The notes beneath the pieces were generated by a model that did not search any database, was not told the origin of the DNA, and saw only the letters and a list, made by a program, of their open reading frames with translations. A stretch of 50,578 nt of DNA from Actinomycetota bacterium (GTDB lineage Bacteria; Actinomycetota; Acidimicrobiia; IMCC26256; VFJJ01), in NCBI GenBank assembly GCA_009886115.1, contig VFJJ01000081.1, forward strand, positions 1 to 50,578, in the 5' to 3' direction. Shown here piece after piece: positions 1 through 50,578 of this stretch (position 1 is the stretch's first letter; each line of letters opens with the position of its first letter). The translations under genes were made by a program, and so were the position numbers.

Positions 1-57
1 ACGGAGCCGGCGGCCGATCTTGGGATCGTTGCCGAACCCCACCCAGACACCGTTCAC
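1..57 (-). CDS. possible 5' end of a gene leaving the left edge
   Basis: Read on the minus strand from a GTG at 57-55, this stretch gives 19 codons (beginning V-N-G-V-W-V-G-F-G-N-D) with mostly G or C in third position, typical of real genes here. No ribosome-binding site is visible and the product cannot be identified. The AT-richer stretch at about 60-85 would then be a divergent promoter region shared with the HTH gene. A plus-strand frame through the same bases is also open but has poorer codon use. Confidence 0.25.
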   Translation of the reverse strand, partial: MNGVWVGFGNDPKIGRRLR

Positions 58-118
58 GCCGAGGTCATAACTTTTGAATTTGGGCGGGGATCAGAAAGGT
101 CTCGACTATCGTGGTGAC

Positions 119-586
119 ATGTCGTTGGTGGAAGATCTGATCACGTTGGAGGAGCTCGCCGAACACGAGGAAGACCCGGCGCGCCGTCGGACCCTGGACC
201 AGGTTCGGGCCCGCTTGGCCGGCCGCGATCGTGGGGCCAAGGTCTCTGAGGCGGCTCAAGTCCTCGGGATCTCTCAGCCCACGGTGCGTTCGTGGATCGA
301 CGCGGGAGTGCTGCCAGCGGTTGCTGGAGCGACTCCAGTGCGAGTCGACGTCATGGGTCTGGCCCATGCGAAGCGAGCGGTCGACCTTCTCCGTGTGCAC
401 CGGGAGGACCGGCACCTCCTGGCGGCCGTCATGCGACTACTCCGTGACCGGGCTGTGCTGACTGGCGATGGCGCTCGGGAGGGCTTCGCCGACCTCGCAG
501 CCAGTCGAGTTGTTCCGCTGACCGACGAGCTGCTCGACGCTCTCGGCTCCGCCTCGCAGGGGAGGAAGCGATCCGCGTCGATCTGA
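119..586 (+). CDS. helix-turn-helix DNA-binding protein, antitoxin/excisionase-like
   Basis: A 155-residue soluble protein with a central helix-turn-helix: the segment KVSEAAQVLGISQPTVRSWI, then DAGVLPAV, is typical of MerR/excisionase-type readers (residues about 65-95). An acidic N-terminus (EELAEHEEDPARRR) precedes it and a charged helical C-terminus follows. I chose the ATG at 119; a TTG at 74 in the same frame would add 15 residues of low-quality sequence. Proteins of this build often act as antitoxins that repress their own operon. The short overlapping frame just downstream resembles the start of a RelE/ParE-type toxin, which fits but does not prove that role. A lone excisionase-like regulator is the alternative. 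Confidence 0.6.
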   Translation: MSLVEDLITLEELAEHEEDPARRRTLDQVRARLAGRDRGAKVSEAAQVLGISQPTVRSWIDAGVLPAVAGATPVRVDVMGLAHAKRAVDLLRVHREDRHLLAAVMRLLRDRAVLTGDGAREGFADLAASRVVPLTDELLDALGSASQGRKRSASI

Positions 587-666
587 CGGCCACAGCAGCG
601 CGCCAGGTTCGCAATCTCCGCGGCCACCGCCGGAGGACATCGACCAGATTCGATGAACACCCCTGA
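571..666 (+). pseudogene. possible truncated RelE/ParE-type toxin remnant
   Basis: This frame overlaps the last codons of the HTH gene and reads I-R-V-D-L-T-A-T-A-A-R-Q-V-R-N-L-R-G, then stops at 664-666. The opening resembles the first strand and helix of RelE/ParE toxins (VxLTxxAxRQLRxL), and its position just after an antitoxin-like gene is where a toxin would lie. No start codon is evident and the frame is far too short for a toxin of about 90 residues, so if real it is a remnant. The similarity is judged by eye on about 20 residues. Confidence 0.3.
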
Positions 667-760
667 TATCGGAGTTCAACCCCCCTCGTGCACCACGAAA
701 GTGCTGGTCAGATCAGACATGTCCGGCCGGCGTGCCGGATGTCGTGCAGCCGCCGGACGG

Positions 761-1162
761 TCAGAGCATCTGCACGACCTCGGCGAGATGGCCTTCGGGG
801 TCGGCGACGAAGCCGACGAGCATGGGCCCGCCGATGCTCGGGTCACGGGGCGCCTCACGCACCGATCCGCCCGCGGCCTGCACCCGGGTGAAGAGCTCGT
901 CGATGTCGGACGTGGTGAAGCCCAGGATGACCTCGCCTTGCGGCGGTGCGCCCCGGTCGAGCCAGGTGAGCAGGATCAGACCGCCGCCCATGGCGCCCTC
1001 CTTGCCCAGGATCATCTCGTCGATCGGCGATCCCTCGATCTCGGCCTTGACCCGCTGCAGCTCGGTGAGCCCGAACACGTCGCAGTAGTAGCGAGCCATC
1101 CCCTCCAGATCGTCGACGACCAGCTTGGTGAAGGCGTAGCTCGTGACTGCTCGATCGGCCAT
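761..1162 (-). CDS. VOC (glyoxalase/bleomycin-resistance) family protein
   Basis: A 133-residue single-domain vicinal-oxygen-chelate protein. The N-terminal half has a YYCDVFGL signature after the first strand (AFTKLVVDDLEGMARYYCDV), and the C-terminal half ends with VGFVADPEGHLAEVVQ, the usual last strand carrying a metal-ligand Glu. Members bind a divalent metal and act as lyases, dioxygenases or isomerases; the substrate cannot be read from sequence. The ATG at 1162 is preceded by GAGGAG about 7 bases upstream; the frame stays open to 1444 but that extension is arginine-rich and unlike protein. The gene is divergent from the kinase-like gene. An 18-bp palindrome (1188-1205) lies 26 bases upstream of the start. 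Confidence 0.8.
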   Translation of the reverse strand: MADRAVTSYAFTKLVVDDLEGMARYYCDVFGLTELQRVKAEIEGSPIDEMILGKEGAMGGGLILLTWLDRGAPPQGEVILGFTTSDIDELFTRVQAAGGSVREAPRDPSIGGPMLVGFVADPEGHLAEVVQML

Positions 1163-1187
1163 GACCGGTGCTCCTCGACTCGGGGTC

Positions 1188-1205
1188 GTCATCGTGATCG
1201 ATGAC
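1188..1205. promoter_or_regulatory. short palindrome upstream of VOC gene, possible operator
   Basis: GTCATCG at 1188-1194 and CGATGAC at 1199-1205 form a perfect 7-bp inverted repeat around TGAT, just upstream of the VOC gene's start and ribosome-binding site. Position and symmetry suit an operator, but it is unlike the TetR palindromes elsewhere in the window and no partner regulator is known. The rest of the 280-bp intergenic stretch (1163-1442) holds nothing else I can support. Confidence 0.3.
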
Positions 1206-1442
1206 CGGGCCCCGTCGCCAGATCGACCGATGCCGATTCGCGCTCGCTCGCGCCATGGGCCCGGCGCGCTCGCCGGATGTCGGCTCCCTGTCGAGCACGA
1301 AGCCGTCGCCCAGATCCGTGGCCATCGGCCATGATGACGGGCCCGATCAGCACTGGTGTCTGGCGTCGTTCCGGCACGAGAGCGGCGCACGCGTGGGCCG
1401 AGCCCGCCACGACCAGCAAGCGCCCAACGCAACTCGGAGGTC

Positions 1443-2651
1443 ATGGTGAAGGCGAGGCTCGACGCTGCGGAGACCGATCGCCCGTACCCGGCTCGAACCG
1501 GTCGGCTCCCACGTCATCTCCACGTGCTGACGCCCGAGTGGTTGACGGGGTTGTTGGGGAACCGCTACCCCGGCGTCGTGGTGGACGACTTCGAGGTGGT
1601 CGAGGTCAAGAACAGCCACACCACCAAGCTGCGGTTGGCCCTCGACCTCAACGAGGTGGGTCACGCCGTGGGGATCCCGGCTCGGGTGTGCTTGAAGTCG
1701 AACTGGTCCGACGGTGTGCCGACGGGCGACATCTGCGAGCGCGAGGCGCGCTTTTACCACCTCATGGGAAATGCACTCGGTGTGCCCTTGCCTCGCACGT
1801 ACTACGCCGATTGGGACGGTGACGGTGGCGGGCGGGGCATCGTGGTGATGGAAGACCTCGCGGCCGCTCCGGGAGACTTCGGTGCGAGCGGCGATCATCT
1901 CGGCGTCGACGGTGTGGCGAAGGCGCTCGAGTCGCTCGCGATCCTGCACGGGGTCCTCTGGGACAGCCCGCAGCTGGACGACGAGCGTTGGTTGCCGCGC
2001 TCGATGGACGATCCTGTCGACACCGAGCAGGTGATTCAGCTCTACAACTATCTCGTGTTCAACATGGAAGACCCGGCTTACCGAGCGGTCGTTCCCGACT
2101 GGGTGTACGAGAATCCTGAGCGGTTGAACCATGTGCTCGACGAGCTCTCGGCCTTCGAACGTGAATTGGACGGACCCCGCTGTCTGGTCCACGGTGACGC
2201 CCATCAGGGGAACAGCTTCTTGCGGGCCGATGGGGAACGGGTGTGGCACGACTGGCAGCTCGTGCGCAAGGGCAGCCCTTGGCGTGACGTGAGCTATCTC
2301 ATCGTGGGGGCGCTCACGGTCGACGAGCGGAGTGCGTCGGCGCGTGACCTCCTCGATCACTACCGGGAGGCTCTGACCGCAACGGGCGCAACCGGTGTCC
2401 TCGGCAGAGACGAGGCCTGGGAGCACTTCCGGCGGTGGCCGGGGTACGGGATCCAGTCGTGGCTGAGCAACGTGAGCAAATGGGGTCAGGACGGCGTCGA
2501 GATGGTTCGACGCTTCTACGCGGCGGCCGACGACTACGACACGGTCGCCCTGCTGACCGCAGGCAGGACGCCACGGAGGAACCCGGCGCTCGGTGAAGGG
2601 GCATCGTCGATCTCAGCCGAGCTGCGCCGGTCGATCAGCGGAATCGACTGA
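1443..2651 (+). CDS. phosphotransferase of the APH/ecdysteroid-kinase-like family
   Basis: A 402-residue kinase-fold protein. The phosphotransferase loop is LVHGDAHQGNSF (H-G-D-x5-N, Brenner-type catalytic motif) about two thirds in, followed by WHDWQLVRKGSPWRDVSYL, which supplies the metal-binding Asp. An N-lobe Lys (RVCLKSNW) and the segment GRGIVVMEDL fit the ATP-binding lobe. Such proteins phosphorylate hydroxyls on small molecules; in actinobacteria many are of unknown substrate. The ATG at 1443 has GGAGG directly upstream (very close, so the adjacent GTG at 1446 could serve). The frame is open upstream to 1356 but that part is low-complexity. It is the only gene in its transcription unit. 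Confidence 0.75.
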   Translation: MVKARLDAAETDRPYPARTGRLPRHLHVLTPEWLTGLLGNRYPGVVVDDFEVVEVKNSHTTKLRLALDLNEVGHAVGIPARVCLKSNWSDGVPTGDICEREARFYHLMGNALGVPLPRTYYADWDGDGGGRGIVVMEDLAAAPGDFGASGDHLGVDGVAKALESLAILHGVLWDSPQLDDERWLPRSMDDPVDTEQVIQLYNYLVFNMEDPAYRAVVPDWVYENPERLNHVLDELSAFERELDGPRCLVHGDAHQGNSFLRADGERVWHDWQLVRKGSPWRDVSYLIVGALTVDERSASARDLLDHYREALTATGATGVLGRDEAWEHFRRWPGYGIQSWLSNVSKWGQDGVEMVRRFYAAADDYDTVALLTAGRTPRRNPALGEGASSISAELRRSISGID

Positions 2652-2659
2652 GCGGATCG

Positions 2660-2881
2660 GTGGTTCAACGCCGTCGGGCCGTGAGGATCCACGAAGGGAG
2701 CGAGTATGACCGGCTCCGCGCGGTGCTCCACGACGCCGCCCGGAGGGGCCCCGATCGGGCGAACCGGTACGGCCACGCTGATTTCCGATCGCACCTCCTC
2801 GGGCGCATCGGCTGGGTCGGCGCCGAGAACGACGCCCGAGCCGCAAAGCTCTACAGGGCATTCGCCGCTATCGATTGGTAG
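2660..2881 (+). pseudogene. C-terminal fragment of a bacterial reverse transcriptase
   Basis: A 73-codon frame beginning 8 bases after the kinase gene. The last 60 residues contain YDRLRAVLHDAARRGP, then NRYGHADFRSHLLGRIGWV, and end K-L-Y-R-A-F-A-A-I-D-W. From memory, this matches the conserved C-terminal thumb region of retron/group-II-like reverse transcriptases (pattern: hLRxxLHxA...G...NR....DFRxHLxGRIxWV.....xxAKLxxxFxxIxW). The polymerase core, including the YxDD motif, is missing, so this is most likely the relic of a deleted RT gene. An alternative start is the GTG at 2681. No retron ncRNA was recognised nearby. Confidence 0.5.
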
Positions 2882-2991
2882 TGCCGGAAGACGTCAGCGA
2901 CCGAACGCCTGAACGCCAGCGGCAGCTCGGCCGTATCTCCGTCCGATCCGACACACGGGCGCTTGCCCCGAAGACTCAACGGAGGAAGACC

Positions 2992-3504
2992 ATGTTGCGC
3001 AAGGTGTTCGTACTCATCGGCCTCGCACTAGCCACGCTCGTTCTCGCGGCGAACGCTGCAGGAGCGCTCGTCGTCGACACCGACCATCTCGTCATCAGTG
3101 ATCCGGAAGGGCGTTGGAGCATCGCTCAGCACTGGCTCGGAACTCAGCCGGCGGTCACCTGGAAGCGGGAGACTGGCTTCGACCAGGTGACCATCCAGGC
3201 CCATCTGAACGAGGCCCTGTTCAACAGCTCTGCATCGTGCGCCGAGGTCAGGGTGCGCTCGACCCGCACTGACGGCACCACGGCGACAACTCGCACTCGT
3301 ACCTGCACCGGTCAGGACATCAACATCACTCACACGGCCCAGGGCCGTCAGCTGAGCTCGGTGCGGGTGCAGCTGTTCGAGATCCACATCGACTGCATCG
3401 CCAACAACCTGACCGTCGAGAGCTGTTACGGCGGGCTCGGTGGCGGCTACGGCGGAGTGCTGAACCGCCTCGTTGGGTCGGTCACACGCTCGATGGGCGA
3501 CTGA
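2992..3504 (+). CDS. small secreted protein of unknown function
   Basis: A 170-residue protein whose first 25 residues form a Sec signal peptide: MLRK, then the hydrophobic core VFVLIGLALATLVLA, then a small-residue cleavage region (NAAGA). The mature part of about 145 residues has four cysteines (in SCAEV, TCTGQ, DCIAN and SCYGG), compatible with two disulfides, and a Gly-rich end (GGLGGGYGG). The ATG at 2992 follows GGAGGAAGACC, a strong ribosome-binding site; a longer frame from 2875 is unlikely. It resembles small exported actinobacterial proteins without assigned function. It is followed by a hairpin repeat that probably ends transcription. Confidence 0.65.
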   Translation: MLRKVFVLIGLALATLVLAANAAGALVVDTDHLVISDPEGRWSIAQHWLGTQPAVTWKRETGFDQVTIQAHLNEALFNSSASCAEVRVRSTRTDGTTATTRTRTCTGQDINITHTAQGRQLSSVRVQLFEIHIDCIANNLTVESCYGGLGGGYGGVLNRLVGSVTRSMGD

Positions 3505-3540
3505 CACGCCGATCGCATGGGCCGATCGCTCTCGATCCCG

Positions 3541-3600
3541 CAACTGTCGGCGTGGCGCCCCGGATACGGGTCTCACGCCGACAGTTGGTGTTGGAGGGCT
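3541..3600. repeat. dispersed hairpin repeat, copy 1 (probable bidirectional terminator)
   Basis: CAACTGTCGGCGTG (3541-3554) and CACGCCGACAGTTG (3574-3587) form a perfect 14-bp stem. Its loop contains a second short stem (CCCCG-GATA-CGGG). The 3' flank GGTGTTGGAGGGC is shared with a second copy at 5450-5506. It lies between convergent genes, the expected place for a bidirectional terminator or REP-like element. Confidence 0.7.
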
Positions 3601-3611
3601 CATCGGCGGCG

Positions 3612-4430
3612 TCACTCGAGGTGGATGCGCGCGGCTGAGATGTCGGGGACGGGCATGCGGCAGGTGACGCCGCCGTCGACGGGGATGATCGCCCCGGTGA
3701 TGAACGCGGCCTCGTCGGACGCGAGGAACAGCGCAGCGTTGGCGATGTCGTCGGGCATCCCGAGACGGGTGAGGTGCATGGCGCGGGTGGCGCCGCCGAT
3801 GACCGGATCGTCCATCATCTTCCAGGCCCCCGGGCTCGTGAGCACCATGCCCGAGACGATGCAGTTCGAGCGGATACCGTCGGCCGCGTACTCGACCGCC
3901 ATCGAGCGGGTCAGCGTGTTCAACGCTCCCTTGGCCATCGTGTAGGCGTCGAGGCCCGGTGTGCCGAGGATCGACGCCGCCGAAGAGATGTTGACGATCG
4001 AGCCGCTTCCCCCCGACGCCATCTCGGGGATGGCGTGTCGACAACACCACACGACCGCCTTCAAGGCGACGAGCATGATGGCGTCCATGGCCTCGTCGGT
4101 GAGCTCGGTCACCCGCCGGTCGGACCGACCGGGACCCATCAGCTCGGTGGGAGCCGCGTTGTTGACGAGCGTCGTGAGCGAGCCGTACCGGTCGATCGCC
4201 ATACGTACCATGGCGATCACGTCGGCCTCCCGGGCCAGGTCGGTCTGGACGTAGACCGCCTCGCCGCCGGCGTCGCCGATCTCACGCTCGACGGCCCGCC
4301 CGTCGTCCTCCGAGCGCCCGGTCACCACGACCCGGGCGCCCTCGGCCGCCATGCGGATCGCCGTCGCTCGTCCGATCCCCCTCGTCGAGCCGGTGACGAT
4401 CGCCACCTTGCCCGCCATCCTCGAACCCAT
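3612..4430 (-). CDS. SDR family NAD(P)-dependent oxidoreductase
   Basis: Classical short-chain dehydrogenase of 272 residues. It has the cofactor loop TGSTRGIG near the N-terminus, NNAA in place of NNAG, the serine strand SIVNISSAAS, and catalytic YTMAK. It probably oxidises or reduces a hydroxyl/keto group with NAD(P)(H). I chose the ATG at 4430 (MGSRMAGK) because GGAGGG lies just upstream; a start 14 residues earlier (4472) is possible. It is convergent with the secreted-protein gene and divergent from the phosphatase-like gene, so it appears to be transcribed alone. No TetR-type palindrome lies in front, so it may be outside the downstream regulon. Confidence 0.88.
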   Translation of the reverse strand: MGSRMAGKVAIVTGSTRGIGRATAIRMAAEGARVVVTGRSEDDGRAVEREIGDAGGEAVYVQTDLAREADVIAMVRMAIDRYGSLTTLVNNAAPTELMGPGRSDRRVTELTDEAMDAIMLVALKAVVWCCRHAIPEMASGGSGSIVNISSAASILGTPGLDAYTMAKGALNTLTRSMAVEYAADGIRSNCIVSGMVLTSPGAWKMMDDPVIGGATRAMHLTRLGMPDDIANAALFLASDEAAFITGAIIPVDGGVTCRMPVPDISAARIHLE

Positions 4431-4509
4431 CCGCCCTCCGATCGCCGCGATGTGGGTAGCTTGATCGTGCACGACGTCTTGGGCAACAGCTTCGGGATGG
4501 GCGGTTCCG

Positions 4510-5388
4510 TTGAACGGTCACGAGCGCGAGATCGCCGAGCTCCAGGACCGCTACGACCCGGGGTACGGACCGATGGTGGCGACTCGTCTGCGCGTGGCGA
4601 CCTGGAACCTATGGGGGCGCTACGGCCCGTGGCGGCAACGCCATCGCTCCATCGTCGAGACCTTGCGGACGATCGACGCCGATGTGATCGCGTTGCAGGA
4701 GGTGTGGGAAGACGCCGAACGGAACCAGGCCGCGGCCATAGCGGACGAGCTCGGCTACCCCGCTCACGTCTACGCCCACAACCTCGAGCGTGACGGCGTG
4801 CGCTCGGGCAACGCGGTCCTGGCCCGTTGGCCGATCGTCCGTACCGAGACCCGAGTGCTGCCCCGGGCAGCTGCGAGCGTCGCCGACGACGAGGGCGAGG
4901 AACGCCTCGCCGTCTTAGCCGAGGTCGACGGGCCCCGGGGGCCGATCCAGATCTTCTGTGCGCACTTGAGCTGGAGGGCTGACCACAGCGCCGTGCGTCA
5001 GGCTCAGGCGGGCGAGATCTGCCGGTTCGTACGGGAGTGCCGACCCCGGCGCTTCCCTGCCATCGTGGCCGGAGACCTCAACGCCGAGCCATCGAGCGAC
5101 GAGATCAGGCTCCTCACCGGCCGCGCTGCATCACCCGTCCCCGGGGTGGTGCTCCGCGACGCCTGGGAGGCCGCCGGCCGGCGCGATCCGGGCCACACGT
5201 GGTCGAACGAGAACCCCTTCGCCCGTGCCAGCCTCGACCTCGATCGTCGCATCGACCACATCCTCGTCGGGAGCCCCAAGCAGGGCGGAGCGGGGCAGGT
5301 GCTCGAGGCCTGGATCGCTGGCGACCATCCCGTGGACGGTTGGTGGGGCTCCGACCATCTCGCCGTGGTCGCCGAGCTCCGGTACTGA
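4510..5388 (+). CDS. endonuclease/exonuclease/phosphatase family hydrolase
   Basis: A 292-residue protein with the EEP fold signatures in order: VATWNLWG, ALQEVWED (metal-binding Glu), the HLSW strand, AGDLNAEP (catalytic Asp-Asn), DHILV and GSDHLAVVAEL (catalytic Asp-His pair). EEP enzymes are Mg-dependent phosphodiesterases or phosphatases acting on nucleic acids, phosphoinositides or sphingomyelin; there is no signal peptide, so an intracellular role is likely. The start is uncertain: TTG at 4510, or ATG at 4573 (MVATRLRVATWN), which fits the domain boundary better but lacks a clear ribosome-binding site. It is single-gene and convergent with the amidohydrolases. Confidence 0.8.
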   Translation: MNGHEREIAELQDRYDPGYGPMVATRLRVATWNLWGRYGPWRQRHRSIVETLRTIDADVIALQEVWEDAERNQAAAIADELGYPAHVYAHNLERDGVRSGNAVLARWPIVRTETRVLPRAAASVADDEGEERLAVLAEVDGPRGPIQIFCAHLSWRADHSAVRQAQAGEICRFVRECRPRRFPAIVAGDLNAEPSSDEIRLLTGRAASPVPGVVLRDAWEAAGRRDPGHTWSNENPFARASLDLDRRIDHILVGSPKQGGAGQVLEAWIAGDHPVDGWWGSDHLAVVAELRY

Positions 5389-5449
5389 CGGCGGCGTTTC
5401 GTCCGTTTCGATGGACGTGGAGGGGTCGGTCTCGCTCTCGGTTCTGCAC

Positions 5450-5506
5450 CTGTCGGCGTGGCGCCCCGGATACGGGGTCTCACGCCGACGGTCGGTGTTG
5501 GAGGGC
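5450..5506. repeat. dispersed hairpin repeat, copy 2
   Basis: CTGTCGGCGTG (5450-5460) pairs with CACGCCGACGG (5481-5491), allowing one G-U pair, around an inner stem CCCCG-GATA-CGGGG. About 57 bp are nearly identical to the copy at 3544-3600, including the flank GTGTTGGAGGGC. It sits between convergent genes and overlaps the stop codon (5480-5482) and last codons of the amidohydrolase. Confidence 0.7.
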
Positions 5507-6694
5507 GGGGAGCCCGTACAGGGCGGCGGCGTTCGCGCCCATCATCCGGGCGATGGTCTCGCCGGGGACGCATTTGCCTTCCAGTAACGCCAAGGCCTCC
5601 TGGGGCGAGGAAGCGTCGTGGTGGGGAGAGCGGGAGCCCCAGTTGACCGCTGAGCTGTACACGTCGTGCAGCTCGGCGACCGACTCCTCCCAGGCGTCGA
5701 ACGTCACCATCGTGGAGCGCTCGAACCAGAGATGCTCGGGCTCGAGGCTGACGGGGATGGGGCCGGCCGGGAACAGCCACAGGTACGTCTCGGCCTTTTC
5801 GAGTGCCAGCTCGAGCCACGAGGCCCCAGCGTGGCACATCGACAGTCGTACGCCGGGGTACTCCTCGAGGTGTCCGTAGTACATGAGGCACAGGATGGCG
5901 AACATGTTGTCCTGCACGGGCGCCACCGACTCGGCGACGGGGTGCCCGATCGCCAGGTTGCCGGCCACCCGCTCGAGGAACGGGCCGTGCGACGTGAACT
6001 CGGGATTGGTGCTCCCCGGCGACGGATGCAGGCACGCCACGATCCCCATCTCTTCCAAGGCCGCCCACACCGGGTTGAAGTCGGAGTGGTTCAAGAAGCG
6101 TCCCTGGTGGAAGGCCGGTCGCAGGTTGACGGCCCGGAAGCCCTTGCTGGCCAAGCGATCCAGCTCCCGCAAGGTTGAGGGGATCGATTGAAGCGGCAGT
6201 ACGCCCACCGGATGCAGACGGTCTGGGGCAGCCGAGCAGAAGTCGCCGATCCAGTCGTTGTACGCCCGGGCCAGGATCGCTGCTGCCAGTGGACTCTCGA
6301 CGACGGGGAGATGCTCGTTGAACAGCGTCGGGAAGATGATCTGCTGGTCGATTCCGAGGACGTCGAGGTCGCGCAGGCGGGCCACCGGGTCGGACGCGCC
6401 GGCGACCGCCGTGTGCAGCGAGGCAGGGTCGAGCGATCCGATGTCGTCGACGGTCATGCCCGGCTCCCAGCAGGCGTGGCGGTTGATCCTCGACCGATTG
6501 AGGTTGACGGCTCTTCTGCCGTTGACGACGGTCACCTCGCTCCCACGGGGCCCGTCGTCGTGGAAGAACGCGTCCTGCGCGAGGAGTCGCTCGGATTCGG
6601 ACAGATACTCGGTCCAGATCGTGAGAGGTTCCCAGACGTGCGAGTCGGCGTCGATGATCGGAAACTCCGCCGCGGGGCGGTCGTGGTCGCTCAT
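5480..6694 (-). CDS. amidohydrolase family 2 (PF04909-type) protein
   Basis: A 404-residue TIM-barrel metal hydrolase or decarboxylase. The N-terminal metal motif is IIDADSHVWEP (a D-x-D-S-H variant of DxHxH). CLHPSPGST and SMCHAGASW carry further histidines, and the segment ARAYNDWIGDFC with DRLHPVGVLPLQ is typical of actinobacterial amidohydrolase-2 proteins. Relatives include 2-amino-3-carboxymuconate-semialdehyde decarboxylase and hydrolases of natural products. Its ATG overlaps the stop of the upstream paralogue by 4 bp (ATGA), so the two are translationally coupled. The last codons and the stop come from the dispersed hairpin repeat, suggesting the element moved the original C-terminus. 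Confidence 0.85.
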   Translation of the reverse strand: MSDHDRPAAEFPIIDADSHVWEPLTIWTEYLSESERLLAQDAFFHDDGPRGSEVTVVNGRRAVNLNRSRINRHACWEPGMTVDDIGSLDPASLHTAVAGASDPVARLRDLDVLGIDQQIIFPTLFNEHLPVVESPLAAAILARAYNDWIGDFCSAAPDRLHPVGVLPLQSIPSTLRELDRLASKGFRAVNLRPAFHQGRFLNHSDFNPVWAALEEMGIVACLHPSPGSTNPEFTSHGPFLERVAGNLAIGHPVAESVAPVQDNMFAILCLMYYGHLEEYPGVRLSMCHAGASWLELALEKAETYLWLFPAGPIPVSLEPEHLWFERSTMVTFDAWEESVAELHDVYSSAVNWGSRSPHHDASSPQEALALLEGKCVPGETIARMMGANAAALYGLPALQHRPSA

Positions 6695-8196
6695 CGGTAG
6701 ACCGCCCCAGTCGGGGAGCCGGCGGTGGTGCCGTTGCCGTTGCCGTTGCCCAGGAGCAGCTCCTGCAGCTCATTGCCCGTGCGCCGGGGATCCTTCGAGA
6801 GCTCGGCGAAGCGAGCCAGCGACTCCCCCTGCGGGAACCATTCCGGGCGATCGATCGGTGGGGCCTCGGTATCGACGAAGGTATGGGGCTCGATCCGATA
6901 CGCCCTGCGTGCGTTGCCGCCGAGCAGCTTGGCCTGGACATCCTCGGGAACACCGGCGGCGATCATCTCCCGCATGGCGCTCCACGCGTCGGCTCCGTCG
7001 GTGTGATAGGCGTCGCTGCTCCAGATGCCCAGGTCTTCGTAGAAGCGCCACTGCCGAAACGTCGGCACCTCATCCGACTCGAAGGCGATCACGCACTGCT
7101 CGGCGAAGGCCTCCGACGGCAGCCGCTTCGCGGGCGCCGTACGCTCCTTGGCGTACAGCTTGAACAGGCGGTCGCAGTGGGCGACGACCGAGCGCAGCCA
7201 CGACGAGTTCGACTCGAGGACGGCCATCTTCAGGTTCGGGTACCGGTCGAGGAAGCCCGACAGGAGCACCTGCACCAGCCAGGTCTGGGCCTCGAAAACG
7301 AACGACAGGGCCTGGGTCTCGATACGTTGGCCGGTCGCCGGGTCGGCTGCGTAGTTCGCGAACTCGCCGGGCGACACGACATACGGGAGGCGTTGGCCGT
7401 TGTAGTAATCGGCCGGGACCGGTGCGGGGAAGGTGTGCACGCCCAGCACCATCCCCGTCTCCTCGAAGGCCTTGAAGATGTGGTCGTAGCTGGCGCCCGC
7501 TGATGCGCCCGCCCCGGGGAGGATCCTGTTCGGGTAGTCGTGGCGGGCGTCGATCGGACGGATCAGTCCGAGCTGGAAGCCCTGAGCGGCGCGTCTGTGG
7601 ATCTCGTCGACGGTCGCGGCCGGCGATTGCAGCGGTAGCCATGCGGCCGGGTACAGGCGATCGGGCTCGTGATCGCAGAAGTCCCGAGCCCAGTCGTTGT
7701 ATGCCCGGGCCAAGATCCGCGCCCCGGCGGGCTCCTCGGCGAAGGGGACGTGCATCACCATCATGGTGGGGATGATCATCACCTGGTCGATTCCCATGAG
7801 GTCCATGTCGACGATCCGAGCGGCCGGATCGACCGCACCTTCGTGCTCGACCTGCTCGACCTGCTCGGGCGTGAGGCGACCCATGATGATGTCGAACAGG
7901 AGCTTGCGGATGATCGGCTTCGACATCTGGGGCCCGGCCATGTGGATGGGGTTGAAGATCGGGCGGAAGTAGTGGCTCTGCCCACCCATCACCCGTGACC
8001 GGCTGTTGACGATCGTCTCGCGCTCGTCCTGCCAGTAGAAGCGCCGCACCGTGTCGCGATCGGCCTCGGCAACGTAGTCGCGCCAGATGGAGAGGGGGTC
8101 GTTGATGTGGGCGTCGCAATCGAACACCGGGAACGACTTGCTCAGCCGCTCACCCAGGGCTGCCGAGGGATCGAACGTCGTGACCGGTTCCGACAT
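6691..8196 (-). CDS. amidohydrolase family 2 (PF04909-type) protein, first gene of pair
   Basis: A 501-residue paralogue of the downstream protein, about 100 residues longer. It has the N-terminal motif VFDCDAHINDPLSIW (D-x-D-A-H), the family strand ARAYNDWARDFCDHEPDRLYP, and GVHTFPAP. It ends with a low-complexity tail G-N-G-N-G-N-G encoded by a 6-bp tandem repeat. The start ATG at 8196 has a very strong GAGGAGGT ribosome-binding site. Tandem amidohydrolase-2 genes are common in actinobacterial catabolic islands and may form heteromers or act on successive substrates; the substrate is unknown. The pair is divergent from the FMN oxidase gene. Confidence 0.85.
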   Translation of the reverse strand: MSEPVTTFDPSAALGERLSKSFPVFDCDAHINDPLSIWRDYVAEADRDTVRRFYWQDERETIVNSRSRVMGGQSHYFRPIFNPIHMAGPQMSKPIIRKLLFDIIMGRLTPEQVEQVEHEGAVDPAARIVDMDLMGIDQVMIIPTMMVMHVPFAEEPAGARILARAYNDWARDFCDHEPDRLYPAAWLPLQSPAATVDEIHRRAAQGFQLGLIRPIDARHDYPNRILPGAGASAGASYDHIFKAFEETGMVLGVHTFPAPVPADYYNGQRLPYVVSPGEFANYAADPATGQRIETQALSFVFEAQTWLVQVLLSGFLDRYPNLKMAVLESNSSWLRSVVAHCDRLFKLYAKERTAPAKRLPSEAFAEQCVIAFESDEVPTFRQWRFYEDLGIWSSDAYHTDGADAWSAMREMIAAGVPEDVQAKLLGGNARRAYRIEPHTFVDTEAPPIDRPEWFPQGESLARFAELSKDPRRTGNELQELLLGNGNGNGTTAGSPTGAVYR

Positions 8197-8348
8197 CGGG
8201 ACCTCCTCGAGACCGAACCCGACGACAGCTCGTCAGGTTCTCGGCCGGCCCCATGCTCGATGCCTCGGGCCACGCCGTCAAGCGCGTCGACCGGCACCCC
8301 GCACAGGTGAGCGTGACGCGCGTCGCCGTCCTGTGTGACGATCGCACG

Positions 8349-9593
8349 GTGAACTCATCGACGCTCCGTCAAGCAGCCGCCGGCCTCGCCCGGGCTCGCA
8401 CCATGGTCGATCTCCGGCAGGCCGAGGGGAACCGTTGGGAGCGGGGTCTGCGGCGGGCCCGCAACATCGCCGACGTCCGCGAGCTCGCCCGTCGGCGCCT
8501 GCCCCCGATGATCTTCGACTTCACCGACGGCGGCGCCGAGGACGAGGTCACGCTGGGGCGGAACTCGTCGGGATTCGGTCGGTGGCGCTTCCAGCCCCGG
8601 TCGCTCGTCGACGTGAGGACGGTCGACACTTCGACCACGGTCATGGGCCAGCCCATCTCGCTGCCCGTGGTGCTGTCCCCCTGCGGCTTGGCGCGCCTGA
8701 ACCATCCCGACGGCGAACGCGCCGCAGCACGCGCGGCAGGGAGGGCTGGAACGGTGTTCGCGCTCTCGACGGGGGCGAGCTGCTCGATCGAGGATGTCGC
8801 CGAAGCCGCAGCCGGTGGTCCGTTGTGGATGCAGCTGTATGTGTGGCGCGACCGGGGTGTCGTCAAGGAGTTGATCGCCCGGGCCCGCGACGCGGGGTAC
8901 GTGGGCTGTGTGCTCACGGTCGACGTTCCAACCGTCGGCAACCGTGAACGCGACGCCGCGCACGGGATGGCGCTGCCGCCGCGCATCACCCCGCGCAACG
9001 TGGTGAGCTCGGCGACCCGTCCAGGATGGTGGTGGCCTTTCATCACGAGCCCGGAGGTGACGTTCGAGATCGTGCGCGACAAGGCCGCCGGCAGTCGCGA
9101 CGCAGGAACGCTCGGCGCCTACGCCAGCAGCCAGATCGACCCTGGCGTCACGTGGGACGACCTGGCATGGATGGTCGATGCGTGGGACGGGAACTTCGCC
9201 ATCAAGGGCGTGATGCGCCCCGGCGACGCCGTGCGGGCGGTCGAGGCCGGCGTGCAGGCCGTGATCGTGTCGAACCATGGTGGCCGTCAGCTCGACCACG
9301 CGGTGTCGCCGATCGACGTGCTGGCCGATGTGGTCGCAGCGGTCGACGGCCGGGCCGAGGTGATCCTCGACGGCGGGGTGCGCCGAGGGACCGACGTCTG
9401 CAAGGCACTGGCCTTGGGAGCACAGGCGGTGATGGTCGGGCGTCCCTACATGTGGGGGTTGGGTGCTGGTGGCGAAGCGGGCGTCGATCGGGTGCTCGAG
9501 ATCCTTCGCGGCGAGATCACCCGCACGCTCACGTTGCTCGGCTGCCCGACCGTCGCCGACCTCGACCGTTCGTTCGTGGCCACGCTGCCCTGA
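8349..9593 (+). CDS. FMN-dependent alpha-hydroxy-acid dehydrogenase/oxidase
   Basis: A TIM-barrel flavoprotein of about 414 residues in the lactate/glycolate/mandelate oxidase family. Motifs in order: PMIFDFTDGGAEDE (N-terminal strand), LSPCGLARLNHPDGE, LWMQLYVWRD, CVLTVDVPTVGNRERD, the catalytic SNHGGRQLD (His base and Arg), and ILDGGVRRGTDVCKALALGA with VGRPYMWGL (phosphate of FMN). It would oxidise an alpha-hydroxy acid to the keto acid, passing electrons to oxygen or a carrier. The start is uncertain: GTG at 8349 is used here; an ATG at 8403 or further upstream to 8253 is possible, and no candidate has a convincing ribosome-binding site. Confidence 0.87.
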   Translation: MNSSTLRQAAAGLARARTMVDLRQAEGNRWERGLRRARNIADVRELARRRLPPMIFDFTDGGAEDEVTLGRNSSGFGRWRFQPRSLVDVRTVDTSTTVMGQPISLPVVLSPCGLARLNHPDGERAAARAAGRAGTVFALSTGASCSIEDVAEAAAGGPLWMQLYVWRDRGVVKELIARARDAGYVGCVLTVDVPTVGNRERDAAHGMALPPRITPRNVVSSATRPGWWWPFITSPEVTFEIVRDKAAGSRDAGTLGAYASSQIDPGVTWDDLAWMVDAWDGNFAIKGVMRPGDAVRAVEAGVQAVIVSNHGGRQLDHAVSPIDVLADVVAAVDGRAEVILDGGVRRGTDVCKALALGAQAVMVGRPYMWGLGAGGEAGVDRVLEILRGEITRTLTLLGCPTVADLDRSFVATLP

Positions 9594-9625
9594 CGTCGCC
9601 CGTCGTGGCGCTCAGCCACCGAAGC

Positions 9626-10540
9626 TCAGCCAGCGGCGCGTTTGCGGGGATCGGAGGGGAACGCCCGGGCGGCGACGCAGGCGGCCGACCACTCGGCGAG
9701 CCGATCGATCGTGGGGTCGAGATCGTCGCCGATCGCGTCGACGATCGACCGCTGGAGCTCGTCGGTGCGGTCCTCGAGCGCCACGCGCGCCTGATGGCCC
9801 TTGGTCGTGAGCTCGTCGGCTGCGACGAGGCCCCGCATGCCCAACGACGCGGCGGCGGCCGCGATCGCCTCGGGCGCCCAGCCCCGCGTCGCGGTGTAGG
9901 TGCCGAGCGGCATCTCGCACCACAGCTCGGTGAGGATGTTCAGCTCGACGGCACCGAAGCCGGCGCCGAGGCCGGCCAACAGGTGCGAGTCACCCCGGTG
10001 CTCACGCAGGAGCTCGCAGGCCCGCCACAAGCGCCCGACGGGCGACGCCGGCGCCGACGTGGAAGCCAGCCCTGCGAACAGGGCACGGGCCGAGACCTCG
10101 GCCGCGGCGATCCCCCGTTCGAGCACGGTGACGACATCGACGATCGACTCGGTGGGAACGGCTCTCAGGATCTCGCTCAGGCTCTCCTCGGCGCCGCGCT
10201 GACGGGCGTCGAGGATGTCGGTCAGGCTGACGATCGCCCGCGCGGCCACGTAGGCCTCCCGGAGATGCGTCGGCTCCATCACGCCGAACGCCGCCACGAC
10301 GACACCGGGCGAAGCGTCGCCGAGCCCGGCGGCACGCCCCCAGACGTACCCGCTGAAGAAATTGAGCCCCAGCTTCCGGTAGCCGTCGTTGACGGGCCGC
10401 GACCAGAACGCGTGCGCCCCGATGGGCTCGATGGCATCGCGCAGACGTCGGGCGCTGGTGGCTGAACGCGTCGGGGCCGGCGCGGCGATCTCGTCGGCGG
10501 ATGGGCTCAGGTAGGCGGTGGCGACGACGTCGTAGTCCAT
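9626..10540 (-). CDS. SCO6745-family protein (HTH-containing, function unknown)
   Basis: A 304-residue, alanine-rich, almost entirely helical protein. The N-terminal ARRLRDAIEPIGAHAFWSRPVNDGY and YVWGRAAGLGDASPGVVVAAFGV segments are characteristic of the SCO6745 family found across actinobacteria. The C-terminal half holds a winged-helix-like stretch (MRGLVAADELTTKGHQARVALEDRTDEL) resembling MarR-type DNA-binding regions. The family is often annotated as HTH or regulatory but no target is established. The ATG at 10540 (MDYDVV) is chosen; the frame extends to 10681 with poor protein-like sequence. It is divergent from the SDR operon, so regulation of that operon is possible but unproven. Confidence 0.7.
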   Translation of the reverse strand: MDYDVVATAYLSPSADEIAAPAPTRSATSARRLRDAIEPIGAHAFWSRPVNDGYRKLGLNFFSGYVWGRAAGLGDASPGVVVAAFGVMEPTHLREAYVAARAIVSLTDILDARQRGAEESLSEILRAVPTESIVDVVTVLERGIAAAEVSARALFAGLASTSAPASPVGRLWRACELLREHRGDSHLLAGLGAGFGAVELNILTELWCEMPLGTYTATRGWAPEAIAAAAASLGMRGLVAADELTTKGHQARVALEDRTDELQRSIVDAIGDDLDPTIDRLAEWSAACVAARAFPSDPRKRAAG

Positions 10541-10641
10541 GCTCGGAGCATGACAGAGCCTCCGAGTCGCGAGCGAGCGTGTGGACACGAGGGCCCGATC
10601 TTGACCGTGGTCCGGCGAGGCATCTACGTTGCTCGTGAGTG

Positions 10642-10659
10642 CCCTACCGACCGTTTGAT
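10642..10659. promoter_or_regulatory. TetR-type operator palindrome, site 1
   Basis: CCCTACCGACCGTTTGAT matches the best site ACCAAACGATCGTTTGGT at 13 of 18 positions, with the right half CGTTTGnT nearly intact. It lies 60 bases before the SDR start at 10720, in the divergent region with the SCO6745-family gene. Confidence 0.55.
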
Positions 10660-10719
10660 TGAATGACCACGACGGCGGCATTGGGTGGGGGCGGCGACGG
10701 CGAGCTGAGGGGGATCACC

Positions 10720-11472
10720 GTGCGACTGAACGGACGGACCGCTGTCATCACCGGCGGGTCCAGCGGGATCGGCGAGGCGACAGCGCGTCGCTTCGTGGCC
10801 GAAGGAGCCGAGGTCCTGATCGCCGACCTGGCGTTCGACCGGGCCCAAGCGCTGGCGAAGGAACTGGGCGACGCCGCGTTCGCGGTCGCGTGCGACGTGC
10901 GTCGAGAGGCCGAGGTTGCTGCGGTGGCCAAGGCTGCGCTCGATCGCTGGGGCCACGTCGACATCCTCGTGAACAACGCGGGCTCCGAGCTGAACCGCAC
11001 CTACGACGAGACGACCGTCGAGGAGTGGGACCGCGTCCTCGACACCGATCTCAAGGGCCCGTGGCTGATGTGCAAGCACATCGTCCCGAGCATGGTGCAA
11101 CGAGGGCAGGGCAGCGTCGTGAACATCTCGTCGCTCAATGGCCTGGTGGGTTTCCCGCTGTCGACGGCCTACGGCAGCGCCAAGGGTGGGCTCGTCGTCT
11201 TCACCAAGGACCTCGCGATCGAGCTGGCCGCCACCGGGGTACGGATCAACTGCGTGTGCCCCGGCGTCATCCAGACGCCGATGATGGAGCGCTGGACGGC
11301 CCTCATGCCCGACCAGGAAGAGGCCAAGGAGATGCTCCGCAACACGATGCCCGTCGGGCGCATGGGCCGCCCGGACGAGATCGCCGGGGCCATCCTGTTC
11401 TTCGCCTCGGACGACTCGACGCTGTGCCAGGGCTCGATCCTCTCGGTCGACGGCGGGTTCGTCGCGCAGTGA
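10720..11472 (+). CDS. SDR family NAD(P)-dependent oxidoreductase
   Basis: A 250-residue FabG-like short-chain dehydrogenase: TGGSSGIG cofactor loop, D-rich strand after VLIADL, LVNNAGSE, the serine strand SVVNISSLNG, catalytic YGSAK, and CPGVIQTPMM. Start chosen at the GTG of 10720, which follows GAGGGGGATCACC; an ATG at 10663 would add 19 glycine-rich residues and would overlap the operator region. Its stop overlaps the next GTG (GTGA), so the SDR, small ORF and alcohol dehydrogenase form a tightly coupled operon. Probably oxidises a hydroxyl in the same pathway as the downstream dehydrogenase. Confidence 0.88.
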   Translation: MRLNGRTAVITGGSSGIGEATARRFVAEGAEVLIADLAFDRAQALAKELGDAAFAVACDVRREAEVAAVAKAALDRWGHVDILVNNAGSELNRTYDETTVEEWDRVLDTDLKGPWLMCKHIVPSMVQRGQGSVVNISSLNGLVGFPLSTAYGSAKGGLVVFTKDLAIELAATGVRINCVCPGVIQTPMMERWTALMPDQEEAKEMLRNTMPVGRMGRPDEIAGAILFFASDDSTLCQGSILSVDGGFVAQ

Positions 11473-11804
11473 CCGTCGGCACTCCGGCTCGCGCCGGAGA
11501 AGGTATCGCCGATGATCTCGGCGAGGCCGTCACCACCGTCGTGGCCTGGTTGGCCGCGGGCAAGGCTGCGGTGTGGAACGTGTCGAATGCCGGCGAGGCG
11601 CTGCGCCCGGCCATCGATCAGGCCAATGAAGACGGCATCCCGTTCATTGGCACCTACGCCGGCAACGAGGTGGGTTCGATCGACATCCGCGAAGCCTCTT
11701 GGCCCGACATCGTCCGCCGCGGGGTGCTCATCCTCGCCGTCTCGGCGTCGGGAATCCTCAACAAGCTGTTCCGACAAGCATCCCGCACGGGAGGGAACCC
11801 ATGA
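11469..11804 (+). CDS. small coupled ORF resembling a fragment of a sugar-binding protein
   Basis: A 111-residue frame joined to both neighbours by 4-bp overlaps (GTGA at 11469, ATGA at 11801). Its middle reads AWLAAGKAAVWNVSNAGEAL and PAIDQANEDGIPFIGTYAG. That resembles the beta-alpha-beta core of periplasmic sugar-binding proteins (gvDAIvv...aL.PAI..An.aGIPVi). A complete binding protein has about 300 residues and a signal peptide, both absent, so it could be a relic retained for translational coupling or a new small protein. The sequence after VRRGVLILAV is not recognised. Confidence 0.5.
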   Translation: MTVGTPARAGEGIADDLGEAVTTVVAWLAAGKAAVWNVSNAGEALRPAIDQANEDGIPFIGTYAGNEVGSIDIREASWPDIVRRGVLILAVSASGILNKLFRQASRTGGNP

Positions 11805-12910
11805 AGGCCGCCGTCGTGTACGAGTACGGTCAGCCCATCGAGACGGTCGACGCCCATCTCGGCGAGGTCGGCCCCAACGACGTGAGGGTTGCGATCAGGG
11901 CCTCGGGCCTGTGCCACAGCGACGTCTCGGTGCAGACCGGCGCGTTGCCCTTCCCCTTGCCGATGATCCTGGGCCACGAGGGCGCCGGCGTCGTCGAGGC
12001 CGTGGGGGACGCGGTCACGACCTGCGTCCCGGGCGACCACGTGGTGCTGTCTGCGCTCATCCACTGCGGCATCTGCGACAACTGTGTGAAGGGCCGCCCC
12101 AACCTGTGCTTCTGGGGGCTCAACACCATCTTCGGGGGTCGCAACCCCGACGGCTCACTGCGCGCTCGCGATGCACAGGGACGGGAGCTGTACCAGTTCT
12201 CGTCGATCGGCACCTTGGCCGAGGAGCTCGTCTGTCACGAGAAGCACGCGATACCCATCCCGAGGGACGTGTCGTTCGAGGCGGCATGCCTCACCGGTTG
12301 CGGCGTGCTGACCGGGCTCTCGGCCGTGCTCAATCGGGCCCGCGTCGAGGCCGGGAAGTCGGTCGTGGTGATCGGCTGCGGCGGAGTCGGCCTGAACGTG
12401 ATCCAGGGTGCTGTGCTCGCCAGCGCCGGGATGATCGTGGCCGTCGACCTCAACGAGACCAAGCTCGACATGGCCCGGCGCTTCGGCGCCACCCACACCC
12501 TCAACGCTGCGACGGTCGGAAGCATCCCCGACGCCGTCCGCGAGCTGACCGGAGGATTCGGCGCCGACTACGTGTTCGAGGTGGTCGGGGTACCCGAGCT
12601 GGTACGCCAGGGGTGGGATTCACTGCGCATCGACGGCACCCTCACGGTGATCGGCGTGCACCCGTCGACCTCGGAGGCGATCCTGCCGGCTGGGGAGTTC
12701 GCCACCAGCGAGAAGACACTGATGTCCTGCTTGTACGGGACCTCCCGGCCCACCAAGGACATCCCGCTGGCCGTCGAGCTGTACCGCCAGGGCCGACTCA
12801 AGCTCGACGAGCTCGTCACCCACCATTTCTCGCTCGACCAGATCAACGACGCCGTCGCCACGATGAATCGCGGGACCGATGCCCGGGGGGTCGTGGTCTT
12901 TGACGGGTGA
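11801..12910 (+). CDS. zinc-dependent alcohol dehydrogenase (MDR superfamily)
   Basis: A 369-residue medium-chain dehydrogenase. Catalytic zinc ligands: GLCHSDVSV (Cys), GHEGAGVVEAVG (His-Glu) and the later TGCGVLTG (Cys). Structural zinc site: CGICDNCVKGRPNLC. The Rossmann segment is VVIGCGGVGLNVIQGA with VDLNETK (acidic residue favouring NAD). The length and insert GGRNPDGSLRAR resemble class III/NDMA-dependent-type alcohol dehydrogenases of actinobacteria. It would oxidise an alcohol to an aldehyde or ketone. The ATG at 11801 has GGAGGGAACCC upstream and overlaps the previous stop. It is the last gene of the operon served by TetR site 1. Confidence 0.9.
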   Translation: MKAAVVYEYGQPIETVDAHLGEVGPNDVRVAIRASGLCHSDVSVQTGALPFPLPMILGHEGAGVVEAVGDAVTTCVPGDHVVLSALIHCGICDNCVKGRPNLCFWGLNTIFGGRNPDGSLRARDAQGRELYQFSSIGTLAEELVCHEKHAIPIPRDVSFEAACLTGCGVLTGLSAVLNRARVEAGKSVVVIGCGGVGLNVIQGAVLASAGMIVAVDLNETKLDMARRFGATHTLNAATVGSIPDAVRELTGGFGADYVFEVVGVPELVRQGWDSLRIDGTLTVIGVHPSTSEAILPAGEFATSEKTLMSCLYGTSRPTKDIPLAVELYRQGRLKLDELVTHHFSLDQINDAVATMNRGTDARGVVVFDG

Positions 12911-12962
12911 AAGGCGCGGGACCGGCGTGACGGGTGGTCGGAGACGATCGGTCGCCCGATGT

Positions 12963-13541
12963 CTACCGAGCGGGCGTGGGGCGGTCGGTGTGGGGGAATT
13001 CGGTCGGATAGTCGGAGGGGAGGTCGCTGACGTGCCAGATGTTGGTCTGCCACCAGCGCCACTCGCCCGCCAGCACCTGCTCGACGGTGGCCGTCGGATG
13101 CGGCGTCAACCAGTCGAGGTCGCTCGACACGATCTGGAACAGGCAGCCGAAGCCCGACTTCGGTCGCACGAAGGTCTCGCTCCAGCTCGACAGGCGCAGA
13201 TCGGTGTCGACCGTCTCGAACCCGGTGGCCGTGAGCTCGGCGATGGTGGCCTCGACGTCGGGCACGAAGATCGTGGCATGGTGGAAGCCCTCGCCTCGGC
13301 GCTCGATGTGGCGGTGGAGGTACGAATGCTCGTCGAGCGGCTGCATCAGCTCCACCTTGACTGCCACCGGGAGCTTGAACATGAGCGTCCGGGTGCGCAG
13401 CAGCAGATCGTCGCCCCCCTTGATGAACACGCCTCCGAGCACATCGCGGAAGAACGGGATGCCCTGCTCGATCGAGCGCATCGCGATCGCCACATGGTCC
13501 CAGCGCACGATCTTGTCGGCGCCTGTGAGCGACGGTGTCAT
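12963..13541 (-). CDS. VOC family protein (methylmalonyl-CoA epimerase-like)
   Basis: A 192-residue two-module vicinal-oxygen-chelate protein. The first module opens with RWDHVAIAMRSIEQGIPFF (metal His in WDHVAIA), and VELMQPLDEHSYLHRHIERRGEGFHHATIFVPDV carries a metal Glu and a second metal His, as in methylmalonyl-CoA epimerases; the extra C-terminus is Trp-rich. It may epimerise a 2-methylacyl-CoA or act as a dioxygenase. The ATG at 13541 has GGAG about 8 bases upstream. It is divergent from the large cyclase-ligase operon and shares the intergenic region carrying TetR site 2, so it is probably co-regulated. Confidence 0.8.
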   Translation of the reverse strand: MTPSLTGADKIVRWDHVAIAMRSIEQGIPFFRDVLGGVFIKGGDDLLLRTRTLMFKLPVAVKVELMQPLDEHSYLHRHIERRGEGFHHATIFVPDVEATIAELTATGFETVDTDLRLSSWSETFVRPKSGFGCLFQIVSSDLDWLTPHPTATVEQVLAGEWRWWQTNIWHVSDLPSDYPTEFPHTDRPTPAR

Positions 13542-13571
13542 CTGGTCTCCGTTCCGGTGTCTGTGCTATCT

Positions 13572-13589
13572 ACCAAACAACCGGTTGAA
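13572..13589. promoter_or_regulatory. TetR-type operator palindrome, site 2
   Basis: ACCAAACAACCGGTTGAA matches the best site at 12 of 18 positions, with the left half ACCAAAC intact. It lies between the divergent VOC gene and the cyclase operon. Read on the minus strand it runs into TAGATA, a possible -10 box for the VOC gene, so a bound repressor would block the promoter. Confidence 0.55.
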
Positions 13590-13687
13590 CAGCAAAGCGC
13601 CGACGATCGCCCATGGGCGGGTCGAAGGGGCCCGTCCCGCTGCCGAGTCGCATTCGTTCACTGCCTCACCTACACGAAGGGATCTCC

Positions 13688-14707
13688 ATGGGCCGCAACG
13701 TTCCCGGCGATTTCGCCACCCGCTGGACCCCGCCCGCCTACACCGTCGACGATGACGGCAAGGTCGTCGGCGGCTACACCCCGCCCGGATTGAACAACTG
13801 GGGACGCTGGGGCGCCAACGACCAGCGCGGCACCCAGAATCTCGTGGGCCCAGCGCAGATCGCGCGCGCCGCAGGGCTCGTTCGTGACGGCAAGGTGTTC
13901 TCGATGGCCCTCACGATCGACGCCGACGCCCCGCGCTTTCCCACCCGCCCCGCGCCGCAGCACTACTTCCTCTCGACCGGGGCCGACGCCGTCGCCGGAT
14001 CGCCCGTGCAGATCGCCATGCCGGGATACCAGTGGAACGACGACATGATCACCATGGCGCTCCAGGGCTCGACCCAGTGGGACGGCTTCGGGCACTTCAT
14101 GGCCCACGACACGATGTACAACGGTTACTGGGCTGGAAACGTCACCGCGGCGGGTGGGGCGGCCGTGCTCGGGATGGAGCACATGTACGAGAGCTTCATC
14201 GGGCGCGGTGTGCTGCTCGACCTGGCTCGGCTGCGCGGGGTCGAATGGCTCCCTGAGGCGTCCGAGGTGAACGCGGCGATGCTCGACGAGTGCCTGGCCG
14301 CCCAGGGCGTCGCCTTGGAGACGGGCGACATCGTCCTGCTGCGGACGGGCTTCCTCCAGAAGTGGGAGCGCTTGCAGACCTTCGACGAGCGGGTCGCCTA
14401 TTTCGGTGACACTCCCGGCCTCATCGAGGATTGCGTGGAATGGCTCTACCGAAACGACGTGTCGGCCCTGGCTGCTGACACGGTGGGCATCGAGGTCCTG
14501 GCCCCGACCACACCGCAGAGTCGGGTGCTGCCCATCCACCACGGCTGCCTCGTCGATCTCGGCCTTCCTCTCGGCGAGTTCTGGGACCTCGAGGCGCTCG
14601 CGGCCGACTGCGCCGACGACGGACGCTACGAGTTCATGCTGGTGGCGCCGCCGCTGCGCGTACCCCATGCGGTGGGCTCGCCCCTCAACCCCATTGCCAT
14701 GAAGTGA
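13688..14707 (+). CDS. cyclase family protein (PF04199-type, kynurenine-formamidase fold)
   Basis: A 339-residue metal-hydrolase-fold protein. The family motif HxGTHxDxPxH appears here as QGSTQWDGFGH: the two early histidines are Gln while the Asp and last His remain. I believe this variant is common in the larger actinobacterial cyclase subfamily; it implies altered metal binding. LETGDIVLLRTGFLQKW, then ADTVGIEVL and HHGCLVDLGLPLGE, are further family blocks. Members hydrolyse amides, lactones or ring carbonyls. The ATG at 13688 follows GAAGGGATCTCC; longer starts are unlikely. It is the first gene of an operon of at least eight genes behind TetR site 2. Confidence 0.82.
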   Translation: MGRNVPGDFATRWTPPAYTVDDDGKVVGGYTPPGLNNWGRWGANDQRGTQNLVGPAQIARAAGLVRDGKVFSMALTIDADAPRFPTRPAPQHYFLSTGADAVAGSPVQIAMPGYQWNDDMITMALQGSTQWDGFGHFMAHDTMYNGYWAGNVTAAGGAAVLGMEHMYESFIGRGVLLDLARLRGVEWLPEASEVNAAMLDECLAAQGVALETGDIVLLRTGFLQKWERLQTFDERVAYFGDTPGLIEDCVEWLYRNDVSALAADTVGIEVLAPTTPQSRVLPIHHGCLVDLGLPLGEFWDLEALAADCADDGRYEFMLVAPPLRVPHAVGSPLNPIAMK

Positions 14708-14720
14708 CGAGGGTCCCCAG

Positions 14721-16340
14721 GTGACGACACCGGCTCCGTGGACCTTGGGTCCTGACGAGCCGCGTGTGATCGGCGACTGGATCCGGCACAAGGCGCTGCG
14801 CAATCGAGAGAAGGTGGCGCTCGACATCGTTGGCCGCGAGAAGACCTATGTCGGTGTCGACCGCGACAGCGACCGGGTCGCCGCGGGCCTGTCCGCCCTC
14901 GGGCTGGGTCTGGGCGACAACGCGTCGCTGATGATGAAGAACAGCCTCGAGAACGTCGACGCCTGGTTCGCCATGGCCAAGGCCGGCATCGTGGAGGTTC
15001 CGATCAACCATGCCAATCGGGGATATCTCCTCGAGTACCTGATCGGACACTCGCACTCGAGGGCGATCGTGATCGACGAGGAGTACCTCGACCGCATCGC
15101 CGAGGTCGCTCCGAACCTCACCGGGCTCGAGCACGTCATCGTGCACCGCGAGGGTCTCGGCTTGGGAACCCCGTCGCTTCCCGGGCACGTCACCGTGCAC
15201 GAGCTGAACGACCTGTATCTCGACGTTCCGCCTCCTGCTCCGGCGCTCGACCGGCTGTCCCGGTCGGTCATTCTCTACACCTCGGGCACGACCGGGCCGT
15301 CGAAAGGGGTGTGCCTCTCACACGAGGCGAACCTCAACTTGACCCGTCACACGCGGTGGCTCGTGGGCTACGACGCCGACGACGTGCTCTACACGGCCTT
15401 CCCGCTGTTCCATGTGAACGCCAAGTACACCAGCGTGATGTGCGCCATGGAGGCCGACGCCAAGCTGGTGATGGACCAGAGGTTCTCGGCCAGCCACTTC
15501 TGGACGATGTGTCGCGACAAGGGCATCACCGCGTTCAACTACCAGGGCGGGCTGCTGATGATGCTCTGGAAGCAGCCCGAGCGCGACGACGACGCCGAGC
15601 ACTCGGTGCGGCACGGGTTCGGGGCTCCGTGCCCCGTCGAGATATGGGAGCCGTTCGAGGACCGGTTCGGCGTGGAACTGGTCGAGGTGTACGGGATGAC
15701 CGAGGTGGCCGTCGCCACCGAGAACCCCGTCCAATCTCGGCGCATCGGCTCCGCCGGACGCGAATCCGACAACTATCACGTCACGATCGTCGACGAGAAC
15801 GACCTGCCCGTTCCGCCGGGTACGGCCGGCGAGATCGTCGTGCGTCCGAAGAAGCCGGGCATCATGATCGGTGAATACTTCGACATGCCCGACGCCACCG
15901 TGCACGCCTTCAGGAACCTGTGGTTCCACACGGGTGATCGGGGGCGCTTCGACGACGACGGGTACCTGTACTTCATCGACCGGATGAAAGACTGCGTGCG
16001 ACGTCGGGGCGAGAACATCTCGTCGTTCGAGGTCGAGGCGGTCATCAACACGCACGATGCCGTGCTGGAGTCGGCCGTGTTCGGCGTCCCGTCGGAGCTC
16101 GGCGAGGAAGAGGTCATGACCGCGCTCGTTCGCAAGCCCGGGCATACGCTCGACGAGGTCGCCCTGCTCGACCATTGCACTGGGCACATGGCCCACTTCG
16201 CCGTGCCGAGGTACGTGAGGTGGATGGACGATTTGCCCAAGACCCCGTCGCAGCGGGTCGAGAAGTACAAGCTCCGGGCCGAGGGTGTCACCGTCGACAC
16301 CTGGGACCGCGATGCCAACGGGTACAAGGTGAAGCGATGA
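14721..16340 (+). CDS. ATP-dependent acyl-CoA ligase (AMP-binding, CaiC-like)
   Basis: A 539-residue adenylate-forming enzyme. Motifs in order: YTSGTTGPSKGV (P-loop), FPLFHVNAK, VYGMTEVA, WFHTGDRGRFDDDGYLYF, then DRMKDCVRRRGENIS, and a C-terminal PKTPSQRVEKYKLR where a Lys should complete adenylation. It makes an acyl-CoA from a carboxylic acid, ATP and CoA; the overall pattern is closest to crotonobetaine/carnitine-CoA ligase-like enzymes, but the acid is unknown. GTG start at 14721, 13 bases after the cyclase stop, with GAGGG upstream. Its stop overlaps the next ATG (ATGA). Confidence 0.9.
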   Translation: MTTPAPWTLGPDEPRVIGDWIRHKALRNREKVALDIVGREKTYVGVDRDSDRVAAGLSALGLGLGDNASLMMKNSLENVDAWFAMAKAGIVEVPINHANRGYLLEYLIGHSHSRAIVIDEEYLDRIAEVAPNLTGLEHVIVHREGLGLGTPSLPGHVTVHELNDLYLDVPPPAPALDRLSRSVILYTSGTTGPSKGVCLSHEANLNLTRHTRWLVGYDADDVLYTAFPLFHVNAKYTSVMCAMEADAKLVMDQRFSASHFWTMCRDKGITAFNYQGGLLMMLWKQPERDDDAEHSVRHGFGAPCPVEIWEPFEDRFGVELVEVYGMTEVAVATENPVQSRRIGSAGRESDNYHVTIVDENDLPVPPGTAGEIVVRPKKPGIMIGEYFDMPDATVHAFRNLWFHTGDRGRFDDDGYLYFIDRMKDCVRRRGENISSFEVEAVINTHDAVLESAVFGVPSELGEEEVMTALVRKPGHTLDEVALLDHCTGHMAHFAVPRYVRWMDDLPKTPSQRVEKYKLRAEGVTVDTWDRDANGYKVKR

Positions 16341-17563
16341 CCGGCATCGCCGAGCACGAGCGCAGGTCGGGAGCCAGGTCAGCGGCCGCACCAGCTGATG
16401 TGATCGTCCTCGAGGAGTCCGACCTGCAGGAGCGGTTCCACGCCGAGGGCTGGAGCGACGGCTTGCCCGTCGTGGCCCCGACGCCCGACCGGGTCGACGC
16501 CATGTTGGCCGCGGCTCGTCTCGACCCCGATCTGGTGGTGGGGATCGTTCCCCAGCGCGACCGGGTCGTCACCGCGGAGAAGGTCGCCGTCAACGCGGTC
16601 ATGGCCGGATGCCGGCCGGAGTACTTCCCATTGGTCGTCACGGCGATGGGGGCCATCCTCCAGCCCGCGTTCAACGCCCACACGGTGATCACGTCCACGG
16701 GTGGGGCAGCCCTGTGCCTCGTCGTCAGCGGTACCGAGGCCGACCGGCTCGGGATGAACGCCGCGCACAACGTGCTGGGCTCCGGCAACCGGGCCAATGC
16801 CACCATCGGTCGAGCCGTCAGGCTCGTCGCCCGGAACGTCCTCGGGGCGAGCTCCCCCGGGCTCGATGGATCGAGCTTCGGCCATCCCGGCAAGTACTCG
16901 TTGTGCATCGCCGAGGCGCCACCGCCGGCGGGTTGGGAGCCGCTTAGGGTCGAGCTCGGCTTCAGTGCCGACGACAGCACGGTCACGGTCGCGCCCACCG
17001 AAGGGCCGTGGCAGATTGCCAACCACCTGTCGCCTGCGGCACGCGACATCCTCCTCACCTTCGCCGCCGCGATCAGGTGCCCGGTCACGTTCTCGGTGGG
17101 CAAGGGCGGCCACGAGGTCGTGGTGCTGTTCGGGCCCGAGCATGCGCAGGCTGTTGCCGCCGAAGGCTGGACCCGTTCGGATGTGTGCGAGTTCCTCGTC
17201 GCGCACACGCGGGTCACGCCCGAGGAGTTGGCTGCGGCCGGCGTGCACCTGGAGGTGGGAGCCCAGCACGACATGACCCCAGACGCCGATGGGCGACTGG
17301 CGACCCTGGCGTCGCCGGCTTCGGTGTACGTCGTCACCTGTGGCGGCGCCGGGGCGGGGTGGTCGGCCTACCTGCCAACATGGGCGCCCAGCATCCACGC
17401 CCGGGCCGTGACGCTGCGGATCCCGAGACCGCACGAGCGCTGGCCGTGCACCGATGTCCACGGCCGTACGATCGACTGGTTGGTGTTCGCGCCGCCCTCA
17501 GCTCCCCAACCCCCGCGCCGCCTGCAGCACGTGCATGACCCAACGCGCGCCGCTTTCGCGTGA
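16337..17563 (+). CDS. conserved protein adjacent to UGSC selenoprotein, function unknown
   Basis: A 408-residue protein with no recognised catalytic domain. Notable blocks are GWSDGLPVVAPTPDRVDAML, then EKVAVNAVMAGCRPEYFPLV, LGSGNRANATIGRAVRLV and FGHPGKYSLC. From memory, proteins with this pattern recur beside UGSC-motif (seleno)proteins, so the pair may be one functional unit. There is no signal peptide or membrane segment. The ATG at 16337 overlaps the ligase stop; an upstream frame to 16175 only shadows the ligase. The C-terminus (after about residue 385) is Pro/Arg-rich and poorly conserved-looking. A redox role is inferred only from its partner. Confidence 0.65.
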   Translation: MTGIAEHERRSGARSAAAPADVIVLEESDLQERFHAEGWSDGLPVVAPTPDRVDAMLAAARLDPDLVVGIVPQRDRVVTAEKVAVNAVMAGCRPEYFPLVVTAMGAILQPAFNAHTVITSTGGAALCLVVSGTEADRLGMNAAHNVLGSGNRANATIGRAVRLVARNVLGASSPGLDGSSFGHPGKYSLCIAEAPPPAGWEPLRVELGFSADDSTVTVAPTEGPWQIANHLSPAARDILLTFAAAIRCPVTFSVGKGGHEVVVLFGPEHAQAVAAEGWTRSDVCEFLVAHTRVTPEELAAAGVHLEVGAQHDMTPDADGRLATLASPASVYVVTCGGAGAGWSAYLPTWAPSIHARAVTLRIPRPHERWPCTDVHGRTIDWLVFAPPSAPQPPRRLQHVHDPTRAAFA

Positions 17564-17595
17564 GGCGCCAGCACCGACAGATCGAGGAGCAGACC

Positions 17596-18183
17596 ATGGC
17601 CCAGATCACCGTTCACCGTCCCGACGTGGCCGACGACCGTCCGCAGGCGTCGTCGCTCGCCCGCCGGGTCTCGCTGCCAGCCGGAGCGGTCCTCACGCTC
17701 ATCGAGAACGGCAAGCCCAATGCTCGGGCGCTCATGGTGAAGGTGGCTGAAGGGCTGCGGTCTCGGCTGGGAATCGCGCGTGTAGACATCCATTCCAAGC
17801 CCAGCGCCGCCTCGGCCATCGGCCCTGACGAGGCCAAGGCGATCGCCGCGCGCTCTCATCTCGTCATCACCGGCGTCGGCGATTGAGGCGCCTGCACAGC
17901 GTGCAGTTTGCACGACGCCGTGATGATCGAGTCCCTCGGCACGCCAGCGACGCTGGTGATCACCGAGCCCTTTGCCCCCTTGGCTGCGAGCTTCTCGCGT
18001 ACCCTGGGCCTGGCGGAGGCGTACCACGTCGCTGCCGTCGCCCACCCTGTCTCCACGAAGGACGACGCCGAGCTCGGCGCCCTCGCGGCGACGATCGTCG
18101 ATCTCGTGGCGGCCCAGCTGACCATCGATCCGACCGATCCGACCGACCCGACCAACGACTCGACACGGGGAGCAGAGCAGTGA
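17596..18183 (+). CDS. UGSC-type selenoprotein with in-frame UGA (Sec97)
   Basis: A 195-residue product if the TGA at 17884-17886 is read as selenocysteine. The frame before it (MAQITVHRP ... HLVITGVGD) continues without shift into U-G-A-C-T-A-C-S-L-H-D-A-V-M-I-E, then another 80 codons to a TGA at 18181. The U-G-A-C-x-x-C cluster matches the redox motif of the family called UGSC (seleno)proteins, where Sec or Cys occupies this place. A hairpin starting directly after the UGA has bacterial-SECIS geometry. The ATG at 17596 has GAGGAG 7 bases upstream, and the true stop overlaps the next GTG. An automatic caller would split it into a 97-codon piece and a short orphan. The C-terminus holds a D-P-T repeat. 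Function is unknown, presumably thiol/selenol redox. Confidence 0.82.
17887..17919 (+). promoter_or_regulatory. SECIS-like hairpin directly after the UGA
   Basis: Outer stem GGCG (17887-17890) with CGCC (17916-17919); inner perfect 6-bp stem CGTGCA (17900-17905) with TGCACG (17909-17914); apical loop GTT. The loop begins 19 nt after the UGA with G as its first base, within the usual limits for a bacterial SECIS (loop 16-37 nt downstream, G among the first two loop bases). An alternative stem CTGCA/TGCAG competes. Confidence 0.6.
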
Positions 18184-18740
18184 CCGACGACCTCGAAGCA
18201 CGGATCCGCCGGCTGGAGGACCGCGCCGAGATCAGCCTCCTCGTGGCCGAGTACGGCGTCGCCGTCGACGACCGCGACATGGCGACGCTGGGCGATCTCT
18301 TCACCGACGACGCGGTGTTCAGGCACGCCGACGGGTTCGCCGAGATGCGCGGCCGCGACACCGTCATCGACTTCTACCAGAACCGCTTTCGGCTGTTCGG
18401 GCCGAGCTTTCACTATCCGCACAGCCATGCGATCTGGTTTCCCGAGACGACCGGAGCCGGCGATGCGACGACCGCCACAGGACGGGTCACCGCCCATGCG
18501 GAGCTGGGGACCGAGGGAAAGACCGTCATGGTGGCCTTGCGCTACCACGATCGCTATGTGTGCCAAGGACGCTGGCGTTTCGCAGAGCGGGTGTTGTCGT
18601 TCCTGTACTTCATGGATCTGGCCGAGCTGGCCGCTGGCGGGCTGACGGCCCCGATGCGCAAGATCTGGCCTGGTCCGACGATGGCCACCGACCTGCCCGA
18701 GACGCTGCCGACCTGGCGCTCGTACTACGGGCTGGCGTGA
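18180..18740 (+). CDS. SnoaL/NTF2-like domain protein
   Basis: A 186-residue cone-fold protein. It starts VTDDLEARIRRLEDRAEISLLVAEYGVAVDDRD, then LGDLFTDDAVFRH and GRDTVIDFYQNRF, the standard SnoaL-like (SnoaL_4) opening; WRFAERVLSFLYFMDL closes the sheet. Such domains bind hydrophobic ligands as isomerases, dehydratases or non-catalytic pockets and recur in steroid and terpenoid catabolic islands. Its GTG overlaps the selenoprotein stop (GTGA), so reading through the UGA would be needed to couple translation of this gene. One of three NTF2-like proteins in the window. Confidence 0.82.
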   Translation: MTDDLEARIRRLEDRAEISLLVAEYGVAVDDRDMATLGDLFTDDAVFRHADGFAEMRGRDTVIDFYQNRFRLFGPSFHYPHSHAIWFPETTGAGDATTATGRVTAHAELGTEGKTVMVALRYHDRYVCQGRWRFAERVLSFLYFMDLAELAAGGLTAPMRKIWPGPTMATDLPETLPTWRSYYGLA

Positions 18741-18766
18741 GCAACGCCACCGACGAGGAGATCACG

Positions 18767-19474
18767 ATGAGCACCACCATCACTGAGCGGGTCGACGAGC
18801 TGCCTCCGGCCGAGCAGGCGATCGTCACCGAGATCGCGACGGCCTGCCGCATCTTGGCGGCCCACGGCTGCAGCCCCGGGATCGGTGGCCACGTGAGCGT
18901 GCGCGCTCCGGGGCAGGACGCCTTCTTCATCAACTCGTTCCACCTCACGTTCGACGAGATCACCCCGGCCGACGTGATGAAGCTCGGGTTCGACGGCAGC
19001 GCGCGTCACGGTCGCCACCGGGTGAGCCCGGGATGGGAGTTCCACGCCGGGATCTACCAGCAGCGCCGCGACGTCGACGCCGTCGTGCACACGCACGCCT
19101 TCTGGGTGACCGCGTTGTCGTCGCTCAACCGCCCGCTCAAGATGCGGCACAACCTGTGCACGTTCTTCTTCGAGAAGATGGCGGTGAGCCCCGACGACAC
19201 CTTCGAGCAGATCGGCCCGGCGCTGGCCGACGCCAACTCGATCCTCATCCCGTTCCACGGCGCGGTCACCGTCGACCGCTCGCTGGGCAGGGCCGCCGCG
19301 CTCATGCTGAACCTCGAGGACATGGCCCGCCTCGACGTGACCCTCGAGGCGACCCAGGCCCCACCCATGCCTGACGAACGCTGCCCCGCGCTCCGGACTC
19401 TCGTCGACGAGGTGGCCGGTTATCTGGAGCTGACCTGGGAGCTCCACCGCCGCAAGGTGATGCTCCCGTGGTGA
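18767..19474 (+). CDS. class II aldolase/adducin family protein
   Basis: A 235-residue class II aldolase-type protein. Features: HGCSPGIGGHVSVRAPG (N-terminal block), VVHTHAFWVTALSSL (paired zinc His), and LIPFHGAVTVDRSLGRAAALMLNLEDMAR (third zinc His). Relatives cleave sugar phosphates, but many in actinobacterial catabolic clusters act on unknown hydroxy-keto compounds by retro-aldol cleavage or decarboxylation. ATG at 18767 with GAGGAG upstream is preferred; a GTG at 18737 overlapping the preceding stop is in frame and would add 10 residues. The stop overlaps the following P450 start. Confidence 0.85.
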   Translation: MSTTITERVDELPPAEQAIVTEIATACRILAAHGCSPGIGGHVSVRAPGQDAFFINSFHLTFDEITPADVMKLGFDGSARHGRHRVSPGWEFHAGIYQQRRDVDAVVHTHAFWVTALSSLNRPLKMRHNLCTFFFEKMAVSPDDTFEQIGPALADANSILIPFHGAVTVDRSLGRAAALMLNLEDMARLDVTLEATQAPPMPDERCPALRTLVDEVAGYLELTWELHRRKVMLPW

Positions 19475-20727
19475 CCCGCGCCGGAGTGGGCCCGGGGCGC
19501 GAGGCCGAGCTGGCCGAGGCTCTCGTGGGTCTGGTCGACGGCGATCGCGACCCCTATCCGGTGTACGCCCTGCTCCGCGACGAGGCCCCGGTGCTGTGGT
19601 GCGACGCGCTCTCGGCCTGGGTGCTGACCCGTTGGGACGACGTCACCCGGGCCTTCGAGGACGCCGAGCACTTCGGGCAGCTCATGGGCACGCCCGGGAC
19701 GTCGTCGATCCACGGGCGGGCGCTCCTGCAGATGACGGGCGACGAGCACCGCCGCAAGTCGGCCATCGTCTCGCGCCGAATTCGCAGTCCCCGCCTGCTC
19801 GAGTCGGCGCTGGCCGAGATGGTCGCTCGCCTGATCGAGCACTTCGGCGGGGCGCTGCCGTTCGCCCCCGAGGTGGCTGACGTGAAGGGCGGGCTGACCA
19901 CGCCCGTTCCGCTGTCGGTCATCGGTGAGCTGATGGACATGCAAGAGGCCGCCCGTTTCGCCCACTGGTACCACGCCATCGTGGCCGCGGGAGTGGCGAA
20001 CGTGCGGGGAGACCCGGACGTCCACGCCCGCGGGCTCGAGGCGCGCCAGGAGCTGTACGACTTCGTCACGCCGATCATCGAGCAGAAGCGGCTCCACCCG
20101 GGTGACGAGTTACTGTCCGATCTCTGCTCGATGGAGTACGAGGGCGAACAGCTTTCCGACGACGAGGTCCGGAGCTTCTGCAGCTTTCTCCTTTCGGCTG
20201 GTATCGAGACGACCGACCGGGCACTCACCAGCCTGTTCAAGCAGCTGGCCCTGGAGCCGGCGTCGTGGCAGCGGGTGCGCGACGATCGATCACTCGTCTC
20301 GTCGGCCTGCGCCGAGATCCTCAGGTTCCGCGCACCGGTGCAGGGAACAGTGCGCGTCGTCGCTCGCGATCTCGAGCTCCGGGGCCGGAAGCTCCGCGCG
20401 GGTGACAAGGTCATCGTGTTGGTCGGAGCGGCGAACCACGATCCCGAGGCGTTCGCCGAGCCCGACTGCTTCGATGTCACCCGGTTCCTGGGCACCGAAC
20501 GGCCGCAGTTCACGCCGATCGGGCCTCTCCGCGCGTTCGGCGCTGGCGCCCACACCTGTACGGGGAGTCTCTTGGCCAAGCTGGAGATGGAGCGAACGCT
20601 CACGTACCTGCTCGACCGCTGCGAGCGCATCGAGCTCGTCGGCCCGGCACCAGCCGACGCCGGGTTCATGCTGCGATCGGCTCCGAGCCTCGAGCTGCGG
20701 CTCCACCCGAGCGCGGCGGTCCGCTGA
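19468..20727 (+). CDS. cytochrome P450
   Basis: A 419-residue soluble bacterial P450. I-helix oxygen-binding segment: FLLSAGIETTDRAL; K-helix ExxR: AEILRFRAPV; heme loop with the Cys thiolate ligand: FGAGAHTCTGSLLAKLEM. It would hydroxylate an unactivated carbon using ferredoxin-delivered electrons; no ferredoxin or reductase gene is in the window. The start is a GTG at 19468 or the next GTG at 19471, overlapping the aldolase stop. It is in the operon behind TetR site 2. Substrate is unknown; the neighbourhood suggests a hydrophobic alicyclic compound. Confidence 0.92.
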   Translation: MVTRAGVGPGREAELAEALVGLVDGDRDPYPVYALLRDEAPVLWCDALSAWVLTRWDDVTRAFEDAEHFGQLMGTPGTSSIHGRALLQMTGDEHRRKSAIVSRRIRSPRLLESALAEMVARLIEHFGGALPFAPEVADVKGGLTTPVPLSVIGELMDMQEAARFAHWYHAIVAAGVANVRGDPDVHARGLEARQELYDFVTPIIEQKRLHPGDELLSDLCSMEYEGEQLSDDEVRSFCSFLLSAGIETTDRALTSLFKQLALEPASWQRVRDDRSLVSSACAEILRFRAPVQGTVRVVARDLELRGRKLRAGDKVIVLVGAANHDPEAFAEPDCFDVTRFLGTERPQFTPIGPLRAFGAGAHTCTGSLLAKLEMERTLTYLLDRCERIELVGPAPADAGFMLRSAPSLELRLHPSAAVR

Positions 20728-20776
20728 AGACAGCGTTTCGACCTTCGACGAACGACATCACACCAGGAGGGGAGTC

Positions 20777-21613
20777 ATGAGCGGACGCTTGGCAGGAAAG
20801 GTCGCGGCGATCACAGGCGCGGCGAGCGGGTTCGGAGAGGGGGCCGTCAGGCGCTTCGTGGCCGAGGGAGCGAAGGTGGCCATGGGTGACCTGCAAGACG
20901 ACAGGGCCAAGGTGCTCTTCGACGACCTGGGCTCGGCCGTCGCCTACCTCCACTGCGATGTGACCAAGGAGGCCGACGTCGCGGCCCTCGTCGATCTGGC
21001 CGTGAGCCAGTTCGGCCGCCTCGATGTGATGTACAACAACGCCGGGATCGTCGGGGCAGTCGGGCCCATCGACACGACCCCCGCCGCCGAGTGGAGCGCC
21101 ACGCTGGCGGTCCTGCTCGATGGCGTGTTCCACGGCATGAAGCACGCAGCCCGGGTCATGAAGCCTCAGCAGTCCGGGTCGATCATCTCGATGGCGAGCA
21201 CGGCCGGCCTGTTCGGCGGGCTCGGGCCCCACGCCTACGCGTCGGCCAAGCATGCCGTGGTGGGCCTCACGAAGAACGTGGGGGCCGAGCTGTGCAGGTT
21301 CGGCATCCGGGTGAACTGCATCGCCCCGGCCAGCATGGCGACGGCCATGGTGGCCAACGTGATGACGGGCGACCCGACTGCGATCGAAGAGACCAAGCGG
21401 CTCCTGGCCGAGGCGTCGCCCATCCGCAACCGTCCCGGTCTGGTCGAGGACGTCGTGAACGCCGCCCTTTGGCTGGCGAGCGACGAGTCGGGTTACACGA
21501 ACGGGCATTGCCTCACGACCGATGCCGGTATCACCACCGGTTCGACGGCGGCCGACCCGGCCTTCGCCGAGTACGCCCCCATGATTCGCGAGGCCGGCAA
21601 GGTGGGTCTGTAG
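20777..21613 (+). CDS. SDR family NAD(P)-dependent oxidoreductase
   Basis: A 278-residue short-chain dehydrogenase: TGAASGFG loop, MGDLQDD after the second strand (acidic, NAD-preferring), MYNNAGIVG, SIISMASTAG, catalytic YASAK, and IAPASMATAM. ATG at 20777 has AGGAGGGGAGTC before it. The 49-bp gap from the P450 has no terminator-like structure, so it probably closes the long operon. It is convergent with the next SDR; a 7-bp GC hairpin lies between them. It likely oxidises the alcohol formed by the P450. Confidence 0.88.
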   Translation: MSGRLAGKVAAITGAASGFGEGAVRRFVAEGAKVAMGDLQDDRAKVLFDDLGSAVAYLHCDVTKEADVAALVDLAVSQFGRLDVMYNNAGIVGAVGPIDTTPAAEWSATLAVLLDGVFHGMKHAARVMKPQQSGSIISMASTAGLFGGLGPHAYASAKHAVVGLTKNVGAELCRFGIRVNCIAPASMATAMVANVMTGDPTAIEETKRLLAEASPIRNRPGLVEDVVNAALWLASDESGYTNGHCLTTDAGITTGSTAADPAFAEYAPMIREAGKVGL

Positions 21614-21652
21614 CCCTCACACCGCCGGGTCGCTCCGGCTGGACGTCGCTCG

Positions 21653-21682
21653 GGCGGGTTCCTCGCGGGGGGCACACCCGCC
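21653..21682. terminator. possible terminator hairpin between convergent SDR genes
   Basis: GGCGGGT (21653-21659) pairs with ACCCGCC (21676-21682) around a 16-nt loop, in the 86-bp gap between two convergent genes. There is no T-run, but GC hairpins without U-tracts are usual in such genomes. Confidence 0.35.
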
Positions 21683-21699
21683 GGCAGCCTGCCCGAACG

Positions 21700-22497
21700 T
21701 CACACCGTCGTCATGCCGCCGTCGACCGGGAGGATGACACCGGTGACCCATCCCGACTCGTCGGAGGCGAGAAAGAGGGCCGCTTGGGCGATGTCGGCTG
21801 TCGTGCCGAGTCGCCCAAGGGGGAAGCGCACCCGAGCGGCGTCGAGCAACGCTTCGACGTCGACCGGGCCCTCGGTGCCGGTCGCGAATCCACCACGCGC
21901 CTCGTAGGTGGTGCGCACGAGTGGCGTGGGGACCGTCCCGGGACAGATGGCGTTGACCCTGATGCCCCGCGACGCGTAGTCGGCTGCCATCTGACGGGTG
22001 AGGCCGATGACCCCGGCCTTGGCCGCTGCATAGGGTGCGATCCCCGGGACCCCGATGAGCCCGCCCACCGAGGCCTGGTTGACGATCGAGCCCGATCCCT
22101 GAGCCAGCATGGGAACGAGGCTGTACTTGGCCGAGAGCCACACGCCCGTGAGGTTGACGGCGATGACCCGGTTCCAGTCATCGAAGGCCACGTCGCCAGC
22201 CGAGCCCGAGCCGGGGATGCCCGCGTTGGCGTAGAGCACGTCGAGCCGACCGAACGCCGCGACGACGGCGCCGACCATCTCCTCGGCACTCCCTGGATCG
22301 GCGACGTCAGCGGCGACGGCGACGGCCCGGCCACCCGCGGCGGTGATGCGCTCCGTCACCGCTCGGGCACCGTCGAGGTTCATGTCGGCACACCCCACTG
22401 CGGCACCCTCGGCCGCGAAGAGCTCGGCCGAGGCGGCGCCGATCCCCGATCCGGCGCCGGTGATCAGCGCGACCTTGCCAGCGAGTCGTGTGCTCAT
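21700..22497 (-). CDS. SDR family NAD(P)-dependent oxidoreductase
   Basis: A 265-residue short-chain dehydrogenase: TGAGSGIG loop, CADMNLD acidic strand, YANAGIPG, SIVNQASVGG with the catalytic Ser region, catalytic YAAAK, and ICPGTVPTPL. The usual NNAG is ANAG, and the strand has NQAS rather than NISS, small departures that rarely abolish activity. The ATG at 22497 is chosen; the frame stays open to 22788 through the repeat-rich divergent region, which is not protein-like. It is a single-gene unit divergent from the TetR gene, with TetR site 3 in its promoter region. Confidence 0.88.
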   Translation of the reverse strand: MSTRLAGKVALITGAGSGIGAASAELFAAEGAAVGCADMNLDGARAVTERITAAGGRAVAVAADVADPGSAEEMVGAVVAAFGRLDVLYANAGIPGSGSAGDVAFDDWNRVIAVNLTGVWLSAKYSLVPMLAQGSGSIVNQASVGGLIGVPGIAPYAAAKAGVIGLTRQMAADYASRGIRVNAICPGTVPTPLVRTTYEARGGFATGTEGPVDVEALLDAARVRFPLGRLGTTADIAQAALFLASDESGWVTGVILPVDGGMTTV

Positions 22498-22579
22498 GTG
22501 TGCCTGCTCTCTCGGTGCTCCGGAGTCCCGTCCCATGATGCGCGGGTCGAGCGGATGGTGCGACGCCGCGCCAGGACGT

Positions 22580-22597
22580 GTCAAACGATCGTTCGAT
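22580..22597. promoter_or_regulatory. TetR-type operator palindrome, site 3
   Basis: GTCAAACGATCGTTCGAT matches the best site at 14 of 18 positions, with the core CAAACGATCGTT intact. It lies between the divergent SDR and TetR genes. On the minus strand the site runs into TTGACA, a possible -35 box for the SDR. Its position also suits autoregulation of TetR. Confidence 0.65.
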
Positions 22598-22612
22598 CTC
22601 TGGGTCGACGCA

Positions 22613-22649
22613 TGGTGGAGTGGTGGAGTGGTGGAGTGGTGGAGTGGTG
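22613..22649. repeat. 8-bp tandem repeat (TGGTGGAG x4 plus partial)
   Basis: Four exact copies of TGGTGGAG followed by a fifth degenerate copy, in the 350-bp non-coding region between the SDR and TetR genes. Such short arrays can change length by slippage; here that would alter the spacing of upstream elements, not a protein. The rest of 22498-22847 contains only TetR site 3. Confidence 0.85.
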
Positions 22650-22847
22650 AGGCGATGTTCTCCTCGGCGCGACGCCCGACGTCGACCCGGGAGTCGCGAA
22701 CGACGCGTCGAGCAACCCGCCGTCGAGCTCCGACGTCGTGCGTGCCGGCGCCCACCCTCATGAGGCCGAGGAAGGCACTCGAGATCATCTAGCCTGTCGC
22801 CTTCTCCCGACAGACCCGACACGTTCGGCTGCCCCGACAGGTTCGAC

Positions 22848-23639
22848 ATGGCGACGCGTCCCCGAAAGCGTGTGAGCGACACCACCCCTGTCGCACGACG
22901 AGCACATTCCAGCGCGTCGATCGACGAAACCGACCTCGCCAACGGCGCGGGCCAGCAGCGTCGACGCGAGGAGATCTTCGCGGCCGCAGCCGAGATCTTC
23001 CACAGCAAGGGGTACGACGGCACGTCGATCCAGGACATCGCGTCTGCCGTCGGCTTGCTCAAGGGATCGATCTACTACTACATCGACTCCAAGGAAGATC
23101 TCCTCTTCGGGATCGTTCAGGAGTCGCACGCCGCGGCGCTCGACGCTCTCGCCGACCTTCGGGCCGACAGCGCCCCTCCGCTGGCGAAGGTGGTGGCATT
23201 GGTCCGTCGCCACGTCGAGGTGTTCACCTCGACGCGGATCGAGTCGGCGGTGTTCTTCCGCGAGTTCCGCTCGTTGTCGCCCGAACGCCAGGACATCATC
23301 CGGGAAGAGGGCGGGCTCTACACCGAGTACCTCCGCGAGCTCATCCGTACCGGGCAACGCCGCAAGATGATCGACCCCGCCCTCGATCCGAAGCTCGCGA
23401 CAGAAGGCATCACGGGGATGCTCAACGCCATGTCGTTCTGGTACCACCCCGACGGTGCGGCCACGCCGGTCGAGATCGGCTGGGAGTTCGCCCGAATCGT
23501 CGTGACCGGCCTGGCATCCTCCGCGTACGTCGCCGAGATCGGCGGTCGCGATGCTCTCCTCGACGAGCTCGGCTTCCCGACGCCGGCCCGGAAGCGGGGC
23601 CGCGTGCGGCCGGGGCCGAGCCCATCAAACGGTCGGTAG
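22848..23639 (+). CDS. TetR/AcrR family regulator, probable local master repressor
   Basis: A 263-residue regulator. After a disordered basic N-terminus of about 35 residues comes the DNA-binding domain: REEIFAAAAEIFHSKGYDGT, SIQDIASAVGLLKGSIYYYI and DSKEDLLFGIV. The C-terminal helices (VFFREFRSLSPERQDIIREE, MLNAMSFWYHPDG) form a ligand-binding domain like that of KstR2-type repressors, which respond to acyl-CoA intermediates. The adjacent gene is a FadA6-like thiolase, the same partner kstR2 has in mycobacteria. TetR-type palindromes flank it (sites 3 and 4, the latter overlapping its stop). I infer it binds all eight sites and is released by a pathway acyl-CoA. The ATG at 22848 is taken; the true start might be further in. 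Confidence 0.85.
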   Translation: MATRPRKRVSDTTPVARRAHSSASIDETDLANGAGQQRRREEIFAAAAEIFHSKGYDGTSIQDIASAVGLLKGSIYYYIDSKEDLLFGIVQESHAAALDALADLRADSAPPLAKVVALVRRHVEVFTSTRIESAVFFREFRSLSPERQDIIREEGGLYTEYLRELIRTGQRRKMIDPALDPKLATEGITGMLNAMSFWYHPDGAATPVEIGWEFARIVVTGLASSAYVAEIGGRDALLDELGFPTPARKRGRVRPGPSPSNGR

Positions 23640-23641
23640 AT
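23624..23641. promoter_or_regulatory. TetR-type operator palindrome, site 4
   Basis: ATCAAACGGTCGGTAGAT matches the best site at 13 of 18 positions. It overlaps the stop codon of the TetR gene and contains TAGATA, a possible -10 box for the thiolase gene starting at 23710. Confidence 0.55.
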
Positions 23642-23709
23642 ACACTCGAGGCTCGCCCGCGACCGCCGGGAGCGTCCTCCGCCCCAGCGAGACACAAGGA
23701 GCCGACTCC

Positions 23710-24858
23710 ATGGCCGAGGCCTACATCGTCGACGCCGTTCGCTCTCCGATGGGGAAGTACAAGGGCGGCCTCTCGAGCCTGCATCCGGCCGACCTCGGCG
23801 CCACGGTGTTGCGAGCGATGTTCGGCCGGATCGACGTCGACCCGGGGGCCGTCGACGATGTGATCTGGGGCTGTGTCGGCCAGATCGGCGCCCAAGCGTT
23901 CAATGTCGGCCGCAACACGTGGCTCTCGGCCGGGTTCCCCGACACGGTGCCGGCCGTCACCATCGACCGGCAGTGCGGATCGTCGCAGCAGGCCGTGCAC
24001 TTCGCGGCCCAGGCGATCATGGCCGGCTCGATGGACCTCGTCGTCGCCGGCGGTGTCGAGGTGATGAGCCTGGTTGCTCTGAACAGCCAGGGCGACGTGG
24101 GACCACAGCTCGGGATGCGCTATCCGTTCGACGGCGACCTCTGGAACGAGCGCTTCGGCGACCAGGAGATCCACCAGTTCCGGGGCGGGAACCTCATCGC
24201 CGAGCGGTGGGGTGTCACGGCGCGCGAGATGAACGAGCTGGGCCTGCGCAGCCATGAGCTCGCGGCTCGCGCGTGGGACGAGGGCCGCTTCGATCGCGAG
24301 GTCGTCGCCATCGGTGAATGCCGTACCGACGAGGGGATCCGGCGCGACTCGACCATGGAGCGCCTCGAGAAGCTCAAGCCCTTCGTCGAGGGCGGCGTGC
24401 TCACCGCCGGCATGTCGAGCCAGCTCACCGACGGATCGTCTGCGTTGCTGATCGCTTCCGAGCAGGCGGTGCGTGACCACGGGCTCACACCCCGGGCCCG
24501 CATCCACACCATGTCGGTCGTCGGAAGTGACCCTGTTCTGATCCTCACGGGGCCCATCCCGGCCACCAAGAAGGTCCTCGCTCGAGCCGGCATGGGTGTC
24601 GACGACATCGATCTCTACGAGTGCAACGAGGCCTTCGCCTCGGTGGTGCTGGCTTGGGTCAAGGACTGCGGGGTACCCCTCGAGAAGGTGAACGTGAACG
24701 GCGGGGCAATGGCCCTGGGTCATCCGCTCGGGGCCAGCGGTGCACGCCTCATGACCACGCTGTTGCACGAGCTCGAACGCACGGGTGGTCGCTACGGCTT
24801 GCAGACCATGTGCGAGGGCGGCGGGCTCTCGAACGCCACGATCATCGAACGGGTCTGA
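23710..24858 (+). CDS. thiolase (acetyl-CoA C-acyltransferase), FadA6-like
   Basis: A 382-residue thiolase. Catalytic nucleophile Cys89 in DRQCGSSQQAV; CNEAFAS; His in NGGAMALGHPLGASGAR; second Cys in QTMCEGGGLSNA. Blocks such as FGDQEIHQFRGG and LTGPIPATKKVL closely resemble what I recall of mycobacterial FadA6, a KstR2-regulated thiolase of steroid C/D-ring degradation. It would cleave a beta-ketoacyl-CoA with CoA. ATG at 23710 has AAGGAG about 9 bases upstream. A hairpin at 24878-24905 follows. Confidence 0.93.
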   Translation: MAEAYIVDAVRSPMGKYKGGLSSLHPADLGATVLRAMFGRIDVDPGAVDDVIWGCVGQIGAQAFNVGRNTWLSAGFPDTVPAVTIDRQCGSSQQAVHFAAQAIMAGSMDLVVAGGVEVMSLVALNSQGDVGPQLGMRYPFDGDLWNERFGDQEIHQFRGGNLIAERWGVTAREMNELGLRSHELAARAWDEGRFDREVVAIGECRTDEGIRRDSTMERLEKLKPFVEGGVLTAGMSSQLTDGSSALLIASEQAVRDHGLTPRARIHTMSVVGSDPVLILTGPIPATKKVLARAGMGVDDIDLYECNEAFASVVLAWVKDCGVPLEKVNVNGGAMALGHPLGASGARLMTTLLHELERTGGRYGLQTMCEGGGLSNATIIERV

Positions 24859-24877
24859 CCCGACGAGCTCGACGGAA

Positions 24878-24905
24878 CCGGTCCGACCGGACGGGTCGGA
24901 ACCGG
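24878..24905 (+). terminator. hairpin after thiolase, possible terminator or attenuator
   Basis: CCGGTCCGACC (24878-24888) pairs with GGTCGGAACCGG (24894-24905) with one bulged base and a 5-nt loop. It lies in the 111-bp gap between the thiolase and the VOC gene and could reduce read-through into the downstream pair. Confidence 0.45.
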
Positions 24906-24969
24906 GACGGCTCAGGTGGCCGGGCGCAGGCTCACCCATCACCCACAATCGGCTTCTTGGAGGAAATCC

Positions 24970-25506
24970 ATGGGTATTCACATCGACCACATCTCGATCC
25001 TGGTGAAGGACCTCGCCACGGCCGAGAAGGACTGGCGGGAGATCCTCGAGGTGCTCTCGCCCGAGCACCTCGAGTCGGTGACTCGAGGCCACGGGGCCGA
25101 CGAGGCCGATGGCACGCCGATGAAATGGGTCACGTTCCAGAACCCCGACCCCACGGGTATCTCGATTCAGCTCTGGGCGGCAGCCGAATCGGGGCACTGG
25201 CCCGACAAGGTGTTGGCCAAGAAGGGCGAGTACGTCCACCACATCGCGTTCTGCTCCGACGATTTCGCGGCCATGGCCCAGCGGGTCAAGGCCGCGGGTC
25301 TGCCGTTGGTGCAGGAGCAGGCGAGCAGCCCCGACACCCAGCCCTGGCTCAAATGGAACTTCATCCCGCCGGCCAAGACCCACGGCCCGCTCCTCGAGCT
25401 GGCGACCCGGTATCTCACCGTCGGCGAGGCCTGGCTACCGCACCCGGCCAACGCCGAGAACGCCCCGCTCGCCGATGAGCTGACCCACCGGTTCGTCAAG
25501 GAATGA
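24970..25506 (+). CDS. VOC family protein
   Basis: A 178-residue vicinal-oxygen-chelate protein: HIDHISILVKDLATAEKDW (first metal His), VHHIAFCSDDFAAMAQRVKA (second metal His), and PLLELATRY with a metal Glu. The layout matches methylmalonyl-CoA epimerase-like and 2-hydroxyacyl-CoA-handling members often encoded in beta-oxidation clusters. ATG at 24970 follows GGAGGAAATCC, a strong ribosome-binding site. Its stop overlaps the ATG of the next gene (ATGA). The substrate is unknown; epimerisation of an alpha-methyl acyl-CoA is plausible given the neighbouring thiolase. Confidence 0.82.
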   Translation: MGIHIDHISILVKDLATAEKDWREILEVLSPEHLESVTRGHGADEADGTPMKWVTFQNPDPTGISIQLWAAAESGHWPDKVLAKKGEYVHHIAFCSDDFAAMAQRVKAAGLPLVQEQASSPDTQPWLKWNFIPPAKTHGPLLELATRYLTVGEAWLPHPANAENAPLADELTHRFVKE

Positions 25507-26555
25507 CGGCGCTGGCGGTCGGCATCACCCTTCCCGTCGAGGACGGGCTCTCGGCTCGCGACCTCGTCGGGCTGATCGTCGAGGCCGAGCGTTGCGGGTA
25601 CGACACGGCCCTGTGCGGAGAGGTCGCGGGTCCCGAGGTCTTCTCGTTGCTGGGGCTGGCGTTGGCTTCGACGACGCGCATCCGGCTCGCGTCGGGGATC
25701 GTCGCTGTGTACACCCGGTCCCCGGCGCTCACCGCCATGGGCTTCGCGACGTTGTCGTCGTGGGCGCCGGGCCGGATCGTCGCCGGTCTCGGATCATCGA
25801 GTCCGATCGTCGTCGGCTCGTGGCACGGGCGGGAGTTCGACGCCCCGTTGGCGACGACCGAGGAGTTCGTGGAGATGTTCCGACGTGCGCTCTCGGGGGA
25901 GAAGCTCGCCACCGACGGTCGCCGCTTGCGTTCCAACGGGTTCCGACTGGCGATCTCCCCGGGCTCGCCGATCCCCGGATCTGCGGCGCCTGTCGTACCC
26001 GTGTGGTTGGCTGCGATCAACCCCGGGATGCTGGCGCTCGCCGGTCGGGTCGCCGACGCCGTCTTTCTCACGTGGTGCCCGCCCGCCGAGGTGGCGTCGA
26101 AGATCGTTTCAGTCGCGGCCGGCGCGTGCTCGGTCGACCGCGCGCCGGATGCGGTCGAGGTCGTCACGTCCTTCTGGGGCTACGCCGGTCCCCGCCCTGA
26201 AGTGGCCCGGGAGCGTCTCCGACGATCGGTGCTGGGATACGCCATGGTTCCGACGCATCGAGCGGCGTTCGCCCACGCATTCCCGGGTCTCGATCAAGCT
26301 GGCGCCGCATGGGATGCGGGTGATCGCACCGGCGCGCTTCGCCATGTCGACGATGGCGTCGTCGACATGTTGTGCGCCATCGGGCCCGAAGCCGTGCGAG
26401 ACCGGGTGCTGGAGTATCGGGAGGCTGGTGTCGATCTTCCGATCGTGCTCGTGACCGGCGCCGAGCCGGGCGACACCGACGGCCCTCGAGCAACGATCAG
26501 GGTGGTTGCCGAGGCCCTCGGCCTCGATGCTGCTCGCTCGGACCATGGTACCTGA
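25503..26555 (+). CDS. LLM-class (F420- or FMN-dependent) oxidoreductase
   Basis: A 350-residue TIM-barrel of the bacterial luciferase-like family. N-terminal VGITLPVEDGLSARDLVGLIVEAERCGYDTALCGE, then TRIRLASGIVAVYTRSP, APGRIVAGLGSSSPIVV and VPVWLAAINPGMLALAGRVAD follow the family order. In actinobacteria most such proteins use F420 to oxidise alcohols or reduce enones. The ATG overlaps the VOC stop by 4 bp. It is the end of the thiolase operon; the 148-bp gap that follows contains TetR site 5. One of three LLM-class proteins in the window. Confidence 0.83.
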   Translation: MTALAVGITLPVEDGLSARDLVGLIVEAERCGYDTALCGEVAGPEVFSLLGLALASTTRIRLASGIVAVYTRSPALTAMGFATLSSWAPGRIVAGLGSSSPIVVGSWHGREFDAPLATTEEFVEMFRRALSGEKLATDGRRLRSNGFRLAISPGSPIPGSAAPVVPVWLAAINPGMLALAGRVADAVFLTWCPPAEVASKIVSVAAGACSVDRAPDAVEVVTSFWGYAGPRPEVARERLRRSVLGYAMVPTHRAAFAHAFPGLDQAGAAWDAGDRTGALRHVDDGVVDMLCAIGPEAVRDRVLEYREAGVDLPIVLVTGAEPGDTDGPRATIRVVAEALGLDAARSDHGT

Positions 26556-26617
26556 CGGGTTGCTGCGCTCCAGGCTGCCTCCGAGGCGAGACGTGCGGTA
26601 GCGTCCGCTCCAGGTTT

Positions 26618-26637
26618 CACCAAACGATCGTTTGGTG
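26618..26637. promoter_or_regulatory. TetR-type operator palindrome, site 5 (perfect copy)
   Basis: CACCAAACGATCGTTTGGTG is a perfect 20-bp palindrome, the best example of the motif, 66 bases before the ATG of the FAD oxidoreductase. TAGCGT at 26599-26604 could be a -10 box just upstream of it. Confidence 0.85.
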
Positions 26638-26703
26638 GACGATGGTGATCGAGGCCTGACACGCGTGTCGGGTGCGGGTGCACACGGCCGTCCGGGAGAG
26701 TCG

Positions 26704-28092
26704 ATGGCGAAGTACGACGTGGTGGTGATCGGAGCAGGCGCAGCCGGGCTTTCGGCCGGCGCCCTGCTCGCCAAGGAAGGCAAGACGGTCCTCGTCGTCG
26801 AGCGGTCGCCCCATCTGGGGGGACGGGCTCTCGCCGTCGACGACGAGGGCTTCAAGGTCAACCTGGGCGGCCATCTGATCGAAGACTCCGGCTCGGGCAT
26901 CACGAAGGTCTTCGAGCACGTCGGCAAGGAGCTCGTGCACGGCGTCACCTCGCGTGAGATGCCGGTGTGGGACAACAACACGCGCACCTGGGGCTCGATC
27001 CGCGACCGCAACCCCGACAAGGCCGAGTTGAAGAAGGTCATCAACGCGCTGACCAACTCCACCTGGGACGAGCTCGAGGAGTGGGACGACCGGCCGATGC
27101 GCGAGTGGATGGCCCAGCACACCACCAGCCAGGGCGTGTACGACCTCTTCGAGTACCTGGCCGTCCTCGAATGCCTCACCGACGAGTGGTGGGATCACTC
27201 GGCCAGCGACAACCTCTGGGTGCGAAAGATGCACTACGAGGAGAAGCGCATGGCCGCGTACTCGTGCTGGCCCGGGCAGGGTTGGGACGGGATGTGGCGA
27301 GACCTGGTCGACGCCATCGTCGAGCACGGCGGCGAGGTGCGCACGAGCTGTGAGGTCGACCGCGTCGTGATCGAGAACCACAGGGTCATCGGGGTGGCGC
27401 TCGGACGCGATGGGCGTGTCGTTCCCAACGACTGGGAGGCCGGCGAGGTCGTCGAGACCGATTGCGTGATCTCGACGCTGCCCGTGTGGAACGTGCTCCG
27501 GGTCGTTCCCGAGTGGGAGCTGCCCGACTGGTACGCCAACCAGATCAAGTACCTGGCCCAGGACCAGTATCGGGTGTCCTGGCTCAACGTCTACATGGCC
27601 ACTGAGGAACCCGTGACCATGTTCGACCCCAAGGAGCTCTCGACCTGGTTGGCCACGCCGCACAGCCCGACGCCGGGATACATGTACGACCAAGCGGCCA
27701 TGGACCCGTCCTCGACGCCGGCCGGTATCCACCTGTACTGCATGGGCGGGGTGATTCCCGGGGCCAAGGGCCGCGACCGGCGATATCTCGCAGACATGTT
27801 CGACCGCTTCGAGGCGGGCATGTTCGAGATGTACCCGGGCTTGCGTCAGCACGTGTGGCGCCGGCGTGGTCTCGTGTTCGATCCCCCCTTCGGGGTGGTG
27901 CAAAAGCCCATGCTGGTCGGGAAGTTCCGACCGCACTGGCGCGCGCCGAACGTCGACGGGCTCTATTTCGCCAGCGAGACCTTCCGGAGCCGGGGTGTGG
28001 GCACCGACCGGGCCGCCCGGGCCGCCGTCACCTGTGTCGAAGACATCATCGGCCATCGGATACCCACCTTCGGCGACGGCTGGCGGTACTGA
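26704..28092 (+). CDS. FAD-dependent oxidoreductase (phytoene-desaturase/amine-oxidase-like)
   Basis: A 462-residue flavoprotein with an N-terminal dinucleotide fold: VVVIGAGAAGLSAGALLAKE, then VVERSPHLGGRA (acidic end of strand 2 and GG-motif), and NLGGHLIED near the isoalloxazine. The C-terminal block GLYFASETFRSRGVGTDRAARAA closes the FAD site, as in CrtI-type desaturases and related dehydrogenases. It may desaturate or saturate a ring or isoprenoid-like chain. The ATG at 26704 follows GGGAGAGTCG; the frame upstream to 26632 overlaps the operator region. It is the first gene of an operon of about nine genes behind the perfect TetR site. Confidence 0.85.
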   Translation: MAKYDVVVIGAGAAGLSAGALLAKEGKTVLVVERSPHLGGRALAVDDEGFKVNLGGHLIEDSGSGITKVFEHVGKELVHGVTSREMPVWDNNTRTWGSIRDRNPDKAELKKVINALTNSTWDELEEWDDRPMREWMAQHTTSQGVYDLFEYLAVLECLTDEWWDHSASDNLWVRKMHYEEKRMAAYSCWPGQGWDGMWRDLVDAIVEHGGEVRTSCEVDRVVIENHRVIGVALGRDGRVVPNDWEAGEVVETDCVISTLPVWNVLRVVPEWELPDWYANQIKYLAQDQYRVSWLNVYMATEEPVTMFDPKELSTWLATPHSPTPGYMYDQAAMDPSSTPAGIHLYCMGGVIPGAKGRDRRYLADMFDRFEAGMFEMYPGLRQHVWRRRGLVFDPPFGVVQKPMLVGKFRPHWRAPNVDGLYFASETFRSRGVGTDRAARAAVTCVEDIIGHRIPTFGDGWRY

Positions 28093-28163
28093 CAGCTTCG
28101 ACCCAGCCGTTCACTGCCAGTCGACAGACCCGTACGAACGTCCCGCTTCACTGGAGGCCCCAC

Positions 28164-29324
28164 ATGGATTTCGCCCTGACCGACGAGCAGGAGATGTTCC
28201 GCGAGATGGTGCGGAACTGGGTCGAGAAGGAGTGCCCCAAGAATGTCGCTCGCGACATCGAGGCCCAGGAGTTCCAGTACCCGCAAGAGCTGTGGGACAA
28301 GATGTCGAAGGCCGGTTTCCACGCGATCGGGCTCCCGGAGGAGTACGGGGGCTCCGGCGGCGACGTCATCACGCAGATGATCCTCACCCGCGAGCTCGCT
28401 CGGTCGCTCGCCGGGCTCACGTGGATCTACGGCATCGCATCCTTCTGTGCCAAGTCGATTGCCAAGTTCGCGAATGAGGAGACGAAGGCCCGGCTGATAC
28501 CGCTCCTGGCCGACGGCGACATTCGCATCGCGATCTCGGTCACCGAGCCGTCGGGGGGCACCGACCTGATGGGCTCGATGAAGACCAGGGCCCGCAAGGT
28601 CGATGGCGGTTGGAGGATCACGGGTCAGAAGATCTGGTCGACCGCCGCGCACGTGAGCGACTACCTGTTCCTCATGGCCCGAACCGAGGACATCGTCGAC
28701 AAGCCGGCGCGTGGAGTCACCCTGTTCCTCGTGCCGAACCCGGCCGAGGGTCTTGAATGCCGCCAGATCCCCAAGCTGGGGATGAAGGCCGTCGGCTCGT
28801 GCGAGGTGTTTCTCGACGACGTCTTCGTGCCCGACGACCTGGTCGTCGGCGATCCGGGGGCGGGCTTTTACCAGATGCTCTCCACGTTCAACAATGAGCG
28901 CATCATGGTGGCGGCCCTGTGCACCGGGATCATCGATGGCGTGCTCGAGGACGCAATGGCGTACCTCAACGAGCGCGAGGCGTTTGGCAAGAAGATCGGA
29001 CGCTTTCAGGCGTTGCAGCATTTCGTGGCCGACATCGCGATGTGGGGCAAGCAGGCGGAGCTCCTCACGTACTACGCAGCCTGGAAGTCGATGACAAGCG
29101 ACGACTGCGGCATCGAGGCGAACATGGCCAAGGTCCAGGCCTCTGAGTACGCCGGCCGGGCCGCCGACCTCGGCATCCAGATCCTGGGCGGCATGGGGTA
29201 CTCCAACGAGACCAACATGCAGCGCTACTGGCGAGACGCCCGCCTCTACCGGATCGGGCCCGTCACCAACGAGATGGCCCGGAACTCGATCGCCGAGATG
29301 CTCGGCCTCCCCCGTTCGTTCTGA
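28164..29324 (+). CDS. acyl-CoA dehydrogenase, isovaleryl-CoA-dehydrogenase-like catalytic position
   Basis: A 386-residue acyl-CoA dehydrogenase: N-terminal DEQEMFREMVRNWVEKE, LPEEYGGSGGD, SVTEPSGGTDLMGS (FAD/substrate loop), ITGQKIWSTAAH, and the C-terminal LGIQILGGMGYSNETNMQRYWRDARL. At the usual catalytic site (YEGT near the C-terminus of medium-chain enzymes) it has IGPVT, with Pro in place of Glu. A Glu is present at residue 245 in FNNERIMVA, the place of the catalytic base in isovaleryl- and long-chain enzymes, so it is probably active. It would introduce an alpha,beta double bond in a (branched or cyclic) acyl-CoA. ATG at 28164 with GGAGG upstream. Confidence 0.93.
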   Translation: MDFALTDEQEMFREMVRNWVEKECPKNVARDIEAQEFQYPQELWDKMSKAGFHAIGLPEEYGGSGGDVITQMILTRELARSLAGLTWIYGIASFCAKSIAKFANEETKARLIPLLADGDIRIAISVTEPSGGTDLMGSMKTRARKVDGGWRITGQKIWSTAAHVSDYLFLMARTEDIVDKPARGVTLFLVPNPAEGLECRQIPKLGMKAVGSCEVFLDDVFVPDDLVVGDPGAGFYQMLSTFNNERIMVAALCTGIIDGVLEDAMAYLNEREAFGKKIGRFQALQHFVADIAMWGKQAELLTYYAAWKSMTSDDCGIEANMAKVQASEYAGRAADLGIQILGGMGYSNETNMQRYWRDARLYRIGPVTNEMARNSIAEMLGLPRSF

Positions 29325-29333
29325 GCGGCGGGC

Positions 29334-30143
29334 TTGTCGAACGTGGGGGTCTTCGACAGTCGCGTGGTGCTCGTCACCGGGGCCGGCCGAGGCATCGGCC
29401 GGGCCATCGCCGGCAGGTTCGCGCGCGATGGCGCCGCGGTCGTCGTCAACGACCTCGACGCGGCCTCGGCCTCCGAGGCCGTGGCCGAGATATCGGCTGA
29501 AGGCGGACGAGCTGTGGGCATTGCCGGGTCGGTCGCACATCCTGATGATGCCGCGGCGATCGTGCAGGCGTGTGCCGATGCCTTCGGGAGCCTCGACGTG
29601 CTGGTGAACAACGCCGGCGTCACTCGCGATTCGATGCTGCACAAGATGTCCGACGACACCTGGGACCTCGTGCTCGACGTCGTGCTCCGAGGTACGTTCA
29701 ACATGTGCCGTGCCGCCGCTCCGCTGCTACGCGGCACACGCGACGAGCCGAACACCTATCACCGCAAGGTGATCAATGTGGCGTCGATCAACGGCATCTA
29801 CGGCACGGTGGCCAATGCGAACTACTCGGCAGCCAAGGCCGGGGTCATCGGTCTCACCAAGACCCTGGCCCGCGAGTGGGCACCCAACAAGGTGAACGTG
29901 AACGCGGTGGCACCAGGTTTCATCGGTGGAACCGCGATGACCTCGGTGCGCGAGCCCGGCGGCACCACCGGGATACCGGCCGCGACGCTGGCCCGGATCG
30001 AGAGCTCGATACCGATCGGCCGAGGTGGGACGCCCGACGACGTGGCCGGCTGCTGCGCGTGGTTGGCTTCGACCGACTCCGACTATTGCACCGGTCAGGT
30101 GATCGAGCTGCACGGCGGACGTGAGATCGTGGAGGTCGTGTGA
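29334..30143 (+). CDS. SDR family NAD(P)-dependent oxidoreductase
   Basis: A 269-residue short-chain dehydrogenase: TGAGRGIG loop, VVNDLDAAS (Asp after strand 2, NAD-type), LVNNAGVTRDSML, KVINVASING, catalytic YSAAK, and VAPGFIGGTAM. The pattern resembles 3-hydroxyacyl-CoA-type SDRs in which NAGVTRD precedes the serine strand, as in FabG and HsdB-like domains. The start is TTG at 29334 (9 bases after the preceding stop) or GTG at 29343; neither has a strong ribosome-binding site, so coupled translation is likely. It is the third gene of the operon. Confidence 0.87.
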   Translation: MSNVGVFDSRVVLVTGAGRGIGRAIAGRFARDGAAVVVNDLDAASASEAVAEISAEGGRAVGIAGSVAHPDDAAAIVQACADAFGSLDVLVNNAGVTRDSMLHKMSDDTWDLVLDVVLRGTFNMCRAAAPLLRGTRDEPNTYHRKVINVASINGIYGTVANANYSAAKAGVIGLTKTLAREWAPNKVNVNAVAPGFIGGTAMTSVREPGGTTGIPAATLARIESSIPIGRGGTPDDVAGCCAWLASTDSDYCTGQVIELHGGREIVEVV

Positions 30144-30183
30144 GCCCTTGCCCGAGCCCCAACCGGCAGCCTCGGAGCGCGAC

Positions 30184-31077
30184 ATGGCCCAGGTGAAGCT
30201 GACGTCGGTCGCTGAGGCCATGACGCTCGTGGGCGACGGCGACGTCGTGGCCATCCAGAACATGGCCACCCAGGCCGCTCCCATGGGGCTCGTGCGTGAG
30301 CTCATCCGCCAGGGACGACGCGATCTCGGCGCCGTGTGCCTCGTTGGTGGGATACCGATCGACTGGCTGGCCGCGGCCGGGTGCCTGAACCGGCTCATCG
30401 GCGCCGCAGTCTCCATGGAGCAGTTCGGGCTCTGCCAGCGTTACCGCAAGGCCGTGGAGGCACAGCAGATCCGGGTCGAGGAGCTCTCGGAGACCGCGCT
30501 CAACGCCCGTCTGGGCGCAGGGGCCCGCAACCTGCCGTTCCTCCCCACCCGGGGTCTCATCGGGACCGACCTCATTGCCATCAACGACAACCTCGTGATG
30601 CTCGACGACCCGTTCGGCGGCCTGCCCGTCGTCGCGTGCCGGGCCCTCGTGCCCGATGTGGCTCTCATCCACTGTCACCGGGCCGATCGCTACGGCAACG
30701 TGCAGTACGAGCCCACGGCGCTCTGGCCCGATCTGGGAATCATGCCCAAGGCCGCGACCCGGGTGATCGTGAGCGCCGAGGAGATCGTCCACACCGACGT
30801 GCTGCGACGCAACCCTGATCGGACGGTGCTTCCGGGCTTCATGGTCGATGCCGTCGTCGAGATCCCCTGGGGAGCGCACCCCACCTCGTTCAACCCCAAC
30901 TACGGCTACGACACGGGTATGCACCTGGCGTGGACCAAGGCCGCCCGCGACGACGACGCCACCGCGGTGTTTCTCGAGCGGTACGTGACCGGCCCGGCGA
31001 ATCAGGTCGAGTACCTCGATCGGGTCGGAGGGGCGTCGCGCATGGCGGCCTTGGCGCGTTGGGAGATCACCGCATGA
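30184..31077 (+). CDS. CoA-transferase-fold protein, alpha subunit (IpdA-like), pair 1
   Basis: A 297-residue class I CoA-transferase alpha-type subunit. Segments GDVVAIQNMATQAAPMGLVRELI, LPFLPTRGLIGTDL, VALIHCHRADRYGNVQY and MVDAVVEIPWGAHPTS parallel what I recall of IpdA, part of the IpdAB ring hydrolase of mycobacterial steroid degradation, and glutaconate CoA-transferase A. With the next gene it would form a heterodimer or heterotetramer acting on an acyl-CoA, possibly hydrolysing a ring C-C bond instead of transferring CoA. ATG at 30184 is preferred over an in-frame start at 30121 that overlaps the SDR. The stop overlaps the next ATG. Confidence 0.82.
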   Translation: MAQVKLTSVAEAMTLVGDGDVVAIQNMATQAAPMGLVRELIRQGRRDLGAVCLVGGIPIDWLAAAGCLNRLIGAAVSMEQFGLCQRYRKAVEAQQIRVEELSETALNARLGAGARNLPFLPTRGLIGTDLIAINDNLVMLDDPFGGLPVVACRALVPDVALIHCHRADRYGNVQYEPTALWPDLGIMPKAATRVIVSAEEIVHTDVLRRNPDRTVLPGFMVDAVVEIPWGAHPTSFNPNYGYDTGMHLAWTKAARDDDATAVFLERYVTGPANQVEYLDRVGGASRMAALARWEITA

Positions 31078-31934
31078 GCGTCAGCCCGACCGCAGCGGCT
31101 GCCCCGTCGGCCGGCGCCGCCGACTGGCGGTCGTCACCCCCGGCCAACGACTACACCGTCGACGAGTTGATGATCGTCGCCTTGTCGGAGTGCTTCGTCG
31201 ATGGTGACCAGGCCTGCAACGGGATGGCGTCGTTCATTCCCGTCACGGCCTTCCAGCTCGCACTGCGCACCCATGCCCCCGATCTGGTGTGGCTGGCTGG
31301 GGCCGTGGGCCTCGACCCCCAGCCCGACCGGGTACCGGCGTCCACGCTCGAGGCCCCGCTGTGGCGCAACTCGGTGATGTACGTCGAGCAGTACGGCGAT
31401 TTCTGGAACTTCGCGCTCAACGGACGTTGGCTCCAGAAGTTCTGCGTGGGGGCCGCCCAACTCGACAAGTTCGGCAACGGCAACAACTCGGTGATCGGCG
31501 CCGAGTATCACAAGCCCCGGGTGCGCCTGCCGGGGACGGCCGGGCTCGGCGACATGGGCTCGATCGGCAAGCAGCTGTATTACTGGAACCCCAACCACAA
31601 CCCGCGTGCGATCGTCGACCGGGTCGATTTCGTCTCGTGTGCCGGTTGGCTGGGCGGCGGCGACGAGCGGCGTGCGCTCGGGCTCGCCGGCGGACCGGAG
31701 CTGGTCATCACGAACCTCTGCGTCATGGATTTCGAACCCACGAGCCGCCACATGCGGTTGAAGTCGCTGCACCCAGGTATCTCGATCGAGCAGGTCCAAG
31801 CGGCAACGGGTTTCGAGGTGCTTGTCCCGGATGGTGCCATCGGGCTCACCCGGGTGCCGACCGAGCACGAGGTACACCTCATCCGTCACGTGATCGACCC
31901 TGACGGCATGCGACTGCGAGAGTTCGGCAAGTAG
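31074..31934 (+). CDS. CoA-transferase-fold protein, beta subunit (IpdB-like), pair 1
   Basis: A 286-residue beta-type subunit coupled to the alpha gene by ATGA overlap. Blocks: YTVDELMIVALSECFVDG near the N-terminus, and near the C-terminus GGPELVITNLCVMDFEP, LKSLHPGISIEQVQAATGFE and a final VPTEHEVHLIRHVIDPDG. These follow the IpdB pattern (VTNL-V..F...SLHPGV....V...T.FE...P...E..LIR..DP). The ENG motif with the CoA-accepting Glu of true class I transferases is not visible, which supports an IpdB-like hydrolase role. The first 25 residues are Ala/Ser-rich and absent from pair 2. Confidence 0.82.
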   Translation: MSVSPTAAAAPSAGAADWRSSPPANDYTVDELMIVALSECFVDGDQACNGMASFIPVTAFQLALRTHAPDLVWLAGAVGLDPQPDRVPASTLEAPLWRNSVMYVEQYGDFWNFALNGRWLQKFCVGAAQLDKFGNGNNSVIGAEYHKPRVRLPGTAGLGDMGSIGKQLYYWNPNHNPRAIVDRVDFVSCAGWLGGGDERRALGLAGGPELVITNLCVMDFEPTSRHMRLKSLHPGISIEQVQAATGFEVLVPDGAIGLTRVPTEHEVHLIRHVIDPDGMRLREFGK

Positions 31935-31982
31935 AGCGAGAACCTCATCGGGACGTGCCGGGCTCCGAAGGAAGGTCGACGA

Positions 31983-33086
31983 ATGGATATCGAGATCGGG
32001 GTTCCCGGGCAGATCATGCCGCCGGCCGATCGCGCCGTGAGCATGGCCCGGCGCAACGAAGCCGACGGCTTCGACGCCGTGTGGTGGCCATGCCATCTCA
32101 TGGGCTGGCACTCCGACTCGGTGTGGACCGAGGACCTCACACCGCTCGCAGCCGTTCAGCCCAATCCACACGTCTACTTCGACCCGCTCATCATGATGGG
32201 CGCGGTCGGCGCGGCGACCGAGCGCATCAAGCTGGGTGTGGTGGTCACCGACCTCATCCGCCGGCATCCGGCGATGGCGGCCAACATGATGCTGACGGTC
32301 GATCATCTGTCGCGGGGACGGGCGATCTTCGGTCTGGGCTCGGGCGAGGCCATGAACCTCACTCCCTACGGCCTCCCGTTCGACAAGCCCGTGGCCCGAC
32401 TGGCCGAAGGCATCGAGATCATCCGAAAGCTGTGGGCGGCTGACGGCCCCATCGACTTCGACGGTCAGTTCCACACGCTGCACCGGGCCGTTCTGGGACT
32501 GTCGCCCTACAACGGGGTGGCGCCTCCCATCTGGACAGCGGCGCACGGGCCGAGGATGCTCGAGCTCACCGGCCGCCTGGCCGACGGCTGGCTGCCCACC
32601 AAGCTCGACGTCGACGTGTACCGGTCGTCGCTCGAACGCATCCGGTCGTCAGCTCGTGATGCCGGGCGCGACGCCGATGCCATCACGCCGGGAATCCTGG
32701 CGTACGTGCTCCTGGCGCCGGATCAGGCGACCCTGGAGCGCATGCAGCAGCAACCGCTGCTCAGGGCGCTCATGGTGATGCTGCCGCCCGAGATCTACCG
32801 GAAGCTCGGTGTCGAGCCCCCCGTCGCCGGCTTTCATGGAATCATCCCCGCTGCGGTCGAGCGCGACGAGGCGCTCCGCATCATCGATGGGATCCCGCCC
32901 AAGGTGGTCGATTACTACACCTTTTGTGGAACTCCCGAGCAGATCGCCGAGGAGGTCGCCGAGTACCACAAGGCTGGGCTCCGACATCTGATCATGTGGA
33001 ACATCACGGCGTTCGGTGATCCCGCGCTGGCTGGCTGGTCGTTCAAGGCGATGAACCAGATCAAGGATCTCCTGCGGGCGATGTGA
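31983..33086 (+). CDS. LLM-class (F420-dependent type) oxidoreductase
   Basis: A 367-residue luciferase-like TIM-barrel: IEIGVPGQIMPPADRAVSMARRNEADGFDAVWWPCHLMG, ERIKLGVVVTDLIRRHPAMAANMMLTVDHLSRGRAIFGLGSGEAMN, and PPIWTAAHGPRMLELTGRLADGW. The D-H-L-S-x-G-R and G-x-G-S-G-E motifs are those of F420-dependent glucose-6-phosphate dehydrogenase and Mer-type proteins. A hydride transfer between F420 and an alcohol or enone is expected. ATG at 31983, 48 bases after the preceding stop; GGAAGG upstream. It belongs to the operon behind TetR site 5. Confidence 0.87.
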   Translation: MDIEIGVPGQIMPPADRAVSMARRNEADGFDAVWWPCHLMGWHSDSVWTEDLTPLAAVQPNPHVYFDPLIMMGAVGAATERIKLGVVVTDLIRRHPAMAANMMLTVDHLSRGRAIFGLGSGEAMNLTPYGLPFDKPVARLAEGIEIIRKLWAADGPIDFDGQFHTLHRAVLGLSPYNGVAPPIWTAAHGPRMLELTGRLADGWLPTKLDVDVYRSSLERIRSSARDAGRDADAITPGILAYVLLAPDQATLERMQQQPLLRALMVMLPPEIYRKLGVEPPVAGFHGIIPAAVERDEALRIIDGIPPKVVDYYTFCGTPEQIAEEVAEYHKAGLRHLIMWNITAFGDPALAGWSFKAMNQIKDLLRAM

Positions 33087-33114
33087 CGACGAGAGTCGAG
33101 ACGAGGAGCGACAC

Positions 33115-33510
33115 GTGACCAGCCCCGCCCGAACCGTGATCGAGAGCTACTTCCGGGCGCTCGAGACCGAGGATGAAGCCCTCCTGGCGACGGTGTTCCA
33201 TCCCGAGCTCGAGCTGGTGCCCGTGGGGTCGAGACCCCGCACGGGCTGCGACAGCGCTATCGCCTTCTTGCGCAAGGTGTTCGAGCGATTCCCCGATCAT
33301 CACGACACGCCGACACGAATCATCGAGGCCGGAGACGTCGTCGTGGTCGAGATCGCCTTTCGGGGTACCACGGCCGAGGGTCGATCGGTGACCTTCGATG
33401 CCCTCGACGTGTTCGACCTCCTCGACGGGCGCATCGTGAAGCTGGTGCAATGGTTCGACACGGCCGGTCTGGCCGCGCAGCTGGCGCGCCCCGTTGGAGG
33501 GTCATCATGA
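33115..33510 (+). CDS. SnoaL/NTF2-like domain protein
   Basis: A 131-residue single cone-fold domain: ARTVIESYFRALETEDEALLATVFHPELELVPVGSRPRTG, DSAIAFLRKVFERFPD, and FDALDVFDLLDGRIVKLVQWFD, the canonical SnoaL_2 layout. It probably binds a hydrophobic pathway intermediate as an isomerase or dehydratase, like ketosteroid isomerase, but no catalytic pair can be fixed by eye. GTG start at 33115 with GAGGAG about 7 bases upstream. Its stop overlaps the ATG of the CoA ligase (ATGA). Confidence 0.85.
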   Translation: MTSPARTVIESYFRALETEDEALLATVFHPELELVPVGSRPRTGCDSAIAFLRKVFERFPDHHDTPTRIIEAGDVVVVEIAFRGTTAEGRSVTFDALDVFDLLDGRIVKLVQWFDTAGLAAQLARPVGGSS

Positions 33511-35159
33511 GCGAGGGTCCCGAGGACTGGGTCGAGGTCACGACGTTCGGCGACCTCCTCGTACGGGGTGCAGCGTTGTACGGCGACGCCGATGCCCTGG
33601 TGTTCCCCGACCAGCGGCACACCTACCGGAGCCTGGTTGCAGCAGCCACCCGTGCCGGCCGGTCGCTCCTCGGCATTGGTGTGGGGCCCGGCGACGCCGT
33701 CGGGATCTTGATGCCGAACTGCGTCGACTTCGTGGAGGTCATGTTCGGCGCCACGATGATCGGCGCCGTCGTCGTTCCCATCAACGCCCGCTTCAAGGGG
33801 CGGGAGCTGGCACACGTCGCCGAGAACGCCGATCTCAAGGTGTTGGTGACGAGCGACATCGTCGACCAGCACACCGACTATGTGGAGATTCTCCACGGCT
33901 GCCTGCCCGGGCTGGCGTCGGCCACGGGGCCCGCCGTGACCGATCTGACGCTTGCCGTGGCGCCGTCGTTGCGGTGCGTCGTGCTCCTGGGCGACACCTC
34001 GCCCGCGGGCATGCTCGACCGGGCCGGCTTCGAGGCCCGAGCTGAGCTCGTCGACCCGGCCGATGTGCACCTCCGGCGCTCCCGGGTGGCGCTGCGCCAG
34101 ATCGCGATGATGCTCTACACCTCGGGCACCACAGCCATGCCCAAGGGTTGCCCGCTCACCCACGAAGCGCTGGTCCGCACGTCGGTCACGGCCTGCAGCT
34201 CGCGCTTCGAGCTCGTGTCGTCCGACCGCTTCTGGGATCCGTTGCCCTTGTTCCACATGAGTTCGATCCTGCCGATGATCGGCTGCTTCCACGCTGGTTC
34301 GGCCTACGTGACCCTCACCCATTTCGACCCCGCGGTGGCGATCGCCCAGCTGCGCGACGAGCGGTGCACGGTGTGCTTTTCGACCTTCCCGACGATCACC
34401 CAGGCGCTGCTCAACAACGCCGACTGGGACTCCGCCGAGTTCGCACGTATCCGTCTCATGAACAACGTCGCCCCGCCCGATGCGCTGCGGGCCATACACG
34501 CCAGGCTCCCGACCGCTCAGCACACCTCGGCCTACGGGCTCACCGAGTGCGGCGGGGTCGTGGCGTTCTCGAACCCCGACGACCCACCCGACAAGCGGGC
34601 CACGGCGTGCGGCACACCGTTCCGGGGCATCGAGGTGGAGATCCGCGACCTGGAGACGGCCAAGGTCGTGGGCCCCGACGCTCGCGGCGAGATCTGGGTG
34701 CGGGGCTACAACCTGTTCGAGGGCTACCACAACGATCTTGACAAGAACGCCGAGTCGTTCGATGCCGATGGCTGGTTCAACACCGGCGACATCGGGTCGC
34801 TCGACGCCGACGGTCGCGTCTCGTACCTCGGACGGTCGAAAGACATGCTCAAGGTCGGTGGGGAGAACGTGGCCGCGGTCGAGATCGAGTCGTGGTTGCA
34901 GACTCATCCCGCCGTGGCGATCGCGCAGGTCGTCGCCATCCCCGACGAGAAGTACGTCGAGGTTGCTGCCGCGTTCATCGAGTGCAAGCCCGGATCGACC
35001 GTCACCGAAGCGGAGCTCGTGGCGTACTGCCAGGGCGAGATGGCCAGCTTCAAGATCCCCCGCCACGTCCGTGTGGTCACGGAGTGGCCCATGTCGGCGA
35101 CCAAGATCCAGAAGTTCCGACTCCGTGACGCGCTGGTCCAGGAGCTCGGCCTCAGCTGA
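33507..35159 (+). CDS. acyl-CoA synthetase (AMP-binding, FadD-like)
   Basis: A 550-residue adenylate-forming enzyme: MMLYTSGTTAMPKGCPLTH (P-loop), LPLFHMSS, SAYGLTECGG, GWFNTGDIGSLDADGRVSYLGRSKDMLKVGGENVA, and C-terminal MSATKIQKFRLRDAL with the catalytic Lys. It activates a carboxylic acid to the acyl-CoA. FadD3, the HIP-CoA synthetase of steroid degradation, is one possible counterpart, but the AMP-binding family is too broad to assign by eye. ATG at 33507 overlaps the NTF2-like stop and has GGAGG upstream. It ends the operon begun at 26704; the next unit has its own operator (site 6). Confidence 0.9.
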   Translation: MSEGPEDWVEVTTFGDLLVRGAALYGDADALVFPDQRHTYRSLVAAATRAGRSLLGIGVGPGDAVGILMPNCVDFVEVMFGATMIGAVVVPINARFKGRELAHVAENADLKVLVTSDIVDQHTDYVEILHGCLPGLASATGPAVTDLTLAVAPSLRCVVLLGDTSPAGMLDRAGFEARAELVDPADVHLRRSRVALRQIAMMLYTSGTTAMPKGCPLTHEALVRTSVTACSSRFELVSSDRFWDPLPLFHMSSILPMIGCFHAGSAYVTLTHFDPAVAIAQLRDERCTVCFSTFPTITQALLNNADWDSAEFARIRLMNNVAPPDALRAIHARLPTAQHTSAYGLTECGGVVAFSNPDDPPDKRATACGTPFRGIEVEIRDLETAKVVGPDARGEIWVRGYNLFEGYHNDLDKNAESFDADGWFNTGDIGSLDADGRVSYLGRSKDMLKVGGENVAAVEIESWLQTHPAVAIAQVVAIPDEKYVEVAAAFIECKPGSTVTEAELVAYCQGEMASFKIPRHVRVVTEWPMSATKIQKFRLRDALVQELGLS

Positions 35160-35187
35160 CCCGGAGACACGCTGACCAGGAGTCGTC

Positions 35188-35205
35188 GTCGACCGACCGT
35201 TTGGT
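35188..35205. promoter_or_regulatory. TetR-type operator palindrome, site 6
   Basis: GTCGACCGACCGTTTGGT matches the best site at 13 of 18 positions, with the right half CGTTTGGT intact. It ends 13 bases before the ATG at 35219, so a bound repressor would cover the promoter of the second CoA-transferase-like pair. Confidence 0.6.
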
Positions 35206-35218
35206 AGAGGATCTGCGC

Positions 35219-36100
35219 ATGGACAAGGTCACAACGATCGAAGAGGCGGCGGCGCTCGTCCCCGACGGGGCGACCGTCGCCATCGGGGGCCTGTCGATGA
35301 ACAGCGCTCCCATGGCCATGGTGCGCGAGCTCGTCCGCCAGGCAAAGCGCGACCTCACGGTGGTGGGCATCGTGGCCGGGATGCCTGTCGACTGGCTCAT
35401 CGCCGGAGGCTGCGTGAAGACCGTGGTGTCGGGGCTCGTCAGTTTCGAGGGCCTCGGTCTGGCGCCGAACTTTCGAGCGATGGTGCAGGCCGGGACGGTG
35501 GGGATCGAGGAGTACAGCGAGCACCTCCTCATCTGTCGCCTCCAGGCCCAGGCGTACAACCTGCCGTTCATGCCCACCAAGGCGGGCCTGGGCACCGACG
35601 TGTTGGCTTTGCATCCCGACACGCTCCGCCAGGAGGTCGACCCGACGACGGGTGAGCACTACGTGGCCTGTACCCGCCTGCCCGTCGACGTGGCGCTCGT
35701 GCACGCCCATGCGGCCGACGCGCGGGGCAACGTGCGGGTCGAGCCAAAGTTGCTGTGGATGGACAGCGAGATCGTGAACGCGGCCGCCGTCACCATCGCC
35801 ACCGTCGAGCGTGTCGTTCCCGGTCGCGAGTTCACCGATGCTCCCGAACGCACCACCTATCCCCGGTTCATGATTCATGCCGTCGTCGAGGCGCCCTACG
35901 GCGCGTTTCCCACCTCGCTGTTCCCGAACTACGGGCATCGCAGCGCGTTCTTCGACGACTACAGCACAGCAGCGCGCGATCCCCAGACGTTCAAGGCGTT
36001 CTTCGCCGAACGGGTCACGGGACCACCGACCTGGCGCGACTTCCTCGACGCCAACGGCGGCGCCGGTGCGCTCCTCGACATCGCCAGGAGGACGGCATGA
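35219..36100 (+). CDS. CoA-transferase-fold protein, alpha subunit (IpdA-like), pair 2
   Basis: A 293-residue paralogue of the alpha subunit at 30184, sharing GATVAIGGLSMNSAPMAMVRELVRQAKRDL, LPFMPTKAGLGTDVL, VALVHAHAADARGN and MIHAVVEAPYGAFPTS. An IpdA-like role in opening an alicyclic ring is suggested by the following IpdB-like and crotonase genes, the same set as echA20-ipdA-ipdB of mycobacteria in a different order. ATG at 35219 is chosen (GAGGA 8 bases upstream); a TTG at 35201 lies inside the operator. The stop overlaps the beta-subunit ATG. Confidence 0.83.
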   Translation: MDKVTTIEEAAALVPDGATVAIGGLSMNSAPMAMVRELVRQAKRDLTVVGIVAGMPVDWLIAGGCVKTVVSGLVSFEGLGLAPNFRAMVQAGTVGIEEYSEHLLICRLQAQAYNLPFMPTKAGLGTDVLALHPDTLRQEVDPTTGEHYVACTRLPVDVALVHAHAADARGNVRVEPKLLWMDSEIVNAAAVTIATVERVVPGREFTDAPERTTYPRFMIHAVVEAPYGAFPTSLFPNYGHRSAFFDDYSTAARDPQTFKAFFAERVTGPPTWRDFLDANGGAGALLDIARRTA

Positions 36101-36894
36101 CCGCGCCGGTCCCCGGTTACGACTGCACCGTCGACGAGCTCATGGTCGTCACCTTCTCACGGGCGATGAGCAATGACACCTTGGCGTTCAACGGTGCGGT
36201 GTCGTTCATCCCGGTCTGCGGTTACCTGCTCGCCCGGCGCACGCACGCCCCCGAGCTGGTCTGGGCGGCCAGCTCCATCGCCATCGACGCCGACCCGGCG
36301 ACCATTCCCGAGTCGACGCTCTCCGACGGCCTCTGGGGCGGCGCGTCGATGCTCTCCAACTCCCCCTTCGACTTCTGGACCTACGCTCAGGGAGCCCGAT
36401 ACAACACCTTTGCATTCCGGGGCGCCCAGATGGACGCCTTCGGCAACGTCAACAACACCGTCATCGGTCCGTACGACGCGCCCAAGGTTCGTCTCCCGGG
36501 CGGCGGAGGGATGGCCGATCTGGGAGCGATGATCCCTCGGATCTTCCTGTGGAGCAGCACCCACAACGCCCGCACGTTCGTGGAACGACTCGACTTCCGG
36601 TCGGGGATGGGCTGGGGCGACGGCGGTGATCATCGGCGGCGGCTGGGCATGCCCGGCGGCCCGCAGCTGTGCATCACGAACCTGTGCGTCTTCGACTTCG
36701 AGCCGGTCACGAAGCGGATGCGCCTGGCTTCGCTGCATCCCGGCGTCTCGGTCGAGGACGTGAGAGCCAACACCGGCTTCGAGATCGTCATGCCCGCCGG
36801 CGAGATCCCGGTGACGGCCGCACCTACGGCCGACGAGCTCCGCATCCTGCGAACCGAGGTCGACCCCACCAACGCCCGTCACCGCGAGTTCTGA
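36097..36894 (+). CDS. CoA-transferase-fold protein, beta subunit (IpdB-like), pair 2
   Basis: A 265-residue beta subunit, paralogous to 31074-31934 but without its Ala/Ser-rich N-terminal extension. Blocks: CTVDELMVVTFSRAMSND, HAPELVWAASS, FVERLDFRSGMGWGDGG, GGPQLCITNLCVFDFEP and LASLHPGVSVEDVRANTGFE, ending in a DELRILRTEVDP segment as in IpdB. No ENG motif with a CoA-accepting Glu is visible, again pointing to the hydrolase branch. The ATG at 36097 follows AGGAGGACGGC and overlaps the alpha stop. Confidence 0.83.
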   Translation: MTAPVPGYDCTVDELMVVTFSRAMSNDTLAFNGAVSFIPVCGYLLARRTHAPELVWAASSIAIDADPATIPESTLSDGLWGGASMLSNSPFDFWTYAQGARYNTFAFRGAQMDAFGNVNNTVIGPYDAPKVRLPGGGGMADLGAMIPRIFLWSSTHNARTFVERLDFRSGMGWGDGGDHRRRLGMPGGPQLCITNLCVFDFEPVTKRMRLASLHPGVSVEDVRANTGFEIVMPAGEIPVTAAPTADELRILRTEVDPTNARHREF

Positions 36895-36916
36895 GCGCGC
36901 GCACGGTGATCGAGCG

Positions 36917-37690
36917 ATGACGTACGAGGTGTTCCTCATCGAGCGCGGCGACGACGGGGTTGCGATCGTCACCATGAACCGTCCGCACAAGCTGAACGCC
37001 ATGCACCGGCTGTTCTTCGAAGAGTTGCTGGCGGTCATGGCCGAGCTGACCGCCGACGATTCGGTGCGAGCCTGCGTGCTCACCGGAGCGGGCCGGGCGT
37101 TCTCGGCCGGCGGCGACATCGAGACGTTCCCAGCCCTGGCCGACGTGGCTGCAGCCCGCAAGCACGTCCGGCTCGTCTTCGACGCCTTCCACGCCGTCGA
37201 ACGGGCCAGCATCCCGGTGATCGCCGCCGTCAACGGCATCGCGCACGGTGGGGGTACCGAGATCAGCCTGGCGTGCGACTACGTGATCGCATCGGCCGAG
37301 CACGCCTCGTTCGCCTTGCGGGAGGCCGGCCACGGGCTGATGCCTGGATTCGGGCTCACCCGCGGGGCGCAGAAGCTGGGCAACCCGACCATCTTCCGTC
37401 TTGCGGGGACGGCCGAGGTGATCGATGCCCGACGGGCGTACGACATCGGCCTGGCCCAGGAAGTGGTGCCCCACGCACAGCTCATCGACCGGGCCCTGGA
37501 GCTGGCGCGGGCTTTCGCCGTGAACCCTCCGACCGCGGTGGACGCCATCAAGCGTTTCCTCAACCGCTACACCGACCAGGGGTTGAACGAGGCCGTCGAG
37601 ACCACGGCACTCCTGTTCGGCACCACCGACAGTCAGGAGCGGGTGCAGACCTTCCTGTCGCAGCGCTCCTCGGCGAGTCGCCCAGCCTGA
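36917..37690 (+). CDS. enoyl-CoA hydratase/isomerase family (crotonase) protein
   Basis: A 257-residue crotonase: TMNRPHKLNAM (CoA-binding), AGRAFSAGGDIETF and GIAHGGGTEISLACDY (oxyanion hole), and FALREAGHGLMPGFG with a Glu at the position of the first catalytic Glu (144 of rat hydratase). At the expected second Glu (164) the alignment by eye gives Arg (IFRLAG), so it may be an isomerase, hydrolase or C-C lyase and not a plain hydratase. Downstream of an IpdAB-like pair this recalls EchA20, which opens a ring hydrolytically. ATG at 36917, 22 bases after the previous stop. Confidence 0.87.
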   Translation: MTYEVFLIERGDDGVAIVTMNRPHKLNAMHRLFFEELLAVMAELTADDSVRACVLTGAGRAFSAGGDIETFPALADVAAARKHVRLVFDAFHAVERASIPVIAAVNGIAHGGGTEISLACDYVIASAEHASFALREAGHGLMPGFGLTRGAQKLGNPTIFRLAGTAEVIDARRAYDIGLAQEVVPHAQLIDRALELARAFAVNPPTAVDAIKRFLNRYTDQGLNEAVETTALLFGTTDSQERVQTFLSQRSSASRPA

Positions 37691-37902
37691 GCCTGTCCCC
37701 GACATCTGCGAGCAGTGCGACAACTCCATGGCCGGCCCCGAGTTCCAACAGCACTCCAGCCGGTAGACCGGAAGCGCAACTGACCGACATCCTCGAGCTC
37801 CGCGACGACGCCCGCGACCGCCAAGGGGAGTCCGATCCGAGACCGCCCGCCCCACCCCGCACAACCAGTCCAAGTGGCCCGACAGACGCGCGCGGTGACG
37901 AC

Positions 37903-37994
37903 TGCGGATCCGTCCCCTAGAGAAGTGCGGAGTCGTCTCTACCTGTGTTGCGGATCCGTCCCTATCCGCGCTGCGGATTCGTCGCTCCAACCTT
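37903..37994. repeat. four 23-bp direct repeats (core TGCGGAtcCGTCcCT)
   Basis: Units start at exactly 37903, 37926, 37949 and 37972. The first 15 bases are conserved (TGCGGATCCGTCCCC, TGCGGAGTCGTCTCT, TGCGGATCCGTCCCT, TGCGGATTCGTCGCT) and the remaining 8 differ. The array is in the 352-bp gap between convergent genes. The period is about two helical turns. The rest of the gap (37691-37902) holds nothing recognisable. Confidence 0.85.
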
Positions 37995-38042
37995 CGCCGG
38001 GCTGACGCCGGGATGGTGATGGTTTCGGCCAACCGCTCGCGC

Positions 38043-38801
38043 TCAGGCGAGCATGCCGCCGTCGATCACCAGCACGGTACCGGTGATGTAGCTGGCGGCG
38101 TCGGAGGCCAGGAACGCCACGGGGAGCGCCACTTCCGCGGCCGTCGCCCAGCGGCCCATGGGCGGCGAGATGCCGGCGTCGGCCTCCACGGTGGCCTTGT
38201 TGAAGTGGTCCCACGCGCTGGTGTCGATGAAGCCTGGGGCGACGGCGTTGACGCGAACGTTTCGCAGTGCCCATTCCCGAGCCAGCGCCTTGGTCTGTTG
38301 CAGCAGCCCACCCTTGGCCGATGAGTACGCGGCCATGCCCGGAAGGTGGCGGAGCCCGGCCAACGAGGCGACGTTGACGATCGCTCCACGGCCGGCTGTG
38401 AGCATGCCCCGGCCGAACGCCTGCGAGAGCAAGAACGGCGCCGTCAGGTTCAGTGCGACGGTCTTGTTCCAGCCACTGAGGTTGATGTCGGCGGCCGGTG
38501 AGACGAAGCGTGCGCCACCGGCGTTATTGACCAGCACGTCGATCGTCCCCAAGGCTGCGGTCACCGCTTCGGCCGCGGCGGCGACCTCGGTCGGGTCGGT
38601 CACGTCGCAGCGGACGACGAGCGCCCGTCGCCCGAGAGCCCGGATCTCGGCGGCCACCTCCTCGAGCACGTCGGCTCGCCGGGCGAGCACGGCCACGTCG
38701 GCGCCGTGCTCGGCCAAGGTCAACGCGATGACCCGGCCGATGTCGCCGGTGGCCCCGGTGACGACGGCGATCCGCCCGTCGAGCCCGAAGTCCTTCAGCA
38801 C
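38043..38801 (-). CDS. SDR family NAD(P)-dependent oxidoreductase
   Basis: A 252-residue short-chain dehydrogenase: TGATGDIG loop, VLARRAD after strand 2 (basic, NADP-leaning), LVNNAGGARF, AIVNVASLAG, catalytic YSSAK, and VAPGFIDTSA. The start is a GTG at 38801 that overlaps the P450 stop by 7 bp and has GGAG about 8 bases upstream; the open frame up to 38990 is a shadow of the P450. It is the last of four genes (DUF35, thiolase, P450, SDR) in a minus-strand operon and probably oxidises or reduces the P450 product. Confidence 0.88.
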   Translation of the reverse strand: MLKDFGLDGRIAVVTGATGDIGRVIALTLAEHGADVAVLARRADVLEEVAAEIRALGRRALVVRCDVTDPTEVAAAAEAVTAALGTIDVLVNNAGGARFVSPAADINLSGWNKTVALNLTAPFLLSQAFGRGMLTAGRGAIVNVASLAGLRHLPGMAAYSSAKGGLLQQTKALAREWALRNVRVNAVAPGFIDTSAWDHFNKATVEADAGISPPMGRWATAAEVALPVAFLASDAASYITGTVLVIDGGMLA

Positions 38802-40075
38802 CTTTGGTCTCCGGCGGAGGGCGTGTACGTGACCGGGAACGAGGCCATGCCCCGCGAGATCAGCGTGGGGTGCCAGAGTTCGGGCTGGGGTCCGACAGCG
38901 AGGTCGGGGAGGCGGCTGATCACGGCGTCGATGGCGATGGCCCCTTCGAGACGGGCGATCGCCGCGCCGATGCAGTAGTGGATGCCCCACCCGAACTCGA
39001 TGTGCCCGTTGGGATCGCGCTCGATGTCGAGCTCGTCGGGCCGGGCGAACGCCGCGGGGTCCCGATTGGCGCCGTCCTGCACCAGGTACACCATGTCGCC
39101 GGCGCGCAGCGTGCGCCCGCCGAGCTCGGCATCGGCGTTCATCATGCGGACCTCCATCTTCGATGGTCCGTCGAAGCGCAAGAGCTCCTCGATCGCCGAC
39201 TTCATGAGCTCGGGCCGGGCGCGGAGCTTGGCCAGCTGCTCGGGATGGCGCAGGAGAGCCAAGGTGCCATTGGCGATGAGGTTGGTCGTGGTCTCGTGGC
39301 CGCCGAAGAGCATGAGCACCAATGTCGACAGCACCTCGTCGTCGGTGAGGAGATCGTCGCCTTCCTGGGCGGTGATCAACGTGCCGATGACGTTGTCGGC
39401 CGGCTCGGCCCGGAACGTGCGGATGAGCGTCCGCAGATAGTCGGCCAGGTCCATGAGCCCCTTCTGGGCCCGCTCCCTGCGCCCCTCGACACCGCGAGCC
39501 CCGAACACGAGGATCATCACGTCATCGGACCAGCTCTTGAACAGGTCGCGTTCCTCGGCCGGTACACCCATCATCTCGGCGATCACGATGGCCGGGATCG
39601 GATAGGCGAAGTCGTGCACCAGGTCCATGTGGCCCTTGGGCGCCACGTCTCGGATCAGCTCCTCGACCGCGGCCTCGGCGAGAGGACGCCAGGCCTCGAC
39701 GGCCCGAGGTGTGAACGCTCTGCTCACCAGACGGCGCAGGCGCGTGTGATCGGGTGGGTCGCGAAACACCATCCAGTTCTCGAGGATCTTGTACGTGGGG
39801 CCGCGCTCGATCTGCTGTTGTGGTGTGAGCTTGTGCTCGAACACCGGGCGGATCCGGTCGGACGAGAACTCGGGATCGCGCAGCCCGGTGAGCACGTCGT
39901 CGTAGCGGAGCACGAACCACGCCTTGTACCGCTCGCTCCAGTGGACGGGGTCATGCTCGCGCAAGCGTGCGATGAGCGGGTACGGATCGGCCAGGTTGGC
40001 GTCGGAGAGGAAGTCGTCGTCGTTCGGGATACCGCCGTTTGAGCTCACGGTGCTCGTCTCGTCATTCGTGGTCAC
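38795..40075 (-). CDS. cytochrome P450
   Basis: A 426-residue soluble P450: PDHTRLRRLVSRAFTPRAV (C-helix region), LMLFGGHETTTNLI (I-helix), EELLRFDGP (ExxR), and heme loop FGWGIHYCIGAAIARLE with the Cys ligand. Together with KMEVRMMNADAELGGR and VYLVQDGANRDPAAF it resembles CYP families of actinobacterial sterol and terpene oxidation. The start is a GTG at 40075 overlapping the thiolase stop (GTGA). No ferredoxin gene is adjacent. One of three P450s in the island, all in different operons. Confidence 0.92.
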   Translation of the reverse strand: MTTNDETSTVSSNGGIPNDDDFLSDANLADPYPLIARLREHDPVHWSERYKAWFVLRYDDVLTGLRDPEFSSDRIRPVFEHKLTPQQQIERGPTYKILENWMVFRDPPDHTRLRRLVSRAFTPRAVEAWRPLAEAAVEELIRDVAPKGHMDLVHDFAYPIPAIVIAEMMGVPAEERDLFKSWSDDVMILVFGARGVEGRRERAQKGLMDLADYLRTLIRTFRAEPADNVIGTLITAQEGDDLLTDDEVLSTLVLMLFGGHETTTNLIANGTLALLRHPEQLAKLRARPELMKSAIEELLRFDGPSKMEVRMMNADAELGGRTLRAGDMVYLVQDGANRDPAAFARPDELDIERDPNGHIEFGWGIHYCIGAAIARLEGAIAIDAVISRLPDLAVGPQPELWHPTLISRGMASFPVTYTPSAGDQRC

Positions 40076-41217
40076 GATCGTCCGAGCACGGCCACGACGC
40101 AACCGTTGCCGTCGACCCCGGCGGCGCCGCCACCCATCGTCTCGACCACGCCCACTCGGGCATCGTCGACTTGGCGGGCGCCTGCCTCGCCCCGCAGCTG
40201 CCAGACGATCTCGGCGATCTGGGCCAGGCCGGTCGCCCCCAGCGGGTGACCTCTCGAGAGCAAGCCGCCGGACGGGTTGACCGGCTGCGGCCCTCCGATC
40301 GAGGTGTGGCCCGACTCCACCAGCCGTCCTCCGCCACCGAGCTCGCACAGGCCCAGTGCCTCGGTGGTCACGATCTCGCCGATGGTGAAGGCGTCGTGCA
40401 CCTCGAAGACGTCGACGTCGCTGGGCCCGATCCCCGCCTGCTCGTAGGCCAACGCAGCGGTCTCAGCGACGATGTCCCATCCCCAGACCTTGCTCGAACG
40501 CTGGTCCCAGAGCTTCCCGGAACGAAGGGCCGACGACCGGATGGGCACATCCCGCGGGTGCGACGGGCTCCGGCGCGGCCCGATGATCGCCGCCGCGGCG
40601 GCATCGGCGATCGAACAGCACTGGTAGAGGGTGAGCGGGTCGGCGATCATGCGCGACGCGAGCACCTGCTCCACCGTGACCGTTCGAGAGTGCTGGGCCC
40701 TGGGATTGCCGACCGCGTGACGATGGTTCTTCACCGACACCAGTGCCATCTGCTCGGAGGTCACGCCGAACTCGTGCACATAGCGGGTGGCGCTCATCCC
40801 GTAGATGCTGGGCATGGCAAACCCTTGCGCCCCTTCGGCATCGGAGCGGATGGGAGCGATCGCACCGTCGAACACAGCGGTCATGGTCTCGATGCCGAGG
40901 GCCAGCACGCGCTCGTAGCGACCGCTCTCGACGGCCAGGCGGGCCTCGTGGAAGGCGGTCGTCCCGCTGGCGCAGGCGTTCTCGATCGTGATGATGGGCA
41001 CGCTGGTGACACCGATCGACTGGAGCGCCCGCTGGGCCACTCCGGGATCACCGAAGACCGTGCCGGCATACACGGCGTCGATGGCCGAGGCTCCGGCCAG
41101 GCCGGCGTCGTCGATCGCCTCTAACACCGCGACCCAGGTGAGCTCGGGCGCCGAGAGCTGCGGCTGCTTGCCGAACAGCGAGGTGCCCACGCCCCAGACC
41201 GCGGTCTCGGTGGTCAT
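40072..41217 (-). CDS. SCP2-type thiolase / lipid-transfer-like protein
   Basis: A 381-residue thiolase-fold protein: ENACASGTTAFHEARLA (nucleophilic Cys), VFEVHDAFTIGEIVTTEALGL (His), and NPSGGLLSRGHPLGATGLAQ (His). These residues are intact, so thiolysis or Claisen chemistry is possible, unlike Ltp2-type retro-aldolases that lack part of the set. It is coupled by ATGA to a DUF35 Zn-ribbon protein, the usual partner for such thiolases. It likely cleaves or condenses a branched or side-chain acyl-CoA. ATG at 41217. Confidence 0.88.
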   Translation of the reverse strand: MTTETAVWGVGTSLFGKQPQLSAPELTWVAVLEAIDDAGLAGASAIDAVYAGTVFGDPGVAQRALQSIGVTSVPIITIENACASGTTAFHEARLAVESGRYERVLALGIETMTAVFDGAIAPIRSDAEGAQGFAMPSIYGMSATRYVHEFGVTSEQMALVSVKNHRHAVGNPRAQHSRTVTVEQVLASRMIADPLTLYQCCSIADAAAAAIIGPRRSPSHPRDVPIRSSALRSGKLWDQRSSKVWGWDIVAETAALAYEQAGIGPSDVDVFEVHDAFTIGEIVTTEALGLCELGGGGRLVESGHTSIGGPQPVNPSGGLLSRGHPLGATGLAQIAEIVWQLRGEAGARQVDDARVGVVETMGGGAAGVDGNGCVVAVLGRS

Positions 41218-41669
41218 GGAGCGTCCTCCCTGTCGGCTGGCGAGGGTCGTACAGCGGGATCGCCGTGCTCGGTCCAACCGGCAAGGTGTACCCGACCTCC
41301 GGGCCGAAGCGGCAGCACCGCGACACCGTCACCGTCACCGTCATCATCGGACGCGCTGTCGATCACGTGCACCAGGATCCGAGGGCCGTCGTCGAGGTCG
41401 ATGTAGGCCAGCCCGTACGGCGGCTCCCGACCGGGGACGGGAATCCGCAGGATGGTTGCCGTGAACACGGTGGCTCCCGGGCCGAAGCTGGTGCCTTCCA
41501 TCGTGTCGCCACCGCACACCGGGCATCGGGGTGGAACGACGGCGATCGCATGACCGCAGGCAGCGCACCGGCTTCCCGAGGCCAAGACGACTCCGTCGAC
41601 CAGCGTGAGACGGGGACGCGGGTCGGCCGGACCGAGCTCGGGAGGTTCGAGGGTCAAGCGGTCGCTCAT
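41214..41669 (-). CDS. DUF35 OB-fold / Zn-ribbon protein (thiolase partner)
   Basis: A 151-residue protein: rubredoxin-like zinc ribbon with Cys35, Cys38, Cys49 and Cys52 (CAACG ... CPVCG), then an OB fold (ATVFTATILRIPVPG, YGLAYIDLDDGPRILVHVI). DUF35 proteins partner SCP2-like thiolases or MaoC proteins and may bind acyl-CoA; the coupled downstream thiolase supports this. An acidic D-D-D-G-D-G-D-G run comes from a 6-bp repeat. The ATG at 41669 lies 18 bases after TetR site 7, with no strong ribosome-binding site visible. Confidence 0.85.
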   Translation of the reverse strand: MSDRLTLEPPELGPADPRPRLTLVDGVVLASGSRCAACGHAIAVVPPRCPVCGGDTMEGTSFGPGATVFTATILRIPVPGREPPYGLAYIDLDDGPRILVHVIDSASDDDGDGDGVAVLPLRPGGRVHLAGWTEHGDPAVRPSPADREDAP

Positions 41670-41687
41670 GAGGTCGCCAGCCTCGCA

Positions 41688-41705
41688 TTCAAACGTGCGT
41701 TTGGT
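41688..41705. promoter_or_regulatory. TetR-type operator palindrome, site 7
   Basis: TTCAAACGTGCGTTTGGT matches the best site at 14 of 18 positions; the two 6-bp arms CAAACG and CGTTTG are intact. It stands directly before the DUF35-thiolase-P450-SDR operon on the minus strand. Confidence 0.7.
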
Positions 41706-41763
41706 CCAACGGAGACGAACGCGTCGGTCGACCGGCGAGGGGTGTGCTTGCTAGCCTCGGCCT

Positions 41764-41781
41764 CCCAAACGATCGGTCGAA
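41764..41781. promoter_or_regulatory. TetR-type operator palindrome, site 8
   Basis: CCCAAACGATCGGTCGAA matches the best site at 13 of 18 positions. It lies 44 bases before the plus-strand P450 and just after TAGCCT, a possible -10 box. Two operators 76 bp apart in this divergent region would let one regulator control both operons. Confidence 0.65.
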
Positions 41782-41824
41782 ATCCGGCTGACCGACACCG
41801 CCGGCCAAAGAGGAGCGCAGTCGC

Positions 41825-43042
41825 GTGAGCGCATCCGAGACGCCCGAGCTTCTCGACATCTTGTCTCCAGCCTTTGACGCCGATCCCAACCCCACATACG
41901 CGCTCTTGCGCGACGAGCACCCGGTCTTCTACCACGAGGGCATGCAGTCGTACATCCTGAGTCGCTACGAGGATGTCGAGAACGCCTTCAAGGACAAGGG
42001 TTTCACCAGCGAGAACTACAGCTGGCAGCTCGAGCCCGTGCACGGTCGCACCATCCTCCAGATGGAGGGCCGTGAGCACTCGGTTCACCGAAACCTCATC
42101 ACCCCGGCGTTTCGCGGCAGCGAGCTCACCTCGAAGTTCGTGCCCGTCATCGAGAAGAACTCCGCCGAGCTGATCGACGGGTTCCGTCTGGCAGGCCGAG
42201 TCGACCTCGTCGACCAGTACACGATCCGCTTCCCGATCAACGTGATCGTCGACATGCTCGGCTTGTCGAAGGCCGATCACGCGCGGTTCCAGAAGTGGTA
42301 CCACTCGATCATGGCTTTTCTCTCGAACCTCACCGGAGACGAGGCCGTGATGGCCCAGGGGGTCGAGACCAAGGACGAGCTCGAGGCGTACCTGCTGCCC
42401 ATCATCGCCGACCGTCGGGCCAATCCGGCCGACGACCTGCTCTCGACGCTGGTGACGGCGGCCATCGACGGTGAGCAGATGAGCGACCTCGACATCAAGG
42501 CCTTCGTGAGCCTGCTGCTGGTGGCCGGAGGGGAAACCACCGACAAGGCCATGTCGAACATGTTCTTCCAACTCATCTCGAACCCCGACCAGATGGCCGC
42601 GGTGCGGGCCGACCGAAGCCTCATCGCCAACGCGTTCGCCGAGACGCTGCGCCACTCGCCGCCCGTCCAGATGATCATGCGCCAGCCGTCGGCCGACGTG
42701 GAGATGCACGGAACCGTCATCCCCGCCGGCTCCACGGTCACCGCGCTCATCGCGGCAGCCAACCGTGATCCCCGGAAGTACTCCGACCCTGATGGATTCG
42801 ACATCTTCCGGTCCGACCTCGACATCGACAAGGCGTTCTCGGGCGCGGCGAACCACACGGCGTTCTGCCTCGGCCGTCATTTCTGTGTGGGAGCCATGCT
42901 CTCCAAGACCGAGGTCGAGATCGGCACCAACCAGTTGCTCGACGCCATGCGCGACATCGCGTTCGACGGACCGGCGCCGCCTCGATCCGGGGTGTTCACT
43001 CGGGCTCCGAAGTCGATGCCGCTCACATTCACCCCGGCCTGA
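41825..43042 (+). CDS. cytochrome P450
   Basis: A 405-residue soluble P450: GREHSVHRNLITPAFRGSEL (C-helix), SLLLVAGGETTDKAMSNM (I-helix), FAETLRHSPPVQ (ExxR), and heme loop FCLGRHFCVGAMLSKTE with the Cys ligand. The N-terminal start is a GTG at 41825 with GAGGAG about 9 bases upstream. It heads a P450-SDR-NTF2 operon, the same trio of activities as in other units of the island. The substrate is unknown; the heme loop has R-H-F before the Cys, a common variant. Confidence 0.92.
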   Translation: MSASETPELLDILSPAFDADPNPTYALLRDEHPVFYHEGMQSYILSRYEDVENAFKDKGFTSENYSWQLEPVHGRTILQMEGREHSVHRNLITPAFRGSELTSKFVPVIEKNSAELIDGFRLAGRVDLVDQYTIRFPINVIVDMLGLSKADHARFQKWYHSIMAFLSNLTGDEAVMAQGVETKDELEAYLLPIIADRRANPADDLLSTLVTAAIDGEQMSDLDIKAFVSLLLVAGGETTDKAMSNMFFQLISNPDQMAAVRADRSLIANAFAETLRHSPPVQMIMRQPSADVEMHGTVIPAGSTVTALIAAANRDPRKYSDPDGFDIFRSDLDIDKAFSGAANHTAFCLGRHFCVGAMLSKTEVEIGTNQLLDAMRDIAFDGPAPPRSGVFTRAPKSMPLTFTPA

Positions 43043-43123
43043 CCGTCATGTCGCATCTCGCGGTAGCCCGCGAGCGATCCAGCCACCGACCCTGCCGCAT
43101 CACCCCGTCGAAGGAGTCCCGTC

Positions 43124-43927
43124 ATGGGCGTTGAAGGTCTGCGATTCGTCATCACCGGCTCGGGCTCGGGCATCGGAGCAGCCACGGCGAAGCTGGCGGC
43201 GTCCAAGGGCGCCAAGGTGATGGTGTCCGACATGAACGACGACACCGGCAGCGCGGTCGTCAAGGAGATCCGGGCCGCGGGTGGCACGGCCGAGTACCAG
43301 CACTGCGACGTGACCGACGTCGGACAGGTCCAGGCTCTCATGGCGGCGGCGGCGGCGGCGTTCGGCGGCATCGATGTGCTGCACAACAACGCGGGCATCC
43401 ACGAGACCGGGATCACCGACAAGGTCTCGCTCGAGGACATGCCCATCGAGGCGTTCCGCAAGGTGGTCGAGATCAACGCCGTGGCTCCGTGGGTCTGCTC
43501 GAAGTACGCCCTGCCGCATCTCAAGGCGTCGACCAACGGGTCGATCATCAACGCCGCTTCGACGGGCTCGTGGGTGGGCTATCCCTACAACTCGGCCTAC
43601 GGCACGTCCAAGGGTGGAATCCACCTCCAGACCAAGAACCTGGCCGTCGACCTCGCTCCGTTCGGGATCAGGGTCAACTGCTACAGCCCAACGGCCATCG
43701 CCACCGAGATGGTCACGAACTTCGTGGCCGTGCAGCCCGACCCCGCCGCCTTCGAGAAGGCGCTCATCTCCACGAGCCTGATCCCGCGCCTGGGTCAGCC
43801 CGTGGAGGTGGGCGAACTCGTCTGCTTCCTTGCCAGCCCCGAGGCGGCGTTCATCAATGGGGCGTGCATCGTCATCGATGGCGGGTCGCTGGCGTGGCGG
43901 GGCACCGTCGACCAGATCGGTATGTAA
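43124..43927 (+). CDS. SDR family NAD(P)-dependent oxidoreductase
   Basis: A 267-residue short-chain dehydrogenase: TGSGSGIG loop, SDMNDD after strand 2 (NAD-type), LHNNAGIHETG, SIINAASTGS, catalytic YGTSK, and YSPTAIATEM (Ser in place of the usual Pro/Ala before P). A run of Ala residues (about residues 74-80) comes from a GGC repeat. ATG at 43124 has AAGGAG about 8 bases upstream, 81 bases after the P450. It presumably oxidises the alcohol produced by that P450. Confidence 0.88.
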   Translation: MGVEGLRFVITGSGSGIGAATAKLAASKGAKVMVSDMNDDTGSAVVKEIRAAGGTAEYQHCDVTDVGQVQALMAAAAAAFGGIDVLHNNAGIHETGITDKVSLEDMPIEAFRKVVEINAVAPWVCSKYALPHLKASTNGSIINAASTGSWVGYPYNSAYGTSKGGIHLQTKNLAVDLAPFGIRVNCYSPTAIATEMVTNFVAVQPDPAAFEKALISTSLIPRLGQPVEVGELVCFLASPEAAFINGACIVIDGGSLAWRGTVDQIGM

Positions 43928-44009
43928 TCGAACCGAGCCGTTCTGCAGTCCAGCAGTCCCGTCGTCGAGCAGTCCTACCGAGTCAACACACCAACCCTGG
44001 GGGAGACCA

Positions 44010-44414
44010 ATGGCCGACAAGTGGGCAGCGTTCGAGATGATCAGCCGCACCGGAACCGCATACGACGCACACGACCTCGACGGAGCGATGGACTGCTTCA
44101 CGAACGACGCTGTGATGAAGATGTCGATCGCCGGCGGCGACGTGATGCAGTTCGCTGGAGCCGACGCGATCAAGGCGCTCTACGGCGGGTCGATGACCTC
44201 ACAGACCGACCAGCGTCGACACATCATCACCAACGTCAGCTTCTCGAACGAGACCGACAACTCGGTCGACGCGAAGTCGATCCTGCTGCTCGTGGCGGTC
44301 GAGAACGGCGCGCTCAAGGTGCTGTCGTCTGGCCTCTACACCGACCACATCGTCAACGACGGTGGATCGTGGCGCTTGAAGGAGCGGTTCTTGGCGCTCG
44401 ACCTTCCGTATTGA
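44010..44414 (+). CDS. SnoaL/NTF2-like domain protein
   Basis: A 134-residue cone-fold protein: WAAFEMISRTGTAYDAHDLDGAMDCFTNDAVMKM, FAGADAIKALYGG, and LSSGLYTDHIVNDGGSWRLKERFLALD match the NTF2-like (SnoaL_4) pattern. It has no signal peptide. The third such protein in the window; each sits in an operon with SDRs and oxidative enzymes, which suggests a shared function in isomerising or shielding ring intermediates. ATG at 44010 follows GGGGGAGACCA. A strong hairpin follows at once and probably ends the operon. Confidence 0.8.
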   Translation: MADKWAAFEMISRTGTAYDAHDLDGAMDCFTNDAVMKMSIAGGDVMQFAGADAIKALYGGSMTSQTDQRRHIITNVSFSNETDNSVDAKSILLLVAVENGALKVLSSGLYTDHIVNDGGSWRLKERFLALDLPY

Positions 44415-44415
44415 T

Positions 44416-44446
44416 GCAGGCGAAGGCGCCAGCGGCGCCCGCCTGC
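44416..44446 (+). terminator. terminator-like GC hairpin
   Basis: GCAGGC (44416-44421) pairs with GCCTGC (44441-44446); inside, GGCGCC repeats can pair as well. It begins two bases after the stop of the NTF2-like gene and separates it from the next CoA ligase at 44523. No T-run follows. Confidence 0.6.
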
Positions 44447-44522
44447 GGATTCAAGACCTCGCTGCGCTCGGCGGTACGTCAAGGTCAACAGCATCTGTGA
44501 TGCGTGAGGGGTTGGCGGGTCT

Positions 44523-46082
44523 ATGAATATCGGGTTGATACCGGCGAAGTGGGCTCGGTTGGCTCCGGGGCGGGAGGCGATCGTCGATCAGCCGTCGGGG
44601 CGGCGGATCAACTTCGGCGACTTCGACCGGCTCGTACGCAAGCTGGCGAATGCCTTGCGGGGCTTGGGGCTCGACCAGGGCGACCGGGTCGGGATCCTCT
44701 CGATGAACAGCATCGAGTATGCCGCGCTGTACTTCGCGTGCGGGCGGGCCGGGCTGGTCACACAGCCCATGAATTGGAGGCTCGCCGCCCCCGAGTTGAA
44801 GAAGATCATCGACAACGGCGAGCCGCGGGTCTACATCACCCAAGGCCAGTTCGCGCCCATGGCCAAGGAGTTGCAGGCGATCGTCGAATCGGTCGAGCAC
44901 TGGCTCGAGTACGGCCCGGGCGGCGACGGTAGCTTCGAGACCCTCGTCGACGGAGCTTCCGACGCCGAGCCGGTGTGGTCGTCGTCGGTGGGTGGCGACG
45001 ACCCGTTGTTCATCCTCTACACCGGAGGTACGACCGGCGAATCGAAGGGTGCACTGCACTCGCACAAGAGCGTGTGGTTCGGGATGGCCAACCAGACCGT
45101 GGCCGAGCGCATCGTGCCGACCGACGTCTACATGCTCACGGGGCAGATGTTCCACATCCCCGTGGTTCTCGCCATGAACTACCTGGCCCATGGTTGCCCG
45201 CTGGTGCTCATGAACTTCGACGCCAAGCTGGCTCTGGAGCTCATCCAGGCCGAGCGGGTCTCGGCCTTCCTGGGTGTCACCACCATGCTCAACTGGATGA
45301 TGGCTGTCGACGACTTCGACAGCTACGACATCTCGTCGCTGCGGAACATCCAGTACGGCGGGGGCCCCATGCCGCCCCGAGTCATCAAGGAAGCGCTGAC
45401 CAAGTTCCCGTGCACGCTCATCCAGGGATACGGCCAGACCGAAGGCACGACGATGACGTTCTTGTCGCAGGAGGACCACCTCAACGCCGCGCTGCACGAC
45501 GTCCATCCCGAGCGGCTCAAGTCGTGCGGTCGGGAGGGCTTCGTCACCTCGATCATGGTGGTCGACGACGACGGCAACCCCGTGCCCTGTGACGGCGCGA
45601 CCACCGGACAGATCATCGTGAAGTCCGAAGCCAACATGCTCGGCTACTTCCGCCGCCCCGATCTCACCGCACAGACCATCCGCGACGGGTGGATTTGGAC
45701 CGGCGACATCGCCACATGGGACGAGGAACGCTACGTGTTCATCGTCGACCGGGCCAAGGACATGATCATCTCGGGGGGCGAGAACATCTACTCGGTCCAG
45801 GTTGAGGAGGCGATCTACAAGCACCCGGCCGTGCTCGAGTGCGCAGTCATCGGTGTGCCCGACGAGGTGTGGGGCGAGTCGGTCAAGGCCTTCGTGGTGC
45901 TCAAGCCCGGCGAGTCGGCCACCGAGATCGAGCTCGTCGACACGGCCAAGGAACACCTGGCGTCGTTCCAGAAGCCCAGATCGATCGAGTTCCTCGATGC
46001 TCTGCCCAAGGCCGCGACCGGGAAGATCCTCAAGCGCGTCCTCCGCGAGCCGTTTTGGGCCGACAACGACCGTCAGGTCTGA
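44523..46082 (+). CDS. acyl-CoA synthetase (AMP-binding, FadD-like)
   Basis: A 519-residue adenylate-forming enzyme: FILYTGGTTGESKGALHSH (P-loop, GG in place of SG), GQMFHIPVV, QGYGQTEGTTM, GWIWTGDIATWDEERYVF, then DRAKDMIISGGENIYSVQVEE, and C-terminal LPKAATGKILKRVLRE with the catalytic Lys. It activates a medium- or long-chain, or cyclic, acid to its CoA ester. ATG at 44523, preceded by GAGGGGTTGGCGGGTCT. No TetR palindrome is visible in the 108-bp gap before it, so this operon (ligase, LLM, two hot-dog proteins) may follow other control. Confidence 0.9.
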   Translation: MNIGLIPAKWARLAPGREAIVDQPSGRRINFGDFDRLVRKLANALRGLGLDQGDRVGILSMNSIEYAALYFACGRAGLVTQPMNWRLAAPELKKIIDNGEPRVYITQGQFAPMAKELQAIVESVEHWLEYGPGGDGSFETLVDGASDAEPVWSSSVGGDDPLFILYTGGTTGESKGALHSHKSVWFGMANQTVAERIVPTDVYMLTGQMFHIPVVLAMNYLAHGCPLVLMNFDAKLALELIQAERVSAFLGVTTMLNWMMAVDDFDSYDISSLRNIQYGGGPMPPRVIKEALTKFPCTLIQGYGQTEGTTMTFLSQEDHLNAALHDVHPERLKSCGREGFVTSIMVVDDDGNPVPCDGATTGQIIVKSEANMLGYFRRPDLTAQTIRDGWIWTGDIATWDEERYVFIVDRAKDMIISGGENIYSVQVEEAIYKHPAVLECAVIGVPDEVWGESVKAFVVLKPGESATEIELVDTAKEHLASFQKPRSIEFLDALPKAATGKILKRVLREPFWADNDRQV

Positions 46083-46094
46083 CAGGGGACATCG

Positions 46095-47177
46095 ATGCGC
46101 ATCGGATACTTGATCGACACGAACCATGGTTCGTACGACCAGCCCTTGCCCAGCAAGGAGAACGTGACCCGGGCCCTCGACGCGATGATCGAAGAGGGAA
46201 TCCTGGCCGAGCAGGCAGGCTTCCACTCGATCCAGGTGCCCGACCGCCACGGCCGCACCGAGTCGTACTTCGGCTCGCCCTTGAACCTGTTGACGATCCT
46301 GGCCCGCGAGACCGAGCGCATCGCGCTGGGCTCGTACTGTCTCGTGAACACCCTGTATCACCCGATGCACGTTGCCGAACAGTGCGCGCTGATCGACAAC
46401 ATCTCGCGAGGCCGGCTCTACATGACCTGGGGGCGAGGCTTTCACCCCGGGTACTGGAACCAGTTCGGCGTCGACACCGAGCGCATGCTCGGCCGATATC
46501 TCGAGAACGTACGCATCATCGAGCAGGCCTTGCTCACCAAGGGCGAACGCTTCAGCGTCGAGGGCGACTTCTACCAGGTTCGCGACGCGCTCCTGTCTCC
46601 GCAGTGCTATCAGGAGCCCCGGTTCCCGTTCTGGGGCGGCGGTCAACTCCCGGCAGCCATCGAGCGCTGCGCCACCTATGCCGAGTCGTGGACGTGCGAC
46701 GACTTCCCGATCCTCCCCGCCGTGTGGGAGCAACAGGCCGGTGCCTACCGGTCCCGAGCCGAGTCGCTGGGGAAGAAGCCGTTCGTGGTGCTGATGCGCA
46801 ACGGTTGGGTGGCCGACAGCTTCGAGCAGGCCGCCGCGGAGTTCGGCACGCACTATGTGTCGGAGATGCGCTTCTACTGCGAGCAGGGGATCCTCGCTCA
46901 CCACCCCGAGTTCGACTCGCCCGAGAAGATCACCGCCGACAGCGCTCGCGAGCACATCGTGATCGGGACGCCCGAGCAGTGCCGCGAGCGCCTCGAGCGT
47001 TATCACGAGGAGCTCGGCGTCGATTACTTCACCATCCGCTTCCGCATGGTCACCGGTCCCTCCTTCGAGGCCACCCGCGACCAGATCCTCCGGTTCGGCG
47101 AAGAGGTCGTGCAACCACTCCACAAGAAGTACCCGGCGCTCGACCATCCGGCGATCCCGCAAGCCTGTCGCTGGTAG
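46095..47177 (+). CDS. LLM-class (luciferase-like) oxidoreductase
   Basis: A 360-residue luciferase-like TIM-barrel: MRIGYLIDTNHGSYDQPLP, GILAEQAGFHSIQVPDRHG, RIALGSYCLVNTLYHPMHVAEQCALIDNISRGRLYMTWGRGFHPGYW, and GTPEQCRERLERYHEELGVDYFTIR. The G-R-G-F-H motif replaces the GxGxG of many relatives. An FMN- or F420-dependent monooxygenase or dehydrogenase role is expected. ATG at 46095 with AGGGGACATCG upstream, 12 bases after the ligase stop; same operon. Confidence 0.87.
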   Translation: MRIGYLIDTNHGSYDQPLPSKENVTRALDAMIEEGILAEQAGFHSIQVPDRHGRTESYFGSPLNLLTILARETERIALGSYCLVNTLYHPMHVAEQCALIDNISRGRLYMTWGRGFHPGYWNQFGVDTERMLGRYLENVRIIEQALLTKGERFSVEGDFYQVRDALLSPQCYQEPRFPFWGGGQLPAAIERCATYAESWTCDDFPILPAVWEQQAGAYRSRAESLGKKPFVVLMRNGWVADSFEQAAAEFGTHYVSEMRFYCEQGILAHHPEFDSPEKITADSAREHIVIGTPEQCRERLERYHEELGVDYFTIRFRMVTGPSFEATRDQILRFGEEVVQPLHKKYPALDHPAIPQACRW

Positions 47178-47193
47178 CTGGCTGACCAGGCAG

Positions 47194-47640
47194 ATGGCCA
47201 TCGTCGCGCTCGAAGCGCTCGAAGCTCTCGTGGGGAGGCCGTTCCCCGGTGGCACGTACACCGTCGAGCCCTACCAGAACTGGCTCACCAACGATGTGGT
47301 GCTGGCCCCTCAGCGCGATGACGACCTGGCTCATCCTATGTACTGCTATTACGCCGCGCTGGCCGGGATGGGCATCTCGCTCGACGAGCTCTTCGCGCTC
47401 GCACACGCATCCGCTGACGACGGCGTGATGTTCGGCGAAGCCGAGATCGAGCTCGTTGGCCCGATGCGCGTCGGTGTCACGTATTCCGTGAGGGGATCGT
47501 TCACCTCGGTGGTCAGAAAAGAGGGCAAGAAAGCCGGCGTGTTCGACATCCTGGCGTTCGCCCTGGAGCTGGTCGACCCTGCGGGCGACGTGGTGGGTGT
47601 CTCGACGAACTCCTTCGTGTTCCCTCGGAGGGACGGGTGA
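47194..47640 (+). CDS. hot-dog fold protein, MaoC/HTD2-like N-terminal half
   Basis: A 148-residue hot-dog domain: LVGRPFPGGTYTVEPYQNWLTNDVVLAP, HPMYCYYAALAGMGISLDELFAL, and the strand MFGEAEIELVGPMRVGVTYSVRGSFTSVVRK followed by GVFDILAFALELVD. This is the MaoC_dehydrat_N / FAS1-type dehydratase domain, which lacks the catalytic loop and pairs with a MaoC subunit. Its stop overlaps the GTG of the MaoC gene. The start ATG at 47194 follows 16 bases after the LLM stop with only a weak ribosome-binding site. Confidence 0.78.
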   Translation: MAIVALEALEALVGRPFPGGTYTVEPYQNWLTNDVVLAPQRDDDLAHPMYCYYAALAGMGISLDELFALAHASADDGVMFGEAEIELVGPMRVGVTYSVRGSFTSVVRKEGKKAGVFDILAFALELVDPAGDVVGVSTNSFVFPRRDG

Positions 47641-48098
47641 CGCCCGCGCGTGGAGTGGCGATCGGCGACGAGCTACCGCAGCTGGTGATCGAGCGTGTCG
47701 ACGCCGAGAAGATGAAGACCATGGCGGCGCTGTTGCGTGATCCGAATCCCATCCACCTCGACCCGACCGTCGTCGTAGCCCTGGGGATGGGCACGGCGGT
47801 GGTGAACCAGGGCCCCAACAACATGGCCTACGTCGTCAACATGCTGGCGGCCTGGGCTGGTGGACCCGACCGGATCGCGAAGCTCAGGGTCCGTTTCCTC
47901 GCCAACGTGTTCTCCGGTGACCGATTGGTGGCCGGCGGCACCGTCACCGGTATCGACGGAGAACGGGTCATGTGCGACGTGTGGCTGGCCCGGGACGGCA
48001 CCGAGCCCGTCCTCGCCGGTACCGCCGTGACCCGCCCGTTCTTTGTGTCCACCGCCGCGCCCGGCGCGGGCCTGGACACAAAGAACGAAACTACGTGA
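47637..48098 (+). CDS. MaoC-like enoyl-CoA hydratase subunit
   Basis: A 153-residue hot-dog hydratase with catalytic loop LLRDPNPIHLDPT (Asp and His), AVVNQGPNNMAYVVNMLAAW and LRVRFLANVFSGDRLVAGGTV. It would pair with the preceding protein to hydrate an enoyl-CoA, as ChsH1-ChsH2 do in the steroid side chain. GTG start at 47637 (GTGA overlap). The last 20 codons (STAAPGAGLDTKNETT) encode one arm and loop of a long hairpin and look added to the original end. The gene overlaps the convergent ABC gene by 8 bp. Confidence 0.85.
   Translation: MTPARGVAIGDELPQLVIERVDAEKMKTMAALLRDPNPIHLDPTVVVALGMGTAVVNQGPNNMAYVVNMLAAWAGGPDRIAKLRVRFLANVFSGDRLVAGGTVTGIDGERVMCDVWLARDGTEPVLAGTAVTRPFFVSTAAPGAGLDTKNETT
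48037..48087. terminator. long hairpin in overlapping convergent gene ends, bidirectional terminator
   Basis: CGTTCTTTGTGTCCA (48037-48051) and TGGACACAAAGAACG (48073-48087) are a perfect 15-bp inverted repeat; the 21-nt loop holds a second 6-bp stem (CCGCGC/GCGCGG). TTCTTT and AAAGAA lie in the stem, so either strand gives a U-rich arm. Confidence 0.7.
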
Positions 48099-49629
48099 TC
48101 GCTGGGGTCCCGTAGCAGAGCTCGACGATGGCTTGCTCGGTGACATCGTCGCCAGAGACCTCACCCACGATGCGGCCCTCGCGCATCACCAGCACGCGGT
48201 GACAGGCCCCGACGAGCTCGGAGAACTCCGACGAGATGAAGACGACGCCTTTGCCTTGGCCGGCGAGCTCGCCCATCACGTTGTAGATCTCCTCCTTGCC
48301 GTCGACGTCGACACCATGGGTGGGTTCGTCGAAGATCAGCACGTCGGCCCCTTGCGAGACCCACTTCCCGATCACGACCTTCTGCTGGTTTCCGCCTGAG
48401 AGCAGCTTGACCGTCTGTCGGTCGTGTGGGGTCTTGATGGCCAGACGTTCGATGAGACGCGCGGCCTCGACCCGCTCGCGCGAAGACGACGGCGCAGCGA
48501 CCTTGGGGGCGATGCGGTGCTTGTGGAGTGACGCCAAGGTGAGGTTCTGGCGGACCGTGAACTCCATCACGTTGCCCTGGGTCTTGCGATCCTCGGGGAG
48601 GAGCGCCAATCCCGCCCTCATGGCCGACTCGGGGGACTTGACGTTGATCTGCTTGCCCCGCATGGCGATCGTGCCCGCGCTCCGGCGATCGGCACCGAAG
48701 ATGGCCCGGACCAGCTCGGTCCGCCCGGCTCCCACGAGGCCGGCGAGCCCCAGGACCTCGCCGGCTCTGACCTCGAAGCTGCAGTCGGTCACCCCGGTTG
48801 CGGCAGTGATGCCCTGAGCGCGAAGCAGTACCTCGGTTTCGGGTGGACCGCCGATGCCCTGACTACGTCGACGTTCAGCCGCGGTCTCGGCATGCTCATG
48901 GCCGGTGATGTGGCCGATGAGAGCACGGCGGTCGAGCGCAGCGGTGGGCTCGTCGGCGACGACCCGCCCATCGCGCATCACGACGACCCGATTGGTGAGC
49001 TCGAAGATCTCCTCGAGACGGTGCGAGACGTACAGGACCGTGATTCCCTCGCTGCGGAGCCGACCCACCACGCCGAACAGATGCTTGATCTCCTCGTCGG
49101 TGAGGCTGGCTGTCGGCTCGTCGAGCACGAGCATGGTCGCATTCTGCGCCAGGCCCCGGGCGATGGTGACCAAGCGCTGGTCGGCCACGCTCAGATCGCC
49201 GACCGCGGCCTTGGGGTCGATGTCGACCTCGAGCCGGGCGATCACCTCGGCGGCGCGACGGCGCAGCGTCCGCCAATCGACGAACAGACCGGCCCGCTTG
49301 GGAAAACCCAAGCCCAGCATGACGTTCTCGGCCACCGAGAGGTCGGCGACGTCTTGCAGCTCCTGGTGCACGAAGGCCATGCCGGCATGGTTCGCCTGCA
49401 ACGGCGTGGCGAGCTCGAGCCGGGCACCGTTCAGGAACAGTTCGCCCGAGTCGGGCCGCACCGCGCCGGCCATGATCTTGATGAGCGTCGACTTCCCGGC
49501 ACCGTTCTTGCCGACGAGGCCCACGATCTCGCCCGCGGAGAGCGCGATCTGCACGTCGTCGACGGCCAGGACGCCCGGGTATCGCTTGGTGATCCCGCGG
49601 AGCTCGAAGAACGACGAGTCCACGTTCAT
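48091..49629 (-). CDS. sugar ABC transporter ATP-binding protein (RbsA/XylG/MglA-like)
   Basis: A 512-residue ATPase with two nucleotide-binding domains. Domain 1: Walker A GLVGKNGAGKSTLIK, Q-loop FVHQELQ, degenerate signature DLSVADQRL, Walker B MLVLDEPTASLT, H-loop YVSHR. Domain 2: Walker A-like GLAGLVGAGRTELVR, PEDRK, signature LLSGGNQQKVVIGKW, Walker B VLIFDEPTHGVDV. It energises uptake of a monosaccharide or related small molecule. ATG at 49629 overlaps the upstream permease stop (ATGA). No TetR site is seen nearby. It is convergent with the MaoC gene and overlaps it by 8 bp. Confidence 0.93.
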   Translation of the reverse strand: MNVDSSFFELRGITKRYPGVLAVDDVQIALSAGEIVGLVGKNGAGKSTLIKIMAGAVRPDSGELFLNGARLELATPLQANHAGMAFVHQELQDVADLSVAENVMLGLGFPKRAGLFVDWRTLRRRAAEVIARLEVDIDPKAAVGDLSVADQRLVTIARGLAQNATMLVLDEPTASLTDEEIKHLFGVVGRLRSEGITVLYVSHRLEEIFELTNRVVVMRDGRVVADEPTAALDRRALIGHITGHEHAETAAERRRSQGIGGPPETEVLLRAQGITAATGVTDCSFEVRAGEVLGLAGLVGAGRTELVRAIFGADRRSAGTIAMRGKQINVKSPESAMRAGLALLPEDRKTQGNVMEFTVRQNLTLASLHKHRIAPKVAAPSSSRERVEAARLIERLAIKTPHDRQTVKLLSGGNQQKVVIGKWVSQGADVLIFDEPTHGVDVDGKEEIYNVMGELAGQGKGVVFISSEFSELVGACHRVLVMREGRIVGEVSGDDVTEQAIVELCYGTPAIT

Positions 49630-50570
49630 CGCTGCTTGGTCCCCAGACGGTTCAAGAGCATTGCCGCAATGAGGATCGTGCCCTTCACGATGTTCTTCAC
49701 GTCCTGCTCGTAGCCCATGAAGGTGAGGCCCGACTCGACGACCTGGAGGAAGATCGCGCCGAACACGGTGCCCAGGATGTTGAACTGGCCCCGTTTCGAG
49801 AGGGTGGCGCCGAGGAACGCGGCAGCGAAGGCGGGCAAGAGCAACGATGCGCCGTTCCCACGGACGTGCGATGCGGTGCGGGCCGATTCGGTGACGGCCG
49901 CGGTGAGGGCGCACAGGGCCACGACCACGAACCCCGAGGCCCGCAGCAACCGGGTACGGATGCCCGACAGGCGGGCGGCCTCGGGGTTGCCACCGATGGC
50001 GTACATGAAGCGACCGACCTCGGTCTTGGCCAACAACGCCCACAGGACGATGGTGAGCCCGAGAGCGATCCACACCGGCGAGCGCAGCGACAAGAGCGGC
50101 TCGCCAACCCCGAGGTTGCGGTAGGCCTTGGGGGTCTTCTCTGCCCCAGAGATGAACTGCGTGCTGGCGCCGCTGATCGCGACCTCGACTCCCGTGAGGA
50201 CCACGCCCATGGCCAAGGTCGTGATGAACGACGGCGTACCCACGTAGGCGATGAGGAACCCGTTGAGCATGCCGACCGCGATGGCCACGAGAGCGCCGAT
50301 GGCGATGGCCAGCCCCCAGCTCACGTCGTGGCGCACGATCAACGACACGATGGTGGCGCTTCCCACGGCGAGCATGCTGGCGACCGAGAGATCGAAGTCG
50401 CCCATCACCAGCACGACCGTCAGCCCCAACGCCATGATCAACAGGGGCGCCGCGCCCTCGAGCGTGGTCTGCATGTTCTTCGTCGTGTGGAACTGGGCCT
50501 TCTGCAACGAGAAGAAGATCACGCACCCGATCAGCGCGAAGACCACGCCCAGCCGGGCGATCCACGCCAC
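49626..50570 (-). CDS. sugar ABC transporter permease (RbsC-like), reaches right edge
   Basis: At least 314 residues with multiple hydrophobic segments (IARLGVVFALIGCVIFF, LLIMALGLTVVLVMG, IAIGALVAIAVGML, IALGLTIVLWALLA, and more). The D-L-S-V-A-S-M stretch and the block GGNPEAARLSGI, the cytoplasmic coupling loop of RbsC/XylH/MglC permeases, identify the family. The GTG at 50570 is usable, but the true start may lie beyond the window. It is coupled to the ATPase; the binding-protein gene is not in this window and is expected upstream of the edge. Confidence 0.9.
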   Translation of the reverse strand: MAWIARLGVVFALIGCVIFFSLQKAQFHTTKNMQTTLEGAAPLLIMALGLTVVLVMGDFDLSVASMLAVGSATIVSLIVRHDVSWGLAIAIGALVAIAVGMLNGFLIAYVGTPSFITTLAMGVVLTGVEVAISGASTQFISGAEKTPKAYRNLGVGEPLLSLRSPVWIALGLTIVLWALLAKTEVGRFMYAIGGNPEAARLSGIRTRLLRASGFVVVALCALTAAVTESARTASHVRGNGASLLLPAFAAAFLGATLSKRGQFNILGTVFGAIFLQVVESGLTFMGYEQDVKNIVKGTILIAAMLLNRLGTKQR

Positions 50571-50578
50571 CCAGTCGA

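Follow-up and report, generated by a model that had tools for sequence, protein, structure and literature searches.

Within the window, by which we mean the whole stretch of 50,578 nucleotides that was analysed, the forward strand carries in this order a putative cyclase gene (13613-14707; PF04199, 6e-22), an acyl-CoA ligase gene of the AMP-binding type (14721-16340; PF00501, 1.1e-60), a gene for a 408 aa partner protein with a GWSDGLP core (16337-17563), a gene predicted to encode a UGSC-family selenoprotein (17596-18183), and genes for a SnoaL-like protein (18180-18740; PF13577, 1e-25), a class II aldolase/adducin-like protein (18737-19474; PF00596, 2.9e-36) and a cytochrome P450 (19468-20727; PF00067, 1.2e-31). 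The cyclase and ligase genes belong to the same operon as the partner and UGSC genes. The partner gene overlaps the preceding ligase gene in an ATGA, the SnoaL-like gene shares a GTGA (18180-18183) with the UGSC stop, the aldolase-like gene, which starts at GTG 18737 or at ATG 18767, begins in a further GTGA overlap, and the P450 gene overlaps the aldolase stop. Elsewhere in the window, a stretch without obvious gene holds a perfect 8-bp tandem repeat, TGGTGGAG, in 4.6 copies (22613-22649).

The interrupted frame and its family

According to the original prediction, an in-frame TGA interrupts the frame 17596-18183 and hides a selenoprotein of the UGSC type. We found that the gene starts at ATG 17596, with GAGGAG upstream at 17583-17588, and that the TGA at 17884-17886 is followed by 98 more open codons and the stop TGA at 18181-18183, in good agreement with the roughly 100 codons and the GTGA overlap with the next gene that had been described. 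The read-through product of 195 aa, with a predicted Sec97, matches Pfam PF24696 over nearly the whole model (residues 6-176 on positions 2-171 of 172; 2.6e-39, 135.6 bits for a cut-off of 25), so that the proposed family identity is borne out far above the cut-off. The block directly after the TGA is also as described, reading U97-G-A-C-T-A-C-S-L-H-D and containing U97xxC100xxC103.

The UGSC family was described in 2008, when a likely thioredoxin-like fold was suggested for it; with 255 proteins in the GOS set, it is among the commonest selenoproteins of aquatic metagenomes (PMC2398784). The literal UGSC tetrapeptide is absent from the window copy, which reads UGAC, as does one other copy in the same genome, C193. 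Across the family alignment (A2) the Sec/Cys column is invariant and the Ser of the motif only nearly so, which means that the Ser position is not defining for PF24696. UGAC differs from the family motif by a single residue, the window copy being a divergent paralogue and a new member of a family already known. Its score against NCBIfam NF041046 (109.6 bits) falls under the curated equivalog cut-off of 125 bits, so that it would be missed if named automatically by that model. Furthermore, since standard gene callers take TGA as a stop, every UGSC copy would be split or truncated by them.

Selenocysteine codon, machinery and hairpin

Of the 1226 TGA triplets of the window, 17% have at least 98 open codons after them, and a hairpin of the kind described below follows 5 of the 1226 in the same register. 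Each feature alone is within chance, and the case therefore rests on homology and comparative evidence.

The genome holds selA, selB, selC and selD, the genes that the original prediction had set as a check: the tRNA-Sec (66 bits; ARAGORN anticodon tca) lies on the same contig as selA and selB, and selD is also present. A PF24696 search located eight UGSC loci in the genome, each with exactly one TGA and always at the same motif position. Cysteine at residue 97 in homologues, which had been named as confirmation of Sec, was found in four genes (L037, L038, L043 and L051) that are 54-58% identical to the sister copy C1. In a first set of order-level relatives, 4 of 29 loci have Cys at the aligned codon and the others TGA, and a second set contains 20 TGA, 19 TGC and 3 TGT and nothing else; two Cys genes are common to both sets, so most of the 22 Cys sites are further genes. 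All homologues checked thus have TGA, TGC or TGT at this codon. In a tree of 118 proteins, well-supported branches force at least five changes between Sec and Cys. A scan of public genomes with the single motif GSCT[SA][WC]S[VL]H, from which the best 80 loci were kept, gave 79 TGA and 1 Cys at the motif site in Actinomycetota, Chloroflexota, Pseudomonadota, Acidobacteriota, Myxococcota and others, a ratio that, being biased by the motif and limited to the best 80, gives no estimate of frequency. Two Cys-form genes of different subfamilies, L171 and L175, lie at most about 3 kb apart in opposite orientation.

The eight copies of this genome are spread over different parts of the tree, which indicates that they are not recent duplicates. 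The window copy sits on an end branch of 2.06 and is placed with the C1-type clade. No close orthologue of it was found in the 57 other genomes of the order, where the best matches are about 38% identical and belong to other subfamilies in the tree. UGSC is listed with the numbers 26 and 33 in a survey covering over 5200 bacteria (PMC5029168); we read these as 33 genes in 26 organisms, and if so, eight in one genome would be unusual.

Next to the codon, the original prediction had noted a hairpin with a G in its apical loop 19 nt downstream of the UGA, and had proposed a comparison with bSECIS models. This hairpin (17900-17914, +17 to +31 from the UGA) has six base pairs and the loop GUU, with the loop G at 17906 and 19 nt separating the UGA from the loop (CGTGCA-GTT-TGCACG). 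It fits the published model, in which a stem of 4-16 bp lies 16-37 nt after the UGA and a G occupies one of the first two loop positions (PMC13188914), in loop, spacing and stem. An Rfam scan of the region matched no family. The minimum free energy is -6.3 kcal/mol over 15 nt and -7.6 over 21 nt, for a criterion of at most -7.5. In isolated window RNA (folds of 47-57 nt) a competing hairpin forms at 17892-17906, and the conserved hairpin has a pairing probability of about 0.15-0.19 in 57 nt; omitting the first 12 nt makes it the best fold, and we assume that the ribosome removes these nucleotides from pairing.

Comparison across the UGSC family indicates that the hairpin is conserved and covarying. 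All six pairs are formed in 102 of 110 distinct TGA genes, versus 1 of 25 Cys homologues. A Trp/Cys codon (TGG/TGC) covaries with a synonymous Val codon (GTC/GTG; 13:3 versus 0:50, p = 2.7e-11, a value that, like all these statistics, overstates independence because the sequences are related). Furthermore, where the loop encodes Ser, the codon is AGT in 98 of 106 TGA genes versus 1 of 10 Cys genes, and AGT makes up 2.7% of the Ser codons across 16 genes of the window. Such a pattern at synonymous sites is hard to explain except by conserved RNA pairing.

Alternatively, translation could truly end at the TGA, or the TGA could stem from a sequencing error or mark a pseudogene, with 17596-17886 encoding a short protein. 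For this speaks the stop codon itself and nothing more, while a TGA stands at the same site in the eight paralogues and in about 110 distinct homologous genes, with Cys codons elsewhere, protein conservation continues downstream of it, the full sel machinery is present and the hairpin is kept only in TGA genes; we consider this reading highly improbable. Judged from these sequence comparisons, insertion of selenocysteine at TGA 17884 and membership of the UGSC family appear almost certain.

The partner protein and the thioredoxin domain of many relatives

The 408 aa protein encoded immediately 5′ of the UGSC gene matched no family in Pfam or NCBIfam. Its conserved residues include C91 and C189 (numbered on window positions 16340-17560) as well as R158 and E192. 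The UGSC model and a profile of the partner were run independently against 61 genomes and gave 97 usable matches each. We found that 93 of the 97 UGSC genes have a same-strand partner gene within 219 nt (median 27), with the partner first in 51 pairs and UGSC first in 42, and that the copy numbers of the two are near-equal across the genomes. All eight UGSC copies of the present genome have a partner, and in C193 (L030:8649-10358, G000:C193) the two are fused, with UGSC N-terminal and the partner second, in one frame that runs through the TGA. Four UGSC genes lack an adjacent partner (G004:C59, G013:C191, G024:C69 and G050:C350) and four partners lack UGSC (G041:C93, G047:C48, G050:C161 and G051:C294), several of these eight orphans being at contig ends. 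The 2008 paper reported UGSC fused to an undescribed domain, 'Unknown_1' (PMC2398784), which may be the partner protein. From this distribution, UGSC and its partner very probably form an obligate functional pair.

An additional N-terminal domain with CPTC and VPTL motifs is present in at least 54 of the 147 partner ORFs, that of the sister copy C179 among them. Searched against the PDB, a profile built from 19 such domains picks up thioredoxins with a best E of 2.7e-5, and these account for nearly all of the 60 matches listed. The window partner itself (16337-17563) is without this N-terminal domain. At one locus, L082:5086-5673, the N-terminal domain scores best as AhpC/TSA (3.1e-7) rather than as thioredoxin, which may reflect a swap of the redox domain fused to the partner.

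Sequence searches of the PDB with the UGSC profile and with the partner profile gave no significant relative. A class I fumarase came up as a candidate relative of the partner in Foldseek (E 1.3e-5), with a TM-score of about 0.2 and a Z of about 5, and this kinship is unproven.

Fold, proposed mechanism and known systems

The AlphaFold2 model of the UGSC protein (pLDDT 92, pTM 0.84) is a five-stranded flavodoxin-like alpha/beta sandwich with Sec97 just ahead of the helix 98-113. The structural matches listed for it are flavodoxin-like or Rossmann-like, and no thioredoxin is among the top matches listed, so that the thioredoxin-like fold put forward in 2008 finds no support in the model. Starting from a likeness of motifs, we made one directed comparison by hhalign, in which UGSC was set against GRDB-type selenoproteins of the same phylum, each translated past its own TGA. 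The two align Sec on Sec (E 8.7e-7, probability 91%) over about 85-88 columns at 14-20% identity. The score is 50.9, compared with no more than 18.9 for any of 30 column shuffles and 22.2 for the reversed control. This is no proof; a distant homology of the Sec-bearing domain shared by UGSC and GRDB is probable. By hmmscan, no match to PF07355 was found up to E 5, no similarity was seen between the partner and GRDB profiles, and our search found no solved GrdB structure for a comparison of folds.

The UGSC copies examined, C179 excluded, lie in differing metabolic surroundings. Next to copies other than that of the window there are amidohydrolases, luciferase-like monooxygenases, FAD oxidoreductases, alcohol and short-chain dehydrogenases and an acyl-CoA dehydrogenase.

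We infer that the likeliest function of UGSC and its partner is that of a substrate-specific selenoreductase fed by thioredoxin. The two would form one enzyme that acts as D-proline reductase does, or as protein B, the substrate-specific component of glycine reductase. The partner would hold the substrate, and the Sec97 selenolate, at the N-terminus of a helix in the flavodoxin-like fold, would attack a polarised carbon and cleave a bond (C-N, C-S, C-O or C-halogen) adjacent to a carbonyl or a CoA thioester. The resulting selenoether or selenenyl-sulfide would be resolved by Cys100, with re-reduction by a thioredoxin that is fused to the partner in many relatives and would be a free one here. 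The eight copies would then be eight substrate-specific versions placed in different catabolic clusters. We give this explanation as a whole a probability of about 0.6. Of its parts, thioredoxin as the electron donor of UGSC is rather likely, and reductive bond cleavage of the GrdB/PrdB type is a tentative analogy. In the glycine and proline reductases, C-N cleavage involves an unusual rupture of a carbon-selenium bond, glycine reductase being coupled to thioredoxin (PMC10298544). Of the eight GrdB genes with Sec in a Synergistota strain, several have been assigned to different substrates and one has been proposed for C-F cleavage (PMC10838667). The presence of eight UGSC copies, each with the same partner, points to a set of reductases that depend on selenium and are related to those for glycine and proline.

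Two other functions have to be weighed. UGSC could be a general thiol, disulfide or peroxide oxidoreductase with an antioxidant or housekeeping role, as its UxxC motif, the fold suggested in the 2008 description (PMC2398784) and the fusion of a thioredoxin domain to the partner of many genomes would have it; the confident flavodoxin-like model and the lack of thioredoxins among the top structural matches listed argue against this, and eight diverged copies in varied catabolic operons, each with its obligate partner, are more what one would expect of substrate-specific enzymes than of a single redox protein for housekeeping, which makes this role unlikely. Alternatively, the partner, which is larger and strongly conserved at C91, C189, R158 and E192, could be the catalytic enzyme, with UGSC keeping its cysteines or a metal cluster reduced. 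The best Foldseek match of the partner, class I fumarase, would suit such a role, but the low TM-score and Z of that match weaken it, and the strong divergence of the eight UGSC copies in the tree is what would be expected if UGSC itself contacts the different substrates. This assignment of roles seems less probable still.

Taken together, the selenoreductase reading raises the possibility, which we hold tentatively, that UGSC, its partner and thioredoxin represent an unrecognised class of two-component selenoreductases, bringing GrdB-like selenium chemistry into aerobic catabolism with up to eight substrate-specific copies in a genome that cut C-X bonds of acyl-CoA or other carbonyl substrates. 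The near-obligate partner, its N-terminal thioredoxin domain in many genomes, the predicted flavodoxin-like fold of UGSC and the alignment with GrdB go beyond the literature searched. The fixed partner and the thioredoxin fused to it in many relatives, taken with the operon settings and a probable kinship to GrdB/PrdB, make the substrate and mechanism of UGSC, a question since 2008, testable, and we regard the three-component module and its probable link to GrdB/PrdB as more valuable than the selenoprotein call.

Compared with known systems, the window copy shares with the UGSC family (PF24696/NF041046) a full-length match, the Sec site, the downstream hairpin and the length of 195 aa, and differs in its UGAC motif, its divergence as a paralogue and its score below the NF041046 cut-off. 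Another close system is that of the short GRDB-like selenoproteins of the same phylum, one of which, L198, is encoded in the same genome (G000:C178:38239-38457, minus strand) with an in-frame TGA and UPLC, as in nearly all of its relatives L199-L217. Like UGSC they are stand-alone proteins with an in-frame TGA and a probably homologous Sec domain; unlike UGSC they have UPLC in place of UG(S/A)C and form a separate subfamily nearer to GRDB (E 2e-23). In L213 and L215 the frame ends two codons (PI) past the Sec-like TGA, unlike in their relatives, possibly through a frameshift, a truncated form or a misplaced match.

The GrdB and PrdB that have been characterised come from anaerobes, whereas the present genome, with its P450 and luciferase-like monooxygenases, looks aerobic, and this probable difference between the hosts counts against a GrdB-like reading. 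UGSC furthermore matches only the C-terminal Sec part of GrdB/PrdB, and at its locus the unrelated GWSDGLP partner, itself without any Pfam match, stands in place of the pyruvoyl subunit GrdE/PrdA, of which none was seen there. GrdB is described with UxxCxxC (PMC13188914). What UGSC shares with GrdB/PrdB (PF07355 superfamily) is the alignment of Sec on Sec, the U-G-x-x-T and LExxGIPT blocks and this UxxCxxC arrangement, together with paralogous sets in one genome and, for glycine reductase, thioredoxin as electron donor.
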